Program-made: the position numbers and the translations under genes
Part shown: positions 1 to 55,808 of the stretch, in pieces
Layout of the letters: each line of letters starts with the position of its first letter
Numbering within the stretch: position 1 is the stretch's first letter
NCBI GenBank assembly: GCA_030447385.1
Contig: JAUJOY010000003.1
Location: 227,092-282,899 of the forward strand
DNA length: 55,808 nucleotides
Direction: 5' to 3'
Origin: Mycobacteriales bacterium
GTDB taxonomy: Bacteria; Actinomycetota; Actinomycetes; Mycobacteriales; SCTD01
The notes under the pieces: model-generated
Told to the model about the DNA's origin: nothing
Databases searched by the model: none
Seen by the model: the letters and a program-made list of their open reading frames with translations, nothing else

Positions 1-69
1 GCCGGCGAAGGGGAGAGCGCAGCCGACGGGGGCGGCGGGCCGGTGGACGCCGGCACCTCCCCGAGCTAG
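1..69 (+). CDS. possible 3' end of a gene truncated by the window edge
   Basis: Reading from base 1, the frame is open up to a TAG at 67-69 and gives a Gly/Ala/Ser-rich tail ending in DAGTSPS. Low-complexity tails like this are common at actinobacterial C-termini, so this may be the end of a gene lying upstream. Only 22 codons are visible and no domain can be recognised. It could equally be non-coding GC-rich sequence. Confidence 0.25.
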   Translation, partial: AGEGESAADGGGGPVDAGTSPS

Positions 70-119
70 TCCGCGGCCGGTGGGGCTGGCCGGCCCGAGC
101 CGGATCAGCGCGCGCCGGG

Positions 120-320
120 TCAGTTGAGCAGGGCGGCGGTCTCGTCGACCCAGTCGACGGCCTTCTCGCGGAGCTTGTCCTCGTAGGCCTTGGCGTGGTG
201 CCCGCAGAACAGCAGCTCTCCGGAGCTGAGCACGACACGAACGAGAGCCTGCGCGCCGCAGCGGTCGCAGCGGTCGGCGGCGGTCAGAGAGGCAGCGGCG
301 GGGGTCACGGTCGCGTTCAT
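120..320 (-). CDS. DUF7455 family small zinc-binding-type protein
   Basis: This is a protein of about 66 residues with the core LTAADRCDRCGAQALVRV and then LLFCGHHAKAYEDKL. The CxxC pair plus the later C-x2-H/H positions suggest a small treble-clef or zinc-ribbon fold. The family is widespread in Actinobacteria, commonly near the principal sigma factor or topoisomerase genes; its function is unknown. I start at the ATG of MNATVTPA because family members begin just before the TPAAASLTAADRC block and a GAGG lies directly upstream. An ATG nine codons further upstream is less likely. It is divergent from the CoA transferase gene. Confidence 0.85.
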   Translation of the reverse strand: MNATVTPAAASLTAADRCDRCGAQALVRVVLSSGELLFCGHHAKAYEDKLREKAVDWVDETAALLN

Positions 321-367
321 GTCCTCACAACACCACAGTTGCGCCACACCTTCCCGTCGAGGGCAGG

Positions 368-1594
368 ATGAGAGGCGTGTTGACTCCGGAACGGAACACG
401 TCCGTCACACCAGCAGCCGGACCGCTGCACGGCCTGCTGGTGGCGGACTTCAGCCGGGTGCTGGCCGGGCCGTTCGCGGCGATGATGCTCGCCGACCTGG
501 GCGCGCGGGTGATCAAGGTGGAGCGGCCCGGGAACGGCGACGACTCGCGCGGTTACGGGCCCTTCCTCGACGGCCGGTCTCTCTACTTCGCCCGGGTCAA
601 CCGGGGCAAGGAGTCGGTCGCCCTCGACCTGCGGGTCCCGGCCGACGCGGCGGTCGCCCGCGGCCTCGCGGCCCGAGCGGACGTGCTGGTCGAGAACTAC
701 CGGCCAGGCGTCATGGACCGGCTGGGTCTCGGACCGGTGGTGCTGCTGGACCGCAACCCCGGGCTGGTCTACTGCTCGATCAGCGGCTTCGGCCACACCG
801 GCCCGTGGGCGCAGCGCCCGGCGTACGACGCGGTCGTCCAGGGGATGAGCGGGATCATGGCCATCACCGGCCGGGAGCGCGCGGCCGGCGAGGCCGGCGG
901 CCGGGCCGAGGTCAAGCCCGGGATCCCCGTGGCCGACCTCGCGGCCGGGCTGTACGCCTTCGGCGCCATCACCAGCGCCCTGCTGGGCCGAGCCGCGACG
1001 GGACGGGGCACCCACCTCGACATCGCGATGTACGACGCGAGCGTCAGCCTCCTGGAGGGCGCGGCGCTGTCCTGGCTCGCGACCGGAACCGACCCGGGGC
1101 CGATCGGCAACGCGCACTTCACGATCGCCCCGTTCGACACCTTCCGCTGCCGGGACCGCGACATCACGATCTGCGCGGCGAATGACGAGCTCTTCGCGGC
1201 GCTGGCCGTCGCACTGGGCCGGCCCGGGCTCGTCGCCGACGCGCGCTTCGTCGGCAACGCCGCACGGCACGAGGCCCGGGACGAGCTCAAGGCCGAGCTC
1301 GAGGCGGTGCTGCGCACCGCGGATGCCGAGCACTGGCTCGACCGGCTGGACCTCGCCGGCATCCCGTCCGGCCCGATCAGCAGCGTGGCCGAGGCGCTGG
1401 GCAGCGAGCAGACGCGGGTCCGCCGGATGGTGGTCGATGCCGGCGGGCTCCCGGTGCCCGGCAACCCGGTGAAGGCTGACGGCTACGACGACCCCACCCA
1501 CCGGCCCGCTGCCCCGGCGCTCGATGAGCACGGCGCGGCGGTGCGGGCGGAGTTCGCCCAGGGCCTGGACCGGGCCGCGGCGGCTCACGGGTAG
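368..1594 (+). CDS. CaiB/BaiF family (class III) CoA transferase
   Basis: The protein of 408 residues has the length and layout of family III CoA transferases and alpha-methylacyl-CoA racemases. It opens with LHGLLVADFSRVLAGPFAAMMLADLGARVIKVERPG, the N-terminal CoA-binding signature (cited here as a pattern, residues about 20-55). The expected catalytic aspartate is D190 in PVADLAAGLYAFGA, followed by the usual GRGTHLDIAMYDA segment. The family moves CoA between carboxylic acids or epimerises 2-methylacyl-CoA; the exact substrate cannot be read. Its neighbours (acyl-CoA dehydrogenases, SDR, 2-hydroxyacid oxidase) fit acyl-CoA catabolism. The first in-frame ATG is used; a TTG a few codons later is possible. 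Confidence 0.88.
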   Translation: MRGVLTPERNTSVTPAAGPLHGLLVADFSRVLAGPFAAMMLADLGARVIKVERPGNGDDSRGYGPFLDGRSLYFARVNRGKESVALDLRVPADAAVARGLAARADVLVENYRPGVMDRLGLGPVVLLDRNPGLVYCSISGFGHTGPWAQRPAYDAVVQGMSGIMAITGRERAAGEAGGRAEVKPGIPVADLAAGLYAFGAITSALLGRAATGRGTHLDIAMYDASVSLLEGAALSWLATGTDPGPIGNAHFTIAPFDTFRCRDRDITICAANDELFAALAVALGRPGLVADARFVGNAARHEARDELKAELEAVLRTADAEHWLDRLDLAGIPSGPISSVAEALGSEQTRVRRMVVDAGGLPVPGNPVKADGYDDPTHRPAAPALDEHGAAVRAEFAQGLDRAAAAHG

Positions 1595-1614
1595 CCGGCT
1601 GCCCGAGGAGCGGC

Positions 1615-2721
1615 TCAGCCGCCGCCGGCCCGCACCACGGCGCGTACGGGCCGCCGCTCGAGCTGCTTGCCGATGTCGGTCCGGCCGGCCACGAGGTCGC
1701 AGAACAGGCCCCACATCCCGGGCACCGAGCGCATCACGCCGTGCACCAGCCGGGGGTGGTTGCGGAACGCCGCCAGCGCCCGCCGGCCGCCGGCCATCTC
1801 CGCACCGAGCTCGGAAAGGACCGCCGACGGGTAGGCGGCCGGGTCCCGCGCCGCTGCCGCGCCGGCCAGCGCACCCGAGCGAAGCGCGAACGAGATCCCC
1901 TCGCGGGTCCAGGGCTCGAGCAGGCCGGCGGCGTCCCCGGCGACGAGGACGCGCCCGCGTACCAGGGGGGAGGACGGTGCGCGCACCCGTGTCAGGTGGC
2001 CGCCGTCGTGTGCCGCGGTCCGCAGGTCCAGCCCGAGGGAGGCGACGAACGAGGCGTAGTAGGCGCGCAGCTGCTCGCCGTGCCGCCGGTCGCCGATCAC
2101 CCCGACCGTCAGGGTGTCGCCCTTCGGGAAGACCCAGCCGTACGAGCCGGGAACCGGTCCCCAGTCGAGCAGCAGGCGACCGGCCCAGGAGGACCCCGCC
2201 GGTGTCGGCAGCTCCGCCTCCAGCCCCAGGTCGACCTGCTCGCAGCGCACGCCGACATGCGCGGCGGCGCGGCTGCCGGAGCCGTCCGCTCCGACGACCG
2301 CGGCCGCCGACACGGGAGCGCCCCGCGTGCGCAGCAGGACCCCGGACGCGCCCTGCTCGTAGCCCGTGACCGCCACCCCGGTCCGCAGCTCCACACCGGC
2401 GTCCTGCGCCCGGCGTACCAGGGCCTCGTCGAGCGAGGCGCGAAGGACCATCGGCAGGAACGGCGCGGCTGCGCGTTCGAAGCCCCTCCGTCCGCCGTTG
2501 GTGAAGGTGACCCGCCCGACGCGGTCGAGGGTCAGGGTCGGGAGGTCGACCCCTGCGGCGAGCACGGCCGCCTGCGACACCCCGATGAGGCCGCCGCCGC
2601 ACCGCTTGTAGCGGGGCAGGGACTCCCTTTCCAGCAGGACCGTGCGGGCGCCGGCCCGCACCGCGGCGAGGGCCGCTGCTGCTCCGGCCGGCCCTGCCCC
2701 CACCACCGCGACGTCCCACAT
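1615..2721 (-). CDS. geranylgeranyl reductase-type FAD-dependent oxidoreductase
   Basis: The protein has an N-terminal FAD-binding Rossmann motif (VAVVGAGPAGAAAA) within ten residues of the chosen start MWDVAVV. It then shows the RYKRCGGG segment typical of the geranylgeranyl reductase/MenJ family, and the second FAD motif VAGDAAGLLEPWTREGI. These enzymes saturate isoprenoid side chains or act on other lipophilic substrates; actinobacteria commonly use a relative to reduce the menaquinone tail. The substrate here is not determined. It is convergent with the CoA transferase, with a gap of only 20 bases. An ATG 12 codons upstream would add a tail before the Rossmann strand, so the later ATG is preferred. 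Confidence 0.85.
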   Translation of the reverse strand: MWDVAVVGAGPAGAAAALAAVRAGARTVLLERESLPRYKRCGGGLIGVSQAAVLAAGVDLPTLTLDRVGRVTFTNGGRRGFERAAAPFLPMVLRASLDEALVRRAQDAGVELRTGVAVTGYEQGASGVLLRTRGAPVSAAAVVGADGSGSRAAAHVGVRCEQVDLGLEAELPTPAGSSWAGRLLLDWGPVPGSYGWVFPKGDTLTVGVIGDRRHGEQLRAYYASFVASLGLDLRTAAHDGGHLTRVRAPSSPLVRGRVLVAGDAAGLLEPWTREGISFALRSGALAGAAAARDPAAYPSAVLSELGAEMAGGRRALAAFRNHPRLVHGVMRSVPGMWGLFCDLVAGRTDIGKQLERRPVRAVVRAGGG

Positions 2722-2883
2722 CACCGCGAGATCGACCTCTGGCGCTTTTCCGGCCAAAGGCCGGTATGTTTCCGGCCCGTGTCCAGATGCACCTGGGCCT
2801 CGTTGGAGATCTCGAAGAGCAGCACGGCAGGGATGGTGTCACCGCCACTCGGGAGGTGACCAGCAGCGAGAGGCAGGACGCGC

Positions 2884-4146
2884 GTGCGGCTCGGCGGCGC
2901 ATGGGGCTCGGGGAGCCCGGCCCTTGTCGCGGTAGCCGTGGGCGCCACCCTCCTGTCCGCCGTCGGAGTCGCCGCGCTCGGCGACCTCCAGCCCGCGGGG
3001 GGTACGCAGGCCGTCGTTGCCGCTACCGGTCCCGCTGGCGCCGAGCCGCCGGCCGCCGAGCCGGCTGAGGCCGCCGCCGCCGGCGCACCCGCTCCGCTCC
3101 CGCTGCCCGAGGGGGCGCTGCCCGATGCCGCCCTCGCTGGCGCCCCTCTGCCGGACGCGCCGCCGCCCGCCGCCCCCGCCCCGGCGGGCCCACCCGCTGC
3201 CCCCGCGCCGGCACCGGCCCTCGAGCTGCGGTCACCGGACCTGCTCGTCACCCTCCCCGCTCCCTTGACCGCGGAGCAGGTGTCCGCTCTCGGGGCGCTG
3301 CCCGAGGTCGTGGGTGTCACGGTGGCGGACCTGGGGACCGTGCAGCTCGCCGGGCAGGACGCGCGGCTGCTCGGTGTGGACCCGGCCACCTTCCGGGCCT
3401 TCACGCCGCAGGAGACCGCCCGCTCGGACGCCCTCTGGGAGGCGGTCTCGCGCGGCGAGGTCGCTCCCACCTTCGGGCTGGCGCGGGACCGGCAGCTGAC
3501 GCTGGGCGGCCCGGTCAGCCTGGGCGGAAGCATCGCGGGCGCTCCGGTCGAGCTGCCGGTCCGCATCGGCGCCGTCGCCGCCTTCGGGCTGCCCGGCGTG
3601 GACGTCGTTCTGGACCGGGCGAGGGCCCGTCAGCTGGGTGTCGTCCCTCAGAACGCCGTCCTCATCAGCGCGCCGGCCAGGGGCATCAGCGCCCTGCGGA
3701 CGTCGGTCACGGAGGTTCTCGGCGCGGAGGCCGCCATCGAGGTCCTGCGCCCTGAGGTGGCCCGGGCCCGGGCGGGCAAGCCGCGCAACTACCGCGAGCT
3801 CTACATCGACTCGGCCCGCTACTGCAAGGGGCTGTCCTGGACCGTCCTCGCCGCGATCGGGCAGGTCGAGAGCGGTCACGGGCGCCACCTGGGCCCGTCC
3901 AGCGCAGGTGCTCTCGGCCCGATGCAGTTCCTGCCCAGCACCTGGGCGGCGTACGGCATCGACGGCGACAAGGACGGCCGGGCCGACATCATGAACCCGT
4001 TCGACGCGGTTCCGTCCTCCGCCGCCTACCTGTGCCGCTTCGGCGCCAACCGCGGCCCGCAGGGGCTCTACGACGCGATCTTCGCCTACAACCACGCCGA
4101 CTGGTACGTCCAGAAGGTGCTCGCGATCTCCGCGCAGTACCGCTGA
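2884..4146 (+). CDS. exported lytic transglycosylase (SLT domain) with an extra mid-domain
   Basis: This 420-residue protein starts at GTG, with GAGAGG upstream. Residues about 10-33 form a hydrophobic export segment. Residues 40-115 are a long Pro/Ala-rich wall-spanning linker. Residues about 118-290 form a separate folded region, and residues 300-420 form the SLT transglycosylase domain. Catalytic Glu329 lies in GQVESGHG, followed by AGALGPMQFLPSTW. A Ca-loop-like DGDKDGRADI at 360-369 is usual in this subfamily. The domain would cleave peptidoglycan glycan strands outside the membrane. The mid-domain (TLPAPLTAEQVSALGALPEVVG, then VDPATFRAFTP) resembles extracytoplasmic domains of MacB/FtsX-type ABC permeases, but that match is by eye only. 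Confidence 0.9.
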   Translation: MRLGGAWGSGSPALVAVAVGATLLSAVGVAALGDLQPAGGTQAVVAATGPAGAEPPAAEPAEAAAAGAPAPLPLPEGALPDAALAGAPLPDAPPPAAPAPAGPPAAPAPAPALELRSPDLLVTLPAPLTAEQVSALGALPEVVGVTVADLGTVQLAGQDARLLGVDPATFRAFTPQETARSDALWEAVSRGEVAPTFGLARDRQLTLGGPVSLGGSIAGAPVELPVRIGAVAAFGLPGVDVVLDRARARQLGVVPQNAVLISAPARGISALRTSVTEVLGAEAAIEVLRPEVARARAGKPRNYRELYIDSARYCKGLSWTVLAAIGQVESGHGRHLGPSSAGALGPMQFLPSTWAAYGIDGDKDGRADIMNPFDAVPSSAAYLCRFGANRGPQGLYDAIFAYNHADWYVQKVLAISAQYR

Positions 4147-4158
4147 CGTCCCGCGGCC

Positions 4159-5136
4159 TCAAGCCGCGCGTGCGGGGACGAGGACGACCTTGCCGACCGT
4201 CGCCCGGTCGCCGAGCCGGGTCAGCGCCGTCGGCGCCTCGCCGAGCGGCAGCTCGGCCCCGACGAGGGGGTCCACCAGCCCCTGCTCCCACAGGGCCATC
4301 AGGGCGGCGTGGGTCTCCGGCACGACCTGGGGCTGCAGCGAGCGGTAGAGCCCCCAGTGCAGGCCGACGACCGAGTAGTTCTTGACCAGGGCGTGGTTCG
4401 TGGGGGCCTCGGCGATGCGCCCGCCGGCGAACCCGACGACCACCAGGCGCCCCTCGAAGGCGATGCACCGCCGGCTGCGGTCGAAGACGTCGCCGCCGAC
4501 GGAGTCGTAGATGACGTCGGCGCCGCGGCCCTCGGTGAGGTCCTTCACGACGGGGACGAAGTCCTCGGACAGGTAGTCGATCGCGACGTCCGCGCCGAGC
4601 TGCTCGCAGACCCGGACCTTCTCGGGACCGCCGGCGGTGGCGATCACGCGGGCGCCCGCTGCCTTGCCCAGCTGGATCGCCGCACTCCCGACCCCGCCGG
4701 CGCCGGCGTGCACCAGCAGCGTCTCCCCGACCCGCAGCTGCGCGCGGCGGTGCAGCCCGACGTAGCCGGTCTGGTAGGTGATGAGCATGCTTGCCGCGGT
4801 CGGGGCGGACATGGCGGGCGGGATCGGCAGGGCGGCCGCCTCCGCCACCACCACCTGCTCGGCGAGGCCGCCCTGCGGCAAGTTGGTGGTGGCCAGGACC
4901 CGCTCACCGGTGCGGGGGCCGTCGAGGACCGTGCCGCAGACCTCGAGCCCGGGCGTGAAGGGCAGCGGCGGCTTCTCCTGGTAGAGCCCGCGGCACAGCA
5001 GCACGTCCGGGAAGTTCAGCGCCACCGCGTCGACCCGCAGCCGCAGCGTCCCCGCGTGCGGCTCGGGATCCGGCACCTGCTCCCAGCGCAGGACGTCCTG
5101 CGGCTCCCCGAGCTCGTGCAGCCGCCAGGCGTACAT
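4159..5136 (-). CDS. NADPH:quinone oxidoreductase family (zinc-independent MDR) protein
   Basis: This 325-residue medium-chain dehydrogenase/reductase starts at ATG (MYAWRLHELGEP). The N-terminal GroES-like half contains VDAVALNFPDVLLCRGLYQ and LPFTPGLEVCGTV. The Rossmann half contains VHAGAGGVGSAAIQLGKAAGARVIATA, with the GxGxxG nucleotide-binding loop, then DVIYDSVGGDVF. The catalytic zinc cysteine/histidine set of alcohol dehydrogenases is absent, as in quinone oxidoreductases and enoyl reductases. It probably reduces quinones or enoyl/enone substrates with NADPH. It is divergent from the flavoprotein oxidase gene, with 27 bases between the start codons, and convergent with the transglycosylase. 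Confidence 0.88.
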   Translation of the reverse strand: MYAWRLHELGEPQDVLRWEQVPDPEPHAGTLRLRVDAVALNFPDVLLCRGLYQEKPPLPFTPGLEVCGTVLDGPRTGERVLATTNLPQGGLAEQVVVAEAAALPIPPAMSAPTAASMLITYQTGYVGLHRRAQLRVGETLLVHAGAGGVGSAAIQLGKAAGARVIATAGGPEKVRVCEQLGADVAIDYLSEDFVPVVKDLTEGRGADVIYDSVGGDVFDRSRRCIAFEGRLVVVGFAGGRIAEAPTNHALVKNYSVVGLHWGLYRSLQPQVVPETHAALMALWEQGLVDPLVGAELPLGEAPTALTRLGDRATVGKVVLVPARAA

Positions 5137-5163
5137 GGATCCCTCCGGCGGTAGGAACGGCCG

Positions 5164-6330
5164 ATGAGCACAGGGTCGTTCGCGGACTTCCAGAACGAGG
5201 TCTACCTCAACGGGTTGTTCGGCTCGCAGCCGACCCTGCCCTTCGCCTGGCGGGAGATCGAGGCCGCGGCTTACGAGGCGATGACGCCCGGTGCTGCCGG
5301 CTACGTCGCCGGTGGCGCCGGCGGGGAGGAGACGATGGCCGCCAACCGCGCGGCGTTCGACCGCTGGCGCCTCGTGCCGCGGATGCTGCGTGGGATCCCC
5401 GCCAGGCGCGCCCACGAGACGACGGTGCTCGGGACGACGATGCCGGCGCCGGTGATGCTCGCACCGGTCGGCGTGCTCTCGATCGTGCACCCGGACGCCG
5501 AGCGCGCGGTCGCCCGCGCGGCGGCGGCGGTCGGCCTGACCATGGTCGTGTCGACCGCGGCCTCGACGACCATGGAGGACGTCGCCGCGCAGGCGCCGGA
5601 GGCGTCGCGGTGGTACCAGCTGTACTGGCCGTCGGACCGCGAGCTCGCCGCGTCGTTCGTCCGGCGTGCGGAGGCAGCGGGGTACGAGGCGGTCGTCGTC
5701 ACCCTGGACACCTGGCAGCTGGGCTGGCGGCCGCGCGACCTGTCCACGGCCTACCTGCCGTTCCTGCGCGCCGAGGGTGTCGCCAACTACTTCGCCGACC
5801 CCGTCTTCCGGCAGGGGCTCGAGAAGCCGCCCGAGGAGGACCAGGGCCCCGCGGTGCTGAAGTTCCTCGGGCTGTTCAACAACCCCACGCTGACGTGGGA
5901 CGACGTCGCCTTCCTGCGCGACCACACCTCGCTTCCGCTGGTGCTCAAGGGGGTCCAGCATCCCGACGACGTCGGCAAGGCCAGGGGGATGGGGGTGGAC
6001 GCGGTGGTGTGCAGCAACCACGGCGGCCGTCAGGTGGACGGGGCGATCGGGTCGCTGGACGCCCTGCCAGGCCTTGTGCAGGCGGCCGGTGACCTGCCGG
6101 TGCTGTTCGACAGCGGCATCCGCACCGGCGCTGATGCCTGCAAGGCGCTCGCGCTGGGTGCGCGCGCCGTCCTGCTCGGCCGGCCGTTCGTGCACGGGCT
6201 CGCCCTGGGCGGGGAGGCGGGGGTGCAGCACGTGCTGCGCTGCTTCCTCGCCGACCTCGACCTGCAGGCCGGGCTCTCCGGTCACGCCAGCGTTCGCGAG
6301 CTGGCCCCGTCCTCGCTCGTGCGGGCCTGA
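5164..6330 (+). CDS. FMN-dependent alpha-hydroxy acid oxidase, lactate 2-monooxygenase type
   Basis: The protein of 388 residues belongs to the L-lactate oxidase/dehydrogenase TIM-barrel family. It shows GYVAGGAGGEETMAANRAAFDRW near the N-terminus (a lactate 2-monooxygenase hallmark), LDTWQLGWRPRDL in the middle, the catalytic-base and substrate-arginine motif CSNHGGRQVDGA, and the phosphate-binding end LFDSGIRTGADACKALALGA. Resemblance to mycobacterial lactate 2-monooxygenase, which turns L-lactate into acetate, CO2 and water, is strong throughout. Related activities such as 2-hydroxy-acid oxidase cannot be excluded. The ATG is the first codon of the conserved start, and a purine-rich stretch (GGCGGTAGGAA) precedes it. 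Confidence 0.85.
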   Translation: MSTGSFADFQNEVYLNGLFGSQPTLPFAWREIEAAAYEAMTPGAAGYVAGGAGGEETMAANRAAFDRWRLVPRMLRGIPARRAHETTVLGTTMPAPVMLAPVGVLSIVHPDAERAVARAAAAVGLTMVVSTAASTTMEDVAAQAPEASRWYQLYWPSDRELAASFVRRAEAAGYEAVVVTLDTWQLGWRPRDLSTAYLPFLRAEGVANYFADPVFRQGLEKPPEEDQGPAVLKFLGLFNNPTLTWDDVAFLRDHTSLPLVLKGVQHPDDVGKARGMGVDAVVCSNHGGRQVDGAIGSLDALPGLVQAAGDLPVLFDSGIRTGADACKALALGARAVLLGRPFVHGLALGGEAGVQHVLRCFLADLDLQAGLSGHASVRELAPSSLVRA

Positions 6331-6332
6331 GC

Positions 6333-7163
6333 TCAGGCTGGCGCCACGGGCTCGGGCTCGGCCATGCCCGTCGGGAGAGCGGAGGGGTCAGCCGGCGCGG
6401 CCCTCTCCCCGCTGTCGGTCAGCGGCCCGGGGATGCCGCGGAAGCGGTACACCATCACCTCCCGGCCGGCCTGCAGCAGGAAGGCCTGGCCGGTGCCGCT
6501 CGAGTCGAAGGCCGTGAGCACGGCTCGGCCGGCGACGTCCACCGGGATGATCGGCACGCCGCTGTGCTCCAGCGCGGAGCGGATGTCGGTGAGGATGGCC
6601 GTCTCGGCGAAGCCGGGGCAGAACGCGTTGACCCGGATCCCGTGCGGCGCGAGAGCCGGGCCGAGCGCCCGGACGAGCCCGACCACGGCATGCTTGTTGG
6701 CCCCGTAGACCGGGTCGAACGGGGTGCTGGTCAGCCCGGCCATGGACGCGGTCGCGACGATCGAGCCCCCGCCGCGCCGACGCAGGGCGGGCAGAGCGGC
6801 GTGCACGCCGAAGACCACGCCGTCGACGTTCACCCCGATCGCCCGGCGGTACCTCGCCACGTCGAAGTCCTCCGCGATCCCGCAGCCGGTCGGGATGCCG
6901 GCGTTGAGGAACACCAGGTCCAGTCCCCCGGAGATCCGCTCCGCCTCGTCGGTGGCGGCAACCACCTGCTCGTACGACGAGACGTCGCACGGCAGGAACG
7001 TCGCCCCCAGCTCGTCCGCCACGGCCCGGCCGCCGGCCTCGTCGATGTCGCACAGCACGACCTCGTCACCGCGCCGGACCAGCTGGCGGGCCACCTCTGC
7101 CCCGAAGCCCGAGGCGCCGCCCGTGACGAGGGCGACGCGGGGGTCGGGCACCGCGGCGCTCAC
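6333..7163 (-). CDS. short-chain dehydrogenase/reductase (SDR) family oxidoreductase
   Basis: This 276-residue classical SDR has the cofactor motif TGGASGFG, the NAG motif (LVFLNAGIP), the catalytic serine in TASMAG and the YxxxK pair in YGANKHAV. D42-type acidic residues after the second strand (CDID) suggest NAD(H) preference. It starts at GTG, whose last two bases form the stop of the upstream acyl-CoA dehydrogenase (GTGA overlap). It is therefore probably translationally coupled and co-transcribed with the two dehydrogenase genes. A 3-hydroxyacyl-CoA or sterol/alcohol dehydrogenase step after acyl-CoA dehydrogenation would fit, but the substrate is inferred only from context. Confidence 0.85.
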   Translation of the reverse strand: MSAAVPDPRVALVTGGASGFGAEVARQLVRRGDEVVLCDIDEAGGRAVADELGATFLPCDVSSYEQVVAATDEAERISGGLDLVFLNAGIPTGCGIAEDFDVARYRRAIGVNVDGVVFGVHAALPALRRRGGGSIVATASMAGLTSTPFDPVYGANKHAVVGLVRALGPALAPHGIRVNAFCPGFAETAILTDIRSALEHSGVPIIPVDVAGRAVLTAFDSSGTGQAFLLQAGREVMVYRFRGIPGPLTDSGERAAPADPSALPTGMAEPEPVAPA

Positions 7164-8305
7164 GCGACCCCGGCGGACATCTCGCTGCCCACAGCCGAGA
7201 CCGCAGGCGAGTCCGGGGCTTGGTCGACCAGCAGCCGGGCGACGCGCTCGCGGTGCTGCGCGGCGTCGCCGTAGGCCGCCTCCAGCCGCTTGGAGCGCTT
7301 GAAGTAGAAGTGCGTGTCGTGCTCCCAGGTGTAGCCGATCCCGCCGTGGAACTGGATCATCGCCCCGGTCGCGTCGCGGGACACGTCCGCGGCCTTGGAC
7401 TTGGCGATGGAGGCAGCCAGCTGCCGGTCGGGCGCGTCCACGTCGGCGGCGTGCGCGGAGTAGGTCGCCGCGTGCTCGGCGAAGGTGACGCCGATGTGCA
7501 GGTCGGCGAGCGAGTGCTTGAGGGCCTGGAACGACCCGACCGGCCTGCCGAACTGCACGCGGGTCTTGTCGTACTCGACCGTGTCCGTCACCGCCTTGCG
7601 GGCGATCCCGACGAGGTCGTTCGCCACCAGCACGGCCGCCCGGTCCAGCAGGTCCTGCACCACCGCGGGGGTCGAGCCGGGCAGCTTCTCGCCACGGGCG
7701 CCGTCGAGCAGGACGGTGCCGAGACGGGTGGTGCGGTCGAGGGCGTCGACCGGGGAGACGGTGACCCCCGCGGCGGCGGGGTCCACGAGGTAGAGGCCGT
7801 CCTGCGCGGCGACGACGAGCAGGTCTGCCGTGGAGGGGTAGTCCACCAGATCGAGCCGACCGGACAGCACGCCGTCGCGCGCGGACGCCGGGGCGCCCGC
7901 CGGCGAGGGGAACCAGCCGGGGCGGAGCAGGGCGACGGCGCCGCGAACGCCACCTGCCGCGAGGTCGGGAAGATGCGTGGCCTGCTGCTCCGGCGAGCCC
8001 GCGAGGCGCAGCGCCTCCCCGACGAGGATCGTGCCGAGCCACGGGCCGGGAACGGTGCCCGCTCCGAACTCCCGCGCCAGCACGGCTGCGTCGAGCAGGC
8101 CCAGGCCGATGCCGTCGTGCTCCTCGGGGACGAGCACGGCCAGCCAGCCCTGCTCGCCGAGCGCCTGCCACAGGGGCGCCGGCACGCCGTCGCTGTCGGG
8201 GTCCTCGTAGAGCGCGCGGACCTGGCGCGGCCCGAAACGGTCGCGCAGGTAGGACCGCGCGGCGTCGCGGAGGGCCCGCTGCTCGTCGGTGAGCTGGAAA
8301 TGCAT
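7160..8305 (-). CDS. acyl-CoA dehydrogenase, first member of a pair (probable heteromer subunit)
   Basis: The protein of 381 residues has an acyl-CoA dehydrogenase fold. It starts MHFQLTDEQRALRDAARSYL and near the end has MIQFHGGIGYTWEHDTHFYFKR, the FAD-adenine-contacting segment. The canonical C-terminal EGT motif carrying the catalytic glutamate of medium-chain enzymes is missing. Such short, divergent members usually work as one half of an alpha2beta2 acyl-CoA dehydrogenase, as with mycobacterial FadE26/27 and FadE28/29 on sterol side chains. The gene next door encodes a second divergent member, 23 bases away, which supports a heteromeric enzyme. The substrate is unknown. Confidence 0.85.
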   Translation of the reverse strand: MHFQLTDEQRALRDAARSYLRDRFGPRQVRALYEDPDSDGVPAPLWQALGEQGWLAVLVPEEHDGIGLGLLDAAVLAREFGAGTVPGPWLGTILVGEALRLAGSPEQQATHLPDLAAGGVRGAVALLRPGWFPSPAGAPASARDGVLSGRLDLVDYPSTADLLVVAAQDGLYLVDPAAAGVTVSPVDALDRTTRLGTVLLDGARGEKLPGSTPAVVQDLLDRAAVLVANDLVGIARKAVTDTVEYDKTRVQFGRPVGSFQALKHSLADLHIGVTFAEHAATYSAHAADVDAPDRQLAASIAKSKAADVSRDATGAMIQFHGGIGYTWEHDTHFYFKRSKRLEAAYGDAAQHRERVARLLVDQAPDSPAVSAVGSEMSAGVA

Positions 8306-8328
8306 CTCGACCTCTCTCGGGACGGGCG

Positions 8329-9522
8329 CTAGCGGGGGAGACCGAGCACGCGCTCGGCGACGACGGTGCGCTGGACCTGCTGCGAGCCGCCCCAGATCGT
8401 GCAGGAGCGCGACCACATGGCGAGTGACGTCAGCTCCTCGAGGCGCAGCCCGGAGCCGAGCTCGGGGACCCCGAACGCGGTCCCGAGCACCGCTTCGTAG
8501 GAGTCGGAGACCCGCCGGAACGTCTCGGACCACATGATCTTGGTCATCGACGCCTCGAAGCCCAGGTCCCGGCCCTGGGTCGTCTGGGTGAGCACGTGCC
8601 AGGAGTGGTACTTCAGGCACTCGAGCTCCACCAGTGCCGCGGCCAGCGACTGGCGCAGGACCGGGTCCTGTGCGGCCGGCCGCCCGTCGCGGTCGAGCGC
8701 CCGCGCCACGTCGACGACGTCGTCCCACTGGCGGCGGAACTCGGTGTACTGGCCGATGGCGCTCGACCCGCGCTCGAACGACAGCAGCAGCATCGCGGTC
8801 GCCCACCCGTTGCCCTCACCGCCCAGCACGTCGCTGCGCGGGCAGGTCGCGTCGGTGAAGAACACCTCCCCGAACTCCGAGGCGCCGGTCATCTGCTTCA
8901 GCGGCCGGGACTCGACCCCCGGTTGGTGCATGTCGACCAGCAGCATGGACATCCCGGCATGCCGCTTCCCGCCGTCGGACGTGCTGGTGCGCGCGAGGGT
9001 GAAGATGCGGTCGCCGTGCATGGCGTTGGTGGTCCAGATCTTCTGCCCGTTGAGCAGGTACTCCTCGCCCTGCGGCTCGGCGCGCATCTGCAGGGCCGCG
9101 AGGTCCGAGCCGGCTCCCGGCTCGGAGAACCCCTGGCACCAGATGACGTCGCAGTGCAGCAGCGGGCCGATGATGCTCCGCTTCTGCTCCTCGGTGCCCA
9201 GCGCCATCACGGTGGGGGCGAGGAACGCGAGGCCGAGGGCGTTGACCGTCGAGGGGGCACCGACCCGGGCCATCTCCTCGTCGTAGATCGCCTTCATGGT
9301 GGGCGTGCCTCCCCGGCCGCCGTACTCCGTCGGCCAGGCGATGCCGGCGAAGCCGTCCTGAGCCTTGCCCTTCTCCCACGTGCGCCGCGTCTGGAAGGAC
9401 TCCTCCTCGGACAGGTCCGCCCAGAACTCCGGGCGCCGCATCTCCTGCGGCAGGCTGGCGTCCAGCCACGCCCGGAACTCGGCGCGGAACTGCTCGTCCT
9501 TCTCGGAGTGGCGTAGGTCCAC
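8329..9522 (-). CDS. acyl-CoA dehydrogenase, second member of a pair
   Basis: This 397-residue acyl-CoA dehydrogenase contains WCQGFSEPGAGSDLAAL (flavin/substrate loop) and LLNGQKIWTTNAMHGD. It ends in IWGGSQQVQRTVVAERVLGLPR, where most homodimeric enzymes have an EGTxEIQ motif, so the usual catalytic glutamate position is not conserved. This matches members that form heterotetramers with a partner encoded alongside; here the partner is the 381-residue protein downstream. It is probably the first gene of a three-gene operon with that partner and the SDR. The divergent inositol monophosphatase lies about 140 bases upstream. Confidence 0.87.
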   Translation of the reverse strand: MDLRHSEKDEQFRAEFRAWLDASLPQEMRRPEFWADLSEEESFQTRRTWEKGKAQDGFAGIAWPTEYGGRGGTPTMKAIYDEEMARVGAPSTVNALGLAFLAPTVMALGTEEQKRSIIGPLLHCDVIWCQGFSEPGAGSDLAALQMRAEPQGEEYLLNGQKIWTTNAMHGDRIFTLARTSTSDGGKRHAGMSMLLVDMHQPGVESRPLKQMTGASEFGEVFFTDATCPRSDVLGGEGNGWATAMLLLSFERGSSAIGQYTEFRRQWDDVVDVARALDRDGRPAAQDPVLRQSLAAALVELECLKYHSWHVLTQTTQGRDLGFEASMTKIMWSETFRRVSDSYEAVLGTAFGVPELGSGLRLEELTSLAMWSRSCTIWGGSQQVQRTVVAERVLGLPR

Positions 9523-9665
9523 AGGGGCCTCTCAGGGGGCGGGTCGGAAACCGAACGCCGTTCTAGCGTACGCGGCGGGTGGCAGCCCGCTGCCGCGCGC
9601 CCGCTGCCGCCGCCTGCCCGCCGTACCCGCCACGCGCGCAGCCAGTCGCAGGGGAGACTGCAGCC

Positions 9666-10472
9666 GTGCCCGCCCCCGACCCCGTCGTCCTGCTCGAGCT
9701 CGCGATCGACCTGGGCCGCCGCGCCGGCGCGCTCGCCCTGTCCATGCGGGAGGGCATCGAGCAGGAGAGCACCAAGTCCTCCCCGACCGACGTGGTCACG
9801 GCGGCCGACCGCGCGAGCGAGCAGCTGCTCGTCGACGGGATCCGCGCCGCCCGGCCGGACGACGGCATCCTCGGCGAGGAGGGCGCCGCCGACGATGGGA
9901 CCAGCGGGGTGCGCTGGGTGGTCGATCCCATCGACGGGACGGTCAACTACCTCTACGGCATCCCGCAGTGGGCGGTGTCCATCGGCATCGAGGTCGACGG
10001 GGTGATGCAGGCCGGCGTGGTCTACAACCCGGCCGCCGACGAGCAGTTCACGGCGGTACGCGCCGGCGGCGCCTTCCTCAACGGCCGGCCGCTGCAGTGC
10101 TCCGCCGCGTCGGAGCTGTCCCAGGCGCTCGTGGCGACCGGGTTCAGCTACGACGCCCGCCGGCGCAGCGCCCAGGCGGTGGTGCTGCCCGAGCTGCTGC
10201 GCAGCTGCCGGGACCTGCGCCGCATGGGCGCAGGTGCGCTGGACCTGTGCGCGGTGGCCGCCGGTCGGGTCGACGCCTACTACGAGCAGGCCCTCGCGCC
10301 CTGGGACATCGCCGCCGGGGGCCTGATCGCCGCGGAGGCCGGCGCGCGGGTGGAGGGGCTGCGCGGCGCTGCGCCGAGCGGGGCACTGGTGGTCGCTGCC
10401 TGTCCAGGGGTGTTCGACGTCCTGCACGACCTGCTGGCCGAGCACGACGCCGACGTGGACCCGCTGGCGTAG
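9666..10472 (+). CDS. inositol monophosphatase family protein
   Basis: This phosphatase of about 268 residues has the family metal site in order: GEEG, then WVVDPIDGTVNYLYGIPQWAVSIG (the DPIDGT motif, with the first metal aspartates), and the C-terminal WDIAAGGLIAAEAGARV (WDxAA motif). It hydrolyses inositol-1-phosphate or similar sugar phosphates with Mg2+. In actinobacteria, inositol feeds phosphatidylinositol and mycothiol. I start at the GTG of VPAPDPVVLLELAIDLG because GGGGAG lies 10-13 bases upstream and the family's first helix begins there. An upstream ATG would add 29 low-complexity residues. Confidence 0.9.
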   Translation: MPAPDPVVLLELAIDLGRRAGALALSMREGIEQESTKSSPTDVVTAADRASEQLLVDGIRAARPDDGILGEEGAADDGTSGVRWVVDPIDGTVNYLYGIPQWAVSIGIEVDGVMQAGVVYNPAADEQFTAVRAGGAFLNGRPLQCSAASELSQALVATGFSYDARRRSAQAVVLPELLRSCRDLRRMGAGALDLCAVAAGRVDAYYEQALAPWDIAAGGLIAAEAGARVEGLRGAAPSGALVVAACPGVFDVLHDLLAEHDADVDPLA

Positions 10473-10522
10473 CCCTTCGCCCACTCCGACTCCGACTCCG
10501 GCGACGGCTCCGGCTCCGGTCC

Positions 10523-11671
10523 TCAGGCGAGGGCCGCGGCGTAGACGTCCATCGTCCGGCCCGCTACGGCCGGCCAGCCGAAGTGCTCGACCGCTCGGGC
10601 GCGTCCCGCCGCGCCCATCCTGGCCGCACGGGGCTCGTCGGACAGCAGCGCCGAGACCTCCCGGGCCAGCGCGGCCTCGAAGGCCGCCGGATCCTGCGCC
10701 TCGTAGGGCACGAGCACTCCGGTCACCCCATCGACGACGACCTCGGGGATCCCGCCGACCAACGAGGCGACGACCGCCGTACCGCACGCCATCGCCTCGA
10801 GGTTGACGATGCCGAGCGGCTCGTAGACCGACGGGCAGACGAACACCGTCGCGTGCGACAGGAGCTGGATCACCTCCGCGCGGGGGAGCATGTCGCGTAC
10901 CCACACGACGCCGGCGCGCTCCTGCTGCAGCCGCTCCACCAGCGCCGCGCTTTCGGCCGCGATCTGGGGCGTGTCGGGTGCGCCGGCGCAGAGCACGAGC
11001 TGGCCGGGCAGCTGCGCCCCGGCGCGCAGCAGGTGGACCAGCCCCTTCTGCCTGGTGATCCGGCCGACGAACAGCGCGTACGGCTGCGCCGGGTCGACGC
11101 CGTACCGCTCGAGCACGTCCGTCGGCTCCACCGCGGTGTACTCCTGCGTGTCGATGCCGTTCGACACGACGTGCACCCGGTCCGGGTCGAGCTGCGGGTA
11201 GCTCGCCAGCACGTCCCGGGCCATGCCGGCACTGACCGCGATGACCGCATCCGCACCGAGAAGGGCGGTGCGCTCGGCCCACGATGAGAGCGCGTAGCCG
11301 CTCCCGAGCTGCTCGGCCTTCCAGGGCCGGTGCGGCTCGAGGGAGTGCGTCGTCACGACGTGCGGAACGCCGTGCAGGAGCCCCGAGAGGTGGCCGGCGA
11401 GGTTGGCGTACCAGGTGTGCGAGTGCACGACGTCGCACCTGGCTGTCGCGGCCGCCACCGACAGGTCGGTGGACAGCACCTGCAGGGCCGCATTCGCGGC
11501 GGCCAGCCGCGCGTCGGGGGAGTGGGCGGTGGCGCCGTCGGCCGTACCTCCGAAGGAGTGGACGTCGACCTGCGCCAGCCGGCGCAGCTCGCGGACCAGG
11601 TACTCCACGTGGACCCCCGCGCCCCCGTACACCTCGGGCGGCCACTCCCGGGTGAGGACTCCGATGCGCAT
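10523..11671 (-). CDS. glgA: GlgA/GlgM: actinobacterial glycogen synthase / alpha-maltose-1-phosphate synthase
   Basis: This GT4-family glycosyltransferase of 382 residues starts [29 protein letters not shown], contains [15 protein letters not shown], and has the nucleotide-sugar site [17 protein letters not shown] with the E-x7-E motif. The length and sequence match the actinobacterial form, about 380-390 residues, whose mycobacterial member (Rv1212c) is chiefly a maltose-1-phosphate synthase (GlgM) supplying the GlgE alpha-glucan route. It is divergent from glgC, with 30 bases between the start codons, the same arrangement as Rv1212c-Rv1213. Which acceptor it prefers, glucose-1-phosphate or glycogen, cannot be decided from sequence. 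Confidence 0.93.
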
Positions 11672-11701
11672 GCGGCGACGCTAGTGGGACATAGTCAGCG
11701 C

Positions 11702-12937
11702 GTGCGCTCGCCTCGGGTCCTCGGCATCGTCCTCGCGGGCGGCGAGGGCAAGCGCCTCTCGCCTCTCACGGCCGACCGCGCCAAGCCCGCGGTGCCGTTC
11801 GGCGGCATCTACCGGCTGATCGACTTCGTGCTGTCCAACCTCGTCAACGCCGGCTACCTGCGGATCGTCGTGCTCACGCAGTACAAGTCGCACTCCCTGG
11901 ACCGGCACATCACGACGACCTGGCGCATGTCGACGCTGCTGGGCAACTACGTGACGCCGGTGCCGGCGCAGCAGCGCCTCGGACCGCAGTGGTTCCGTGG
12001 CTCGGCCGACGCGATCCACCAGAGCCTGAACCTCGTGTACGACGAGGAGCCCGAGCACATCGTGGTCTTCGGAGCGGACCACGTCTACCGCATGGACCCG
12101 CGGCAGATGGTCGACCAGCACATCTGCAGCGGAGCCGGAGCGACCGTCGCCGGGATTCGTGTGCCTCGCGAGGAGGCCCGCGGCTTCGGGGTTATCCAGA
12201 CGGCTCCCGACGGGCGGCGGATCGAGGGGTTCCTCGAGAAGCCGGCGGACCCACCGGGGCTGCCGGACGACCCGTCGATGGTCTACGCGTCCATGGGCAA
12301 CTACGTGTTCTCGACGCAGGCCCTGCTCGAAGCGGTGCGGCTCGACGCGAAGGACGAGGACTCCGTGCACGACATGGGCGGCAACATCATGCCCATGATG
12401 GTCGCGGCCGGCGGCGCCGAGGTCTACGACTTCTCCGAGAACGAGGTGCCGGGCGCCACGGACCGCGACCGGGGCTACTGGCGCGACGTCGGGACGCTGG
12501 ACTCCTACTACGACGCCCACATGGACCTCGTGTCGATCCACCCGGTGTTCAACCTCTACAACCGGCAGTGGCCGATCCTGACGAGCTCACCCGCTCTGCC
12601 GCCGGCGAAGTTCGTGTTCGAGGAGCCGGGCCGGGTCGGGCAGGCCTTCGACTCGCTGATCAGCTCGGGAGCGATCATCTCCGGCGGTTCGGTTCGCCGC
12701 TCGGTGGTGTCGCCAGGCGTACGGGTGCACTCGGGCTCGGAGATCTCCGGCAGCGTGCTGCTGCACAACGTCGACGTCGGGCGGGGCGCGGTCGTGCGCA
12801 ACGCCATCCTGGACAAGAACGTCGTCGTCTGGCCGGGCTCGAGCATCGGCGTTCACCCGGCGCACGACCGCGAGCGCGGCTTCACCGTCACCGACAGCGG
12901 CGTCGCCGTGGTCGGCAAGGGCCAGCAGGTCGTCTAG
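11702..12937 (+). CDS. glgC: glucose-1-phosphate adenylyltransferase
   Basis: This is a 411-residue ADP-glucose pyrophosphorylase. Its N-terminal [29 protein letters not shown] is the nucleotidyltransferase and allosteric region. It also has WFRGSADAI, the metal/substrate segment [11 protein letters not shown], and GFLEKP. A C-terminal left-handed beta-helix begins near [16 protein letters not shown]. It makes ADP-glucose from ATP and glucose-1-phosphate, the donor used by the divergent glgA product. I start at the GTG of VRSPRVLG, four residues before the conserved block; a second in-frame GTG lies six codons upstream. It is convergent with the hydrolase gene downstream. Confidence 0.95.
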
Positions 12938-12971
12938 GCGGTGCGGGGCGCCGGCCCTCGTGGCGTCCGGC

Positions 12972-14015
12972 TCAGGCTCCGGTGGGCTGGCGGATCCGGG
13001 CGGTCAGCGCGGCCGGGTCGACCTGCGCCGCGGGGGTGGTGCGTACCCACTCCGCCAGCACCTCGGCCAGGCGCACGGGTTCCGTCAGGTGCACGAAGTG
13101 GCCTGAGCGCTCGAAGACCTCGAGTCGTGTACCGGGAACCGTCGCCGCGAGGGACTCGCCGTGCGAAGCCGGGATGATGCCGTCCCTGCGGCCCCACACG
13201 ACGAACAGTGGGAGGTCTGCCGCGAGGTAGAGCCGGTCGCGCGCGTCCACGCGCTGCCCCGCCGGGTCGAGGACGCTGCGGGCGGTGTGCACGAAGGCCG
13301 CCCGCGTCTCGCGGTCGGCCAGTGAGCCGAAGCCCGCCAGGCACTCAGCGACGCCTGTCGGCAGGGACAGCCGCAGGCGCCCGAGCAGCCCGTTGGCGCG
13401 TACGCCCGCGCGCCGCACCCAACCGGCCGTCAGCAGGGGCAGGACGACTTCGGAACCAGGCAGCGTCGCGGCCCGCAGGAAGACGCTGACCTCCCGGCCC
13501 AGCCCTCCGGAGCAGATCAGCGCCAGCCGCTCCACCCGCTCGGGGAACTGGTAGGCGAACTGCATCGCGATCCCGCCTCCGAGCGAGTGCCCGACGAGGC
13601 TGACGCGGTCATGGCCGAGCGCGGCCATCAGGTCCCGGATGCCGCAGGCGTGCGCCCCCAGCGAGTAGTCCCCCGGTGGCTTCGCGGAGCTGCCGTGGCC
13701 CAGCAGGTCCGGCGCGATCACGTGGCAGGTGTCACCGAGTCGCGCCATGACGGCCTCCCACTGCGCGGCGCGCGAGGCGATCCCGTGGACGAGCACGACC
13801 ACCGGGCGCTGCGGGGTCCCAGGCGCTTCGTGCCCCCCAGGTCCCGCTACGGCGTCTGCGTCGGGGCTGGCGGCGGCGGGCCAGGCGGGCCTGGCACCGG
13901 CCTCAGCCTTGGCTTCGGCGGCGGGCCAGGCATCGGCCCCGGCTTCGGCCCCGGCTTGGGCGTAGCCCACCCGGTGGCCGTGGATCCGCACCGACGACCA
14001 GACGACCTCAGCCAT
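12972..14015 (-). CDS. alpha/beta hydrolase with a low-complexity insertion
   Basis: This 347-residue alpha/beta hydrolase has an oxyanion HG motif (VLVHGIASRAAQW), nucleophile elbow GHSLGGG, acid VWGRRDGIIP and base histidine in SGHFVHL, so the triad is intact. Residues about 21-68, between the first two beta strands, are an Ala/Glu/Pro/Gly-rich insertion encoded by imperfect GGCTTCGGC-like repeats at about 13,860-13,970. It is absent from ordinary family members and probably forms a disordered loop. The gene is divergent from an acyl-CoA dehydrogenase-TetR operon, and a perfect GTTACC-N3-GGTAAC site lies nine bases before its start, so it is probably under the same repressor. It is likely an esterase or thioesterase-type enzyme; the substrate is unknown. 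Confidence 0.82.
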   Translation of the reverse strand: MAEVVWSSVRIHGHRVGYAQAGAEAGADAWPAAEAKAEAGARPAWPAAASPDADAVAGPGGHEAPGTPQRPVVVLVHGIASRAAQWEAVMARLGDTCHVIAPDLLGHGSSAKPPGDYSLGAHACGIRDLMAALGHDRVSLVGHSLGGGIAMQFAYQFPERVERLALICSGGLGREVSVFLRAATLPGSEVVLPLLTAGWVRRAGVRANGLLGRLRLSLPTGVAECLAGFGSLADRETRAAFVHTARSVLDPAGQRVDARDRLYLAADLPLFVVWGRRDGIIPASHGESLAATVPGTRLEVFERSGHFVHLTEPVRLAEVLAEWVRTTPAAQVDPAALTARIRQPTGA

Positions 14016-14023
14016 GCCGGCAT

Positions 14024-14038
14024 GTTACCTGCGGTAAC
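14024..14038. promoter_or_regulatory. operator copy 1: GTTACC-N3-GGTAAC
   Basis: This perfect 15-bp inverted repeat (GTTACC TGC GGTAAC) lies 9 bases upstream of the hydrolase ATG at 14,015. An identical-arm copy lies 237 bases away, before the divergent acyl-CoA dehydrogenase. The size and symmetry suit a TetR dimer, and a TetR gene is the second gene of the divergent operon. Binding here would cover the start region of the hydrolase transcript. Confidence 0.7.
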
Positions 14039-14072
14039 GGCTGGAAGGTGGCGCGAGCCTCGACCTCAGCGC

Positions 14073-14137
14073 GCTGCGGGTTCCGGCTCCGCCGGCGGAA
14101 AGGGGGCTGCGGGTTCCGGCGCCGCCGGCGAAAGGGG
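14073..14137. repeat. two tandem copies of a 33-bp GC-rich repeat between the operators
   Basis: Units start at 14,073 and 14,106, and both begin GCTGCGGGTTCCGGC. They differ at one base in the middle and by one base near the end. Each unit contains the partly self-complementary stretch TTCCGGC...GCCGGCG. It sits in the 318-bp divergent intergenic region between the two GTTACC operators, and no coding frame in it looks real. Confidence 0.7.
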
Positions 14138-14248
14138 CAGCGGCCACCCGGGCCTTCCTGCGCGTGGATCACCTGGTTCGTGGATCCGCACGGGACACGC
14201 CGGCGTGTCGCTGACCAGGCCACGACGGGGGACCCGCGGTCGCCCCCC

Positions 14249-14277
14249 TTGACAAGATCCACCTCCGCCGGGAGTGT
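14249..14277 (+). promoter_or_regulatory. probable sigma-70-type promoter of the acyl-CoA dehydrogenase-TetR operon
   Basis: A perfect -35 hexamer TTGACA lies at 14,249-14,254. A 17-bp spacer leads to GAGTGT at 14,272-14,277, a weak -10 that keeps only the A2 and T6 positions. The second GTTACC-N3-GGTAAC operator begins at 14,276 and so overlaps the -10/start-site region, a classic repressor arrangement. Confidence 0.5.
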
Positions 14278-14290
14278 TACCGCTGGTAAC
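14276..14290. promoter_or_regulatory. operator copy 2: GTTACC-N3-GGTAAC
   Basis: This perfect 15-bp inverted repeat (GTTACC GCT GGTAAC) has its centre about 50 bases upstream of the acyl-CoA dehydrogenase start and overlaps the predicted -10 region. It has the same arms as the copy at 14,024-14,038. The likely ligand-controlled repressor is the TetR protein encoded by the second gene of this operon. Confidence 0.72.
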
Positions 14291-14333
14291 CCTCCGGTTC
14301 CGGTGACGACCCCCCTTGCCCACAGGAGCGAGC

Positions 14334-15593
14334 ATGCCCGCCTTCTCCCTCGCGCTCAGCGAGGACCAGACCACGCTCCAGAAGTGGCTGCACGAGTTCG
14401 CGGCGGACGTCATCCGTCCAGCAGCGGCCGAGTGGGACGAGAAGGAGGAGACCCCCTGGCCGGTCATCCAGGACGCCGCGAAGGCCGGGATCTACTCGCT
14501 GGACTTCTTCGCCGAGGCATGGCGGGACGAGAGCGGCATCAGCCTGCCGCTCATCATGGAGGAGCTGTTCTGGGGGGACGCAGGCATCGGCCTGTCCCTC
14601 GTCGGCACCACCCTCGGCGCGGCAGGCATCCTGTCGAACGGCACGCTCGACCAGATCGGCGAGTGGATCCCGCAGTGCTTCGGCACGGAGAACGACGTCA
14701 AGCTGGCCGCTCTCGCGGTGTCGGAGCCCAATGCCGGCTCGGACGTCAGCAGCATGAAGACCACGGCCGTCTACGACGAGGCGCGCGACGAGTGGGTGCT
14801 CAACGGGGTGAAGACCTGGATCACCAACGGTGGCATCGCGGACGTGCACGTCGTCGTCGCGGCGGTGGACCCGGCCCTCAAGGCGCGCGGGCAGGCCTCC
14901 TTCGTCGTCGGCCCAGAGTTCAAGGGCAAGGGCCTCGCGCAGGGCCAGAAGTTCAAGAAGCACGGCATCCGCGCCAGCCACACCAGCGAGGTGATCCTGG
15001 ACGACCTGCGCCTGCCGGGTTCGGCGCTGCTCGGGGAGAAGCCCCGGCTCGACGAGCGGCTGGCCCGCGCGCGGGAGCGGGCGGCGGCTCTGGCACGGGG
15101 GGAGAGCGTCCAGTCGGCCCGGCAGAAGGGCGGCCAGGCCGCCATGGCGACCTTCGAGTCCTCCCGCCCGGCGGTGGGGGCTCAGGCCGTCGGCATCGCC
15201 CGCGCCGCGTACGAGTACGCCCTGGACTATGCAGGTAGGCGGGAGCAGTTCGGCCGGCCGATCGTCCAGAACCAGGGGATCGCGTTCATGCTCGCCGACA
15301 TGAAGACCGCGCTCGACGCGAGCCGCCTGCTCGTCTGGCGGGCCGCGTGGATGGGCAAGAACAACATCCCCTTCACGGCCGGTGAGGGCTCGATGAGCAA
15401 GCTCTACGCAGGTGAGACCGCCGTGCAGGTGACCGAGAAGGCCATCCAGATCCTCGGCGGCAACGGCTACACCCGCGACTACCCCGTCGAGCGGTGGCAC
15501 CGCGACGCCAAGATCTACACGATCTTCGAGGGCACCAGCGAGATCCAGCGCCTCATCATCAGCCGCGCGATCTCCGGGCACCAGATCCCGTGA
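14334..15593 (+). CDS. acyl-CoA dehydrogenase with intact EGT motif and a charged insertion
   Basis: This 419-residue acyl-CoA dehydrogenase contains [14 protein letters not shown] and [14 protein letters not shown]. Its C-terminal [21 protein letters not shown] and [19 protein letters not shown] include the catalytic-glutamate EGT motif missing from the pair at 7-9.5 kb. Residues about 236-272 ([19 protein letters not shown] and what follows) form an Arg/Glu/Ala-rich helical insertion not present in standard family members. It starts at an ATG with AGGAG five bases upstream. Its stop overlaps the start of the TetR gene (GTGA), giving a two-gene operon under a probable TetR operator. It catalyses FAD-dependent alpha,beta-desaturation of an acyl-CoA; chain length is unknown. 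Confidence 0.9.
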
Positions 15594-16180
15594 GCGCAGC
15601 ACTGCGGCTGGCCGACCGGGCGAGCCGCCGGGAGGCGCTGCTCGACGCTGCCGACCGCATCATCCGCCGGGACGGCCCAGCCGCGTCGATGGTGAGCATC
15701 GCCGGCGAGGCCGGCATCACCAAGCCCATCCTCTACCGGCACTTCGGCGACAAGGGCGGGCTGTACGCAGCCCTCGCCGACCGCTACACCGGCGAGCTGC
15801 TCGCCCAGCTGCAAGCTGCCCTCGAGGCCGGCCGGGGGCGGCGGGACCGGGTGGAGCGGACCGTCGACGCGTACCTCCTGGCGATCGAGCGGCAGCCGCA
15901 GGTCTACCGCTTCCTGCTGGATCCGGGGGTGCCGTCTGCGGAGGCCGCGCAGGCGCAGTTCCAGGTGCGCTCGTTCACCCGCCGGCTGTCGATGCTGCTC
16001 GCGGGGGGCATCGCGGCGGAGATCGGCGTCCCTGCCACACGCGCGGCGGCCTGGGGTCACGGCATCGTGGGGATGGTGCAGTCGGCTGGGGACTGGTGGC
16101 TGGAGACGCACGCGGTGACGCGGACGGAGCTGGTGCAGGAGCTGACCGACCTGCTCTTCGGCGGCTACGGGACCTCCTGA
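15590..16180 (+). CDS. TetR family transcriptional regulator
   Basis: The 196-residue protein has an N-terminal TetR DNA-binding domain: [49 protein letters not shown], cited here for its helix-turn-helix pattern at residues about 14-62. A helical ligand-binding C-terminal domain follows. It starts at GTG overlapping the acyl-CoA dehydrogenase stop, so it is co-expressed with its likely target. I infer that it binds the GTTACC-N3-GGTAAC sites at 14,024 and 14,276 and represses both the divergent hydrolase and its own operon until an acyl-CoA or related ligand appears. Confidence 0.9.
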
Positions 16181-16487
16181 GGGCTCACAGCGCCTGCACG
16201 GCGCAAGGGTCGGAAGCCTTGACGACGTCCTCCACGCGGTTGCCGACCGCGTGCCCTCGGCCGCCATTTTCTCGGGTGTCGATCGAGGCGAGCTGTTCGG
16301 AGGTGCGCCGGGCTCGGCAGGATGTGGCGGGACTCCTCGGGGATCGCCGGACGCCTCGCCCCCGATGCACAGGGCCGCCCACACGAACGGCCACGAGCCC
16401 CGCGCGTTCGCCGAAGACGGTCCTGCGCCGCGGAGTACCTCCCGGGTCCCTGCACGCGCAGCGGGCGGGCGGGGACAAGGCGGCGGA

Positions 16488-16503
16488 GCCGCCCGCGGGC
16501 GGC
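16488..16503. repeat. perfect 16-bp palindrome in the 445-bp region before the DUF4193 gene
   Basis: The stretch GCCGCCCGCGGGCGGC is fully self-complementary. The surrounding gap 16,181-16,625 holds no coding frame that looks real. A TACCCT that could serve as a -10 lies just downstream at 16,508-16,513, but no good -35 precedes it. In sequence this GC-rich, a chance palindrome or a simple RNA hairpin is possible. Confidence 0.35.
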
Positions 16504-16625
16504 CCGCTACCCTCTGGCGCCCGATCGGATCGGCGGCTCTGTTTACGCAGCGAGAAGTGGGCACAAGTGGCTCGGTCCACGCGTTGTGCACGCGCCGGAA
16601 GAACTGACAGAAGGAGCTCTCCAAC

Positions 16626-16922
16626 ATGGCGACCGACTACGACCAGCCGCGGCGGTCCGACGCCGACGAGCCTGAGGACAGCCTCGAGGAGCTCAAGGCA
16701 CGGCGCGCCGAGTCCCAGGCGAGCAGCGTCGACGTGGACGAGACCGACCTCAACGAGGCGATCGAGCTCCCCGGCGCGGACCTGTCCGGCGAGGAGCTCA
16801 CCCTGCGGGTGCTCCCCAAGCAGAGCGACGAGTTCACCTGCAGTTCTTGCTTCCTGGTGCACCACCGCAGCCAGCTGGCATCGGACAAGGGCGGACGGCT
16901 CGTCTGCCGCGAGTGCGCCTGA
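16626..16922 (+). CDS. DUF4193 family zinc-ribbon-like protein
   Basis: The protein has 98 residues. Its acidic N-terminal half (EPEDSLEELKARRAE and DVDETDLNEAIELPGADLSGEELTL) is followed by a C-terminal CSSC...CREC pair, a likely zinc site. This is the actinobacteria-wide DUF4193 family; its function is unknown, though the short acidic domain plus zinc ribbon resembles a regulatory or RNA polymerase-associated protein. AAGGAG lies about 10 bases before the ATG. The upstream gap of 445 bases is unusually long for this window and may hold its promoter. Confidence 0.9.
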   Translation: MATDYDQPRRSDADEPEDSLEELKARRAESQASSVDVDETDLNEAIELPGADLSGEELTLRVLPKQSDEFTCSSCFLVHHRSQLASDKGGRLVCRECA

Positions 16923-16967
16923 GGCCGGCTCCTGAGCGCGAAGGGGCACGCCGGCGATGACGAGGCC

Positions 16968-17699
16968 ATGAGCGGCGAGCTGGTCCGCCGCGAGGAGGTG
17001 GCGGAGGTCGTCGGCCGCCTGTCCGAGGGCGACCTCGACCGCGGGGAGCGCGGGCGGCTGCTGGCCCGGCTGACCTCCCTGCTCGCGGGGGGCGTACGCA
17101 CGGCCGGTGCGCGCGCCGCCGTCACCGGCACCTGGCTCACCGGCGTCGTCACAGAGGTCGCCCCCCACGTGGCGGTGCGCGACCTGCCCACGCTGCGCCA
17201 GCACCACGGCGGCCGCACCGGCGACGAGCTGGCCGAGGAGCTGGTGCGCACGGCCTCGCTCGCCACCGCCGGGGTCGGCGCCGCGGGCGGAGCGCTGGCC
17301 GCCCTGCAGCACGCGGCCCCGCCGAGCCTGCTGGCGGCGCCGGTGCAGCTGGCCGCCGAGACCGTCGCCGTCGTGGCGATCGAGCTCAAGCTGGTGGCCG
17401 AGCTGCACGTCGTCTACGGCCGCGCACCGATCGGGCCCGCGGGGCAGGTGGCCGCGGGCTACCTGTCCTCGTGGGCGGCCAAGCGGGGGATCGACGGCCC
17501 GGAGGGGATGCCGGGGCTCGGGGTCGTGCTCGGCGCGGCCGCGAGGGCGCAGCTGCGCCGGCGCGTGGTCCGGCGCATGGGGCGCAACATGTCCACGCTG
17601 GCTCCCTTTCTCGCCGGTGCGGCCGCCGGAGCAGAGCTGAACCGGCGCGAGACCCGCTCGCTGGGACAGGCCCTGAAGGGGGAGCTGCGGCCGCGCTGA
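16968..17699 (+). CDS. conserved hypothetical protein with a hydrophobic central region
   Basis: This 243-residue protein is not recognised. It starts MSGELVRREEVAEVVGRL. Residues about 40-60 and 100-145 are Ala/Gly/Leu-rich and hydrophobic (TASLATAGVGAAGGALAALQ), followed by AAETVAVVAIELKLVAELHV. It is Arg-rich near the C-terminus. The hydrophobic stretches alternate with amphipathic segments, which suggests peripheral or membrane-associated helices rather than a transporter. It follows the DUF4193 gene by 45 bases on the same strand and is convergent with the SCP2-hydrolase gene. Confidence 0.75.
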   Translation: MSGELVRREEVAEVVGRLSEGDLDRGERGRLLARLTSLLAGGVRTAGARAAVTGTWLTGVVTEVAPHVAVRDLPTLRQHHGGRTGDELAEELVRTASLATAGVGAAGGALAALQHAAPPSLLAAPVQLAAETVAVVAIELKLVAELHVVYGRAPIGPAGQVAAGYLSSWAAKRGIDGPEGMPGLGVVLGAAARAQLRRRVVRRMGRNMSTLAPFLAGAAAGAELNRRETRSLGQALKGELRPR

Positions 17700-17708
17700 C
17701 GTGCGCCG

Positions 17709-18914
17709 CTACAGGTGCTCGAGGAAGCCGCGGATGATCGCCGTCGTCTCGGCCGGGTGCTCGAACTGCGGCACGTGGCCGCAGTCCTCCAGGACGATCT
17801 GCCCGGTGCCGGGCAGGCAGTCGGCGACGTGCCGGGCGAAGGACGAGGGCACGAGCCGGTCGCGGTCGCCCCAGAGGAAGATCGCGGGGGGCAGCAGCCC
17901 GGGCAGCCGTTGCCAGAACCCGCTGCGGCCGTAGGCGTCCTCCAGGTAGATCTGGCGGGCGCACGAGAAGAAGGCCACCCGGTGAGCGCGGTCGGACAGC
18001 ACGCGCACCGCCTCGTCCGCCGCCGCGTCGTACCAGGCCTGGGGCAGGCGCTCGGAATCGCTGAACATCGCCCGGATCCCCTCGATCACCATGCGGTGGG
18101 TCACCGGCAGCGGCAGTCTCGCGAGCTGCGGGGACAGCAGCCGGACCAGCGGGACGTACTGCCGCAACCGGCGGAAGGCGGGCGACGGCGCGAGCAGGAC
18201 GAGGGCCCGGACCGACCGGGGGTTGGCGTGGCCGCACTCCAGCGCGATCCTGCCGCCGAGGCTGTTGCCGATCAGCACCGCCCCGCGGCTGCCGGTCACG
18301 CGCTGGAACGCCTCGGCCCAGGCGGCGAACCAGGAGGGGCTGTACGGCCCGCGGGGTGCGCTGCTGGCACCGAACCCCGGCGAGTCGGGGGCGATCACGC
18401 GGTGGTCGACGGCGAGGTCGGCCAGCAGCGGCAGCATGCTGGCGTTGGTCGCCCCGAGCCCGTGCAGGAGCAGCACCGGCGGTGCGTCGGACCGGCCGGC
18501 CTCGAGGTAGGACGTGCGTACACCCATGGCCAGCACCGAACGGCTCCGCGGCAGGTGCGGGAGCCGGTCCGCGTCCTGGTCGAACAGCCCGTCGAGCTGC
18601 AGGCTGAGCGCGAGGTCGCCGCGGACGGTGAGCCGGCCGTCGAGGAAGGCCTGCACGCCCGAGCCGCGGCCGGACACCACGTCCGCGAGCACCTCGGTGC
18701 TGCTGCGGACGACGAGGGTCGGGCGGCTGGCCGAGCCGCGGCGGACCCGCCCGCGGCCGTGCGCGATGTCGACGGTCCACACTCCGCCCTCGCCGGCGAC
18801 GAAGACGATCGTGGCCGTGCGCTTCTCGAGCACGCTGCCGGCCAGCCCCCGGCGCAGCCGGGTGCTGAGCAGCATGTCCAGGTCGACCATGTCCTGGTCG
18901 ACGGGGGTGCTCAT
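17709..18914 (-). CDS. fusion of SCP2 sterol-carrier-like domain and alpha/beta hydrolase
   Basis: This 401-residue protein starts at MSTPVDQDMV. Residues about 10-112 read as an SCP2-type lipid-binding domain, with LEKRTATIVFVAGEGGVWTV, then GSASRPTLVVRSSTEVLADVV and VQAFLDGRLTVRGDLALSLQL in the usual SCP2 order. Residues about 130-401 are an alpha/beta hydrolase with LLLHGLGAT, nucleophile Ser218 in GNSLGGR, acid in LWGDRDRLVP and base in CGHVPQFEHP. The triad is complete. The fusion suggests hydrolysis of a hydrophobic ester or thioester presented by the lipid-binding domain. The gene is convergent with the preceding gene. Some actinobacteria may carry the same architecture; I cannot check how common it is. 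Confidence 0.85.
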   Translation of the reverse strand: MSTPVDQDMVDLDMLLSTRLRRGLAGSVLEKRTATIVFVAGEGGVWTVDIAHGRGRVRRGSASRPTLVVRSSTEVLADVVSGRGSGVQAFLDGRLTVRGDLALSLQLDGLFDQDADRLPHLPRSRSVLAMGVRTSYLEAGRSDAPPVLLLHGLGATNASMLPLLADLAVDHRVIAPDSPGFGASSAPRGPYSPSWFAAWAEAFQRVTGSRGAVLIGNSLGGRIALECGHANPRSVRALVLLAPSPAFRRLRQYVPLVRLLSPQLARLPLPVTHRMVIEGIRAMFSDSERLPQAWYDAAADEAVRVLSDRAHRVAFFSCARQIYLEDAYGRSGFWQRLPGLLPPAIFLWGDRDRLVPSSFARHVADCLPGTGQIVLEDCGHVPQFEHPAETTAIIRGFLEHL

Positions 18915-18991
18915 CGGGGGGACGCTACTTCGGCGGGCCGGGCCGGGAGTGCTGACTCGCCCGCGCAGCCACCCGGGCAGAGGCGCCCGGC

Positions 18992-19282
18992 CTAGTTGCC
19001 GACCTCCTCGAGCCCGGGGGGCAGGTGCCCCGTCGTCCTCCGCCAGGCACCCGCGGCACCTCGGCTCGCCAGCAGCCGGGCCACGCCGGCGGCGACCCCC
19101 GTCGCGACCGCCCACCCGATCGCCTCACCCCACGTGGTCTCCCAGGAGGCCGGGTTGCGCGGCGGGTCACCGCCCTTCGTCTTCACCCAGACCTTCTCGG
19201 CCACCGACCGGCTGGCCTTCGCCGCGAGGATCCCGGAGGTGACCCCGAGGATCTTCCAGGTGAACTTGCCTACTGCGGACAT
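18992..19282 (-). CDS. DUF4235 family membrane protein
   Basis: This small protein of 96 residues starts MSAVGKFTWKILGVTSGILAAK. It has one or two hydrophobic segments (residues about 10-25 and 52-72, including AIGWAVATGVAAGVARLLASR) and the Trp/Lys-rich centre KVWVKTKGGDPPRNP seen in the DUF4235 family. The family is common in Actinobacteria and its function is unknown. It lies between the SCP2-hydrolase gene and an SDR gene on the same strand. Confidence 0.85.
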   Translation of the reverse strand: MSAVGKFTWKILGVTSGILAAKASRSVAEKVWVKTKGGDPPRNPASWETTWGEAIGWAVATGVAAGVARLLASRGAAGAWRRTTGHLPPGLEEVGN

Positions 19283-19356
19283 CGTGCTCCCGTCGTCGCT
19301 CCGGATCGTCTGATCAGCGCCCTGCCCCGGCGGGGGGCAGCGGACACGTCCCTCGC

Positions 19357-20223
19357 TCAGCCGCGGAAGGGCAGCCGGACCGGGAGCGAGCGCAGCCCCG
19401 AGGTCACGGTCTTGACGTAGTCGGTCACGACGGTGGGGAGGAAGGTCTCCGCGAGCAGGCCGCCGACCGCGTCCGGCCCGACGACGTAGCGGGCCAGCGG
19501 CACCGGATTGGCCAGTGCGAGCCGGACCGTCCTCGCCACCCACACCGGGTCCGGCAGCCGGTCGCTCCTGGCGCTGACGGCTCCCACCCGGGCGTACGCC
19601 GCGGCGTAGCGGGCGCTGCTCGGCGGCGGGAACCCGTCGTCCTTCGCCGCGGACCAGATGTCGGTGCCGAACATCCCCGGCTCGACCAGCACGACGCGTA
19701 CGCCGTCGGGCTCGACCTCCATCCGCAGCGCGTCCGTGACCGCTTCGAGGGCGTGCTTGGACGCGCAGTACCACCCCATCAGCGGCGTGGAGAGCCGGCC
19801 GGCCACCGAGCTCATGTTGACGATGCGCCCGTCGCCACGCTCCTTCATGGCCGGCAGGACGAGCCGGGCCAGCCGCATCGGCGCGACGACGTTGGTCTCG
19901 AGCTGCGCGTGCACCGCCTCGTCGTCCACGTCCTCGACCGACCCCGACTGCGCGTAGCCCGCGTTGTTCACCAGCGCCCAGACCCCGTGGTCGGACAGGG
20001 CGGCCGCCTGCTGCATCCCGGCTGCACAGCTCGCGGGGTCGTCGACGTCCATCTCCAGCGTGCGGACGGCCAGTCCCCGCTCGCGGGCCGCCTGCTCGAC
20101 GAGCTCGGCCTTGGCGGCGTTGCGGACCGTGCCGATCACGTCGTAGCCCGAGGCGGCCAGCTCGAGCACCGTGCTCAGGCCGATGCCGCTGTTCGCGCCC
20201 GTGACGACGACGGACTTGCTCAT
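19357..20223 (-). CDS. SDR family oxidoreductase
   Basis: This 288-residue classical short-chain dehydrogenase contains TGANSGIG (cofactor loop), ALVNNAGYAQSG (NNAG motif), catalytic Ser in NMSSVAG, and YxxxK in WYCASKHALE. The long C-terminal part with WVARTVRLALANP is typical of retinol dehydrogenase-like or fatty-acyl/alcohol SDRs. TVRN after the second beta strand suggests NADP(H) use. The substrate is unknown. It starts at ATG and is divergent from dut, 109 bases between the start codons. Confidence 0.87.
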   Translation of the reverse strand: MSKSVVVTGANSGIGLSTVLELAASGYDVIGTVRNAAKAELVEQAARERGLAVRTLEMDVDDPASCAAGMQQAAALSDHGVWALVNNAGYAQSGSVEDVDDEAVHAQLETNVVAPMRLARLVLPAMKERGDGRIVNMSSVAGRLSTPLMGWYCASKHALEAVTDALRMEVEPDGVRVVLVEPGMFGTDIWSAAKDDGFPPPSSARYAAAYARVGAVSARSDRLPDPVWVARTVRLALANPVPLARYVVGPDAVGGLLAETFLPTVVTDYVKTVTSGLRSLPVRLPFRG

Positions 20224-20332
20224 GAGCAGACCTCTCCTCCGGGCGTGCGCCACGACCGGTCGGGCGGGCGCGGGTAGGGTCCTGCCCGACCCGGATCGGG
20301 TCATCCCGGTGGACCGGACGAAGGCGGGGACG

Positions 20333-20845
20333 GTGCTGGAGGTGTCGGTGCGCCGCCTGGACGCCCAGGTCCCGCTGCCCAGCTACGCGCACCCGGGCGA
20401 CGCCGGCTGCGACCTCGTGACCACCGAGGACGTGGACGTGGCTCCGGGGGAGCGGGTGGTGCTCGGGACTGGGCTCGCCATCGCGCTGCCCGAGGGCTAC
20501 GCCGCCTTCGTGCACCCCCGGTCGGGGCTGGCGGCTCGCCACGGGGTGGGTCTGGTCAACAGCCCCGGGACGATCGACGCCGGCTACCGCGGGGAGATCC
20601 GGCTGGTCGTGGTCAACCACGACCTGCGGGAGGTGCTGCGGCTGCGCCGGATGGATCGGGTCGCCCAGCTGGTGGTGCAGCGCGTCGAGCACGTGGTCTG
20701 GCGCGAGACGGAGGGGGAGCTGCCGGGTTCGGTCCGGGGGAGCGCAGGGCACGGCTCGACCGGCGGCTTCCAGGCCGACGGCGGCGCCGACGCGAGCGCC
20801 ACCGCCGCCGACGAACGGGAGGTGAAGCGTGTTCCGACGCCGTAA
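20333..20845 (+). CDS. dut: dUTP diphosphatase
   Basis: This 170-residue trimeric dUTPase shows all five motifs: HPGDAGCDL (I), HPRSGLAARHG (II), GTIDAGYRGEI (III), RRMDRVAQLVV (IV) and a C-terminal GSAGHGSTGGF (V, the P-loop-like arm). It hydrolyses dUTP to dUMP and pyrophosphate, keeping uracil out of DNA. I start at GTG (VLEVSVRRLD), with AAGGCGGGG just upstream, because the fold begins there; an in-frame GTG eight codons upstream is possible. Its 3' end overlaps the DUF3710 gene by 17 bases, the order usual in actinobacteria. Confidence 0.95.
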   Translation: MLEVSVRRLDAQVPLPSYAHPGDAGCDLVTTEDVDVAPGERVVLGTGLAIALPEGYAAFVHPRSGLAARHGVGLVNSPGTIDAGYRGEIRLVVVNHDLREVLRLRRMDRVAQLVVQRVEHVVWRETEGELPGSVRGSAGHGSTGGFQADGGADASATAADEREVKRVPTP

Positions 20846-21572
20846 GAAGGACGAGGACCGGCTCGAGGAGGACACCGAGCTGGAGCCCGAGCCGGTGCAG
20901 GAAGCGGAGGCGGGAAAGGTGGTGCCGCCCCGCCCGCAAGGGCCGTGGGACGCGAGCGACGCGCCGCAGGACGAGCTGAACCGCCTCGACCTCGGCGGCC
21001 TGCGGGTGCCGGTGCCGCCCGAGACCGAGGTTCGCGTCGACGTCAGCCCCGAAGGCGAGGTCGTCGCCGCGACCCTGGTCCGCGGCGCCAGCGCCATGCA
21101 GATCAACGCCTTCGCCGCCCCCCGCAGCGCCGGGATCTGGGACGAGGTCCGCGAGGAGATGGTCGCCGCCCTTCAGGAGGCCGGAGCCCAGGCCGAGACG
21201 GCGGAGGGGCCGTGGGGCGTGGAGCTGCACGCGACCGTCCCGAGCCAGCTGCCGGGTGAGCCGGCCGGGCTGGCGCCGGCCCGCTTCCTCGGCGTGGACG
21301 GCCCACGGTGGTTCCTGCGGGCGGCCGTCACCGGGCCGGCGGCTCGCGACCGCGCAGCGGCCGCCGAGCTGGAGGCGGCCTTCCGCGGTGTCGTCGTCTC
21401 CCGCGGACCCGAGGCGATGGCCGTGCGCAGCCCCCTCCCGCTGCGCCTCCCGCCGGAGGTGACCTCGGCTGTCCTCCCCGCGGAGCCTGCGCCGTCAGCG
21501 GACGGGGAGAGCGCCGACCGCCCCTCCCTCGAGCTCCCCGAGCGGGGCCCGGAGATCACCGAGCGCCGCTGA
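20829..21572 (+). CDS. DUF3710 family protein
   Basis: This 247-residue protein starts at GTG inside dut (MFRRRKKDED). A charged, acidic N-terminal tail of about 50 residues precedes the conserved core: RLDLGGLRVPVPPETEVRVDV, then ATLVRGASAMQINAFAAPRSAGIWDEVREEM and GVDGPRWFLRAAVTGPAA. It matches DUF3710, an actinobacterial family found next to dut; its function is unknown. The overlap with dut suggests translational coupling. Confidence 0.9.
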   Translation: MFRRRKKDEDRLEEDTELEPEPVQEAEAGKVVPPRPQGPWDASDAPQDELNRLDLGGLRVPVPPETEVRVDVSPEGEVVAATLVRGASAMQINAFAAPRSAGIWDEVREEMVAALQEAGAQAETAEGPWGVELHATVPSQLPGEPAGLAPARFLGVDGPRWFLRAAVTGPAARDRAAAAELEAAFRGVVVSRGPEAMAVRSPLPLRLPPEVTSAVLPAEPAPSADGESADRPSLELPERGPEITERR

Positions 21573-21623
21573 GCGGGAGCCGCGCCCGGCGCCTCCGGTG
21601 CGGGGCGACGTAGGCTCTCGGGT

Positions 21624-21992
21624 GTGGCAGGACTCTTTCGCAGGGCCGTCGCCCGGTTGACCGAGGGCGACGACGAGGTGGCCGACCGCGAGCTGCGCGG
21701 GGGGATCGAGCAGGTCGGCGCCACGCCCGTCGTCTCCTGCTCGCGCGGGGAGCCGGTGTGCGTCGCCGGGACCCTGCGGGCGGTCACCCTGCGTCCCCGG
21801 GCCGGGGCCCCCACCTTGGAGGCCGAGCTCTACGACGGCACCGGCAGCATCACCCTCATCTGGCTGGGTCGGCGGCGGATCGGTGGGATCGAGTGCGGTC
21901 GCTCCCTGGTGGCGCGGGGCCGCATGACCGTCCACGAGGGACGGCCGACGATCTACAACGCGGCCTACGAGCTGCGGCCCTCCGGTGCCTGA
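21624..21992 (+). CDS. OB-fold nucleic acid-binding domain protein
   Basis: This 122-residue protein starts at GTG (MAGLFRRAVARLTEGDDE). Its core VCVAGTLRAVTLRP, then LEAELYDGTGSITLIWLGRRRIGGIECGRSLVARGRM, reads as a single OB fold of the kind found in RecG wedge and tRNA/ssDNA-binding domains. This lone OB protein is conserved between DUF3710 and DUF3159 genes in actinobacteria. A nucleic acid-binding role is likely; the target is unknown. Its stop overlaps the next start by 8 bases. Confidence 0.88.
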   Translation: MAGLFRRAVARLTEGDDEVADRELRGGIEQVGATPVVSCSRGEPVCVAGTLRAVTLRPRAGAPTLEAELYDGTGSITLIWLGRRRIGGIECGRSLVARGRMTVHEGRPTIYNAAYELRPSGA

Positions 21993-22662
21993 GGCGGCCC
22001 CTCCCGCCACGCCCGCGCCCGTCCCGCCTCAGGCGGCGGAGCCGGCGACGCGTCCCGCACTCGTCGAGGCGCTGGGCGGCAAGCGCGGCCTGATCGACAG
22101 CGGGCTGCCCGCCGTCGTCTTCGTCTTCGTCAACTCCGTCGTGCAGGCGTTCACCGCGCGGGACACCGCCCTGCGGGCCGCGCTGGTCGGTGCGGTCGTC
22201 ACCGGCGTCGGGATCGTCGTCCTGCGCCTGGTGCGCAAGGAGACGCTCCAGCAGGCCATCTCGGGCTTCCTCGGCCTGGCGATCGCGGTGTTCTTCGCGG
22301 CCCGTTCCGGCGAGGCGCGGGGGTTCTTCCTGCCCGGCATCTTCATCAACATCGCGTACGGCACGGTCTTCCTCGGCTCGGCCCTTCTGGGCCGGCCCAT
22401 CGTCGGCGTCATCTACGCCGCGGTCGAGGGCCTGGACAAGCGCTGGCGCGAGGACACCCGGCTGCGGCGGGCCTTCGCCGTGGCGACCATCGGGTGGGCC
22501 GTGGTGTTCGCCTCGCGGGCCGTCGTGCAGTCGGTGCTCTACGTGATGGACCGTCCCGGGCTGCTCGCGGCCGCCAAGCTGCTCATGGGCTGGCCGCTGA
22601 CCATCGCCGCGGTTGCCCTCACCGTGGCCTACGTGAAGCGGGCCCGCGCGCGCGTCAGCTGA
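21985..22662 (+). CDS. DUF3159 family membrane protein
   Basis: This 225-residue integral membrane protein starts at GTG (MPEAAPPATPAPVPP, a Pro/Ala-rich cytoplasmic tail). Five or six hydrophobic segments follow, including AVVFVFVNSVVQAF, AALVGAVVTGVGIVVLRLV and ISGFLGLAIAVFF. The GGKRGLIDSGLPA and conserved FFLPGIFINIAYG stretches match DUF3159, an actinobacterial family of unknown function, though the fold loosely recalls intracellular septation/transport proteins. It overlaps the upstream OB-fold gene by 8 bases, and its tail overlaps the convergent TrkA gene by 8 bases. Confidence 0.9.
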   Translation: MPEAAPPATPAPVPPQAAEPATRPALVEALGGKRGLIDSGLPAVVFVFVNSVVQAFTARDTALRAALVGAVVTGVGIVVLRLVRKETLQQAISGFLGLAIAVFFAARSGEARGFFLPGIFINIAYGTVFLGSALLGRPIVGVIYAAVEGLDKRWREDTRLRRAFAVATIGWAVVFASRAVVQSVLYVMDRPGLLAAAKLLMGWPLTIAAVALTVAYVKRARARVS

Positions 22663-23320
22663 GGTGTCCGCCGAGCAGGGCGTCGAGCTCGGCCTCGACC
22701 TCGGCCGTCGCCACGAGGAGCAGCTCGTCGCCGCCCTCCATCGCCGCATCGGGGGTCGGCACGATGACCCGCCCGTCGCGCAGGATGGCCACCAGCGCGG
22801 AGTCGGAGGGCCAGGACACCGAGCCCACCAGCTGACCGACGATGGGGGCATCGGCGGCGAGGGTGAGCTCGACCAGGTTGGCCTGGCCCTGCCGGAAGGT
22901 CAGCAGCCGCACCAGGTCGCCGACCGACACCGCCTCCTCGACGACTGCGGCGAGCAGGCGCGGTGAGGAGACCGAGACGTCCACGCCCCAGGACTCGTTG
23001 AACAGCCACTCGTTCTTCGGGTGGTTGACCCGCGCGACGACCCGGTCCACGCCGAACTCGGTCTTGGACAGCAGCGACACGACGAGGTTGACCTTGTCGT
23101 CACCGGTGGCGGCCACCACGACCTGGCAGGTCTGGATGGCCGCCTGCACGAGCGTGTCGAGCTCGCAGGCGTCAGCCAGCAGCCACTCCGCGCCCGGCAC
23201 GCTGTCGGGCTTGACCGACCGCGGCTCGCGCTCGATGAGCAGCACCTCGTGGCCGTTGTGGATCAGCTCGCCGGCGATCGAGCGCCCGACGTTGCCGGCT
23301 CCGGCGATCGCGACGCGCAT
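22655..23320 (-). CDS. TrkA-type potassium channel/transport regulator (RCK), second of a pair
   Basis: The 221-residue protein has an NAD-binding TrkA_N domain (MRVAIAGAGNVGRSIAGEL, with acidic LIERE after the second strand) and a C-terminal TrkA_C domain from about residue 145 (LTFRQGQANLVELTL). This is the usual length of mycobacterial CeoB/CeoC. Such proteins gate K+ channels or transporters in response to NAD(H), ATP or c-di-AMP. It shares one base with the stop of the upstream trkA-like gene, so the two are co-translated. A KimA-like transporter is divergent next door. Confidence 0.9.
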   Translation of the reverse strand: MRVAIAGAGNVGRSIAGELIHNGHEVLLIEREPRSVKPDSVPGAEWLLADACELDTLVQAAIQTCQVVVAATGDDKVNLVVSLLSKTEFGVDRVVARVNHPKNEWLFNESWGVDVSVSSPRLLAAVVEEAVSVGDLVRLLTFRQGQANLVELTLAADAPIVGQLVGSVSWPSDSALVAILRDGRVIVPTPDAAMEGGDELLLVATAEVEAELDALLGGHLS

Positions 23321-23988
23321 CAGCTCTCCTCGGGCCGCGGACCCAGCGACAGGATCCGGTCGACCGCGTCCAGGCGGTCCCCGCCGAGGCACAGGTGCAG
23401 CAGGTCGCCCTCCTGCAGCAGCGTGTCCGCGCGCGGCAGCAGCCCCTCGCCGAGCCGGGTCAGCAGCGCCACCCGCGCGTCACACGCCCGCTCCAGCGCG
23501 CTGATCCGCGACCCGACCCACTCCGGCGCGTAGGACACCTCGGCGAGCACGATCTTGCCGCTGGGGTCGCGCCACTCGGTGGCCACGCCCTCGGGCAGCA
23601 GCCGCCGGATCACCTGGTCGGAGGTCCACCGGACGGTGGCCACCGTCGGGATGCCGAGCTTCTGGTAGACCGCCGCGCGCCGGGAGTCGTAGATGCGGGC
23701 CACGACGTTCTCGATGCCGAAGGTCTCCCGGGCAACCCGGGCGGCGATGATGTTGGAGTTGTCGCCGCTGCTCACGGCGGCGAACGCGTGCGCCCGCTCG
23801 ATGCCGGCCTGCATGAGGGTGTCGCGGTCGAAGCCGATGCCGGTCACGGTGCTGCCCTCGAAGTCCGGCGACAGGCGGCGGAACGCCGCGGCGTCCCGGT
23901 CGACCACCGCGACCGAGTGCTCCAGGGCCTCGAGCCCGCGCGCCAGGGCCGACCCCACCCGGCCGCATCCCATGATCACGATGTGCAC
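23320..23988 (-). CDS. TrkA-type potassium channel/transport regulator (RCK), first of a pair
   Basis: The 222-residue RCK protein starts at GTG (VHIVIMGCGRVGSALARGLE). The Rossmann motif GCGRVG begins within ten residues of the start; VVDRD supplies the acidic ribose-binding residue, and a TrkA_C domain occupies the last 75 residues. It resembles CeoC/TrkA. Together with the overlapping downstream paralogue it could form a hetero-octameric ring on a K+ transporter. An upstream in-frame ATG would add about 47 Arg/Pro-rich residues and is not favoured. It is divergent from the APC/KimA-like transporter, with 115 bases between the start codons. Confidence 0.9.
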   Translation of the reverse strand: MHIVIMGCGRVGSALARGLEALEHSVAVVDRDAAAFRRLSPDFEGSTVTGIGFDRDTLMQAGIERAHAFAAVSSGDNSNIIAARVARETFGIENVVARIYDSRRAAVYQKLGIPTVATVRWTSDQVIRRLLPEGVATEWRDPSGKIVLAEVSYAPEWVGSRISALERACDARVALLTRLGEGLLPRADTLLQEGDLLHLCLGGDRLDAVDRILSLGPRPEES

Positions 23989-24103
23989 GGGCGTCCCTTC
24001 GGGTGCAGGCCGGCGGCGCCGTACGCGACCTCGGGCCCTGCCGGCTCCTGGCCTGCTGACGCTACACGCGGGGTCGGTGCAACCGCCCGTACTCTCTCCG
24101 GAC

Positions 24104-26101
24104 GTGTCCACTGCCGGCGACGTCGTCAAGCGGGTCGTGGTCGGGCGCGCCCTGCGCAGCGACCGCCAGAGCGAGCAGGAGCTGCCGAAGTCCCTCGCCC
24201 TGCCGATCTTCGCGAGCGACCCGCTGTCCAGCGTCTCCTACGCCACGCAGGAGCTGCTGGCCGTCCTCACCCTCGGCGGGCTGGCCTACCTCTACCTGAC
24301 GCCGTACCTGTCAGCGGGCGTGGTCGTGCTGCTCACCGTCGTCGTGCTGTCCTACCGCCAGCTCGTGCACGCCTACCCGAGCGGCGGCGGTGACTACGAG
24401 GTGGCCTCGAAGAATCTCGGCCAGCGCAGCGGGGTGGTCGTCGCGAGCGCCCTGCTGGTGGACTACGTGCTCACGGTTGCGGTGTCGGTGTCGGCGGGGG
24501 TCGACAACATCATCTCCGCGGCCGAGGGGCTGGCCGACCACCGGGTCGCGCTGGCTCTCGGCCTGGTCACGCTGCTGACCGCGATGAACCTGCGGGGGGT
24601 CAAGGAGAGCGGCAAGATCTTCGCGGTGCCGACGTACGGCTTCGTGCTCGGGATCCTCGCGATGATCGCCTACGGCCTCGTCCAGGCCGCCGGCGGGGAT
24701 GCTCCCAGGGCGGAGAGCGCGAGCTACGACGTGCTGGCCGAGGACGGCAGCGTCGGGCTCACCGGGCTGGCCTTCGCGTTCTTCGCGCTGCGCGCGTTCG
24801 CCTCCGGCTGCACCGCGCTCACCGGCGTGGAGGGCATCGCCAACGGGGTGCCGGCCTTCCGCAAGCCCAAGAGCCGCAACGCCGCGACGACCCTCGCCCT
24901 CATGGGCGGGCTCGCCATGACCATGTTCGTCGGCATCACGGCGCTCGCGATCCTCAGCGACGTCCGCTACTCCCAGGACCCGGCGCAGCAGTTCGCCGGC
25001 TTCGAGGAGGGCGACGTGCAGCGCAGCGTCATCGCCCAGGTCGCCGCCGCGGTCTTCGGCGACGCCACGATCGCGTTCTTCTACGTCCAGGCGATGACCG
25101 CGGCGATCCTCATCCTCGCCGCCAACACGGCCTACAACGGCTTTCCGCTCCTCGGCTCGATCCTCGCCCAGGACCGCAACCTGCCCCGCCAGCTGCACAC
25201 CCGCGGCGACCGCCTCGTCTACAGCAACGGCGTGCTGCTGCTGGCGCTGTTCGCGTCACTGCTCATCGTGGCGTTCGAGGCCAGTGTCACCTCGCTCATC
25301 CAGCTCTACATCATCGGCGTCTTCACCGCTTTCACCTTCGGCCAGGCCGGCATGGTCAAGCACTGGAACACCCAGCTGCGCAGCGGGAGGGTGACGGCGG
25401 AACGGCGCCGGTCGGTCTACAAGAGCCGGGCCATCAACGCCATCGGCTGCAGCCTGACCGGGCTGGTCCTCGCCATCGTCGTGGTCACGAAGTTCACCCG
25501 CGGCGCCTACATCGTGCTGATCGCCATGCCGATCCTGTACGTCCTCATGCGTGCCATCAACCGGCACTACGAGCGCGTCGCCGAGGAGCTCGAGCCGGAG
25601 GACGAGGCCGTCCCGCTGCCGAGCCGCAACCACGCGATCGTCCTCGTCTCCAAGGTCCACGCGCCGACGCTGCGGGCGCTCGCCTACGCGCGGGCCACCC
25701 GGCCGCACGACCTCACCGCGCTGACGGTCTCGGTGGACCCGCAGGAGTCCCGTGCCCTGCAGGAGGCGTGGGACCGGCGCGACCTGCCGGTCCCGCTGAC
25801 GGTCATCGAGTCGCCCTACCGGGAGATCACCCGGCCCGTCCTCGACTACGTCCGGCACATCCGCCTGCAGAGCCCGCGCGACGTGGTCACCGTCTTCATC
25901 CCCGAGTACGTGGTCGGGCACTGGTGGGAGCAGCTTCTGCACAACCAGAGCGCCCTGCGCCTCAAGGGCCGGCTGCTGTTCCAGCCGGGGGTGATGGTCA
26001 CGAGCGTCGCCTACCAGCTGCGCTCGTCCGAGCGGCTGCGCGACGACGACACCGCCGACGGCTCCGCTCCCGGAGCGGCCCGCCGGGCCTCCGAGCGGTG
26101 A
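24104..26101 (+). CDS. APC superfamily permease, KimA/YdaO-like (probable K+ transporter)
   Basis: This 665-residue protein has about 12 transmembrane segments. It opens with ELPKSLALPIFASDPLSSVSYATQE, where the LPxFxSDxLSSVxYAT block matches KimA/YdaO-type potassium-proton symporters. It has FASGCTALTGVEGIANGVPAF in the middle and a cytoplasmic C-terminal domain of about 160 residues (HAIVLVSKVHAPTLRALAYA). KimA-type transporters are high-affinity K+ importers controlled by c-di-AMP through the C-terminal part. Two divergent RCK/TrkA genes support a potassium role. A generic amino acid permease is the alternative. It starts at GTG and overlaps the next gene (GTGA). Confidence 0.85.
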   Translation: MSTAGDVVKRVVVGRALRSDRQSEQELPKSLALPIFASDPLSSVSYATQELLAVLTLGGLAYLYLTPYLSAGVVVLLTVVVLSYRQLVHAYPSGGGDYEVASKNLGQRSGVVVASALLVDYVLTVAVSVSAGVDNIISAAEGLADHRVALALGLVTLLTAMNLRGVKESGKIFAVPTYGFVLGILAMIAYGLVQAAGGDAPRAESASYDVLAEDGSVGLTGLAFAFFALRAFASGCTALTGVEGIANGVPAFRKPKSRNAATTLALMGGLAMTMFVGITALAILSDVRYSQDPAQQFAGFEEGDVQRSVIAQVAAAVFGDATIAFFYVQAMTAAILILAANTAYNGFPLLGSILAQDRNLPRQLHTRGDRLVYSNGVLLLALFASLLIVAFEASVTSLIQLYIIGVFTAFTFGQAGMVKHWNTQLRSGRVTAERRRSVYKSRAINAIGCSLTGLVLAIVVVTKFTRGAYIVLIAMPILYVLMRAINRHYERVAEELEPEDEAVPLPSRNHAIVLVSKVHAPTLRALAYARATRPHDLTALTVSVDPQESRALQEAWDRRDLPVPLTVIESPYREITRPVLDYVRHIRLQSPRDVVTVFIPEYVVGHWWEQLLHNQSALRLKGRLLFQPGVMVTSVAYQLRSSERLRDDDTADGSAPGAARRASER

Positions 26102-27342
26102 CCGCCGGCGAGCTGCTCGAGCTGCAGGTGGGAGCTCCCGCGGCCGGCGGCTCGTGCGTCGCGCGGGCGCCCGACGGGCGGGTCGTCTTCGTCCGGCACA
26201 GCCTGCCCGGCGAGCGGGTGATGGCAGCGGTGACCTCGTCGACCACGTCCTTCCTGCGGGCCGACGCCGTAGAGGTGCTCGACCCCTCGCCCGACCGGGT
26301 GGAGCCGCCGTGCGAGTACGCCCGGCCGGGCCGGTGCGGCGGGTGCGACTGGCAGCACGTCGCCCTGCCGGTGCAGCGGCAGCTCAAGGCGGCACTGGTG
26401 GACGAGCAGCTCCGGCGCCTCGCGGGGGTGGAGCGGCCGGTCGAGGTCGAGGAGGTGCCCGGCGCGCCGGCCGGCCTCGGCTGGCGCACGCGGGTGCAGT
26501 TCAGCGTCGCGCCGTCCGGGCGGGCCGGGCTGTGCAGGCACCGCTCGCACGAGCAGGAGCCGGTGGAGCGCTGCCTGATCGCCACGCCGGAGGTCGAGCA
26601 GGTGGGAGCCGAGCGGCGGCTGTGGCCGGGAGCCTGCGCCGTCGAGGTGGCCGCCGACGGGGCGCAGCGAGTCGTCTCGGTCACGAGCAGGGAGGGCGCC
26701 AGGAGGGGGCGGCCGCAGATGCCGGACGTCGAGGCCGGGGTCGTGGTCGACGGCTCTCCCGTACGCCTCCCGCACGGGATCCGCCACCACGTCCTCGGCC
26801 GCCGCTTCGAGGTGGCGGCCGGCGGGTTCTGGCAGGTCCATCCCGGTGCCGCGGAGGTGCTGGCGCGGTCCGTGCTCGACGTGCTCGCCCCGCAGCCGGG
26901 GGAGCGGGCGCTGGACCTCTACGCCGGAGTCGGCCTGTTCGCGGCGTTCCTCGGCGAGCGGGTGGGGCCGTCCGGTGCGGTGCTCGCCGTCGAGGTGGAC
27001 GCCCGCGCCTGCGCCGACGCGGCCCGCAACACCGCCGACCAGCCGCACGTCCGCATCCGCACCGCCGCGGTGTCGCCTGCCGAGGTGGCGCGCTCCGGAC
27101 GCCCGGACCTCGTGGTCCTCGACCCGCCCAGGGCCGGCGCGGGGCTGGAGGTCACCCACGCCCTCGCTGCGCTGCGTCCCCGCCGCCTGGCCTACGTCGC
27201 GTGCGACCCCGCGTCCTTCGCCCGGGACCTGCGGGTGCTGCTCGACGTCGGCTGGGAACTGCGGTCGCTGCGTGCCTTCGACCTCTACCCCATGACCGAG
27301 CACGTGGAGATCGTGGCGGCGCTCACCCCGCCGCAGTTCTGA
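26098..27342 (+). CDS. TrmA/RlmD-family class I SAM-dependent RNA methyltransferase
   Basis: This 414-residue protein has an N-terminal TRAM-like domain (LELQVGAPAAGGSCVAR). Cysteines in PPCEYARPGRCGGCDWQH plus a later CLIAT cysteine are suitable for a [4Fe-4S] cluster. The SAM-binding motif is LDLYAGVGLFAAFLG, the catalytic motif VVLDPPRAG, and YVACDPASFARDL carries the catalytic cysteine. The family makes 5-methyluridine in tRNA or 23S rRNA. Which RNA is modified cannot be told. It starts at GTG overlapping the transporter stop, and its 3' end overlaps the convergent trmB gene by 20 bases. Confidence 0.9.
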   Translation: MTAGELLELQVGAPAAGGSCVARAPDGRVVFVRHSLPGERVMAAVTSSTTSFLRADAVEVLDPSPDRVEPPCEYARPGRCGGCDWQHVALPVQRQLKAALVDEQLRRLAGVERPVEVEEVPGAPAGLGWRTRVQFSVAPSGRAGLCRHRSHEQEPVERCLIATPEVEQVGAERRLWPGACAVEVAADGAQRVVSVTSREGARRGRPQMPDVEAGVVVDGSPVRLPHGIRHHVLGRRFEVAAGGFWQVHPGAAEVLARSVLDVLAPQPGERALDLYAGVGLFAAFLGERVGPSGAVLAVEVDARACADAARNTADQPHVRIRTAAVSPAEVARSGRPDLVVLDPPRAGAGLEVTHALAALRPRRLAYVACDPASFARDLRVLLDVGWELRSLRAFDLYPMTEHVEIVAALTPPQF

Positions 27343-27991
27343 CGCGGACGGCCACGACGTCGTGCGCCGGCCGCCCCGCATCGAGAGCCTGCTGCTCGAA
27401 GCGGGTGACCGGGCGCCCGCCCCGGTCGCGGGCGGCGACCTCGAACGCGGGATGCGCCCCGAGCACCCGCAGCGTCTGCTTCAGGTAGGTCACCGAGTCG
27501 GTCGCGACATGCAGCCGCCCCTCGGGCCGCAGCCGGTCGGCGACCAGGTCGGCGAAGGCGCTGCTGAGCAGCCGGCGCTTGAGGTGCCGGGACTTCGGCC
27601 ACGGGTCGGGGAAGAACACCCGGACCTCGTCGAGGCTGCCGGGCGCGAGCAGGTCGCGCAGCACGTCCAGCGCATCGGCTTCGGCCACGCGTACGTTGCG
27701 CAGACCCTCCGACTCGACCCGCCGCAGCAGGGCACCCACCCCAGGGGTGTGCACCTCCACGGCGAGCAGGTCCCGCGACGGGTCGGCCGCCGCCATCGCC
27801 GCGGTCGCCTCACCCATCCCGGAGCCGATCTCCAGGACGAGCGGGGCCGCCCGGCCGAACACCTCCCTCGCCGAGAACGGCCGCGAGAGCTGCACGCCGT
27901 ACGCGGGCAGCAGGCGCTCCAGCGCCTCCGCCTGTCCGGGAGTGACCCGCCGGCGGGCTTTGAAGGTCCGGATGGGGTCGCCCTTGCGCAC
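27323..27991 (-). CDS. trmB: tRNA (guanine-N7-)-methyltransferase
   Basis: This 222-residue TrmB shows the entry motif RTFKARRRVTPGQ, SAM site LVLEIGSGMGEATAAMA, the family's FFPDPWPKSRHLKRRLL motif, and LHVATD...Y near the end. It forms m7G46 in the variable loop of tRNA using S-adenosylmethionine. I start at GTG (VRKGDPIRTFKARRR), which gives the usual length. It overlaps the tail of the convergent RNA methyltransferase, so two tRNA/rRNA modification genes end in each other. It is divergent from the nfeD-like gene. Confidence 0.93.
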   Translation of the reverse strand: MRKGDPIRTFKARRRVTPGQAEALERLLPAYGVQLSRPFSAREVFGRAAPLVLEIGSGMGEATAAMAAADPSRDLLAVEVHTPGVGALLRRVESEGLRNVRVAEADALDVLRDLLAPGSLDEVRVFFPDPWPKSRHLKRRLLSSAFADLVADRLRPEGRLHVATDSVTYLKQTLRVLGAHPAFEVAARDRGGRPVTRFEQQALDAGRPAHDVVAVRVRTAAG

Positions 27992-28040
27992 GCTGCTCAG
28001 CCTGCCAGTCCGGGCCGGACCGGCGATTAGGCTCGGCGTC

Positions 28041-28481
28041 GTGGACGCCGACCTGCTCTGGCTGATCGCCGGCGGGGTCCTGATCCTCGTCGAGCTGTTC
28101 ACCCTCTCGCTGGTGCTCGGAATGCTCGGGGTAGGGGCACTTTCGGCGTCGGCGGTGGCCTTCGCCGGCCTGGGGCCGGTCGCGCAGCTGCTCGCCTTTG
28201 CCGGCACCAGCACGGCGCTGCTGGTCTTCGTGCGCCCGCCGGTGAGAAAGGCGCTGGACCGCGGTGGCTCGACCGACCGGACCGATCCGAGGATGCTCAC
28301 CGGCGCCGCCGCCCTCGTCGTGGAGCGGGTGAGCGAGGAGGGCGGGCAGGTGCGCATCCACGGGGAGCTCTGGCGGGCGCGGCCCTACGCCGGCGGCGGG
28401 CCGATCGACGCGGGCAGATCCGTGAGCATCGCGGCGGTCGACGGGGCCACCTTGCTGGTCTACTCACCAGACCTGACCTAG
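28041..28481 (+). CDS. NfeD family membrane protein
   Basis: This 146-residue protein starts at GTG. It has two or three N-terminal transmembrane helices (LLWLIAGGVLILVELFTLSLVLGMLGVGAL and a second hydrophobic stretch) and a C-terminal OB-type NfeD domain (GAAALVVERVSEEGGQVRIHGELWRARP). It is the short form without the ClpP-like protease domain. NfeD proteins pair with SPFH/stomatin proteins in membrane microdomains; the SPFH gene follows by 22 bases on the same strand. Confidence 0.92.
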   Translation: MDADLLWLIAGGVLILVELFTLSLVLGMLGVGALSASAVAFAGLGPVAQLLAFAGTSTALLVFVRPPVRKALDRGGSTDRTDPRMLTGAAALVVERVSEEGGQVRIHGELWRARPYAGGGPIDAGRSVSIAAVDGATLLVYSPDLT

Positions 28482-28503
28482 TCCCGAGGAAAGCAGGCGC
28501 CCG

Positions 28504-29439
28504 ATGGATCCCACGATCGTGGTCCTCGTCCTGACGGCGATCGTCGCCCTGGTGCTGTTCAAGACCGTGCGGATCGTCCCGCAGGCATCGGTGTTCGTGA
28601 TCGAGCGGCTCGGCAAGTACAGCCGCACCCTGGAGCCGGGGATCCACCTGCTCGTCCCCGCGCTGGACCGGGTGCGCGTGCGCACCGACATCCGCGAGCA
28701 GGTCGTCGGGTTCCCGCCCCAGGCGGTGATCACCAAGGACAACCTGGTCGTCGGGATCGACTCGGTCATCTACTACTCGATCACCGATCCGGCTGCCGCG
28801 CAGTACAAGATCGAGAACGTCGTGTCGGCCATCGAGCAGCTCGTCGTGACGACCCTGCGCAACGTCGTCGGGGGGATGCAGCTCGAGGAGGCCCTGACCG
28901 GCCGGGACCACATCAACGAGCGGCTCGCGACCGTGCTCGACGAGGCGACCGGCAAGTGGGGGGTCAAGGTCAACCGGGTGGAGATCCGGGGCATCGAGCC
29001 GCCGCCGACCATCCGCGACGCGATGGAGCAGGCCATGCGTGCCGACCGCGGCAAGCGGGCCGCGATCCTCACGGCCGAGGGGCAGCAGCAGTCGGTCGTG
29101 CTGTCCGCGCAGGGCTCCAAGCAGTCCGTGGTCCTCAACGCCGAGGCCGACCGGCAGGCGACCATCCTGCGGGCCGAGGCGGAGCGGGAGGCGATGCTGC
29201 TGCGCGCGCAGGGTGAGGCCCAGGCGATCGCCATGGTGGTCGAGGCGATCAAGTCGGCCGGCATCGACGACACGGTGCTCGCCTACCAGCGCCAGCAGCT
29301 GCTCCCGCGCATCGCCGAGGGCGACGCCAACAAGGTGTGGTTCGTGCCGACCGACATCGCCGGCGTGCTCGGGCAGGCGACCCGCGCCGCCGGGCTGGGT
29401 ACGGAGGCAGCACCGCCACCTGATGCACCACCTCCCTGA
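28504..29439 (+). CDS. SPFH/stomatin-prohibitin family membrane protein
   Basis: This 311-residue protein has one N-terminal transmembrane helix (IVVLVLTAIVALVLFKTV). The SPFH domain includes IVPQASVFVIERLGKYSRTLEPGIHLLVPALDRV and, later, EVEIRGIEPPPTIRDAMEQAM-like stretches of the stomatin/QmcA type. A long Ala/Glu/Gln-rich coiled coil spans residues about 170-250, and a short Pro-rich tail ends the protein. It forms ring-like oligomers at membrane microdomains and is paired with NfeD immediately upstream. The start ATG lies nine bases after a purine-rich GAGGAAAG, a good ribosome-binding site. Confidence 0.93.
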   Translation: MDPTIVVLVLTAIVALVLFKTVRIVPQASVFVIERLGKYSRTLEPGIHLLVPALDRVRVRTDIREQVVGFPPQAVITKDNLVVGIDSVIYYSITDPAAAQYKIENVVSAIEQLVVTTLRNVVGGMQLEEALTGRDHINERLATVLDEATGKWGVKVNRVEIRGIEPPPTIRDAMEQAMRADRGKRAAILTAEGQQQSVVLSAQGSKQSVVLNAEADRQATILRAEAEREAMLLRAQGEAQAIAMVVEAIKSAGIDDTVLAYQRQQLLPRIAEGDANKVWFVPTDIAGVLGQATRAAGLGTEAAPPPDAPPP

Positions 29440-29468
29440 CCCTGGCGCACCTGGAGCGCGAACCGGCG

Positions 29469-30995
29469 ATGCAGACCTTCCTGCCCTACCCGGACCTGCG
29501 CACCAGCTGCGTCGTGCTGGACGACCGGCGCCTCGGCAAGCAGCGGGTGGAGACCTTCCAGATCCTGCGCGCCCTGACCTGGCCGTCCTACGCCTGGAAG
29601 AACCACCCGGCGGTGCGCATGTGGCGCGGCTTCGTGCCGGCGCTGGTCGGCTACGGGCTGGAGAGCTGCCGGGAGTGGACGCGGCGCGGCTACGCCGACA
29701 GCGTCGCGCCGCAGCTGCTCGACTGGTCGGGCGGCGCGGAGCCGGTGGCGCCCGCGCTGCCGCCCTGGTTCGGCCTGGCGGCGCTGCACCTGTCGCACCG
29801 GTCGGCGCTCGTGCGCAAGGAGCCGGACTTCTACCGCCCGCTGTTCGCCTGCCTGGGCGAGCCGGAGCTGCCGGACGACCTGCCCTACCTGTGGCCCCCC
29901 GACGTGTTCCCCCGCTGGCCGGTGCGGGCGGGTGCACAGGCCCTGCCGGTGCCCGATGCCTTGCGGCTGCTGGGCTTCCCGGCCCCCCGCGGCGGTCAGG
30001 TGGAGGCGGCGCAGGCGGCAGCCGGGGGGCGTGACGTGCTGCTCGTGGCCCGCCCGGGCACCGGAGGGTCCTCCGCCGGGCTGCTGGCGGGCCTCGCGAC
30101 GAAGGGTCGGACGCTGTGGGTGAGCCCCCGGCAGGGTCCTGCGGCGCCGCCGGTTCCGCAGGTGCCGCTGCCGCCGGCCGGCACCACTGCCGCCGCGTCG
30201 GCTCCTGCCCCGGGTGTGCCCGCGCTGGCCCGCCCACCCGGTCCGCAGGAGGTGGCGGCGATGCGGGCGGAGGCCGAGCCGGCGGAGTTCGTCTTCGTCA
30301 CTGCGGACGCCGTGCCGGCGGTCGTGGACGACGATCTCGGCCTCGTGGTGGTGGACCGGGCTCACGAGCTGGCTGACGCGCAGGCGGCAGCGGTGCAGCG
30401 GCTCCGGCCCGGCCGCGGCGGGCCGCCGCTGCTGGCGGTCACCGGCCGGGCCGACCCGCAGGAGCGCCCCCGTCTGATCGCCGCGCTCGGGCTGCGGGAC
30501 CCGGTGCACGCCGGCGGGGGCTGGGATCCCGGCAGCGTCCTCGAGGCGCGTGCCGTGCACAGCTCCCGGGCACGCCCCCCGGCCATCGCGGCACTGCTGC
30601 AGGAGCGCGGTCCCGGCCTGGTGGTGGTGGCCTCCCCCGCGCGGGCGCGGCGCCTCGCCGAGGGCCTCCTGACCGGGGGCCTGCGGGCCGCGGCCTGGGT
30701 TCCCGGGTCGGTCCGGGCCGCCGATGCAGCTCTCGCCGCCTGGCGGGCGCGGCGGCTGGATGCGCTGGTACTGCCGGACGGGGTCCTGCCGCGCCTCGGG
30801 CGCGCCGGCGTACGCCTGCTGGTGGGGGAGGATCCGCTCACGCTGGAGGCCTGGCGCGACCTGGTCGCGCAGGTGCAGGCAGCGCAGTCGGTGCTCGTCG
30901 CGGGTCCGGATGCCCCCGCCGAGGTGCGGGCCTACGCCGAGGCGCCCGGCGATGCGCGAGCTCGCCTGCTCGACCGGTTCGGCGAGCCCGCCTAG
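29469..30995 (+). CDS. MSMEG_6728-like (T4 endonuclease V-like) domain fused to a degenerate RecQ-type helicase
   Basis: This 508-residue protein has two parts. Residues 1-155 match the MSMEG_6728 family of pyrimidine-dimer DNA glycosylase-like proteins: MQTFLPYPDLRTSCVVLDDR, then RLGKQRVETFQILRALTWPS and NHPAVRMWRG. Residues 163-500 follow RecQ motif order with decayed residues: LRLLGFPAPRGGQVEAAQ (Q motif), RPGTGGSSAG at 195-204 (Walker A without its lysine), RTLWVSP (Ia), VVVDRAHE at 293-300 (DEAH become DRAH), LLAVTGRADPQERPRLIAAL (III), WDPGSV (FDRPNL), GLVVVASPARARRLAEGL (IV) and a motif VI without arginine fingers. The helicase part is probably catalytically dead. The first half may act in UV-lesion or AP-site repair, by family inference only. 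Confidence 0.82.
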   Translation: MQTFLPYPDLRTSCVVLDDRRLGKQRVETFQILRALTWPSYAWKNHPAVRMWRGFVPALVGYGLESCREWTRRGYADSVAPQLLDWSGGAEPVAPALPPWFGLAALHLSHRSALVRKEPDFYRPLFACLGEPELPDDLPYLWPPDVFPRWPVRAGAQALPVPDALRLLGFPAPRGGQVEAAQAAAGGRDVLLVARPGTGGSSAGLLAGLATKGRTLWVSPRQGPAAPPVPQVPLPPAGTTAAASAPAPGVPALARPPGPQEVAAMRAEAEPAEFVFVTADAVPAVVDDDLGLVVVDRAHELADAQAAAVQRLRPGRGGPPLLAVTGRADPQERPRLIAALGLRDPVHAGGGWDPGSVLEARAVHSSRARPPAIAALLQERGPGLVVVASPARARRLAEGLLTGGLRAAAWVPGSVRAADAALAAWRARRLDALVLPDGVLPRLGRAGVRLLVGEDPLTLEAWRDLVAQVQAAQSVLVAGPDAPAEVRAYAEAPGDARARLLDRFGEPA

Positions 30996-32632
30996 GTCAG
31001 CTGGATCGCGAGCAGGGCGACGTCGTCGGGCAGGTCGGTCAGCCCGCCCGCGAGCAGGTCCACGAGCACCTGCGGGCCGTCCGGGGCCCGGTGCCCGGAC
31101 ACCCGCTCGCGCAGCCGCTCGACGTCGCACTCGATGTCCCCGCGGCGGGTCTCGACCAGCCCGTCGGTGTAGAGCAGCAACGTGTCCCCGGGCTCGAGGC
31201 ACGTCTCCGACTCCCCCCGCGCACCGAGCGCCGGAACTCCCAGCGGCACGTCCAGCACGTCCCTGAGCAGCCGGGCCGGACCCGTGTGCGGCAGCAGGAC
31301 GGGGGGGAGGTGGCCGGCGTTGGCCCAGCGCAGCCGACGTCCGGTGCAGCCCTCGGAACCGGAGGGGTCAGGCTGCAGCCGGGCGTAGATGCAGGTGGCC
31401 AGCTGCGCCATCTCGAAGCTCTGGACCAGCTGGTCCATCCGGTCCAGCACCGTGGCCGGGGGCTCGCCCGCCCACGCGCAGGTCCGCAGGACGCTGCGCA
31501 GCTGCCCCATCGCGGCGGCGGCCGCCACGTCGTGGCCCATGACGTCGCCGACCGCGAGGCCGGTGGCACCGTCGGGCAGCGCGAACACGTCCCACCAGTC
31601 GCCGCCGACCTGGCTCTCCTGCCCTGCGGGGACGTACCGCGCCGCGAGGTGCAGCCCGGGCAGCGCCGGCAGCGCCGGCAGGAGGCTCTCCTGCAGGGTC
31701 AGCGCGGTCTGGTGCTCCCGGGTGTAGAGCCGCGCGTTGTCGAGGGCCAGCCCGGCCCGCCGGCCGAGGTCGGCCGTCAGCTTCAGGTCGGCGTCGTCGA
31801 AGACCCGGCCGGAGGGCCCGTGCACCAGCATCATCGTGCCCAGCACGCGCCGCCGGGCGACGAGCGGGACGAACATGAGCGAGGTTGCGCCCAGCTCCAG
31901 GCTGATCTCGCGGATCTCGACCTCCGCGGGGGACAGCGCCTCGGGCGGACGCGGGGTGAACGCCGGGATGATCGAGGGCGCGGCCCCCGCGAGCACCTGG
32001 TGCAGCGGGCTGTCCGTCGGCACCCCCGACGGCACCAGCTCGGTGTAGCGCTTCAGCAGGTCCTCGCGGCCGTCCCGGTGCCGCACGATCGCCCGCTGCG
32101 TCAGGCGCCCCTGCTCGTCGCCCAGGTTGAGGACCACCCAGTCGGCGAGCCGCGGCACGACCAGCCTCGTCAGGCGGTCGAGCGAGTCGTCGAGATCGAG
32201 CGTGGCCGCCAGCGCCTCGGTGACCTCCGCGAGGAGGGCGAGCCGCTGCTCGGCCTTCACGCGCTCGGTCACGTCGGTCTGCACGCCGACGTAGTGGGTG
32301 ACCCGGCCGCCGTCATCGAGGACCGGGCTGATGGACACCTCGTTCCAGAACGGGGTGCCGTCCCGGCGGTAGTTCAGCAGCGTGACCGAGGTGTCCTCGT
32401 TGTCGAGGATCGCCGTGCGCAGCCTGCGCACCGCTTCCGGCTCGGTGTCCGCCCCCTGGAGGAAGCGGCAGTTGCGGCCGACGACGTCGGCGAGGGCGTA
32501 GCCGGTGGTGGCGCTGAACCCGCGGTTGACCCAGAGAAGGGGCAGATCCGGTGCCTGCGCGTCGGCGAGGGTGACGCTGATCCCCGTGGCCTTCATCGCC
32601 CGGTCCAGAAGCCGGGCGTCGTCCTCTCCCAC
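30992..32632 (-). CDS. LOV-GAF-SpoIIE (PP2C) phosphatase, probable blue-light sensor
   Basis: The 546-residue protein has three domains. A LOV-type PAS domain spans residues about 10-125 and carries the flavin motif GRNCRFLQG with photoactive Cys55, Asn87 and Asn97 (NYRRDGTPFWN) and Gln118 (VGVQTDV), the full LOV residue set. A GAF domain spans about 135-305. A SpoIIE-type PP2C phosphatase spans about 320-546, with metal sites QVGGDWWDVF, AVGDVMGHDV and the final LPDDVALL. It probably dephosphorylates an anti-sigma factor antagonist in response to blue light. It starts at GTG, 11 bases after the diacylglycerol kinase-family gene, so the two form an operon. Confidence 0.92.
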   Translation of the reverse strand: MGEDDARLLDRAMKATGISVTLADAQAPDLPLLWVNRGFSATTGYALADVVGRNCRFLQGADTEPEAVRRLRTAILDNEDTSVTLLNYRRDGTPFWNEVSISPVLDDGGRVTHYVGVQTDVTERVKAEQRLALLAEVTEALAATLDLDDSLDRLTRLVVPRLADWVVLNLGDEQGRLTQRAIVRHRDGREDLLKRYTELVPSGVPTDSPLHQVLAGAAPSIIPAFTPRPPEALSPAEVEIREISLELGATSLMFVPLVARRRVLGTMMLVHGPSGRVFDDADLKLTADLGRRAGLALDNARLYTREHQTALTLQESLLPALPALPGLHLAARYVPAGQESQVGGDWWDVFALPDGATGLAVGDVMGHDVAAAAAMGQLRSVLRTCAWAGEPPATVLDRMDQLVQSFEMAQLATCIYARLQPDPSGSEGCTGRRLRWANAGHLPPVLLPHTGPARLLRDVLDVPLGVPALGARGESETCLEPGDTLLLYTDGLVETRRGDIECDVERLRERVSGHRAPDGPQVLVDLLAGGLTDLPDDVALLAIQLT

Positions 32633-32643
32633 GCCGGCCGGCC

Positions 32644-33564
32644 CTACTTTCCCGTCGACTCTGGAGCCGGAGCTGCGACCGCCCTGGGCAGGATGACCTG
32701 GAGGGCTCCGGGGCGCACGCTGACGGTGCACGGCAGCGTGCCGACGGGATCCCCGTCGGCGAACACCCGAAACGGGCGGTTCGCCGCGAGTTCGACCGTA
32801 CGCGCCGTCTGCACGGTCACCTCCGGCGTGTGCACGTGCGTTCCCTGGAACACCCGGGGCAGCATGCGGGCGAAGCGCAGCCGCCCGGTCTCGGCCGTGC
32901 TCACGACGTCGAGCGCACCGTCCTCCATGCTCGCGGCGGGAGCCAGCCGCATGCCGCCGCCGTACATCCCGGAGTTGGACACGGCAACAGCCCAGCCGCG
33001 GACGTGCAGCGGCGCCCCGTCGACGGTGCAGCGGAACTCGGCGGGCTTCCAGCCGGTGATGGTCCGCAACGAGCAGTAGAGGTAGACCAGCGCCCCCAGC
33101 CGCACCCGGCTGGCGAGGACCCGCTCCTGCACGTCGCTGTCGAAGCCGATGGAGGCGATCCCGAGGAAGGGGGTCCGGCCGGTCGCGCTGCTCGCCACGC
33201 CGAGATCCAGCGGCCGCACCTGTCCGGAGGACAGCACTGCGCACGCGGCGGCCAGGTCCTGCGGGATGCCGGCGGCGCGGCAGAAGTCGTTGCCGCGTCC
33301 GCCCGGCAGGACGCCGAGCGTGCCCCCGAGGTCGCTGAGGACGCCGCCGACCCGGCCGACGATGCCGTCGCCCCCCATCGCCACGACCACGCGCCCGTCG
33401 GCGACTCCGGCGGCAGCCAGCTCGTCGGCGTGCTCCAGCGAGCGGGTGGGGGTGACGACGAGGTCGTGTCCCGCGGCGTGCAGGGCAGCCTCCACGGCGG
33501 GCAGGCGCCGAGCCGCCCGGCCGCCACCCGCCGAGGGGTTGACGACGAGCTGCAGCCGGCGCAT
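32644..33564 (-). CDS. diacylglycerol kinase family lipid kinase
   Basis: This 306-residue kinase starts at MRRLQLVVNPSAGGGRAARR (the NPxxG phosphate loop). It has the family signature VVAMGGDGIVGRVGGVL and LPGGRGNDFCRAAG. The C-terminal half contains GFDSDVQERVL and NSGMYGGGMRLAPAASMEDG, as in DgkB/YegS. It would phosphorylate diacylglycerol or a related lipid with ATP. I choose the ATG preceded by GAAGGG rather than one 17 codons upstream, which would run into the divergent TetR gene. It is co-transcribed with the LOV phosphatase. Confidence 0.9.
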   Translation of the reverse strand: MRRLQLVVNPSAGGGRAARRLPAVEAALHAAGHDLVVTPTRSLEHADELAAAGVADGRVVVAMGGDGIVGRVGGVLSDLGGTLGVLPGGRGNDFCRAAGIPQDLAAACAVLSSGQVRPLDLGVASSATGRTPFLGIASIGFDSDVQERVLASRVRLGALVYLYCSLRTITGWKPAEFRCTVDGAPLHVRGWAVAVSNSGMYGGGMRLAPAASMEDGALDVVSTAETGRLRFARMLPRVFQGTHVHTPEVTVQTARTVELAANRPFRVFADGDPVGTLPCTVSVRPGALQVILPRAVAAPAPESTGK

Positions 33565-33607
33565 CGCAGAGCCCTTCTCGAGATTTCCCGCGGCGACAGG
33601 CGTACGC

Positions 33608-33634
33608 TGTGACACATGCCGTCACAACGTCACA
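33608..33634. promoter_or_regulatory. inverted and direct TGTGAC/GTCACA repeats at the TetR start
   Basis: TGTGAC at 33,608-33,613 and GTCACA at 33,621-33,626 form a 6-bp inverted repeat with a 7-bp spacer. GTCACA recurs at 33,629-33,634, and again a little downstream (GTGTCACAC). The inverted repeat spans the ATG of the TetR gene and the 51-bp gap to the divergent lipid kinase gene. It suits a TetR autoregulatory operator that could also affect the divergent kinase-LOV operon. Confidence 0.55.
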
Positions 33635-34290
33635 CCGGTGACCCGGAGCAGCCGGAGGGTGTCACACGCCGCGCTCCGGCGCCCGGGCTGGACCCGCAGG
33701 ACCCGCTGCTGGCGGCTGCCCGGGCCTGCGTCCTCGAGGTGGGCCTGCGCCGGACGACGCTGGCCGACGTCGCGCGCCGGGCCGGCGTCAGCCGCATGAC
33801 CGTCTACCGGCAGTACGGCGACCTGCAGAGCATCGTCGGGGAGCTGCTGACTCGCGAGCTGCTCGGGCTGATCGAGCAGGCCCAGCAGGAGGTCGCGGCG
33901 TTGCCGACCGCGCGCGGACGACTGGTGGACGCCGCCGTCCGGGTCGTAGGGCGCCTCGCCGTCCACCCGCTGTGGTGCAAGGTGCTCGACCTCGATCCCG
34001 AGCTGCTCCTCCCGCTGGTGGTCGACCGCTTCGGCTCCTCGCAGCGCGTCGCGGTCGACCAGGTCGCCGAGCAGGTGCTGCTCGGGCAGCGGGACGGCTC
34101 GATCCGCGAGGGCGACCCGCAGCTGCTGGCCACCTGCGCCCTGCTGACGGCGCAGTCGTTCGTCTTCTCCGCGCGGGTGATCGCCGCGGAGCACAAGAGC
34201 GACTCGACGGGGGAGGAGCTGCGCCGGCTCCTCGAGGGCTACCTGCGACCGGGCCCGAGCGATACGGGCCCGAGGGGCGCAGGACCATGA
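33616..34290 (+). CDS. TetR family transcriptional regulator (glpD operon)
   Basis: This 224-residue regulator has the TetR helix-turn-helix TTLADVARRAGVSRMTVYRQYGD at residues about 47-70 (YxxY/F variant), followed by an all-helical ligand domain. The first 25 residues are Gln/Pro-rich. Its stop overlaps the glpD start (ATGA), so it probably senses glycerol-3-phosphate or an acyl/lipid signal and controls glpD. TGTGAC/GTCACA repeats around its own start codon are candidate binding sites. The ligand is not predictable from sequence. Confidence 0.9.
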   Translation: MPSQRHTGDPEQPEGVTRRAPAPGLDPQDPLLAAARACVLEVGLRRTTLADVARRAGVSRMTVYRQYGDLQSIVGELLTRELLGLIEQAQQEVAALPTARGRLVDAAVRVVGRLAVHPLWCKVLDLDPELLLPLVVDRFGSSQRVAVDQVAEQVLLGQRDGSIREGDPQLLATCALLTAQSFVFSARVIAAEHKSDSTGEELRRLLEGYLRPGPSDTGPRGAGP

Positions 34291-35822
34291 GCTCCCCCCA
34301 CCTGTCCGCGGCCCGTCGGGCGCACGACCTCGACGTGCTCTCTGCCGAGCCGGTGGACGTCCTCGTGATCGGGGGCGGGGTCACCGGCTGCGGGGTGGCG
34401 CTCGACGCCGCCTCGCGCGGGCTGTCCGTGGCCCTCGTCGAGCGGGTCGACCTCGCGCACGGGACCAGCCGCTGGTCCAGCAAGCTCGTCCACGGCGGCC
34501 TGCGCTACCTCGCCACCGGCGACGTGGGGCTCGCCCTGGAGAGCGCGCGCGAGCGCGGCATCCTGCTGACCACGACCGCCCCCCACCTCGTCCGGCCGCT
34601 GCCGATGGTGATCCCCCTCGGGCACGACGTCGCGGAGCGTGAAGGGGTGCTCATGCACGCGGGCCACCGGGTCGCGGACGCCCTGCGGGGGGTGGTGCGC
34701 ACCCCGCGCAGCGTGCTGCCGGCGCCCCGCCGGATGGGCGCCGTGGAGACGCACCGCCTGCTCCCGGCGGTTCGGCGCGACGGGCTGCGGGGTGGGCTGC
34801 TCAACTGGGACGGCCAGCTCGAGGACGATGCGCGCCTGGTCGTCGCGCTGGCGCGTACCGCCGCTGCACACGGGGCGCGCATCGTCACCTACGCCGCAGT
34901 CGTTCGCGCGGACGGCGCCGGCGCCGTCGTCCGGGACGAGCGCAGCGGCGCCCTCCTGCAGGTCCGGGCCCGCGCGGTGGTCAACGCGACCGGTGCCTGG
35001 GCCGATCAGCTGGCGCCGGGGATCAGGCTGCGGCCGAGCAAGGGCGTGCACGTGGTGCTGCCGGCGGCTCGGCTGGGTCACCCGGCGGCGTCGATCACGG
35101 TGCCGGTTCCCGGGCAGCGCAACCGCTACGTCTTCGCGCTCCCGCAGGCCGACGGGCTGGTCTACGTGGGGCTCACCGACGACCCGCTCGACGGCCCGCT
35201 GCCCGAGGTGCCACGAGCCGAGGAGCCCGAGATCGCCTTCCTGCTCGAGACCTTGTCGCGCGGCCTGGAGGTGCCGCTCCTCCGGAGCGACGTGGTGGGC
35301 TCCTTCGCGGGAGTCCGCCCGCTGCTGGCGGGGGCGGCCGGGCGCACGGCCGACCTGTCGCGTCGGCACGCCGTCGTGCGCGGCGAGGACGGGATGTGGA
35401 CGGTGCTCGGCGGCAAGCTGACGACCTACCGCCGCATGGCGCAGGACACGGTGGACCGCCTGACCGACCGGCCCTGCCGGACCGCGGGACTGCCGCTCGT
35501 CGGAGCCTGCGGCGGCGCTGCGGGGCCGGTGCCTGCCCGGCTCGCCCGAAGGTACGGCGCGGAGGCCGCCGAGGTGGCCGCCCTCGCCGGGCGCGACCCG
35601 CGGCTGCTGCAGCCGGTCGCGCCCGGGGTGCCGGTCCTCGGGGTCGAGCTGCTGTGGGGGGTGCTCGCCGAGGGGGCCCTCACGCCGGCCGACCTGCTCG
35701 AGCGGCGCACCAGGTTGTCCCTCGTGGACAGCTGGCACGAGGCGTCCCGGGAGGCCGCCGGGGACGCGCTGGCCCAGGCGGAGGCGGGCGCGCTGCCGGG
35801 GGCGCTGCACCGCACGGCCTAG
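34287..35822 (+). CDS. glpD: aerobic glycerol-3-phosphate dehydrogenase
   Basis: The 511-residue flavoprotein has an FAD-binding motif VLVIGGGVTGCGVALDAASRG and the GlpD signature GTSRWSSKLVHGGLRYL. Further along are LLNWDGQLEDDARLV, VVNATGAWADQL and GSFAGVRPLL, and a C-terminal GlpO/GlpD helical domain. It oxidises sn-glycerol-3-phosphate to dihydroxyacetone phosphate and passes electrons to quinone at the membrane. The start ATG overlaps the TetR stop. A lipid kinase gene on the other side of the regulator hints at common glycerolipid control. Confidence 0.93.
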   Translation: MSSPHLSAARRAHDLDVLSAEPVDVLVIGGGVTGCGVALDAASRGLSVALVERVDLAHGTSRWSSKLVHGGLRYLATGDVGLALESARERGILLTTTAPHLVRPLPMVIPLGHDVAEREGVLMHAGHRVADALRGVVRTPRSVLPAPRRMGAVETHRLLPAVRRDGLRGGLLNWDGQLEDDARLVVALARTAAAHGARIVTYAAVVRADGAGAVVRDERSGALLQVRARAVVNATGAWADQLAPGIRLRPSKGVHVVLPAARLGHPAASITVPVPGQRNRYVFALPQADGLVYVGLTDDPLDGPLPEVPRAEEPEIAFLLETLSRGLEVPLLRSDVVGSFAGVRPLLAGAAGRTADLSRRHAVVRGEDGMWTVLGGKLTTYRRMAQDTVDRLTDRPCRTAGLPLVGACGGAAGPVPARLARRYGAEAAEVAALAGRDPRLLQPVAPGVPVLGVELLWGVLAEGALTPADLLERRTRLSLVDSWHEASREAAGDALAQAEAGALPGALHRTA

Positions 35823-35844
35823 GGTCGCGGTCTAGCGTCGGGCT

Positions 35845-36252
35845 GTGCCTGCCGCTGGTCGAGGGGAGCCGGAGTCCCGCCCGCGCCGGGACCTCGTCCC
35901 GCCCGGGTGGCCCGAGGCGGTGCTGCCACCGCAGGCGCCGGACTGGGAGCGCAGCGCCGTCGCGTGGCTGTTCGACCAGTGCCCGCCGGACTACCGCGCC
36001 CACGAGGTGCTGCGCCGCCATCCGGTGGTGCTCGCGCGCTTCGCCGCCGGGCACGTCGAGTCGGCGGTGCAGGCCGCCCGGCAGGGCATCCGGACCACCC
36101 GCGCGGACCTGTCGGGCGTCGTGCCACCGGAGGTGATCGAGGCTGCTCTGGTCGCCTACGACCGGGAGGGCCGCCGGCTGGTCGCACTCGGACGGGAGGT
36201 CGCGCTGGTCGAGGCGGCGCTTCGTGGCGAGCGCCACAGGCCCCGGTTGTGA
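35845..36252 (+). CDS. conserved hypothetical protein
   Basis: This 135-residue protein starts at GTG ([21 protein letters not shown]). The core is [33 protein letters not shown], then [35 protein letters not shown], mostly helical, with no metal or nucleotide motif. I recognise the pattern as a conserved actinobacterial small protein but know no function. It lies 22 bases after glpD on the same strand and 79 bases before dxs. Confidence 0.75.
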
Positions 36253-36331
36253 ACCGCTGCGGCCCCGCCTGCGGATGCTTCGACAACTAGACTTCGGCTG
36301 TCCTGGTCGTGCCTGGAAGAGAGCGAGAGCT

Positions 36332-38281
36332 GTGAGCCTGCTCGACGACGTGCACGGTCCCGCGGACCTCAAGCGCCTCACCCCGGCACAGCTGCCGCTG
36401 CTGGCCGCCGAGCTGCGTGACGTCATGGTCGACACGGTGTCGAGGACGGGCGGGCACCTCGGCCCCAGCCTCGGCGTCGTCGAGCTGACTCTCGCGCTGC
36501 ACCGGGTCTTCGACTCCCCGCGGGACAAGGTGCTGTGGGACACCGGGCACCAGGCGTACGTCCACAAGCTCGTCACCGGCCGCCGCGAGGAGTTCGACAC
36601 CCTGCGCAAGCAAGGCGGCCTGTCGGGCTACCCGAGCCGGGCGGAGTCCGAGCACGACCTCGTGGAGAACAGCCACGCCTCCACCGCCCTGTCCTACGCG
36701 GACGGGCTCGCCAAGGCCTACCGGCTGCGGGGCGAGCGGCGCCACGTCGTGGCCGTAGTCGGTGACGGGGCCCTGACCGGTGGCATGTGCTGGGAGGCGC
36801 TCAACAACATCGCGGCCACGCCGCACCCGATCGTCATCGTCGTCAACGACAACGGGCGCTCCTACTCGCCGACGATCGGCGGCCTCGCCGACCACCTGGC
36901 CACGCTGCGCATGACCCAGGGCTACGAGCGGGCACTCGACACCGTCAAGACGACGCTCGCCCGCACCCCGGTCGTGGGGACGCCGCTCTACACCGCCCTG
37001 CACGGCCTCAAGCGCGGGCTCAAGGACCTCCTGCAGCCCCAGGTGCTCTTCGAGGACCTGGGCCTGAAGTACGTCGGCCCGATCGACGGCCATGACGTGG
37101 TGGCCATGGAGGCCGCGCTGCGCCGGGCCAAGGCCTTCGGCGGACCGGTTCTCGTGCATGCAGTCACCGTGAAGGGCTTCGGCTACCAGCCGGCCGTGGA
37201 CGACGAGGCCGACTGCCTGCACAGCGTCGCGCCGGTCACCGACCCCCTGACCGGCAAGCCGATCCACACGAGCGTGCGCGGCTGGACCGGCGTCTTCGGG
37301 GAGGAGATGGTGGCGATCGGGGCGAGTCGCCCCGACGTCGTCGCGCTCACCGCGGCGATGCTCCAGCCGGTCGGCCTGACCGCCTTCAGCTCGGCCTTCC
37401 CGGAGCGCACGTTCGACGTGGGCATCGCCGAGCAGCACGCCGTCACCAGCGCTGCCGGCCTGGCGATGGGCGGCCTGCACCCGGTCGTGTGCCTCTACGC
37501 CACCTTCCTCAACCGGGCCTTCGACCAGGCCCTGATGGATGTCGCGCTGCACCGGCTCCCGGTGACCTTCGTGCTCGACCGCGCGGGCGTCACCGGCGAC
37601 GACGGGGCCAGCCACAACGGCATGTGGGACCTGTCGCTGCTCCAGATCGTCCCCGGCCTGCGGCTGGCGGCGCCGCGCGACGCCGCGACCCTGCGCGAGG
37701 AGCTGCGGGAGGCGCTGGCGGTCGACGACGGCCCCACGGCCCTGCGGTTCCCCAAAGGCCCCGTCGGCGACGACATCGCGGCGTCGGAGCGGATCGGTGT
37801 GGTCGACGTGCTCCGGCGCGCCCCGGGTGACGGCGTGCTGCTCGTCGCGGTCGGCGCGCTGGCCCGCCTGGGGCTGGAGGTCGCCGACCGCGCGAGGGAC
37901 CAGGGCATCGGCGTCACGGTCGTCGACCCGCGCTGGGTCAGCCCGGTGGCGCCCGAGCTGGTCGAGCTGGCCCGGTCCTACCGGCTGGTGATCACCGTCG
38001 AGGACAACGGCCGGGTCGGCGGCGTCGGGGCGAGGCTCAGCCAGGCCCTCCGGGACGCCGACATCGACGTGCCCACCCGCGACATCGGGATCCCGCAGCG
38101 CTTCCTCGACCACGCGACGCGGGCGCAGACCCTGGCCGACATCGGGCTGACCGCGCAGGAGGTGGCGCGCCGGCTGGTCGAGACGGTGGCCCGGCAGGAG
38201 GGACGCGACGACCCGCGCGCGGCCTCGGACCCGGAGCGGCTGCGTGACCTCCGCGACCCGGAAGGGCTTCAGGCGCCCTAG
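36332..38281 (+). CDS. dxs: 1-deoxy-D-xylulose-5-phosphate synthase
   Basis: This 649-residue transketolase-like enzyme shows the N-terminal [16 protein letters not shown] and [15 protein letters not shown], the thiamine diphosphate motif [19 protein letters not shown], and the middle-domain [20 protein letters not shown]. It makes 1-deoxy-D-xylulose 5-phosphate from pyruvate and glyceraldehyde 3-phosphate, the first step of the MEP isoprenoid pathway and a branch to thiamine and pyridoxal. I start at GTG ([13 protein letters not shown]), the family's usual N-terminus, with GAGAGC upstream. It is convergent with the unknown gene at 38.3 kb. Confidence 0.97.
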
Positions 38282-38283
38282 GG

Positions 38284-39129
38284 TCAGTGGTAGAGCACGT
38301 CCTGCGCCCAGCGGCGGTCCCCCGCCGGGTCGCGCAGGGCGGTCTGCTCGGGCCGTCCGCCCTCGGGCACGAGCGAGAGCTCGTCGGCGGTGAGCAGGAC
38401 CGGCCGGACGAACCCGCGGTCGTGCGCGGGGGTCGCGGCCGCCGCGGCCGGGCCGAACGCCGGGTCGATCAGCGCGAGCCGGGTCCAGCCGCGGTTGCGC
38501 ATCGGCACCACCGCGGCGCCCATGCCGTCGGACGCGGCGGCCAGCGCGGTGCGCAGGCTGCGGGCCCCGAGCAGGGTCACGGCGTCGCAGTCGCCGTAGG
38601 CCCGCAGCAGGCCCTTCGGGTCCAGCCTCGTGCGCATCGCGGCCAGCTGCCCCATCCGCTCCAGCCGGTCGCGGGCGGCCACCCACATCACCTCGCGGTC
38701 GATCCCGAGCGCGTCGAGAACGCTCGCGGGAAGCAGGACGACCCGGTCGGGATCCTCGGGGTCGAGCCCGACTGCGCCGAGCCCGAGGTCGAGGGCGTCG
38801 CCCAGAACCCTGTCGCAGACCCAGTCCAGCCCGGGGTGCGCGGCGTGGTCGACCGGCAGGCCCACCGGGCGCAGCGCCAGCTCCACGACGTCGCGGCCGG
38901 CGTCGGCGCTCCAGCGGCGGGCCAGCAGCCACTCGGTGAGCCGGGCGCGGCCGGGGGCTCCCTCCGGGTCGTGCCCGGCGAGCGCCCTGCGGCACTCCGT
39001 CCAGGACACGTGCACCGGCGGCGCGGCGGTGAGCAGCACGCCGTCCTCGCTCGGGAGCAGGTCGAGGTCGGACAGGACGCACACGGCCAGCACGCCTCTG
39101 CGCAGCTCGGGGATCGTGGGTGCCCGCAC
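38284..39129 (-). CDS. conserved hypothetical protein (about 281 residues)
   Basis: The product is not recognised. From the GTG of VRAPTIPELRRGVLAVCVLSDL the protein has no signal peptide or membrane segment. It carries WLLARRWSADAGRDVVELALRPVGLPVDH, DRVVLLPASVLDALGID and, near the end, AVVPMRNRGWTRLALIDPAFGPAAAAA. The mix of alpha/beta segments looks enzyme- or adaptor-like, with no diagnostic motif. It is convergent with dxs (2 bases between stops) and divergent from the response regulator gene. Codon use is fully typical of the window, so it is probably a real core gene. Confidence 0.75.
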   Translation of the reverse strand: MRAPTIPELRRGVLAVCVLSDLDLLPSEDGVLLTAAPPVHVSWTECRRALAGHDPEGAPGRARLTEWLLARRWSADAGRDVVELALRPVGLPVDHAAHPGLDWVCDRVLGDALDLGLGAVGLDPEDPDRVVLLPASVLDALGIDREVMWVAARDRLERMGQLAAMRTRLDPKGLLRAYGDCDAVTLLGARSLRTALAAASDGMGAAVVPMRNRGWTRLALIDPAFGPAAAAATPAHDRGFVRPVLLTADELSLVPEGGRPEQTALRDPAGDRRWAQDVLYH

Positions 39130-39163
39130 GAGACGAACCGTACCCAACGGCGGATTCTCACGT

Positions 39164-39199
39164 ACCCGGCAAACGGGTGAACCCGGCAGTTCACGGGGG
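39164..39199. promoter_or_regulatory. ACCCGGCA direct repeats upstream of the response regulator
   Basis: ACCCGGCA occurs at 39,164 and again 17 bases later at 39,181. The first copy is also half of the inverted repeat ACCCG-N5-CGGGT. They lie 30-65 bases before the GTG of the OmpR-type regulator at 39,230. OmpR/PhoB-family proteins usually bind direct repeats, so this may be an autoregulatory site. Confidence 0.35.
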
Positions 39200-39229
39200 A
39201 CTCCCGCGCCCTCGTCTAGCGTCCCGTTC

Positions 39230-39895
39230 GTGCGCGTACTGGTGGTCGAGGACGAGGTGCCCCTCGCCGATGCCGTGGCTCGGGGCCTGCGGCGCGAGGG
39301 CATGGCGGTCGACACCGCCTACGACGGGGAGAGCGGCCTGGAGAAGGCGATGGTCACCCGCTACGACGTGCTCGTGCTCGACCGCGACCTGCCCGGGCGC
39401 TCCGGCGACGACATCTGCCAGCGGCTGGCCAGGGAGGGCTCGCTCACCCGGGTGCTGATGCTGACCGCCGCGGGGACGCTCGAGGACCGCGTGGCGGGGC
39501 TGGAGCTGGGGGCGGACGACTACCTGGGCAAGCCGTTCGCCTTCTCCGAGCTCGTGGCGCGGGTGCGGGCGCTCGGGCGGCGGGCCACTCCGGCCGCGCC
39601 GCCGGTCCTGCACGGTCCCGCCGGCCTGGTCCTGGACCCGGCTCGGCGCACGGCGACCCGCGACGGCCAGGATCTCGGCCTCACCCGCAAGGAGCTGGGG
39701 GTGCTGGAGGTGCTCCTGGCGGCGGAGGGTGCTGTCGTCTCGAGCGAGGAGCTGCTCGAGCGGGTGTGGGACGAGTTCGCGGACCCGTTCACGACCACCG
39801 TGCGGGTCACCGTCATGACGCTGCGCAAGAAGCTGGGCGAGCCGCGCGTCGTGCACACGGTCGTGGGTGCGGGCTACCGGCTGGCCGAGCCGTGA
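39230..39895 (+). CDS. OmpR/PhoB family response regulator
   Basis: The 221-residue regulator starts at GTG (VRVLVVEDEVPLADAV). The receiver has acidic E8/D9, phosphoacceptor Asp51 (LVLDRDLPGRSG), Thr79 (MLTAAG) and Lys101 (YLGKPF). The C-terminal winged helix contains LGLTRKELGVLEVLLAAEGAVV and TVRVTVMTLRKKLGEPR with the closing VVGAGYRL. It pairs with the kinase that follows 34 bases later. The stimulus is unknown. The upstream gap holds ACCCGGCA direct repeats. Confidence 0.93.
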   Translation: MRVLVVEDEVPLADAVARGLRREGMAVDTAYDGESGLEKAMVTRYDVLVLDRDLPGRSGDDICQRLAREGSLTRVLMLTAAGTLEDRVAGLELGADDYLGKPFAFSELVARVRALGRRATPAAPPVLHGPAGLVLDPARRTATRDGQDLGLTRKELGVLEVLLAAEGAVVSSEELLERVWDEFADPFTTTVRVTVMTLRKKLGEPRVVHTVVGAGYRLAEP

Positions 39896-39929
39896 CACGT
39901 TCCCCGGCTGGGCCTGCGCAGGCCGGGTC

Positions 39930-41147
39930 ATGAGCGGCCCGCCGCGATCGGGCACGGCCAGGCGCTTCCACCCCCCGTGGCGCCGGGCCGGCCGAGGTGA
40001 GGGCGCGGCGTCGCCTCGTACCACCCTGCGGTGGCGGCTGACCCTGGTGTACGGCGCCGTGGCCGTCTCGGTGGGACTGCTGCTGCTGATCCTGTCCCTG
40101 CTGCTGGTCGACCGTGCGGTGCAGGAGGGCTCGCTGCCGCCCGAGACGCCGATCCGCATCTCCCGACCAGGTCCTGACCTGATCACCACCCTCGGCGAGG
40201 TGCAGGACGACCTGCGACGGGACGCCCTCGGGTCACTCCTGCGGCAGGGCCTGCTGGCGCTGCTGCTGCTGGGCACTCTCGGCGTCGGCGTGTCGTACCT
40301 GCTCGCGGGGCGGGTGCTGCGCCCGTTGCAGGGCATCACCACGGCCGCGCAGCGCCTCTCGGCGGAACGGCTCGATGCCCGGATCAGCCTTCGCGGACCG
40401 CAGGACGAGCTCAAGCAGCTGGCCGACACCTTCGACGACATGCTCGGCCGGCTGGAGGCTGCCTTCGACGCGCAGCGGCGGTTCGTCGCGGACGCCAGTC
40501 ACGAGCTGCGGACCCCGCTGGCCGTGATGCGCACCGAGATCGACGTCGTCCTGGCCGATCCCGATGCCGGGGTCGAGGACCTGCGCGAGTCCGCGCGGGT
40601 GGTGCGGGATGCGAGCATCCGCGCCGACCGGCTGGTCGACAGCCTGCTGCTGCTGGCCCGCAGCGACCGGCTGCAGGTGGACGGTCTGCCGCTTCGCGAA
40701 CGGGTGGAGCTGCCGGTCGTGGCCCGCACCTCACTGGCGGCGGTCGCCGCGGAGGTCCGCGAGCGCGACCTGCAGGTCGCGACGTCCTACGCCCCGGCCG
40801 GGGTGCTCGGCGACCAGGGCCTGCTGGAGCGGCTCGCCGGCAACCTCGTGGAGAACGCCGTACGCCACAACGTGCCCGGGGGGTGGGTGCGCGTGGACAC
40901 GGGCACCGTCGACGGGCGGGCCCGCCTGGAGGTGTCCAACTCCGGACCGGTCATCGCCGCCGAGGAGGTCCCCGGCCTGTTCGAGCCGTTCCGCAGGCAC
41001 GGCACAGCCCGCACCGCGCGCCGCGGAGCCGGGCTCGGCCTCGCCATCGTGCGGGTCGTCGCGCAGGTCCACGGCGGTTCGGCGACCGCCTCGGCCCGAC
41101 CCGACGGCGGACTGACCGTCACTGTCGACCTGCCGCGCAGCCCCTGA
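39930..41147 (+). CDS. sensor histidine kinase (EnvZ-like)
   Basis: This 405-residue kinase has two transmembrane helices (residues about 36-60 and 105-126) flanking a short extracellular loop of about 45 residues, a HAMP linker (GRVLRPLQGITTAAQRLSAERLDARI), the H box FVADASHELRTPLAVM with His191, the N box NLVENAVRHN and the G2 box GAGLGLAIVRVV. The very small sensor loop suggests detection of membrane or envelope state. I start at the ATG of MSGPPRSG; an in-frame ATG 21 codons upstream overlaps the regulator gene. Its stop faces the lasso B2 gene across 74 bases. Confidence 0.92.
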   Translation: MSGPPRSGTARRFHPPWRRAGRGEGAASPRTTLRWRLTLVYGAVAVSVGLLLLILSLLLVDRAVQEGSLPPETPIRISRPGPDLITTLGEVQDDLRRDALGSLLRQGLLALLLLGTLGVGVSYLLAGRVLRPLQGITTAAQRLSAERLDARISLRGPQDELKQLADTFDDMLGRLEAAFDAQRRFVADASHELRTPLAVMRTEIDVVLADPDAGVEDLRESARVVRDASIRADRLVDSLLLLARSDRLQVDGLPLRERVELPVVARTSLAAVAAEVRERDLQVATSYAPAGVLGDQGLLERLAGNLVENAVRHNVPGGWVRVDTGTVDGRARLEVSNSGPVIAAEEVPGLFEPFRRHGTARTARRGAGLGLAIVRVVAQVHGGSATASARPDGGLTVTVDLPRSP

Positions 41148-41221
41148 CCATGTGGGCCGCCCGCGACCGGCGCTTTCGGCGCTGGTCCTGCCGTCACAGG
41201 AGGGCCCTGAGCACCTTCGAC

Positions 41222-41638
41222 CTACGGCACCGTGAAGAACTTCCGGAAGTAGTCGGGCGGGTACGGCTCGCCTACCGGTACTCCGTTGACTTCAACCCAG
41301 GCGTGGGCCCCGAAGGGCGGAAGGCGGCGCACTCCTACGCACCAGGTCGGACGCTTCCCCCGCACCCGGCAGAGCAGGACAGTGGCGATCGACCTGACAA
41401 GGCAGCCTTCGCGGCCAGCGCAGGCCAGGCTCACCGACACCACGTCCTCGCGCGCCGTCCTCGCCTCGTCGAAGCTGGCTGGCCCGGCCCGCCGGCCGAG
41501 CCAGCCGAGCACCCGCCGGATCCGCCGGGGAGGCTGGGCCGCGAGCAGATGCCCGACAGCGACTGCGGCCCGGACGAGAAGGCGCCGCGACAGCGCCAGG
41601 GAACGCGGGTTGTACGTGATCGCCTCTGGAGTGCTCAC
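41222..41638 (-). CDS. lasso peptide biosynthesis B2 protein (transglutaminase-like leader peptidase)
   Basis: This 138-residue cysteine protease of the lasso B2 family has an Arg-rich helical N-terminus. Catalytic Cys79 lies in GREGCLVRSIATVLLCR, and the catalytic His112 is in FGAHAWVEVNGVPVGEPY. It removes the leader from the precursor peptide before cyclisation. It starts at GTG with a purine-rich GCGAGGGGGCAGG upstream, 27 bases after the B1 gene stop. It is the last gene of the cluster. Base composition is less GC-rich than the flanking two-component genes. Confidence 0.92.
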   Translation of the reverse strand: MSTPEAITYNPRSLALSRRLLVRAAVAVGHLLAAQPPRRIRRVLGWLGRRAGPASFDEARTAREDVVSVSLACAGREGCLVRSIATVLLCRVRGKRPTWCVGVRRLPPFGAHAWVEVNGVPVGEPYPPDYFRKFFTVP

Positions 41639-41665
41639 CTGCCCCCTCGCTTCCGTCTTCGCCGG

Positions 41666-41929
41666 TCACATCTTGTGGTGGAGCAGAGCCGCCGATTCGA
41701 GCGCCTCGAGGAGCTCTTCGACGTCCCGGCTGGCGCTGTCGAGATCGGCACGGTACTCCTTGGTCAACGCCACGGCTGCCTGCTCGGGCGTCCCTCCCTC
41801 CAGGAGTGTGCGGACTATCAGTGCAGCGGTGGGATTGAGGTTCCAGTACTGGCCGCTGTCCTCGTCAAGAAGCGAGATGCCGTCTTCTGTCTCGGCAAGG
41901 AACACGCCTTCACGCAGGGCGAGCGTCAT
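41666..41929 (-). CDS. lasso peptide biosynthesis B1 protein (PqqD-like RiPP recognition element)
   Basis: The 87-residue PqqD-like protein has LREGVFLAETEDGISLLDED, then GQYWNLNPTAALIVRTLLEG and TPEQAAVALTKEYRADLD. This winged-helix RRE binds the YxxP leader of the precursor and delivers it to the B2 protease. The start ATG lies within the 3' end of the cyclase gene (20-base overlap), so it is translationally coupled. Separate B1 and B2 genes are the actinobacterial lasso arrangement. Confidence 0.93.
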   Translation of the reverse strand: MTLALREGVFLAETEDGISLLDEDSGQYWNLNPTAALIVRTLLEGGTPEQAAVALTKEYRADLDSASRDVEELLEALESAALLHHKM

Positions 41930-43766
41930 GCCGCTTCCTCCTCTGCTCGACAGGGTCGCGCTCCAGCGAGCGCAACCACACCTCGCACGCGAACGTCTGA
42001 TACAGGGCGTCGAATCCAGCACTCTGCGGTAGAGGGCGACTGCAGACGTCTCGCAGTGCATCCGCGTCGATGAGGCCCAAGCGGTGCAGCCTGGAGTCCT
42101 CGCACAATGCCAGCAAGTCGCCGCGGTGCTCTCTCAGACCGACTGCGACCTCATGTGAGCCCTCGTCCTTGCTGTGCCGCTCCAGGCACTGCGGGGGCAT
42201 CTTGTCGCGCATCGCCTCGACGATCAGCGGCTTGTACCGCCACGGGGTGATCTTGTCCTCAGGCCGCACCGCCAGCCCTGCTTCGATGACTCGGTCATCG
42301 TAGTAGGGGGCGGCGAGCCAGAGCCCGAAGCGGGCGGTCATCTCGCCCAGGTGGCGAACCATCCGTGACGTGCTGCGCATCGCCTCGAGCTCCACATGCA
42401 GCCCGCGCTGCGGCGCGAGCGGTTCGACGTCGGCAGCGGCGGCACGGATCAGGTCTCGCACCGAAGCGACCGCGTCGGACGTCGCCCACGGGGGCAGGCG
42501 CGGCGTCACCCCCCAGTCGAGCGACGGCGCGTCCTGTCCCGGGGGAGGGGCGGTCAGTCCGTCGGCCGCGCACGCAAGCCACACCCGATAGGGCTTGCCG
42601 TCCAGAAGTTGCCGCAGCGCATCGCGGTAGCGCCACGCCCGCTGAGTGGCGAAACCGCGCGCGTGCCGCAGCGCCAGGCGGGGATCGCGGCGCAGCATCG
42701 CGTGCAGGTGCGCGGGCGATCCGGCGAGGAGCTCGTCACCTCCGAAGCCGGTCAGGTGGAGCTGCGAGCCCCGAGCGGCCGCCTGCCGCGGAATGAACAG
42801 GGATCGATTTCTCAGGACGCTCAAACCCGACGGCTCGTCGAGGCCGTCGTCGGTGTCCCGCAGGCCGTCGTACAGGGACGGCAGCTGATCACCAGGGATC
42901 ACGTGATGCTCGACGTTGTCGAAGTGCGCCACGGTACGTCGTGCCCACAGGGCATCCTCGGCCATCGGGTCCCGACCGTCTGCGGTGTACGCCACCACGC
43001 TCGGGCTGCGCGTGGCCGCCAGACAGCACACCGACGTCGAGTCCAGGCCGCCCAGATCGGCGCTGACCAGTTGCCGCCCACGAACCCGAACGCCGACGGC
43101 CACCGACAACGCCTCGCCCAAGGCCGGGGCGGCCTCCGCCATCGGCACCACCGGCTCCGGGGCGGTCCACCAGTGCACGGACCGCTGCTGCCCATCGGGC
43201 TCGAGCACCAGGTAGCGCATCGTGTCGAGCACCGTCACCCCACGCCACACCGGGTCCCCGGCCACCGGGTATAGCGCGGCGGCATCGAGCAGGTGCGACG
43301 CCAGGCGGTGGACGTCCACCTCGGCAGCCAGCAGGCGGGCCACGACATCGGCCCGGTCGGCGGCCACGGCGACGCCATCAACCCGAGCGTGGAAGACCCG
43401 ACGAAGCCCGGTGAGCGTTCCCTGCACCCGTACCCGTCCGTCGACGCTGGCGACCAGGTGCGCACTTCCCGCCAGCGATCTGGCGAACGGGTCAAGGTCG
43501 GCCACCCTGTCGATGCGACTGCATGCGGCAGACAACTGCTCGTCGTCGACCGCATGCTGACCGATCAGGGCGGCCCTGGTCTTCCCCGCCTGCCCGAGCA
43601 CAAGGGCACCGTCCGGCCACCACCCCAGCAGCCACGGCCGACCCGAGGGGTGGCTGACCTGCTTCGTCGACGTCGGGGGGAACGTCTCGGCGATGTGCCC
43701 GGCAGCCGGGCCATCCGGGAGGACCACGAACCAGGAGCGGACGTCGTCACCGGCGGCAGGTGGCAA
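41910..43766 (-). CDS. lasso peptide isopeptide bond-forming cyclase (asparagine synthetase homologue)
   Basis: This 618-residue protein is the C enzyme of the cluster. The N-terminal part is glutaminase-like but lacks the catalytic Cys1. The C-terminal part is an asparagine-synthetase ATP-pyrophosphatase with the PP-loop SADLGGLDSTSVCCL, then TGFGGDELLAGSP and the adenylation-site segments. It adenylates the ring-closing acidic side chain and forms the macrolactam with the core N-terminus. It starts at TTG: an in-frame TGA lies eight codons upstream, no other start precedes it, and AGGAAGG sits eight bases before it. B1 overlaps its 3' end. Confidence 0.93.
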   Translation of the reverse strand: MPPAAGDDVRSWFVVLPDGPAAGHIAETFPPTSTKQVSHPSGRPWLLGWWPDGALVLGQAGKTRAALIGQHAVDDEQLSAACSRIDRVADLDPFARSLAGSAHLVASVDGRVRVQGTLTGLRRVFHARVDGVAVAADRADVVARLLAAEVDVHRLASHLLDAAALYPVAGDPVWRGVTVLDTMRYLVLEPDGQQRSVHWWTAPEPVVPMAEAAPALGEALSVAVGVRVRGRQLVSADLGGLDSTSVCCLAATRSPSVVAYTADGRDPMAEDALWARRTVAHFDNVEHHVIPGDQLPSLYDGLRDTDDGLDEPSGLSVLRNRSLFIPRQAAARGSQLHLTGFGGDELLAGSPAHLHAMLRRDPRLALRHARGFATQRAWRYRDALRQLLDGKPYRVWLACAADGLTAPPPGQDAPSLDWGVTPRLPPWATSDAVASVRDLIRAAAADVEPLAPQRGLHVELEAMRSTSRMVRHLGEMTARFGLWLAAPYYDDRVIEAGLAVRPEDKITPWRYKPLIVEAMRDKMPPQCLERHSKDEGSHEVAVGLREHRGDLLALCEDSRLHRLGLIDADALRDVCSRPLPQSAGFDALYQTFACEVWLRSLERDPVEQRRKRHDARPA

Positions 43767-43882
43767 GCCACTGACCTTCCTCGCTCAGCCGGACATGCAC
43801 GCTCACCCAGGACGACGATGGACAAGCCCCGCTTCGGTAGCCACCGGTGGCGGGCCCGGGGCCCGGACGAGTCGCATGGTGA

Positions 43883-43916
43883 ACCCGGCAACGGCCCGCG
43901 AGGGCCGTTGCCGGGT
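43883..43916 (-). terminator. perfect 15-bp stem-loop between lasso precursor and cyclase genes
   Basis: The arms (A)CCCGGCAACGGCCC at 43,883-43,897 and GGGCCGTTGCCGGG(T) at 43,902-43,916 pair perfectly around a 4-base loop. It lies 17 bases after the precursor stop and about 117 bases before the cyclase start. No U tract follows on the minus strand, so it is more likely a partial terminator or an mRNA-stabilising processing element than a full stop. It would raise precursor transcript over enzyme transcript. Confidence 0.8.
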
Positions 43917-43932
43917 ATTGCACTGGCGAGAG

Positions 43933-44046
43933 TTACAGGCTGAACCTGAAGACGAGCAGTCTCTCCGGTCCGCGGTTCGTGCCCAGGCCGGTCTTTGACT
44001 TGAACGAGCCCATAAGAGTCAGCGTCGGCCGCTCATATGTGCGCAT
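43933..44046 (-). CDS. lasso peptide precursor
   Basis: This 37-codon gene has the leader MRTYERPTLTLMGSFKSKTG and the core LGTNRGPERLLVFRFSL. The leader carries the actinobacterial lasso pattern YxxPxLxxxGxFxxxT. Aligning Y, P, L, G, F and T with lariatin puts the conserved Thr at position -2, so cleavage falls after Gly20. The core then begins with Leu1, and Glu8 closes an 8-residue ring. The tail RLLVFRFSL is basic/aromatic, with Phe and Arg able to act as plugs; there are no cysteines (class II). GGAGG lies eight bases before the ATG. It is encoded between transporter and cyclase genes on the same strand. Confidence 0.92.
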   Translation of the reverse strand: MRTYERPTLTLMGSFKSKTGLGTNRGPERLLVFRFSL

Positions 44047-44150
44047 GGTCTCACCTCCTCTCCATCCCCCGAAGGAGGCGTGATCGCGCCGCGCCACACG
44101 AGCCCGGCATCGTCTCCCACCACTTCCCGTAGCCGCCGCGGAACAAACCC

Positions 44151-44178
44151 GTCGTATCGGACGTGCCAGCAGTGTAAA
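44151..44178 (-). promoter_or_regulatory. candidate promoter of the lasso precursor
   Basis: On the minus strand, TTTACA (44,178-44,173) and TACGAC (44,156-44,151) are separated by 16 bases, a fair sigma-70-type pair. A transcript would have a 5' leader of about 100 bases before the precursor ATG. This lies in the 272-bp gap between the transporter and precursor genes, which has no other gene. Confidence 0.35.
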
Positions 44179-44182
44179 CCTG

Positions 44183-44192
44183 CACTGCAGTG
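44183..44192. promoter_or_regulatory. CACTGCAGTG palindrome next to the candidate lasso promoter
   Basis: This perfect 10-bp palindrome lies just upstream of the TTTACA box used by the candidate precursor promoter. It could be an activator or repressor site. No regulator gene lies inside the cluster, so a protein binding it would be encoded elsewhere. A chance occurrence is possible. Confidence 0.3.
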
Positions 44193-44318
44193 TGATCGAC
44201 CACATCGCCCGGCGTGATCGGCCGCTCCCGGGGTGGCTGGCGCAGGCGATGCCCCATCGACCCTGCGCCTCACCCAGCGACTCCCACGGTGAGCCCGGAA
44301 CAGCGGGCGGGTGGGCCG

Positions 44319-46139
44319 TCACACAAGGAGTTGGCGAGCGGCCAGGTCCCGGTACAGCGGCGATGTGCGTACCAGCTCGTCGTGCGTGCCCACAGCCACC
44401 GCGACACCCTCGTCAAGGACGACGATCCGGTCCGCATCGACCACGGTCGACAGCCGATGTGCGATGACCAGAACCGTCGTGTCCGGCCCGATGGCCGCTA
44501 CGGCACGTGCCAGCGCCTCCTCGTTACGAGCGTCCAGCGACGCGGTGGGCTCGTCCAGCAAGAGCAGAGCCGGCCGGGACAGCAGTGCTCGGGCGATCGC
44601 GAGGCGCTGACGCTGACCACCGGACAGCAGGATGCCTTCGTCACCGACCTGTGCCCCCAGCCCGGCCGGACTTCGGTGCACGAGCTCGCTCAGATTGACC
44701 TGCGCCAGCGCCTCGTAGAGCTGCTCGTCTTCGGCGTCGGGCGCTCCGAGCAGCAGATTCTCGCGCAGGCTTCCCGCCAGCACCGGCGCGTCCTGCTCCA
44801 CATAGGCCATCCGCCCGCGAAGCTCATTCCGGTCAAGATCGCGCACGTCGTGTCCCCCGACGCACACCGTCCCGGAGTCGGCGTCATAGAAGCGCTCGAC
44901 CAGTGCCAGGATCGTGGACTTACCCGCGCCGGAAGGCCCGACGACGGCGGTGCGTAACCCGGCCGGGACCGTGAAGCTCACCCCCCGCAGAACCGGCGGG
45001 CGCACAGCGTCGTCAGCCGGGTACGCGAAAGCCACATCACGAAACTCCACATCAACCGGCGCGCCGCCCAGGGCTGCGGACCGGTGCACACGGTCGTCGG
45101 CGTTCTCCTCAGGCAACTCCAGGATCTCCTGGATCCGCGCCAGGGCGCCAAGTCCGGTCTGCAGAGCCGACAGGGCCGCGATCCCTTCAGCCAGCGGTTG
45201 CACAAGCAGGAAGAGCAAGAGCACGAAGGCCACCAGGTCGGCGACCGAGATCGTCCCCGCGGCCACTCGAGCCCCGCCGACACCGAGCACCGCCAGGAAC
45301 GCGCCCTGCACGGCAATCGCCGCGAACGGGCCGAGCACCGACTGCAGCCGAGCCAGGCGCAGCCCGGCCCGGAAGGCGTCGCGAGCGAACACGTTGACCG
45401 CCCGGGCTTCGCGCTGCTCCGCGCGCGCCGCGCGGATCGTCCGCACCCCCGACAGGGCCCGCTCCACACCGGCCGTCATCGTCCCTACGGCCGTCTGCGC
45501 GGACAGCGAGGCAGCCTGGACCCGCCGGAGCACGAAGATCGCCCCCGAGAAGCCGATGGTCACGGCCGCCGCGGTGACGCCCAACAGCATCAGGTCGACA
45601 GTTGCCATGGCCACGAGAGATCCCACCGTGATCACAACTCCGGAGACGAGATCCACCAGGGCTGAGGTCACCACGGTGCGCACCAGCATCGTGTCGGCAC
45701 CCACCCGCGAGATCAGGTCACCGGAGCTTCTCCTGTCCAGCTCGGCCACCGGGAGCCGCAGCAGGCGCCGGACCAACAGGGTGCGGGCGCCCAGAACCAC
45801 GGCCTCGCCGGTGCGCTGCAGCACGTAGCTCTGGATGCCCGACAGGACGGCGCTCGCCACGAGCGCGACCACGAGTAGTGTCGTCGCGGTACGCGCGGAC
45901 CGTGACTGCTCGAGGTCCAGGATGAGCTCGCGAACCAGCAACGGCTGCGCGAGGGCCGCTGCGCCACCGGCCAACGCCAGCGCCACAGCGACCGCCAGTG
46001 CGAGCCGGTGCGGGCGCAGCAGCCCCCACAACGTGCCCAGCGGGGCGCGTCCGCCTCGGGGAACCTGAGCCTGAGGTCGGCGCGCGTGTGGCTCCACCGG
46101 CCCAGGCGCTGCATCGACCACGCAGACATCCTGACGCAC
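44319..46139 (-). CDS. lasso peptide exporter, ABC transporter (ATP-binding and membrane domains fused)
   Basis: This 606-residue ABC exporter half-transporter has an N-terminal membrane domain of about six transmembrane helices (residues about 45-320), then an ATPase with Walker A VVGPSGAGKSTIL, signature LLSGGQRQRLAIARALL, Walker B LLLLDEPTASLDA and an H-loop (VIAHRLSTV). It forms a homodimer that exports the mature peptide and gives self-immunity (the D protein). I use the first in-frame GTG at 46,139; a GTG six codons later is possible. It lies 34 bases after the LVIVD-protein stop, which may mean read-through from that gene. Confidence 0.9.
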   Translation of the reverse strand: MRQDVCVVDAAPGPVEPHARRPQAQVPRGGRAPLGTLWGLLRPHRLALAVAVALALAGGAAALAQPLLVRELILDLEQSRSARTATTLLVVALVASAVLSGIQSYVLQRTGEAVVLGARTLLVRRLLRLPVAELDRRSSGDLISRVGADTMLVRTVVTSALVDLVSGVVITVGSLVAMATVDLMLLGVTAAAVTIGFSGAIFVLRRVQAASLSAQTAVGTMTAGVERALSGVRTIRAARAEQREARAVNVFARDAFRAGLRLARLQSVLGPFAAIAVQGAFLAVLGVGGARVAAGTISVADLVAFVLLLFLLVQPLAEGIAALSALQTGLGALARIQEILELPEENADDRVHRSAALGGAPVDVEFRDVAFAYPADDAVRPPVLRGVSFTVPAGLRTAVVGPSGAGKSTILALVERFYDADSGTVCVGGHDVRDLDRNELRGRMAYVEQDAPVLAGSLRENLLLGAPDAEDEQLYEALAQVNLSELVHRSPAGLGAQVGDEGILLSGGQRQRLAIARALLSRPALLLLDEPTASLDARNEEALARAVAAIGPDTTVLVIAHRLSTVVDADRIVVLDEGVAVAVGTHDELVRTSPLYRDLAARQLLV

Positions 46140-46173
46140 CGTCAGCGCGAGTCGCCGTCGGCGCGGGTCGTCG

Positions 46174-47823
46174 TCAGCGCGTACGCCGCCGTACCACTAG
46201 CGCAGCGGTGCCGAGCAGCATCAGACCCGCGATCGCGGCAATCGCGGAAGCACCAGTGGGCGCCAACACCCGGGACGTCCCGGCGCCGGTCGCGGATTTC
46301 CCCGGCGTGGCGCTCGTCGCAGTGCCGGCACCGGCCCCTCCTGCCGGTTCCCGGGCAGGCGCACCGGCCCCCGCACCCGGTCCCGCTGTCCGTGGGCCAG
46401 CCCCGCCCGCCGGTGCGGCGAACGGCCACACCCCGTTGGTGAAGCGCACGACGTGGAAGCCCGACTCCTGCCCGCTCACCCACATCTCCCCGCGCTCGGG
46501 CACGAAGGCCACCGTGGACCCGGTGTGCAGACAGGAGCAGGTCCCCTTGCCCTCGGCCGCGCTGTCGTGCCGGGCTGGCGGGTTGAAGTAGGCGATCTCC
46601 CGCGGAGCCCCCGGGTCGCGGATGTCGAAGACCCGCACCCCGGAGCGCAGCATGCTGCAGGCCACGATCCCGGGCTCGACCAGCTGCGGGACGCTGCAGA
46701 AGTGCCCGCTGTAGGGGCCGCCGATCAGCGCCTCGGTGTCACCCGCTGTGGCCGCCGCATTCTCGGGATCGTGCACCTGCAGGCGCAACTGGGAGACCAC
46801 CCGGGGCGTACGCGGGTCGGCCACGTCGATGAGGCGTGAGGCTCCGACGACGGCGCCTCGGTCGTTGCGGAACTCGTCGTTCTCCACGACGTACGGCCGG
46901 CCGCCGATCGTCACGGGGATCGTCGACTGCGGGATGCTGATGTTCGGCCAGGTCACCTTGCCGAGCACCCGGAAGCCGGCGCCGGGAACCACCACCGGCC
47001 CGAGCGTGCGCGCCTGGATCGCGCTGACGTCGTACACCACCATCCCGCGGTCGGGGCCGTAGGCGACCGCGTCGTACAGGGTGTTGCCATCGGCGCTCAC
47101 GGACAGCCCGTGCGAGAGGACGTCGGTCACCGCGAGGATCGCCGGCCGGGCAGGGTCGCGGAGGTCGACGGCGGTCAGGGTGTTGCCCACGGTGGAGCCG
47201 ACGTAGTAGGTCCGCCCGTCGGGGGACAGGCTGCCCTCGTGGCCGAGCACCCCGCTGAGGTTGACCGAGGACAGCAGCCGGGGCCGGCGGCAGTCGGTCG
47301 CCACGTCGTAGACGTCGACGATCCCGGTCAGCGTGGTGAGGTTGCCGACGACGGCGACGAGCAGTCCGCGCGACGGGCTCAGGTCCATCGACTCGTGCGG
47401 GGTGAGCATGGCCGGCGAGCGCAGGAAGGCTGTCTCGACCGGGGCGCTGGGGTCGCTGACGTCCATCACCCGCGTACCGGCCTGGGTGGGCTTCGACACG
47501 AGCGCCAGGGGGAAGCCGCCGGGCTCACCGTTGTAGTAGGCGCAGTCGCCGTAGCGCAGCAGTCGCCAGCCGGCACTGCTCGCGAAGAAGCCGACCTGCT
47601 CGGTGTTGCAGGTGTAGCCAGCGGCGGCCCGCCCGCTCGCCACGTCCGCCGGCGGGATGCGCCCCTGCAGGCCGGTCTCCGGTCTGGAGCCCGGCCCACA
47701 CTGGGCCGTCGGCACCGCACCGGCGCGCACCTGCGCCGCCGGGCCGGGCAGGAGCGCCGCGAGGACGGGCAGCAGCAGCAGCGACGTGGTGACGAGCGCG
47801 ACACGGGCACGGGACGAGGGCAC
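46174..47823 (-). CDS. secreted LVIVD-repeat protein with LAPTG sortase signal
   Basis: This 549-residue protein starts at GTG, with GGAGG seven bases upstream. It has an N-terminal signal peptide (VALVTTSLLLLPVLAALLPG), then a beta-propeller-like body with repeated VMDVSDPSAP, VDLRDPARPAI, LIDVADPRTPRV and FDIRDPGAPREI segments (LVIVD repeats). An Ala/Gly/Pro-rich linker of about 60 residues leads to the C-terminal LAPTG (519-523), a hydrophobic helix and RRRTR. The tail is a sorting signal of the LAxTG type used by class E sortases in high-GC Gram-positives. It is likely an exposed wall-anchored protein, function unknown. Confidence 0.88.
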   Translation of the reverse strand: MPSSRARVALVTTSLLLLPVLAALLPGPAAQVRAGAVPTAQCGPGSRPETGLQGRIPPADVASGRAAAGYTCNTEQVGFFASSAGWRLLRYGDCAYYNGEPGGFPLALVSKPTQAGTRVMDVSDPSAPVETAFLRSPAMLTPHESMDLSPSRGLLVAVVGNLTTLTGIVDVYDVATDCRRPRLLSSVNLSGVLGHEGSLSPDGRTYYVGSTVGNTLTAVDLRDPARPAILAVTDVLSHGLSVSADGNTLYDAVAYGPDRGMVVYDVSAIQARTLGPVVVPGAGFRVLGKVTWPNISIPQSTIPVTIGGRPYVVENDEFRNDRGAVVGASRLIDVADPRTPRVVSQLRLQVHDPENAAATAGDTEALIGGPYSGHFCSVPQLVEPGIVACSMLRSGVRVFDIRDPGAPREIAYFNPPARHDSAAEGKGTCSCLHTGSTVAFVPERGEMWVSGQESGFHVVRFTNGVWPFAAPAGGAGPRTAGPGAGAGAPAREPAGGAGAGTATSATPGKSATGAGTSRVLAPTGASAIAAIAGLMLLGTAALVVRRRTR

Positions 47824-47907
47824 GGAACCTCCGGCGTGGGGACCCGCAGTTTACCGGCGTTCACGTGCCTCGGGGCCTTCCCTGCCGCTCCGGTACGGCG
47901 AGAACGC

Positions 47908-48420
47908 TCAGCAGACGTGCCTGCCAGCCCATCGCCGGGGAACGGGTGGCTGACCGGGCGCGGCCCGCGCCAGCAGCAGGTGCCCGCTCGAGCCGCCGCC
48001 GACCTCCATGAAGCCCAGGCGCGTCAGGAGCCGCAGGGAGGCCTCGTTGCCCGGGCGGACCTCGGCGGTCAGCCGGCGCACGCCCTCCTGCCGCTCGAGC
48101 ACGGCGCACAGCGCCCCGACCGCCTCCGTGCCCAGACCCTGCCCCCGGGCGGCCGGGCCGAGGCTGTAGCCCAGCTCCTGGTCGCCGTCGGGGCTGAGGG
48201 CGCCCGCGGCGCCCAGCGTGCCTATCGGTCGGTCGTGGTGCAGGAGCAGGTAGGTGTGGCGGACGTCCCCCGCAGACGCAGCGGCCACCTGCGCGAGGAT
48301 CCGAGAGTCGTCCTCGCCCGGGAAGCCCCCCGGGACGCCGCGGTCGAGCAGCTCGCGGGCCGTCGCCGGGGTGAGGGGGCGAAGGACCAGGCGCTCGGTG
48401 CGGACGACGGCGTCAGGCAC
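47908..48420 (-). CDS. GNAT family N-acetyltransferase (RimJ/RimL-like)
   Basis: The 170-residue protein starts at GTG (VPDAVVRTERLVLRPLTPA). It has the acetyl-CoA pyrophosphate-binding loop ARGQGLGTEAVGALCAVL and a closing motif RPGNEASLRLLTRLGFMEVG. The RTERLVLRPL opening is typical of RimJ/RimL and ribosomal-protein or small-molecule acetyltransferases. The substrate is unknown. It starts two bases after the stop of ribonuclease D on the same strand, next to an exact 10-bp duplication (48,411-48,430). Confidence 0.87.
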   Translation of the reverse strand: MPDAVVRTERLVLRPLTPATARELLDRGVPGGFPGEDDSRILAQVAAASAGDVRHTYLLLHHDRPIGTLGAAGALSPDGDQELGYSLGPAARGQGLGTEAVGALCAVLERQEGVRRLTAEVRPGNEASLRLLTRLGFMEVGGGSSGHLLLARAAPGQPPVPRRWAGRHVC

Positions 48421-48422
48421 CG

Positions 48423-49709
48423 TCAGGCACCGTCGTCGTCGCCCTCGCCCGCGGGAGGGGGGTCGGGCAGGACCACGGCGAGGTGCGCCGCCACCACCTG
48501 CACCTGCCAGCTCCGCGCGCCGCCCGCCCGCAGGCACTGCGCGACCGTCGCCGCGGAGACCTCCGCCGGTGGCGACCACGCCAGGCGGCGCAGGGCCTCC
48601 GGCTGGACGAGGTTCTCCGGCGGCATCCGCATCTCCTCCGCGAGGGTGAAGACCGCCGTGCGCACCCTGGCGAGCCGCCTCGCGGCGACCGGGTCGCGCT
48701 CTGCCCAGCGGCTGGCCGCCGGCGGGCCGTCGACGACCGGGTTGGCGAGCGGGAGCCGGTCCTCGGGCAGCGCGGCTGCCGCCTGCAGCGCGCCGAACCA
48801 CGTGTCGACATGCCGCCTGGTCGAGCGGCCACGGAACACCGCGAGCTCCAGCAGGGCCGCGGGCGAGGGCGGCGCCGCGAGCACCGCGGCCACGATGGCG
48901 GCATCGGGCAGGATCCGGCCCGGAGCGGTATCGCGGCGACGGGCCATGACGTCGCGCGCCTCCCACAGCTGCTGCACTGCGGCCAGCTGGCGCCGACCGC
49001 GCACCCGGTGCAGCCCCGAGGTGCGCCGCCAGGGGTCGACCCGAGGGCCCGGCGGCGGGGCCAGGCGTACGGCCTCGAACTCCTCGTGCGCCAGGGCAAG
49101 CTTGTCCTGCGCGCGCAGCTCGGCCTCCAGGGCCTCACGCAGCTCGAGCAGCACCTCCACGTCGAGCGCGGCGTAGACGAGCCACTCGGGCGGCAGCGGC
49201 CGGGTGGACCAGTCGGCGGCCGAGTGGCCCTTCTCGAGGCGCAGGCCGAGGACGTTCTCGACCATGGCGCCGAGGCCCACACGGTCGAACCCGGCCAGCC
49301 GCCCCGCGAGCTCGGTGTCGAAGATCCGGCTGGGAACCAGCCCGACCTCGGCGAGGCACGCGAGGTCCTGGCTGGCGGCGTGGAGCACCCACTCGTCGTC
49401 CTGCAGCACGCTGGACAGGACCGACAGGTCCGGGCAGCTGATCGGGTCGATCAGCGCCGTACCCGCCCCCTCGCGCCGCAGCTGCACGAGGTAGGCGCGC
49501 TGGGAGTAGCGGTAGCCCGAGGCGCGCTCGGCATCCACGGCGGTGGGCCCGGTGCCGGCCGCGAAGCGGTCGAGGACCTCCTGCAGCCCTGCCGCGGTGG
49601 CCGTGACCTGGGGGACGCCGTCGCGCGGGGCCAGCAGCAGCGCGACCGCGGCGGAGCCGGGCTCTGAGCCGGACACGCCCTCCTCGTGACCCGGCAGGGT
49701 CGTCGTCAC
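48423..49709 (-). CDS. rnd: ribonuclease D (DEDD exonuclease with HRDC domain)
   Basis: This 428-residue protein has an N-terminal DEDD 3'-5' exonuclease (TAVDAERASGYRYSQRAYLVQL with the D-x-E; HAASQDLACL; IFDTELAGRL; VYAALDVEVLLEL). An HRDC domain starts near residue 220 (RRQLAAVQQLWEARDVMARRRD), and a second HRDC-like helical region follows. It trims tRNA and other RNA 3' ends. It starts at GTG. Length and order match actinobacterial RNase D/HRDC proteins, which commonly lie near dxs and DUF3000, both in this window. Confidence 0.92.
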   Translation of the reverse strand: MTTTLPGHEEGVSGSEPGSAAVALLLAPRDGVPQVTATAAGLQEVLDRFAAGTGPTAVDAERASGYRYSQRAYLVQLRREGAGTALIDPISCPDLSVLSSVLQDDEWVLHAASQDLACLAEVGLVPSRIFDTELAGRLAGFDRVGLGAMVENVLGLRLEKGHSAADWSTRPLPPEWLVYAALDVEVLLELREALEAELRAQDKLALAHEEFEAVRLAPPPGPRVDPWRRTSGLHRVRGRRQLAAVQQLWEARDVMARRRDTAPGRILPDAAIVAAVLAAPPSPAALLELAVFRGRSTRRHVDTWFGALQAAAALPEDRLPLANPVVDGPPAASRWAERDPVAARRLARVRTAVFTLAEEMRMPPENLVQPEALRRLAWSPPAEVSAATVAQCLRAGGARSWQVQVVAAHLAVVLPDPPPAGEGDDDGA

Positions 49710-49774
49710 AGACGAAGATTACGCCCCGTCTGTCCCGCAAGGAGCGGTTCTTGACGGACAGAACCTCGCCGGTG

Positions 49775-50500
49775 CTACCGGATGGCGCCGGCGCGCATGG
49801 CCATGGCGACCATCTCGGCCCGGTCCCCGGTCCCGAGCTTGCGGGCGATGCGGGCGAGGTGGCTCTTCACGGTCAGCGCCGACAGGCTCAACAGCTCGCC
49901 GACCTGCTTGTTGGACTGGCCGTCCGCGACCAGGCGCAGCACCTCGATCTCCCGCCCGGACAGCTCGCTCACCCCGGAGTCCGACGTGCCGTTGCGCAGG
50001 CCCAACGCCAGCAGTGACGAGACCGCCGGGTCCGCGTAGACCCCGCCGTCGAGGACCCGGCGCACGCCGTCCGAGACGACGCAGGACGCGGCCGACTTCA
50101 GCAGGTAGCCCTGCGCGCCCGCCACGAACGCGGCCCGGACGGAGTAGGGATCGTCCGCGGCCGACAGCACGACGAGGCGTTGCCACCCGGCTGCGCGCAG
50201 GTCGGTGAGCAGGTCGAGGCCGGAGCCGTCGGGCAGGCCCAGGTCGAGCACGCACAGGTCCCGCGGGCCGGAGGCCTTCGCCCGGGCCCGAGCCTCCCCT
50301 ACGCTCGCAGCCTCGACCACCTCGACGGCGCCCATGAGCCGCAGCCGCGCGACCATCGACTCCCGGACCAGGGGATGGTCGTCGACGACCATCGCGGTGA
50401 ACCCCAGCGACTCGGGGCTGCTCTGCGGGAGCGGGATCTCCAGGAGGGGGACCTGCTGCACCGGGAGAGTGTCGATGGGGCAGTGCAGGCTCGCTGTCAC
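49775..50500 (-). CDS. NarL/FixJ family response regulator
   Basis: The 241-residue regulator starts at GTG (MTASLHCPIDTLPVQQ), with a 34-residue N-terminal extension before the receiver (FTAMVVDDHPLVRESMV). Phosphoacceptor Asp86 lies in CVLDLGLPDGSG; K in YLLKSAA is the conserved lysine. The C-terminal LuxR helix-turn-helix is LSGREIEVLRLVADGQSNKQVGELL and TVKSHLARIARKLG. It is divergent from a membrane sensor plus histidine kinase pair that probably phosphorylates it; 246 bases separate the starts. Confidence 0.92.
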   Translation of the reverse strand: MTASLHCPIDTLPVQQVPLLEIPLPQSSPESLGFTAMVVDDHPLVRESMVARLRLMGAVEVVEAASVGEARARAKASGPRDLCVLDLGLPDGSGLDLLTDLRAAGWQRLVVLSAADDPYSVRAAFVAGAQGYLLKSAASCVVSDGVRRVLDGGVYADPAVSSLLALGLRNGTSDSGVSELSGREIEVLRLVADGQSNKQVGELLSLSALTVKSHLARIARKLGTGDRAEMVAMAMRAGAIR

Positions 50501-50658
50501 GTGTCCTCCGCCTCAGAGTTGGTCGGGTGGTGCAGGGCAGCGGCTGTCCCCGGTTCGCCGTCTGGGTGTTGCTTCGGCCGCCACCGGCTGCTCCTGAAGC
50601 GCCGGCAGCGGGTGGCCGCTGGTCCGTCCGGAGCAGCGCGCGACGTCGTACGCCCTAA

Positions 50659-50668
50659 CCCGATCGGG
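50659..50668. promoter_or_regulatory. CCCGATCGGG palindrome in the divergent regulator/kinase promoter region
   Basis: This perfect 10-bp palindrome lies in the 246-bp gap between the NarL regulator and the sensor operon, inside a slightly longer CGCCC...GGGCG inverted repeat (50,651-50,670). NarL-family regulators often bind imperfect palindromes, so it is a candidate site for the adjacent regulator. GC-rich chance is possible. Confidence 0.35.
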
Positions 50669-50709
50669 CGAACGGGTGCACGGACGCTCCACCCGCGCAC
50701 GTGCTCTGC

Positions 50710-50732
50710 CGAAGGGGCGAGCAGCCCCTTCG
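50710..50732. promoter_or_regulatory. 9-bp perfect inverted repeat just before the sensor gene ribosome-binding site
   Basis: CGAAGGGGC and GCCCCTTCG surround a 5-base loop, ending 14 bases before the GTG start at 50,747 and three bases before the GGAG. It could act as an operator for the divergent regulator, or as a leader hairpin near the ribosome-binding site. Confidence 0.5.
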
Positions 50733-50746
50733 ACCTGGAGTCGCCC

Positions 50747-52195
50747 GTGCCCGACGTCCGGCCCACGCTGCGTCGCCCGCCTGCGCAGCGCAGCCGCCAG
50801 CCGCTGCGGAACCCCGGACACGCGCTCCAGCGCGTCAGCGCGATGAGCCTCGCGGCCGCCGCCGGGGTGTGCGGGCTCACCGGCTGGGGACAGGTCGCGT
50901 TCTGGCCGGCCCTGCTGCTGGGCGCAGTCGTCGCGACGGCGGCGCTCGTGCAGGGCTTCCGACAGGCCGGACGGCAGCGGTGGGCCTTCCGCCTGATCGA
51001 GAGCGCCGTGGCTGTGGCCCTCTCGATCGCGACCGGCGCCTGGGTGGTGGCCGCGGTCGCTCTCGGCGTGCTCGCGGGCCAGGCGGCACACCACCAGCCG
51101 CGGCGAAAGCGCGTGTTCGACCTCGCCCAGCTCGTGCTGGCGACGGCGCTGGCCTCGGCGCTCGCCGGAGCACTGGGCGGGGGCACCGCCGCGGCCTGCG
51201 CCGGGATGGCGCTGTTCTGGCTGGTGCACGACGTCCTCGCCGCCCTCGCCGTCTCGCTGACCTCGCGGCGGCCCCTCCGGTCCCTGCTCCGCTCGGGGCG
51301 GTGGGTGTCCGCGCTGCACACCGCCGGCAGCTGCGCCGTCGGGCTGCTCGCCGCCCACCTCGTGGCGGAGGCTCCCTGGGGCCTGCTGGGGCTGGCTGTC
51401 CCCCTCGCGCTGCTGTGGTCGTCCTACGACAAGCAGACCCACCACGGTGCACAGGCCCGGCTGTTCGCCGAGCTGGCCCGCAGCTCGGACAGCGGGACGG
51501 GGCGCAGCGCCGACGTCTCGGCAAAGGTCGTCCTCACCGCCGCTGCGAGGCTGCTGGGCGGCGCCGACATCGAGCTGGTGCTGCTCGCGGCCGACGGCCC
51601 CGTGCGCTACGTCGGCGACGAGACCGGCGCCGTGCAGCGTCAGCGTGCCGGCCCCGACGTGTTCGACGAGCCGTGGGTGCTGCGCGCGCTGGGCGAGGCC
51701 GGGGTGGCCGCCGGACGCGAGGAGGCGCGGCCCTACGTCAGCGCCGTCCTCGGCACGCCGGGCAGCCCGCTGGCCGTGCTGCGGGCGCGGCGCGGACCCG
51801 GATCTCCCGCCTTCGACCGCAACGAGCTGCGGCGGACCAGGGTGCTCGTCGCCCAGGCCGGTGCCTGGCTGTCCGGAGCGGCGCCCGACGCCGCAGCGCT
51901 GTCGACGGGCGTCACCAGGTCGCGGTCCGGAGAGCCACCCGTCACGGCGCCGGCGCTCCTGGTGCTGCGCGAGTCCGCCGACCGGCTGGCACACCTCGCC
52001 CACGGCTCCGGCGGCGTGGACGACATCGTGGAGGAGCTGCACCTCGTGGAGCTGGCAGTCGTGTCCCTGCTGGGAGCTGTGGCCCTGGCCTCCGGCCCGG
52101 ATCTCGTCGAGGCCGCGGAGCCGGTGCGGCCCGCCGCTCCCGCAGCCCCGTCACGCGCGGGCGCCGACTGGACCACCACCGGCGTGCTGCCGTGA
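50747..52195 (+). CDS. polytopic membrane protein with cytoplasmic GAF-like domain (probable sensor partner)
   Basis: The 482-residue protein starts at GTG. After a basic Pro/Arg/Gln-rich 30-residue tail, it has about six or seven transmembrane helices to residue 225 (AMSLAAAAGVCGLTGW, WPALLLGAVVATAALVQGF and others, ending LLGLAVPLALLWSSYDKQ). A cytoplasmic part (about 235-390; AKVVLTAAARLLGGADIELVLL, SPLAVLRARRGPGSPAFDRNELRRTRVL) looks like a GAF domain. No H box or phosphatase motif is present. It overlaps the histidine kinase start (GTGA), so it probably supplies sensing to that kinase. The exact family is not recognised. Confidence 0.8.
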   Translation: MPDVRPTLRRPPAQRSRQPLRNPGHALQRVSAMSLAAAAGVCGLTGWGQVAFWPALLLGAVVATAALVQGFRQAGRQRWAFRLIESAVAVALSIATGAWVVAAVALGVLAGQAAHHQPRRKRVFDLAQLVLATALASALAGALGGGTAAACAGMALFWLVHDVLAALAVSLTSRRPLRSLLRSGRWVSALHTAGSCAVGLLAAHLVAEAPWGLLGLAVPLALLWSSYDKQTHHGAQARLFAELARSSDSGTGRSADVSAKVVLTAAARLLGGADIELVLLAADGPVRYVGDETGAVQRQRAGPDVFDEPWVLRALGEAGVAAGREEARPYVSAVLGTPGSPLAVLRARRGPGSPAFDRNELRRTRVLVAQAGAWLSGAAPDAAALSTGVTRSRSGEPPVTAPALLVLRESADRLAHLAHGSGGVDDIVEELHLVELAVVSLLGAVALASGPDLVEAAEPVRPAAPAAPSRAGADWTTTGVLP

Positions 52196-53331
52196 CACTG
52201 CCGGGTCCCGTCCTTCGCATCCGCGGGCGGAGCCGACGGCCGGTGCTGCCGATCGCCCTGTGCACAGCCCTGCTGTGCGCCGGAAGCGTGCTCGCCACCG
52301 CCGCCGGGACCGCGCTCGTCCTTGCCCACCTCGACCGGCTCGACAGCGCCGGCTCCCGCGCCCTCGCGACAGGCGTCGCGGCCGGCCTGCTGGTGGCGCT
52401 CGTCGCCGTCGCGGGCGCGCTGCGGCTGGCAGCCGCCGTACGCCTTCTGCACTCCGACATGGCCAGGCGTCTGCGCGAGCCCTCCGCACCGCCACTCGGC
52501 GGGCCCGGCGGGCAGACGGGGACGCTGCGCGCCGGCAGCGAGCTGGCCGAGCTCGCCCGCGTCCTCGACGCCCTGCACCTGCGGGTGCGCGTCGCGGACG
52601 AGCTGGGGGAGCGCCACCGCAGGGAGGCCGAGACCGCAGGCGCCGGCGTCTTCGGGCTGCTGTCCGGCCTCGTCGCGGCGGAGGAGGGTGCGCGCGGCCA
52701 GCTCGCCGCGGAGCTGCACGACACCGTGGCGCAGTCCCTCATGATCGCGCTCAGCCTGCTGCGCGACCGGCCCGGAACCCCGGAGGCCATCGCCTCGGTC
52801 GCCGAGCACGTGCAGGACGCCGAGGAGCAGGTACGGGCGGTGATGGCCCGCACGCGCCCGCCGGCGCTGCGCGACGGGGACCTCGCCACGGCGGTGAGCG
52901 CCCTGACGGAGGACATGCTGGCCCGCTACGCCCTCGTCGTGCAGATCTCCTGGCCGGCCACGGCCTGTCCGCTGCCCCTGGCCGCCGCCGTCACGCTCTA
53001 CCGGTTCTTCCAGGAGGCACTGCTCAACGTCGTCAAGCACGCCGACGTGGACCGGGCCGACCTGACCCTCACGGTGACGGCGGACGCGGTGCTCGCGGAG
53101 GTCCGGGACGAGGGGCCAGGGTTCGAGCCGGAGGCCGTGCGCCCGGAAGGCGGCCGTCACGTGGGCCTCGGGCTGCTCAGCGAGCGGGCGCGGCTGTCCG
53201 GCGGCTCGCTGCAGGTGAGCGCCACCGGCGGTGGCACGACGCTGCGGCTGGCGCTGCCGCGTACGGCTGCGGTCCCGCCGGAGGACCTGCCGGTGCTGCC
53301 GCGGCAGCGGGAGTCGGGGATCCTGCGCTAG
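52192..53331 (+). CDS. sensor histidine kinase, NarX/DesK-type (HisKA_3)
   Basis: The 379-residue kinase has two transmembrane helices (residues about 19-45 and 61-85), a HAMP-like linker, and a HisKA_3 domain with His176 in LAAELHDTVAQSL. The ATPase has FFQEALLNVVKHA (N box) and VRDEGPGF and GLGLLSERARLSGG (G boxes). It starts at GTG overlapping the GAF membrane protein. The extracellular loop is only about 16 residues, so sensing may depend on the upstream membrane protein. The divergent NarL regulator is the likely phosphorylation target. Its stop overlaps the convergent DUF3000 stop (CTAG). Confidence 0.9.
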   Translation: MTLPGPVLRIRGRSRRPVLPIALCTALLCAGSVLATAAGTALVLAHLDRLDSAGSRALATGVAAGLLVALVAVAGALRLAAAVRLLHSDMARRLREPSAPPLGGPGGQTGTLRAGSELAELARVLDALHLRVRVADELGERHRREAETAGAGVFGLLSGLVAAEEGARGQLAAELHDTVAQSLMIALSLLRDRPGTPEAIASVAEHVQDAEEQVRAVMARTRPPALRDGDLATAVSALTEDMLARYALVVQISWPATACPLPLAAAVTLYRFFQEALLNVVKHADVDRADLTLTVTADAVLAEVRDEGPGFEPEAVRPEGGRHVGLGLLSERARLSGGSLQVSATGGGTTLRLALPRTAAVPPEDLPVLPRQRESGILR

Positions 53332-53915
53332 CGGCTGCGGAAGGCGGCGACGCCCGGCGGCGGCAGTCCGGCAGTGGCGCTCAGCAGGTCGCACCAGGCC
53401 AGCAGGTGCACCCCGAGGTCGAGCCGGCCGTCCTCGTCCGGCAGTGGGGTCCACGACGCGCGCACCTCGACCTCACTGGCCTCCTGCGCGTCCTCGATCT
53501 GCCCGAACCGGCAGGACGCCGTCCGGGTCACGGTGCCGCCTGCTGCCGTGTGCCGGGCACCGCGGTCCGCGAGCGACTCGGTCAGCCAGCTCCAGCCCAC
53601 CTGCGCGAGCGAGGGGTCCGCGGCCATCTCGGCCTCCACGTCGGCGGACACGAAGGCGACGACGCGGGTTTCGCCGCGCCAGCCCTCCTGGCCGGCCGGG
53701 TCATGCAGGACGACGAAGCGGCCGCTGGCGATCTGCTCGTCGTCGCGGCAGACCTCCGCCGAGACCGCGACCGCGTACGGCGCCAGCCGTTTCGGCGCCG
53801 GCACCTCCTGCAGGTCGAGGTCCGGGCGCCCGGAGTCCGTGACCACAGCGCGCATCCCCGACACCGCGGCGCGGAACGGCTCGGGCAGCAGAGGCGGCTC
53901 CATCGGCAGTGTCAC
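53328..53915 (-). CDS. DUF3000 family protein
   Basis: The 195-residue protein matches DUF3000, an actinobacterial family usually near RNase D and hemE. It shows PEPFRAAVSGMRAVV, then LDLQEVPAPKRLAPYAVAVSAEV and ASGRFVVLHDPAGQEGWRGETRVVAFVSADVE, and a C-terminal LGVHLLAWCDLLSATAGLPPPGV. Function is unknown. It starts at GTG (VTLPMEPP); the ATG four codons later is an alternative. Its stop shares the CTAG with the kinase stop on the other strand. Confidence 0.9.
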   Translation of the reverse strand: MTLPMEPPLLPEPFRAAVSGMRAVVTDSGRPDLDLQEVPAPKRLAPYAVAVSAEVCRDDEQIASGRFVVLHDPAGQEGWRGETRVVAFVSADVEAEMAADPSLAQVGWSWLTESLADRGARHTAAGGTVTRTASCRFGQIEDAQEASEVEVRASWTPLPDEDGRLDLGVHLLAWCDLLSATAGLPPPGVAAFRSR

Positions 53916-54008
53916 GCCTCGGAACGTACGTGCCGTCGCGCCCTCCCTCGGCCAGCTGGGTCAGGGACGCGCCGGACCTCCCGGGCCGGGCCCACCTAGC
54001 GTTGCGGC

Positions 54009-54872
54009 GTGGCCGCGCTCACCGCACTCCTGGCGAGCCTGCTGTGGGGGACGGCGGACTTCCTGGGCGGGACGGCGGCGCGGCGGCTGCCGGTCGCCAG
54101 CGTCCTCGGCGTCAGCCAGCTGGTGGCCCTGCTCGGCCTCGTGCCGCTCGCCGCCGCGATCGGGGCGTTCGACGAGCCCCGGTCCTACGTCCTGCCGGGC
54201 CTTGCGGCCGGGCTCGCGGGCATGGGGGCGCTCGCGGCGTTCTACCGGGCACTGGCGGTGGGGACGATGGGTGTGGTCGCGCCGATCGCCGCGCTCGGGG
54301 TCGTCGTCCCGATCGCGCTCGGGCTGCTGGAGGGCGAGCGGCCCAGCGTCCTGCAGCTGCTCGGCATGCTCGTGGCCGTGGTGGGGGTGGTGCTGGCCAG
54401 CGGCCCCGAGCTGTCCGGGCGCGGGAAGGGCGGCGCGCTGCCGCTGCTGCTCGCCGGTGTCGCCGCGCTGGGGTTCGGCGCCGTTCTGGCGCTGGTCGCC
54501 GCAGGCAGCGGCGGCGAGACGGGAACCGCGGGCGCCGTCGTCATGGTGCTGCTGACGATGCGTCTGGCCAGCGTGCTGGTGCTCACGGGGCTGCTGCTGG
54601 TCTTCCTGCGCCGCCGCGGACCCGAGACCGGGGTACGCCGGCGCGACCTCCCGGTCCTGGTCGCCATCGGCACGTTCGACGTCGGCGCCAACGGTGCCTT
54701 CGCGGTGGCCTCGCAGTCGGACCTGGTCAGCGTGTCCGCGGTGCTCGCCTCCCTGTACCCGGTCGTGACCGTGCTGCTGGCCCGCCGCTTCCACGCCGAG
54801 CGGCTCGCCGGCGTGCAGCTCGTCGGCGTGGGGCTGGCCCTGGGCGGCGTGGTGGCCCTGGCCGGCGGCTGA
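54009..54872 (+). CDS. EamA family (DMT superfamily) transporter
   Basis: This 287-residue membrane protein starts at GTG with about ten transmembrane helices in two EamA repeats: LTALLASLLWGTADFLGGTAAR (TM1) and GTFDVGANGAFAVASQSDLVSVSAVLASLYPVVTVLLARRF (second repeat). It would export metabolites or amino acids; the substrate is unknown. It is divergent from DUF3000, 93 bases between the start codons, and precedes a lipoprotein gene by 37 bases. Confidence 0.9.
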   Translation: MAALTALLASLLWGTADFLGGTAARRLPVASVLGVSQLVALLGLVPLAAAIGAFDEPRSYVLPGLAAGLAGMGALAAFYRALAVGTMGVVAPIAALGVVVPIALGLLEGERPSVLQLLGMLVAVVGVVLASGPELSGRGKGGALPLLLAGVAALGFGAVLALVAAGSGGETGTAGAVVMVLLTMRLASVLVLTGLLLVFLRRRGPETGVRRRDLPVLVAIGTFDVGANGAFAVASQSDLVSVSAVLASLYPVVTVLLARRFHAERLAGVQLVGVGLALGGVVALAGG

Positions 54873-54909
54873 GGCCGTTGCCCTGACAGGGCGACGTCCC
54901 AAGAGGATC

Positions 54910-55566
54910 ATGGACGCCATGAACCGCTTCCCTGCCGTCCTGCTCTGCTCGGCGCTGCTGGCCGCCCTCGCCGGCTGCGGTGGCGTCGCCGACGACCCGG
55001 TGCTGACCGCGCCCTCGTCGTCGCCCACGACCGCCACCTCTTCGCCCTCGGCTTCCGCAGGTGCCTCGCCCTCCGCAACAGGCGCCCCGTCGGCAACAGG
55101 TGCCCCTGAGGCCTCGGCTCCCGCCTTCCCGGCCACCACCGCGGTGGACACCGAGGAGCCGACGGGCGGGCCCCTCAGCCTGGTCTCGGTGCGCGTGGCT
55201 CCACAGGAGGGCTACGACCGCGTGGTGTTCGAGCTCGGCGGCCAGGAGGCGGGCTCGCCGGGCTGGCGTGTCGAGTACACCGAGGATCCCGCGCAGGACG
55301 GCTCGGGCGATCGGGTCGAGGTGAAGGGACCGGAGACGCTCGCCGTGATCATCACGGGCGTCGGCTACCCGATGGACACCGGCGTGACGGAGGCGCGCGG
55401 CAAGCCGGCGCTGCCGGCCGGCCTCGCGGTGGTTCAGGACGTCGTCCTCGGCGCGACCTTCGAGGGGCAGTACCAGGCGTTCGTCGGAACCTCGCGCAAG
55501 GCGCCGTTCAGGGTCTTCCGGCTCGCCGATCCGGCGCGGGTGGTGATCGACGTCAGGTCGAGTTGA
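54910..55566 (+). CDS. AMIN-like domain lipoprotein
   Basis: This 218-residue protein has a signal peptide and a lipobox (LLAALAGCGG, lipidated Cys23), a Ser/Thr/Pro/Ala-rich tether of about 65 residues, then a beta-sandwich domain (LSLVSVRVAPQEGYDRVVFEL, then GWRVEYTEDPAQDGSGDRVEV, and the closing RKAPFRVFRLADPARVVIDV) of the AMIN-like type. Such domains bind cell-wall or envelope structures. I use the first ATG; a second ATG three codons later is as good, since AAGAGG is only 3 bases from the first and 12 from the second. Confidence 0.88.
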   Translation: MDAMNRFPAVLLCSALLAALAGCGGVADDPVLTAPSSSPTTATSSPSASAGASPSATGAPSATGAPEASAPAFPATTAVDTEEPTGGPLSLVSVRVAPQEGYDRVVFELGGQEAGSPGWRVEYTEDPAQDGSGDRVEVKGPETLAVIITGVGYPMDTGVTEARGKPALPAGLAVVQDVVLGATFEGQYQAFVGTSRKAPFRVFRLADPARVVIDVRSS

Positions 55567-55590
55567 CCCGCTGGCGGTCCCACCAGCGGC

Positions 55591-55788
55591 TCAGGCGGCA
55601 GCGAACTCCACGACGCGAATCTCCTCGGCGGCCTGGATCCCCACGACGATGGCGTGGCCGCACTCCACGCAGGCCAGGTCGAGGCAGTCGCCGCCGTGGT
55701 CGTCCTCGCAGGGCGGCATCTCGAAGGCGCGCTCGTCGGCGCAGCCGGCGCACCAGCGGGTGGCGTGCAGCACCCCCAGCGCTGACAT
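55591..55788 (-). CDS. small conserved zinc-ribbon-like protein
   Basis: The 65-residue protein starts MSALGVLHATRWCAGCADERAFEMPPC. The cysteines lie in a CxxC pair (residues 13 and 16) and a second pair CVECGHA, with further Cys in the CEDDHGGDC stretch, a layout that would bind zinc. I recognise it as a conserved actinobacterial short protein; its function is unknown. Its stop lies 24 bases from the lipoprotein stop on the other strand. An additional start could lie beyond the window. Confidence 0.78.
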   Translation of the reverse strand: MSALGVLHATRWCAGCADERAFEMPPCEDDHGGDCLDLACVECGHAIVVGIQAAEEIRVVEFAAA

Positions 55789-55808
55789 TCCCAGCGCCGA
55801 CGTCCCCA

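Follow-up and report, generated by a model that had tools for sequence, protein, structure and literature searches.

Positions 29469-30995 of the forward strand encode a protein of 508 amino acids in which a PF03013-family domain is fused to a C-terminal tail that is, almost beyond doubt, derived from a RecQ helicase, dead as a motor and under constraint. The gene lies in a stretch of 55,808 nucleotides from a Mycobacteriales genome, called here the window. It runs from an ATG to a TAG codon, begins 29 bases downstream of the stop of an SPFH-type gene, and overlaps at its end by 4 bases with a convergent gene (30992-33625, reverse strand) encoding a LOV-type PAS domain (GRNCRFLQ; NCBIfam YtvA-like, E 8.3e-42), the C-terminal part of which, by its look, is presumably a PP2C/RsbU-type phosphatase. 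Homologues of the LOV gene adjoin MSMEG_6728-family genes, also convergently, at L034, L140, L141, L142 and L150, and lie 1.2 kb off at L194. The fusion occurs widely across the class, beyond the single sequence considered in an earlier note, and among present-day species several stages of erosion can be seen: two lobes complete with all four zinc cysteines, two lobes lacking the cysteines, the first lobe (RecA1) alone, RecA1 without the P-loop, and a lone helix-strand motif.

The N-terminal domain

Residues 1-150 (29469-29918, forward strand) belong to the MSMEG_6728 family, as had been proposed, with matches to NF038085 (residues 1-143, 183.5 bits against a cut-off of 100, E 2.1e-54) and to PF03013, Pyr_excise (residues 1-77, 73.1 bits against a cut-off of 23). 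The NF038085 model has 149 positions, and the tail lies outside it. Glu28 and Arg26 are invariant in relatives (columns in 14/14 and 15/15 aligned rows); Glu28, matched by eye, we take to be the counterpart of the active-site Glu23 of T4 endonuclease V (DenV), which itself belongs to PF03013 (53.3 bits over residues 1-87). Profile alignment of the domain with DenV by hhalign gave no usable alignment, a search of the PDB by sequence returned no relative and a profile search one chance match (E 0.65), and a PHROGs search yielded nothing useful.

The earlier note had called the domain endonuclease V-like. Judged by family matches, this label would apply only in the T4 DenV sense, through Pfam membership. 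The E. coli type of endonuclease V (Nfi) was rejected, no such family appearing among Pfam and NCBIfam matches with E-values as high as 10. The putative catalytic function, that of a pyrimidine-dimer glycosylase/AP-lyase, is taken over from the family. The M. smegmatis namesake presumably lacks a RecQ-derived tail. In tables of two studies, M. smegmatis MSMEG_6728 is listed as lowered in a sigF mutant (PMC4694148) and at -4.0 in a zinc-depletion comparison (PMC7174638), and these entries suggest a role of the family in stress.

RecQ origin of the tail

The tail (residues 156-508, 29934-30992, forward strand) comprises two lobes predicted to be RecA-like, followed by the remnant of a zinc module, with ATPase-dead motifs. 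Sequence comparison and modelling both indicate that it is a descendant of RecQ with the RecQ catalytic-core fold. When the tail alone was compared with the PDB using phmmer, RecQ came first (4tmu, E 4.7e-6, over tail residues 5-259; 1oyw, 4.6e-5). RecQ was its sole NCBIfam match, at an E-value of 5.8e-4 and well under the cut-off of the model, and Pfam returned DEAD and DUF2016 only, both sub-threshold. A profile of 9 long tails scored 254.7 against canonical actinobacterial RecQs, with 20.2 for the reversed profile and 18.2 for the best of 20 column shuffles; for a profile of 25 shorter tails the score was 81.1, with controls at 11.8 (reversed) and 16.2 (shuffled). Since a single-sequence RecQ profile search placed 19 of 102 proteins above threshold and left many short tails below it, the link of the short tails to RecQ is drawn from the profile-profile comparison.

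A model of the tail (29931-30992; three sequences) was of middling confidence (pLDDT 68.6, pTM 0.49). With this model, all 50 PDB rows listed by Foldseek were RecQ-family (best E 8.3e-14, TM 0.35-0.49), and the best VIA structural Z was 20.5, to RECQL5 (rmsd 7.4, 315 aligned), the first non-RecQ row scoring 16.2. The full-length model (pLDDT 48.7), too poor to be used alone, also put RecQ on top in Foldseek, at TM 0.22-0.25 and with DEAD-box rows within the top 50. The RecQ kinship proposed in the earlier note is thus recovered by phmmer, by profile comparison and by Foldseek.

The zinc-module stump, RARLLDRFGEPA, occupies residues 497-508 (30957-30992, forward strand). The canonical RecQ of the window genome (L166:754-2604) has the C-terminus ...LLAYFGETLGEPCGRCDTC, and the window protein terminates at the equivalent ...LLDRFGEPA. 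The four zinc cysteines are absent from the window protein; three relatives (L006, L009 and L139) go on with PCGRCDxC and hold all four, L009 scoring above the Pfam RecQ_Zn_bind cut-off (28.0 bits against 25).

The window genome (G000) contains two further RecQ-family matches above the TIGR00614 cut-off (G000:C9:187505-188506, 344.6 bits; G000:C8:205903-206913, 237.6 bits), so that the dead copy is a paralogue and not a replacement. In a tree of possible donor lineages the tail branch was too long to be placed, as long branches meet and letter make-up differs. In G407 the dead-RecQ fusion is followed at 2.2 kb by a canonical recQ (L194:9591-11222, reverse strand), and in G634 about 1.1 kb separates a RecQ match (G634:C1:795025-795663) from an MSMEG_6728 gene that has no tail; these proximities reflect perhaps an old neighbourhood, perhaps chance.

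Loss of the motor motifs

We aligned 38 tails with 8 canonical RecQs. Three of the tails (L004, L007 and L008) are cut by contig ends, L007 before the DEAH site, and motif VI could be assessed in 8 tails only. GK[ST], DEAH, GRAGR and WGHDF occur in 8/8 canonical RecQs. None of the 38 tails has a Walker A motif of the form A/GxxxxGK[ST] or a DExH-like box (L007 being cut before the latter site), and neither GRxGR, within the 8 tails that reach motif VI, nor WGH/GHDF was found. The tail cannot function as a motor.

Relics of the motifs can nonetheless be followed in order along the window protein (all on the forward strand). Motif 0 reads PRGGQ (residues 173-177, 29985-29999), where the RecQ of the same genome has LRPGQ, and Walker A reads PGTGGSS (residues 196-202, 30054-30074), with Gly200 at the position of the lysine. 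This loop takes the form PGxGGS/T/A or GAGAS/T, with Gly or Ala in place of the lysine and the P-loop shape otherwise kept, throughout the long tails as well as in L005, L007, L010, L011, L142 and L143. Motif Ia is represented by RTLWVSP (residues 214-220, 30108-30128), the position of W217 being W in 31/35 filled rows. A Pro-rich segment then precedes the helix-strand motif ARPPGPQEVAAMRAEAEPAEFVF (residues 254-276, 30228-30296), which stands in place of the RecQ segment ...EFLFLAPEQL; in L009, the linker ahead of this motif contains a EARAEARAEARAEA repeat within residues 235-255. Walker B has become DRAH (residues 296-299, 30354-30365), its catalytic Glu gone, and the aromatic-rich WGHDFRP loop that should follow is deleted. 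TGR (residues 325-327, 30441-30449) replaces the TAT of motif III. The putative RecA2-like lobe, delimited by alignment and model at about residues 351-455 (30519-30833), has a degenerate motif V, and WRDLVAQV (residues 462-469, 30852-30875) stands where GRAGRDG is expected, with no arginine fingers. About 100 residues are missing between RecA2 and the zinc motif.

The earlier note had recognized four of these losses (PGTGGSS at Walker A, DRAH, the missing TAT of motif III and the missing arginine fingers of motif VI), which are seen again in the alignment. It had also described RecQ motifs in RecQ order and spacing over residues 163-500: the order is kept, the spacing is not, given the deleted loop, the Pro-rich segment and the residues missing before the zinc motif, and the RecQ tail is better delimited at about 156-508.

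Distribution and phylogeny

In the family of the window genome, f1, the N-terminal domain was found in 13 of 24 genomes, and all 13 proteins run at least into the beginning of the tail; contig ends cut five of them (L004, L007, L008, L012 and L013). A search with profile A1 over three overlapping samples gave tailed forms in at least 25 genomes out of 397 from the order, two of which have a minimal form, in at least 18 out of 394 from the class, and in at least 2 out of 396 from the phylum, both of these inside the class. Seven N-domain proteins from outside the class (L169-L172, L177, L179 and L182) were opened and had another tail or none. Tailed forms occur under nine family codes (f1, f8, f9, f14, f27, f31, f32, f43 and f48) and in single-contig genomes (G407 in f27, G554 in f31, G321 and G341 in f14). 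Among the matches listed by the profile A1 search of these 397, 394 and 396 genomes, with some long frames of weak partial match, such as those of G070, G131, G149 and G567, left out, there was no fusion with an intact motor. The first 200 residues of L008 (G014) are identical to those of L012 (G020), the two bins belonging to different genera, and another, differing copy (L040) is present in G014; the shared sequence is probably a mis-binned contig.

A tree of the N-terminal domain, built without tail columns from 80 rows and 149 columns (few for this number of rows), sets the 38 tail-bearing rows apart from the rest across a branch supported at 97/97, together with L016, which has no tail and a very long branch of its own. 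This fits a single fusion followed by losses. The long and RecA1-only forms, together with the fragments L004, L007 and L008, are grouped with support 100/97. L005 is separate from L010/L011 both in this tree and in one that includes tail columns, and the position of L029, whose N-domain has a deletion, is unsure. On this phylogeny the RecA2 lobe would have disappeared on at least two occasions: one or more outside the group of long and RecA1-only forms, and again within f1 (L005; L010/L011).

Some MSMEG_6728 domains bear a different tail of about 130-190 residues with the pattern ..VWVVR...GVVGLGT...PA(A/T)LQDP..VF (L017, L018, L019, L023, L024, L025, L030, L163, L170, L171, L172, L177, L182 and L183), which from its look we take to be PUA/EVE-like. 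The two of these that were scanned, L017 and L025, have no Pfam match besides PF03013. This group is one clade in the tree that includes tail columns (support 90) but not in the tree without them (24% of bootstrap trees).

Reduction of the tail and the motifs that remain

Long tails with two RecA lobes occur in three families (f1, f27 and f32; proteins of 504-564 residues). L005, L010 and L011, all in f1, keep RecA1 only (310-344 residues), and no convincing RecA2 remnant was seen behind these three truncated genes among the output listed. Another 22 rows carry shorter RecA1 remnants, mostly in proteins of 294-323 residues (238 in L029; 404 and 433 in L125 and L126). In the minimal forms L128 (G289) and L129 (G392), both of f14, only the motif SxARxPxxADLxAMxxE...F remains of the tail. 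The frame of L129 continues in frame into a short-chain-dehydrogenase-like gene.

The motifs conserved in the tails are A..LLG, LLAGL..G.TLW, ARxPxPxDxxAMxxE...F, GLVVxD and PxLxL. They follow the strands and helices of RecA1 in order, and the catalytic residues are not among them. Across 36 tails, a set without L029 and L129, conservation is strongest in the columns of residues L168, A207, A264, E268 and L292; within the helix-strand motif, which persists even in the most eroded relatives (L128 and L129), A264 is found in 36/36 of these tails, E268 in 35/36 and F/W276 in 36/36.

Selection and composition

The tail is maintained, under a constraint that is relaxed and changed, and weaker than that on the N-terminal domain or on the canonical RecQs of the same genomes. 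In close pairs, tail pN/pS is 0.22 [0.14-0.32] for L137/L138 and 0.44 [0.36-0.52] for L001/L002; it rises to 0.53 for L001/L003 [0.45-0.63] and L002/L003 [0.45-0.61], and to 0.70 [0.61-0.82] and 0.71 [0.60-0.85] for the distant, saturated pairs L001/L137 and L006/L009. The corresponding values for the N-domain are 0.11 (L137/L138), 0.27 (L001/L002), 0.24 (L001/L003), 0.19 (L002/L003), 0.44 (L001/L137) and 0.48 (L006/L009), and those for the canonical RecQs of the same genomes 0.30 (L001/L002), 0.31 (L001/L003), 0.27 (L002/L003) and 0.63 [0.51-0.77] (L006/L009). Some sub-regions of the tail have intervals that include 1, and the minimal pair L128/L129 (dN 0.278, dS 0.346) shows no clear constraint on the tail. 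In nucleotide alignments, the reading phase is fully kept in 4 of 6 pairs and at 0.97-0.98 in L001/L003 and L002/L003. The open, full-length frame described in the earlier note is thus a maintained one, with 508 codons, in-phase indels and purifying selection in close pairs, and neutral evolution of the C-terminal part, which would have spoken against its reading, is not what the close pairs display.

The normal codon usage that had been ascribed to the gene does not hold throughout: GC at the three codon positions is 0.72/0.52/0.99 in residues 1-155, as against 0.90/0.61/0.88 in the rest of the frame (0.75/0.49/0.94 in the genome's own RecQ). The share of Ala, Gly, Pro and Arg is 0.54 in the tail, 0.36 in the N-domain and 0.38 in the genome's own RecQ.

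A proposed history and its alternatives

Tree and alignment suggest that a PF03013-family domain and an entire RecQ catalytic core were joined in the common ancestor of a subset of the class. The helicase part then lost its motor, the Walker A lysine, the DEAH glutamate, the motif VI arginines and the aromatic loop being absent from every tail examined. The remainder was kept by selection, as two-lobed tails in three families and elsewhere as part of RecA1 with new motifs. In the reading we favour, the dead helicase would act as an ATP-independent docking module, gripping DNA or a partner protein and so placing the N-terminal domain. A single rigid lobe bearing the LLAGL...TLW and ARxPxPxDxxAMxxE...F surface could be enough in the short forms. 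We consider such a docking role an even prospect, by analogy with the inactivated helicase domains through which AddB and RecC recognise Chi. Against docking speak the constraint, weaker than on the N-domain and on canonical RecQ, the drift in composition, the sub-regions whose intervals include 1, the high values of the distant pairs and of L128/L129, and the RecA2 lobe, which is apparently dispensable, having been lost at least twice by our reconstruction. Since most sampled lineages retain no more than part of RecA1, an intact two-lobed scaffold cannot be selected everywhere. More tentatively, at somewhat under an even chance, reductive evolution may have turned RecQ into a new ATP-independent domain, in which the newly conserved residues (LLAGL..G.TLW and ARxPxPxDxxAMxxE...F), and not the catalytic centre, are what selection keeps and would attach the PF03013 domain to sites of DNA damage or to a partner in repair.

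The main rival to docking, to which we give about one third of the weight, is a tolerated vestige: left jobless by the loss of the motor, the tail would persist as a harmless fold that lineages discard piecemeal. Relaxed constraint and GC-driven drift in composition would be expected of such a vestige, as would the near-neutral tail of L128/L129 and the truncations, which occurred after RecA1 at least twice in the family of the window (L005 versus L010/L011) and go further elsewhere. A vestige accounts less well, however, for a pN/pS of 0.22-0.44 in close pairs, for near-invariant columns across tails from nine family codes, or for the retention in many lineages of the same sub-part, with conserved motifs other than the catalytic ones of RecQ.

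It is unlikely that the long tails bind nucleotide without hydrolysis, with ATP or ADP as a structural ligand or sensor. The preserved loop GxGG/A[ST], from which only the lysine is gone, would give this proposal its site, but the Walker A Lys and the Walker B Glu are both absent, and the other short forms have no loop at all, so that nucleotide binding cannot be general. A chimeric assembly or a spurious frame, which the lengthening of chance frames at a GC of 0.74, the fragmented metagenome bins of many relatives and the wrong binning implied by the L008/L012 duplication might have led one to suspect, is ruled out by the same fusion in many independent genomes, some of them single-contig, by in-phase indels and by purifying selection.

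Comparison with known systems

To our knowledge, only a few repair complexes are known in which an inactivated motor domain has taken on another function. In this family the loss of a motor is recorded in living relatives, from a near-whole RecQ core to a fragment and on one fusion background, so that what remains of a stopped helicase can be tested by tail swaps. An uncharacterised actinobacterial family, listed as SigF-dependent in M. smegmatis (PMC4694148), also gains a concrete architecture and a testable surface.

The N-terminal domain is a clear member of the MSMEG_6728 family, whose single-domain members end at about 150-190 residues, whereas the window protein adds a RecQ-derived tail of 350 residues. 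T4 endonuclease V shares the PF03013 membership but is a single domain. With the RecQ core (L166, 4tmu, 1oyw, RECQL5) the tail has in common the order of two RecA lobes and a zinc stump and the same predicted fold; it differs in lacking the motor motifs, in its deleted aromatic loop and truncated zinc motif, and in its place behind a domain of another enzyme family. Like the inactivated helicase domains of AddB and RecC, which recognise Chi DNA (PMC4824097), it is a helicase fold that was retained in a DNA-repair protein after its motifs had gone, and that in AddB and RecC is used for DNA recognition. Those domains, however, are of superfamily 1 and work inside helicase-nuclease complexes, whereas this one comes from RecQ (superfamily 2), stands behind a PF03013 domain, is reduced to part of one lobe in most sampled lineages and has no homology to them as far as tested. 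In agreement with the earlier note, which knew of no described protein of this kind, we found no description of it among the papers searched on MSMEG_6728, Pyr_excise, dimer glycosylases in connection with Mycobacterium, T4 endonuclease V, inactive or fused RecQ, and AddB/RecC. What is new relative to these systems is an inactivated helicase domain that derives from RecQ, is kept on a PF03013-family protein, and has its erosion visible across relatives.
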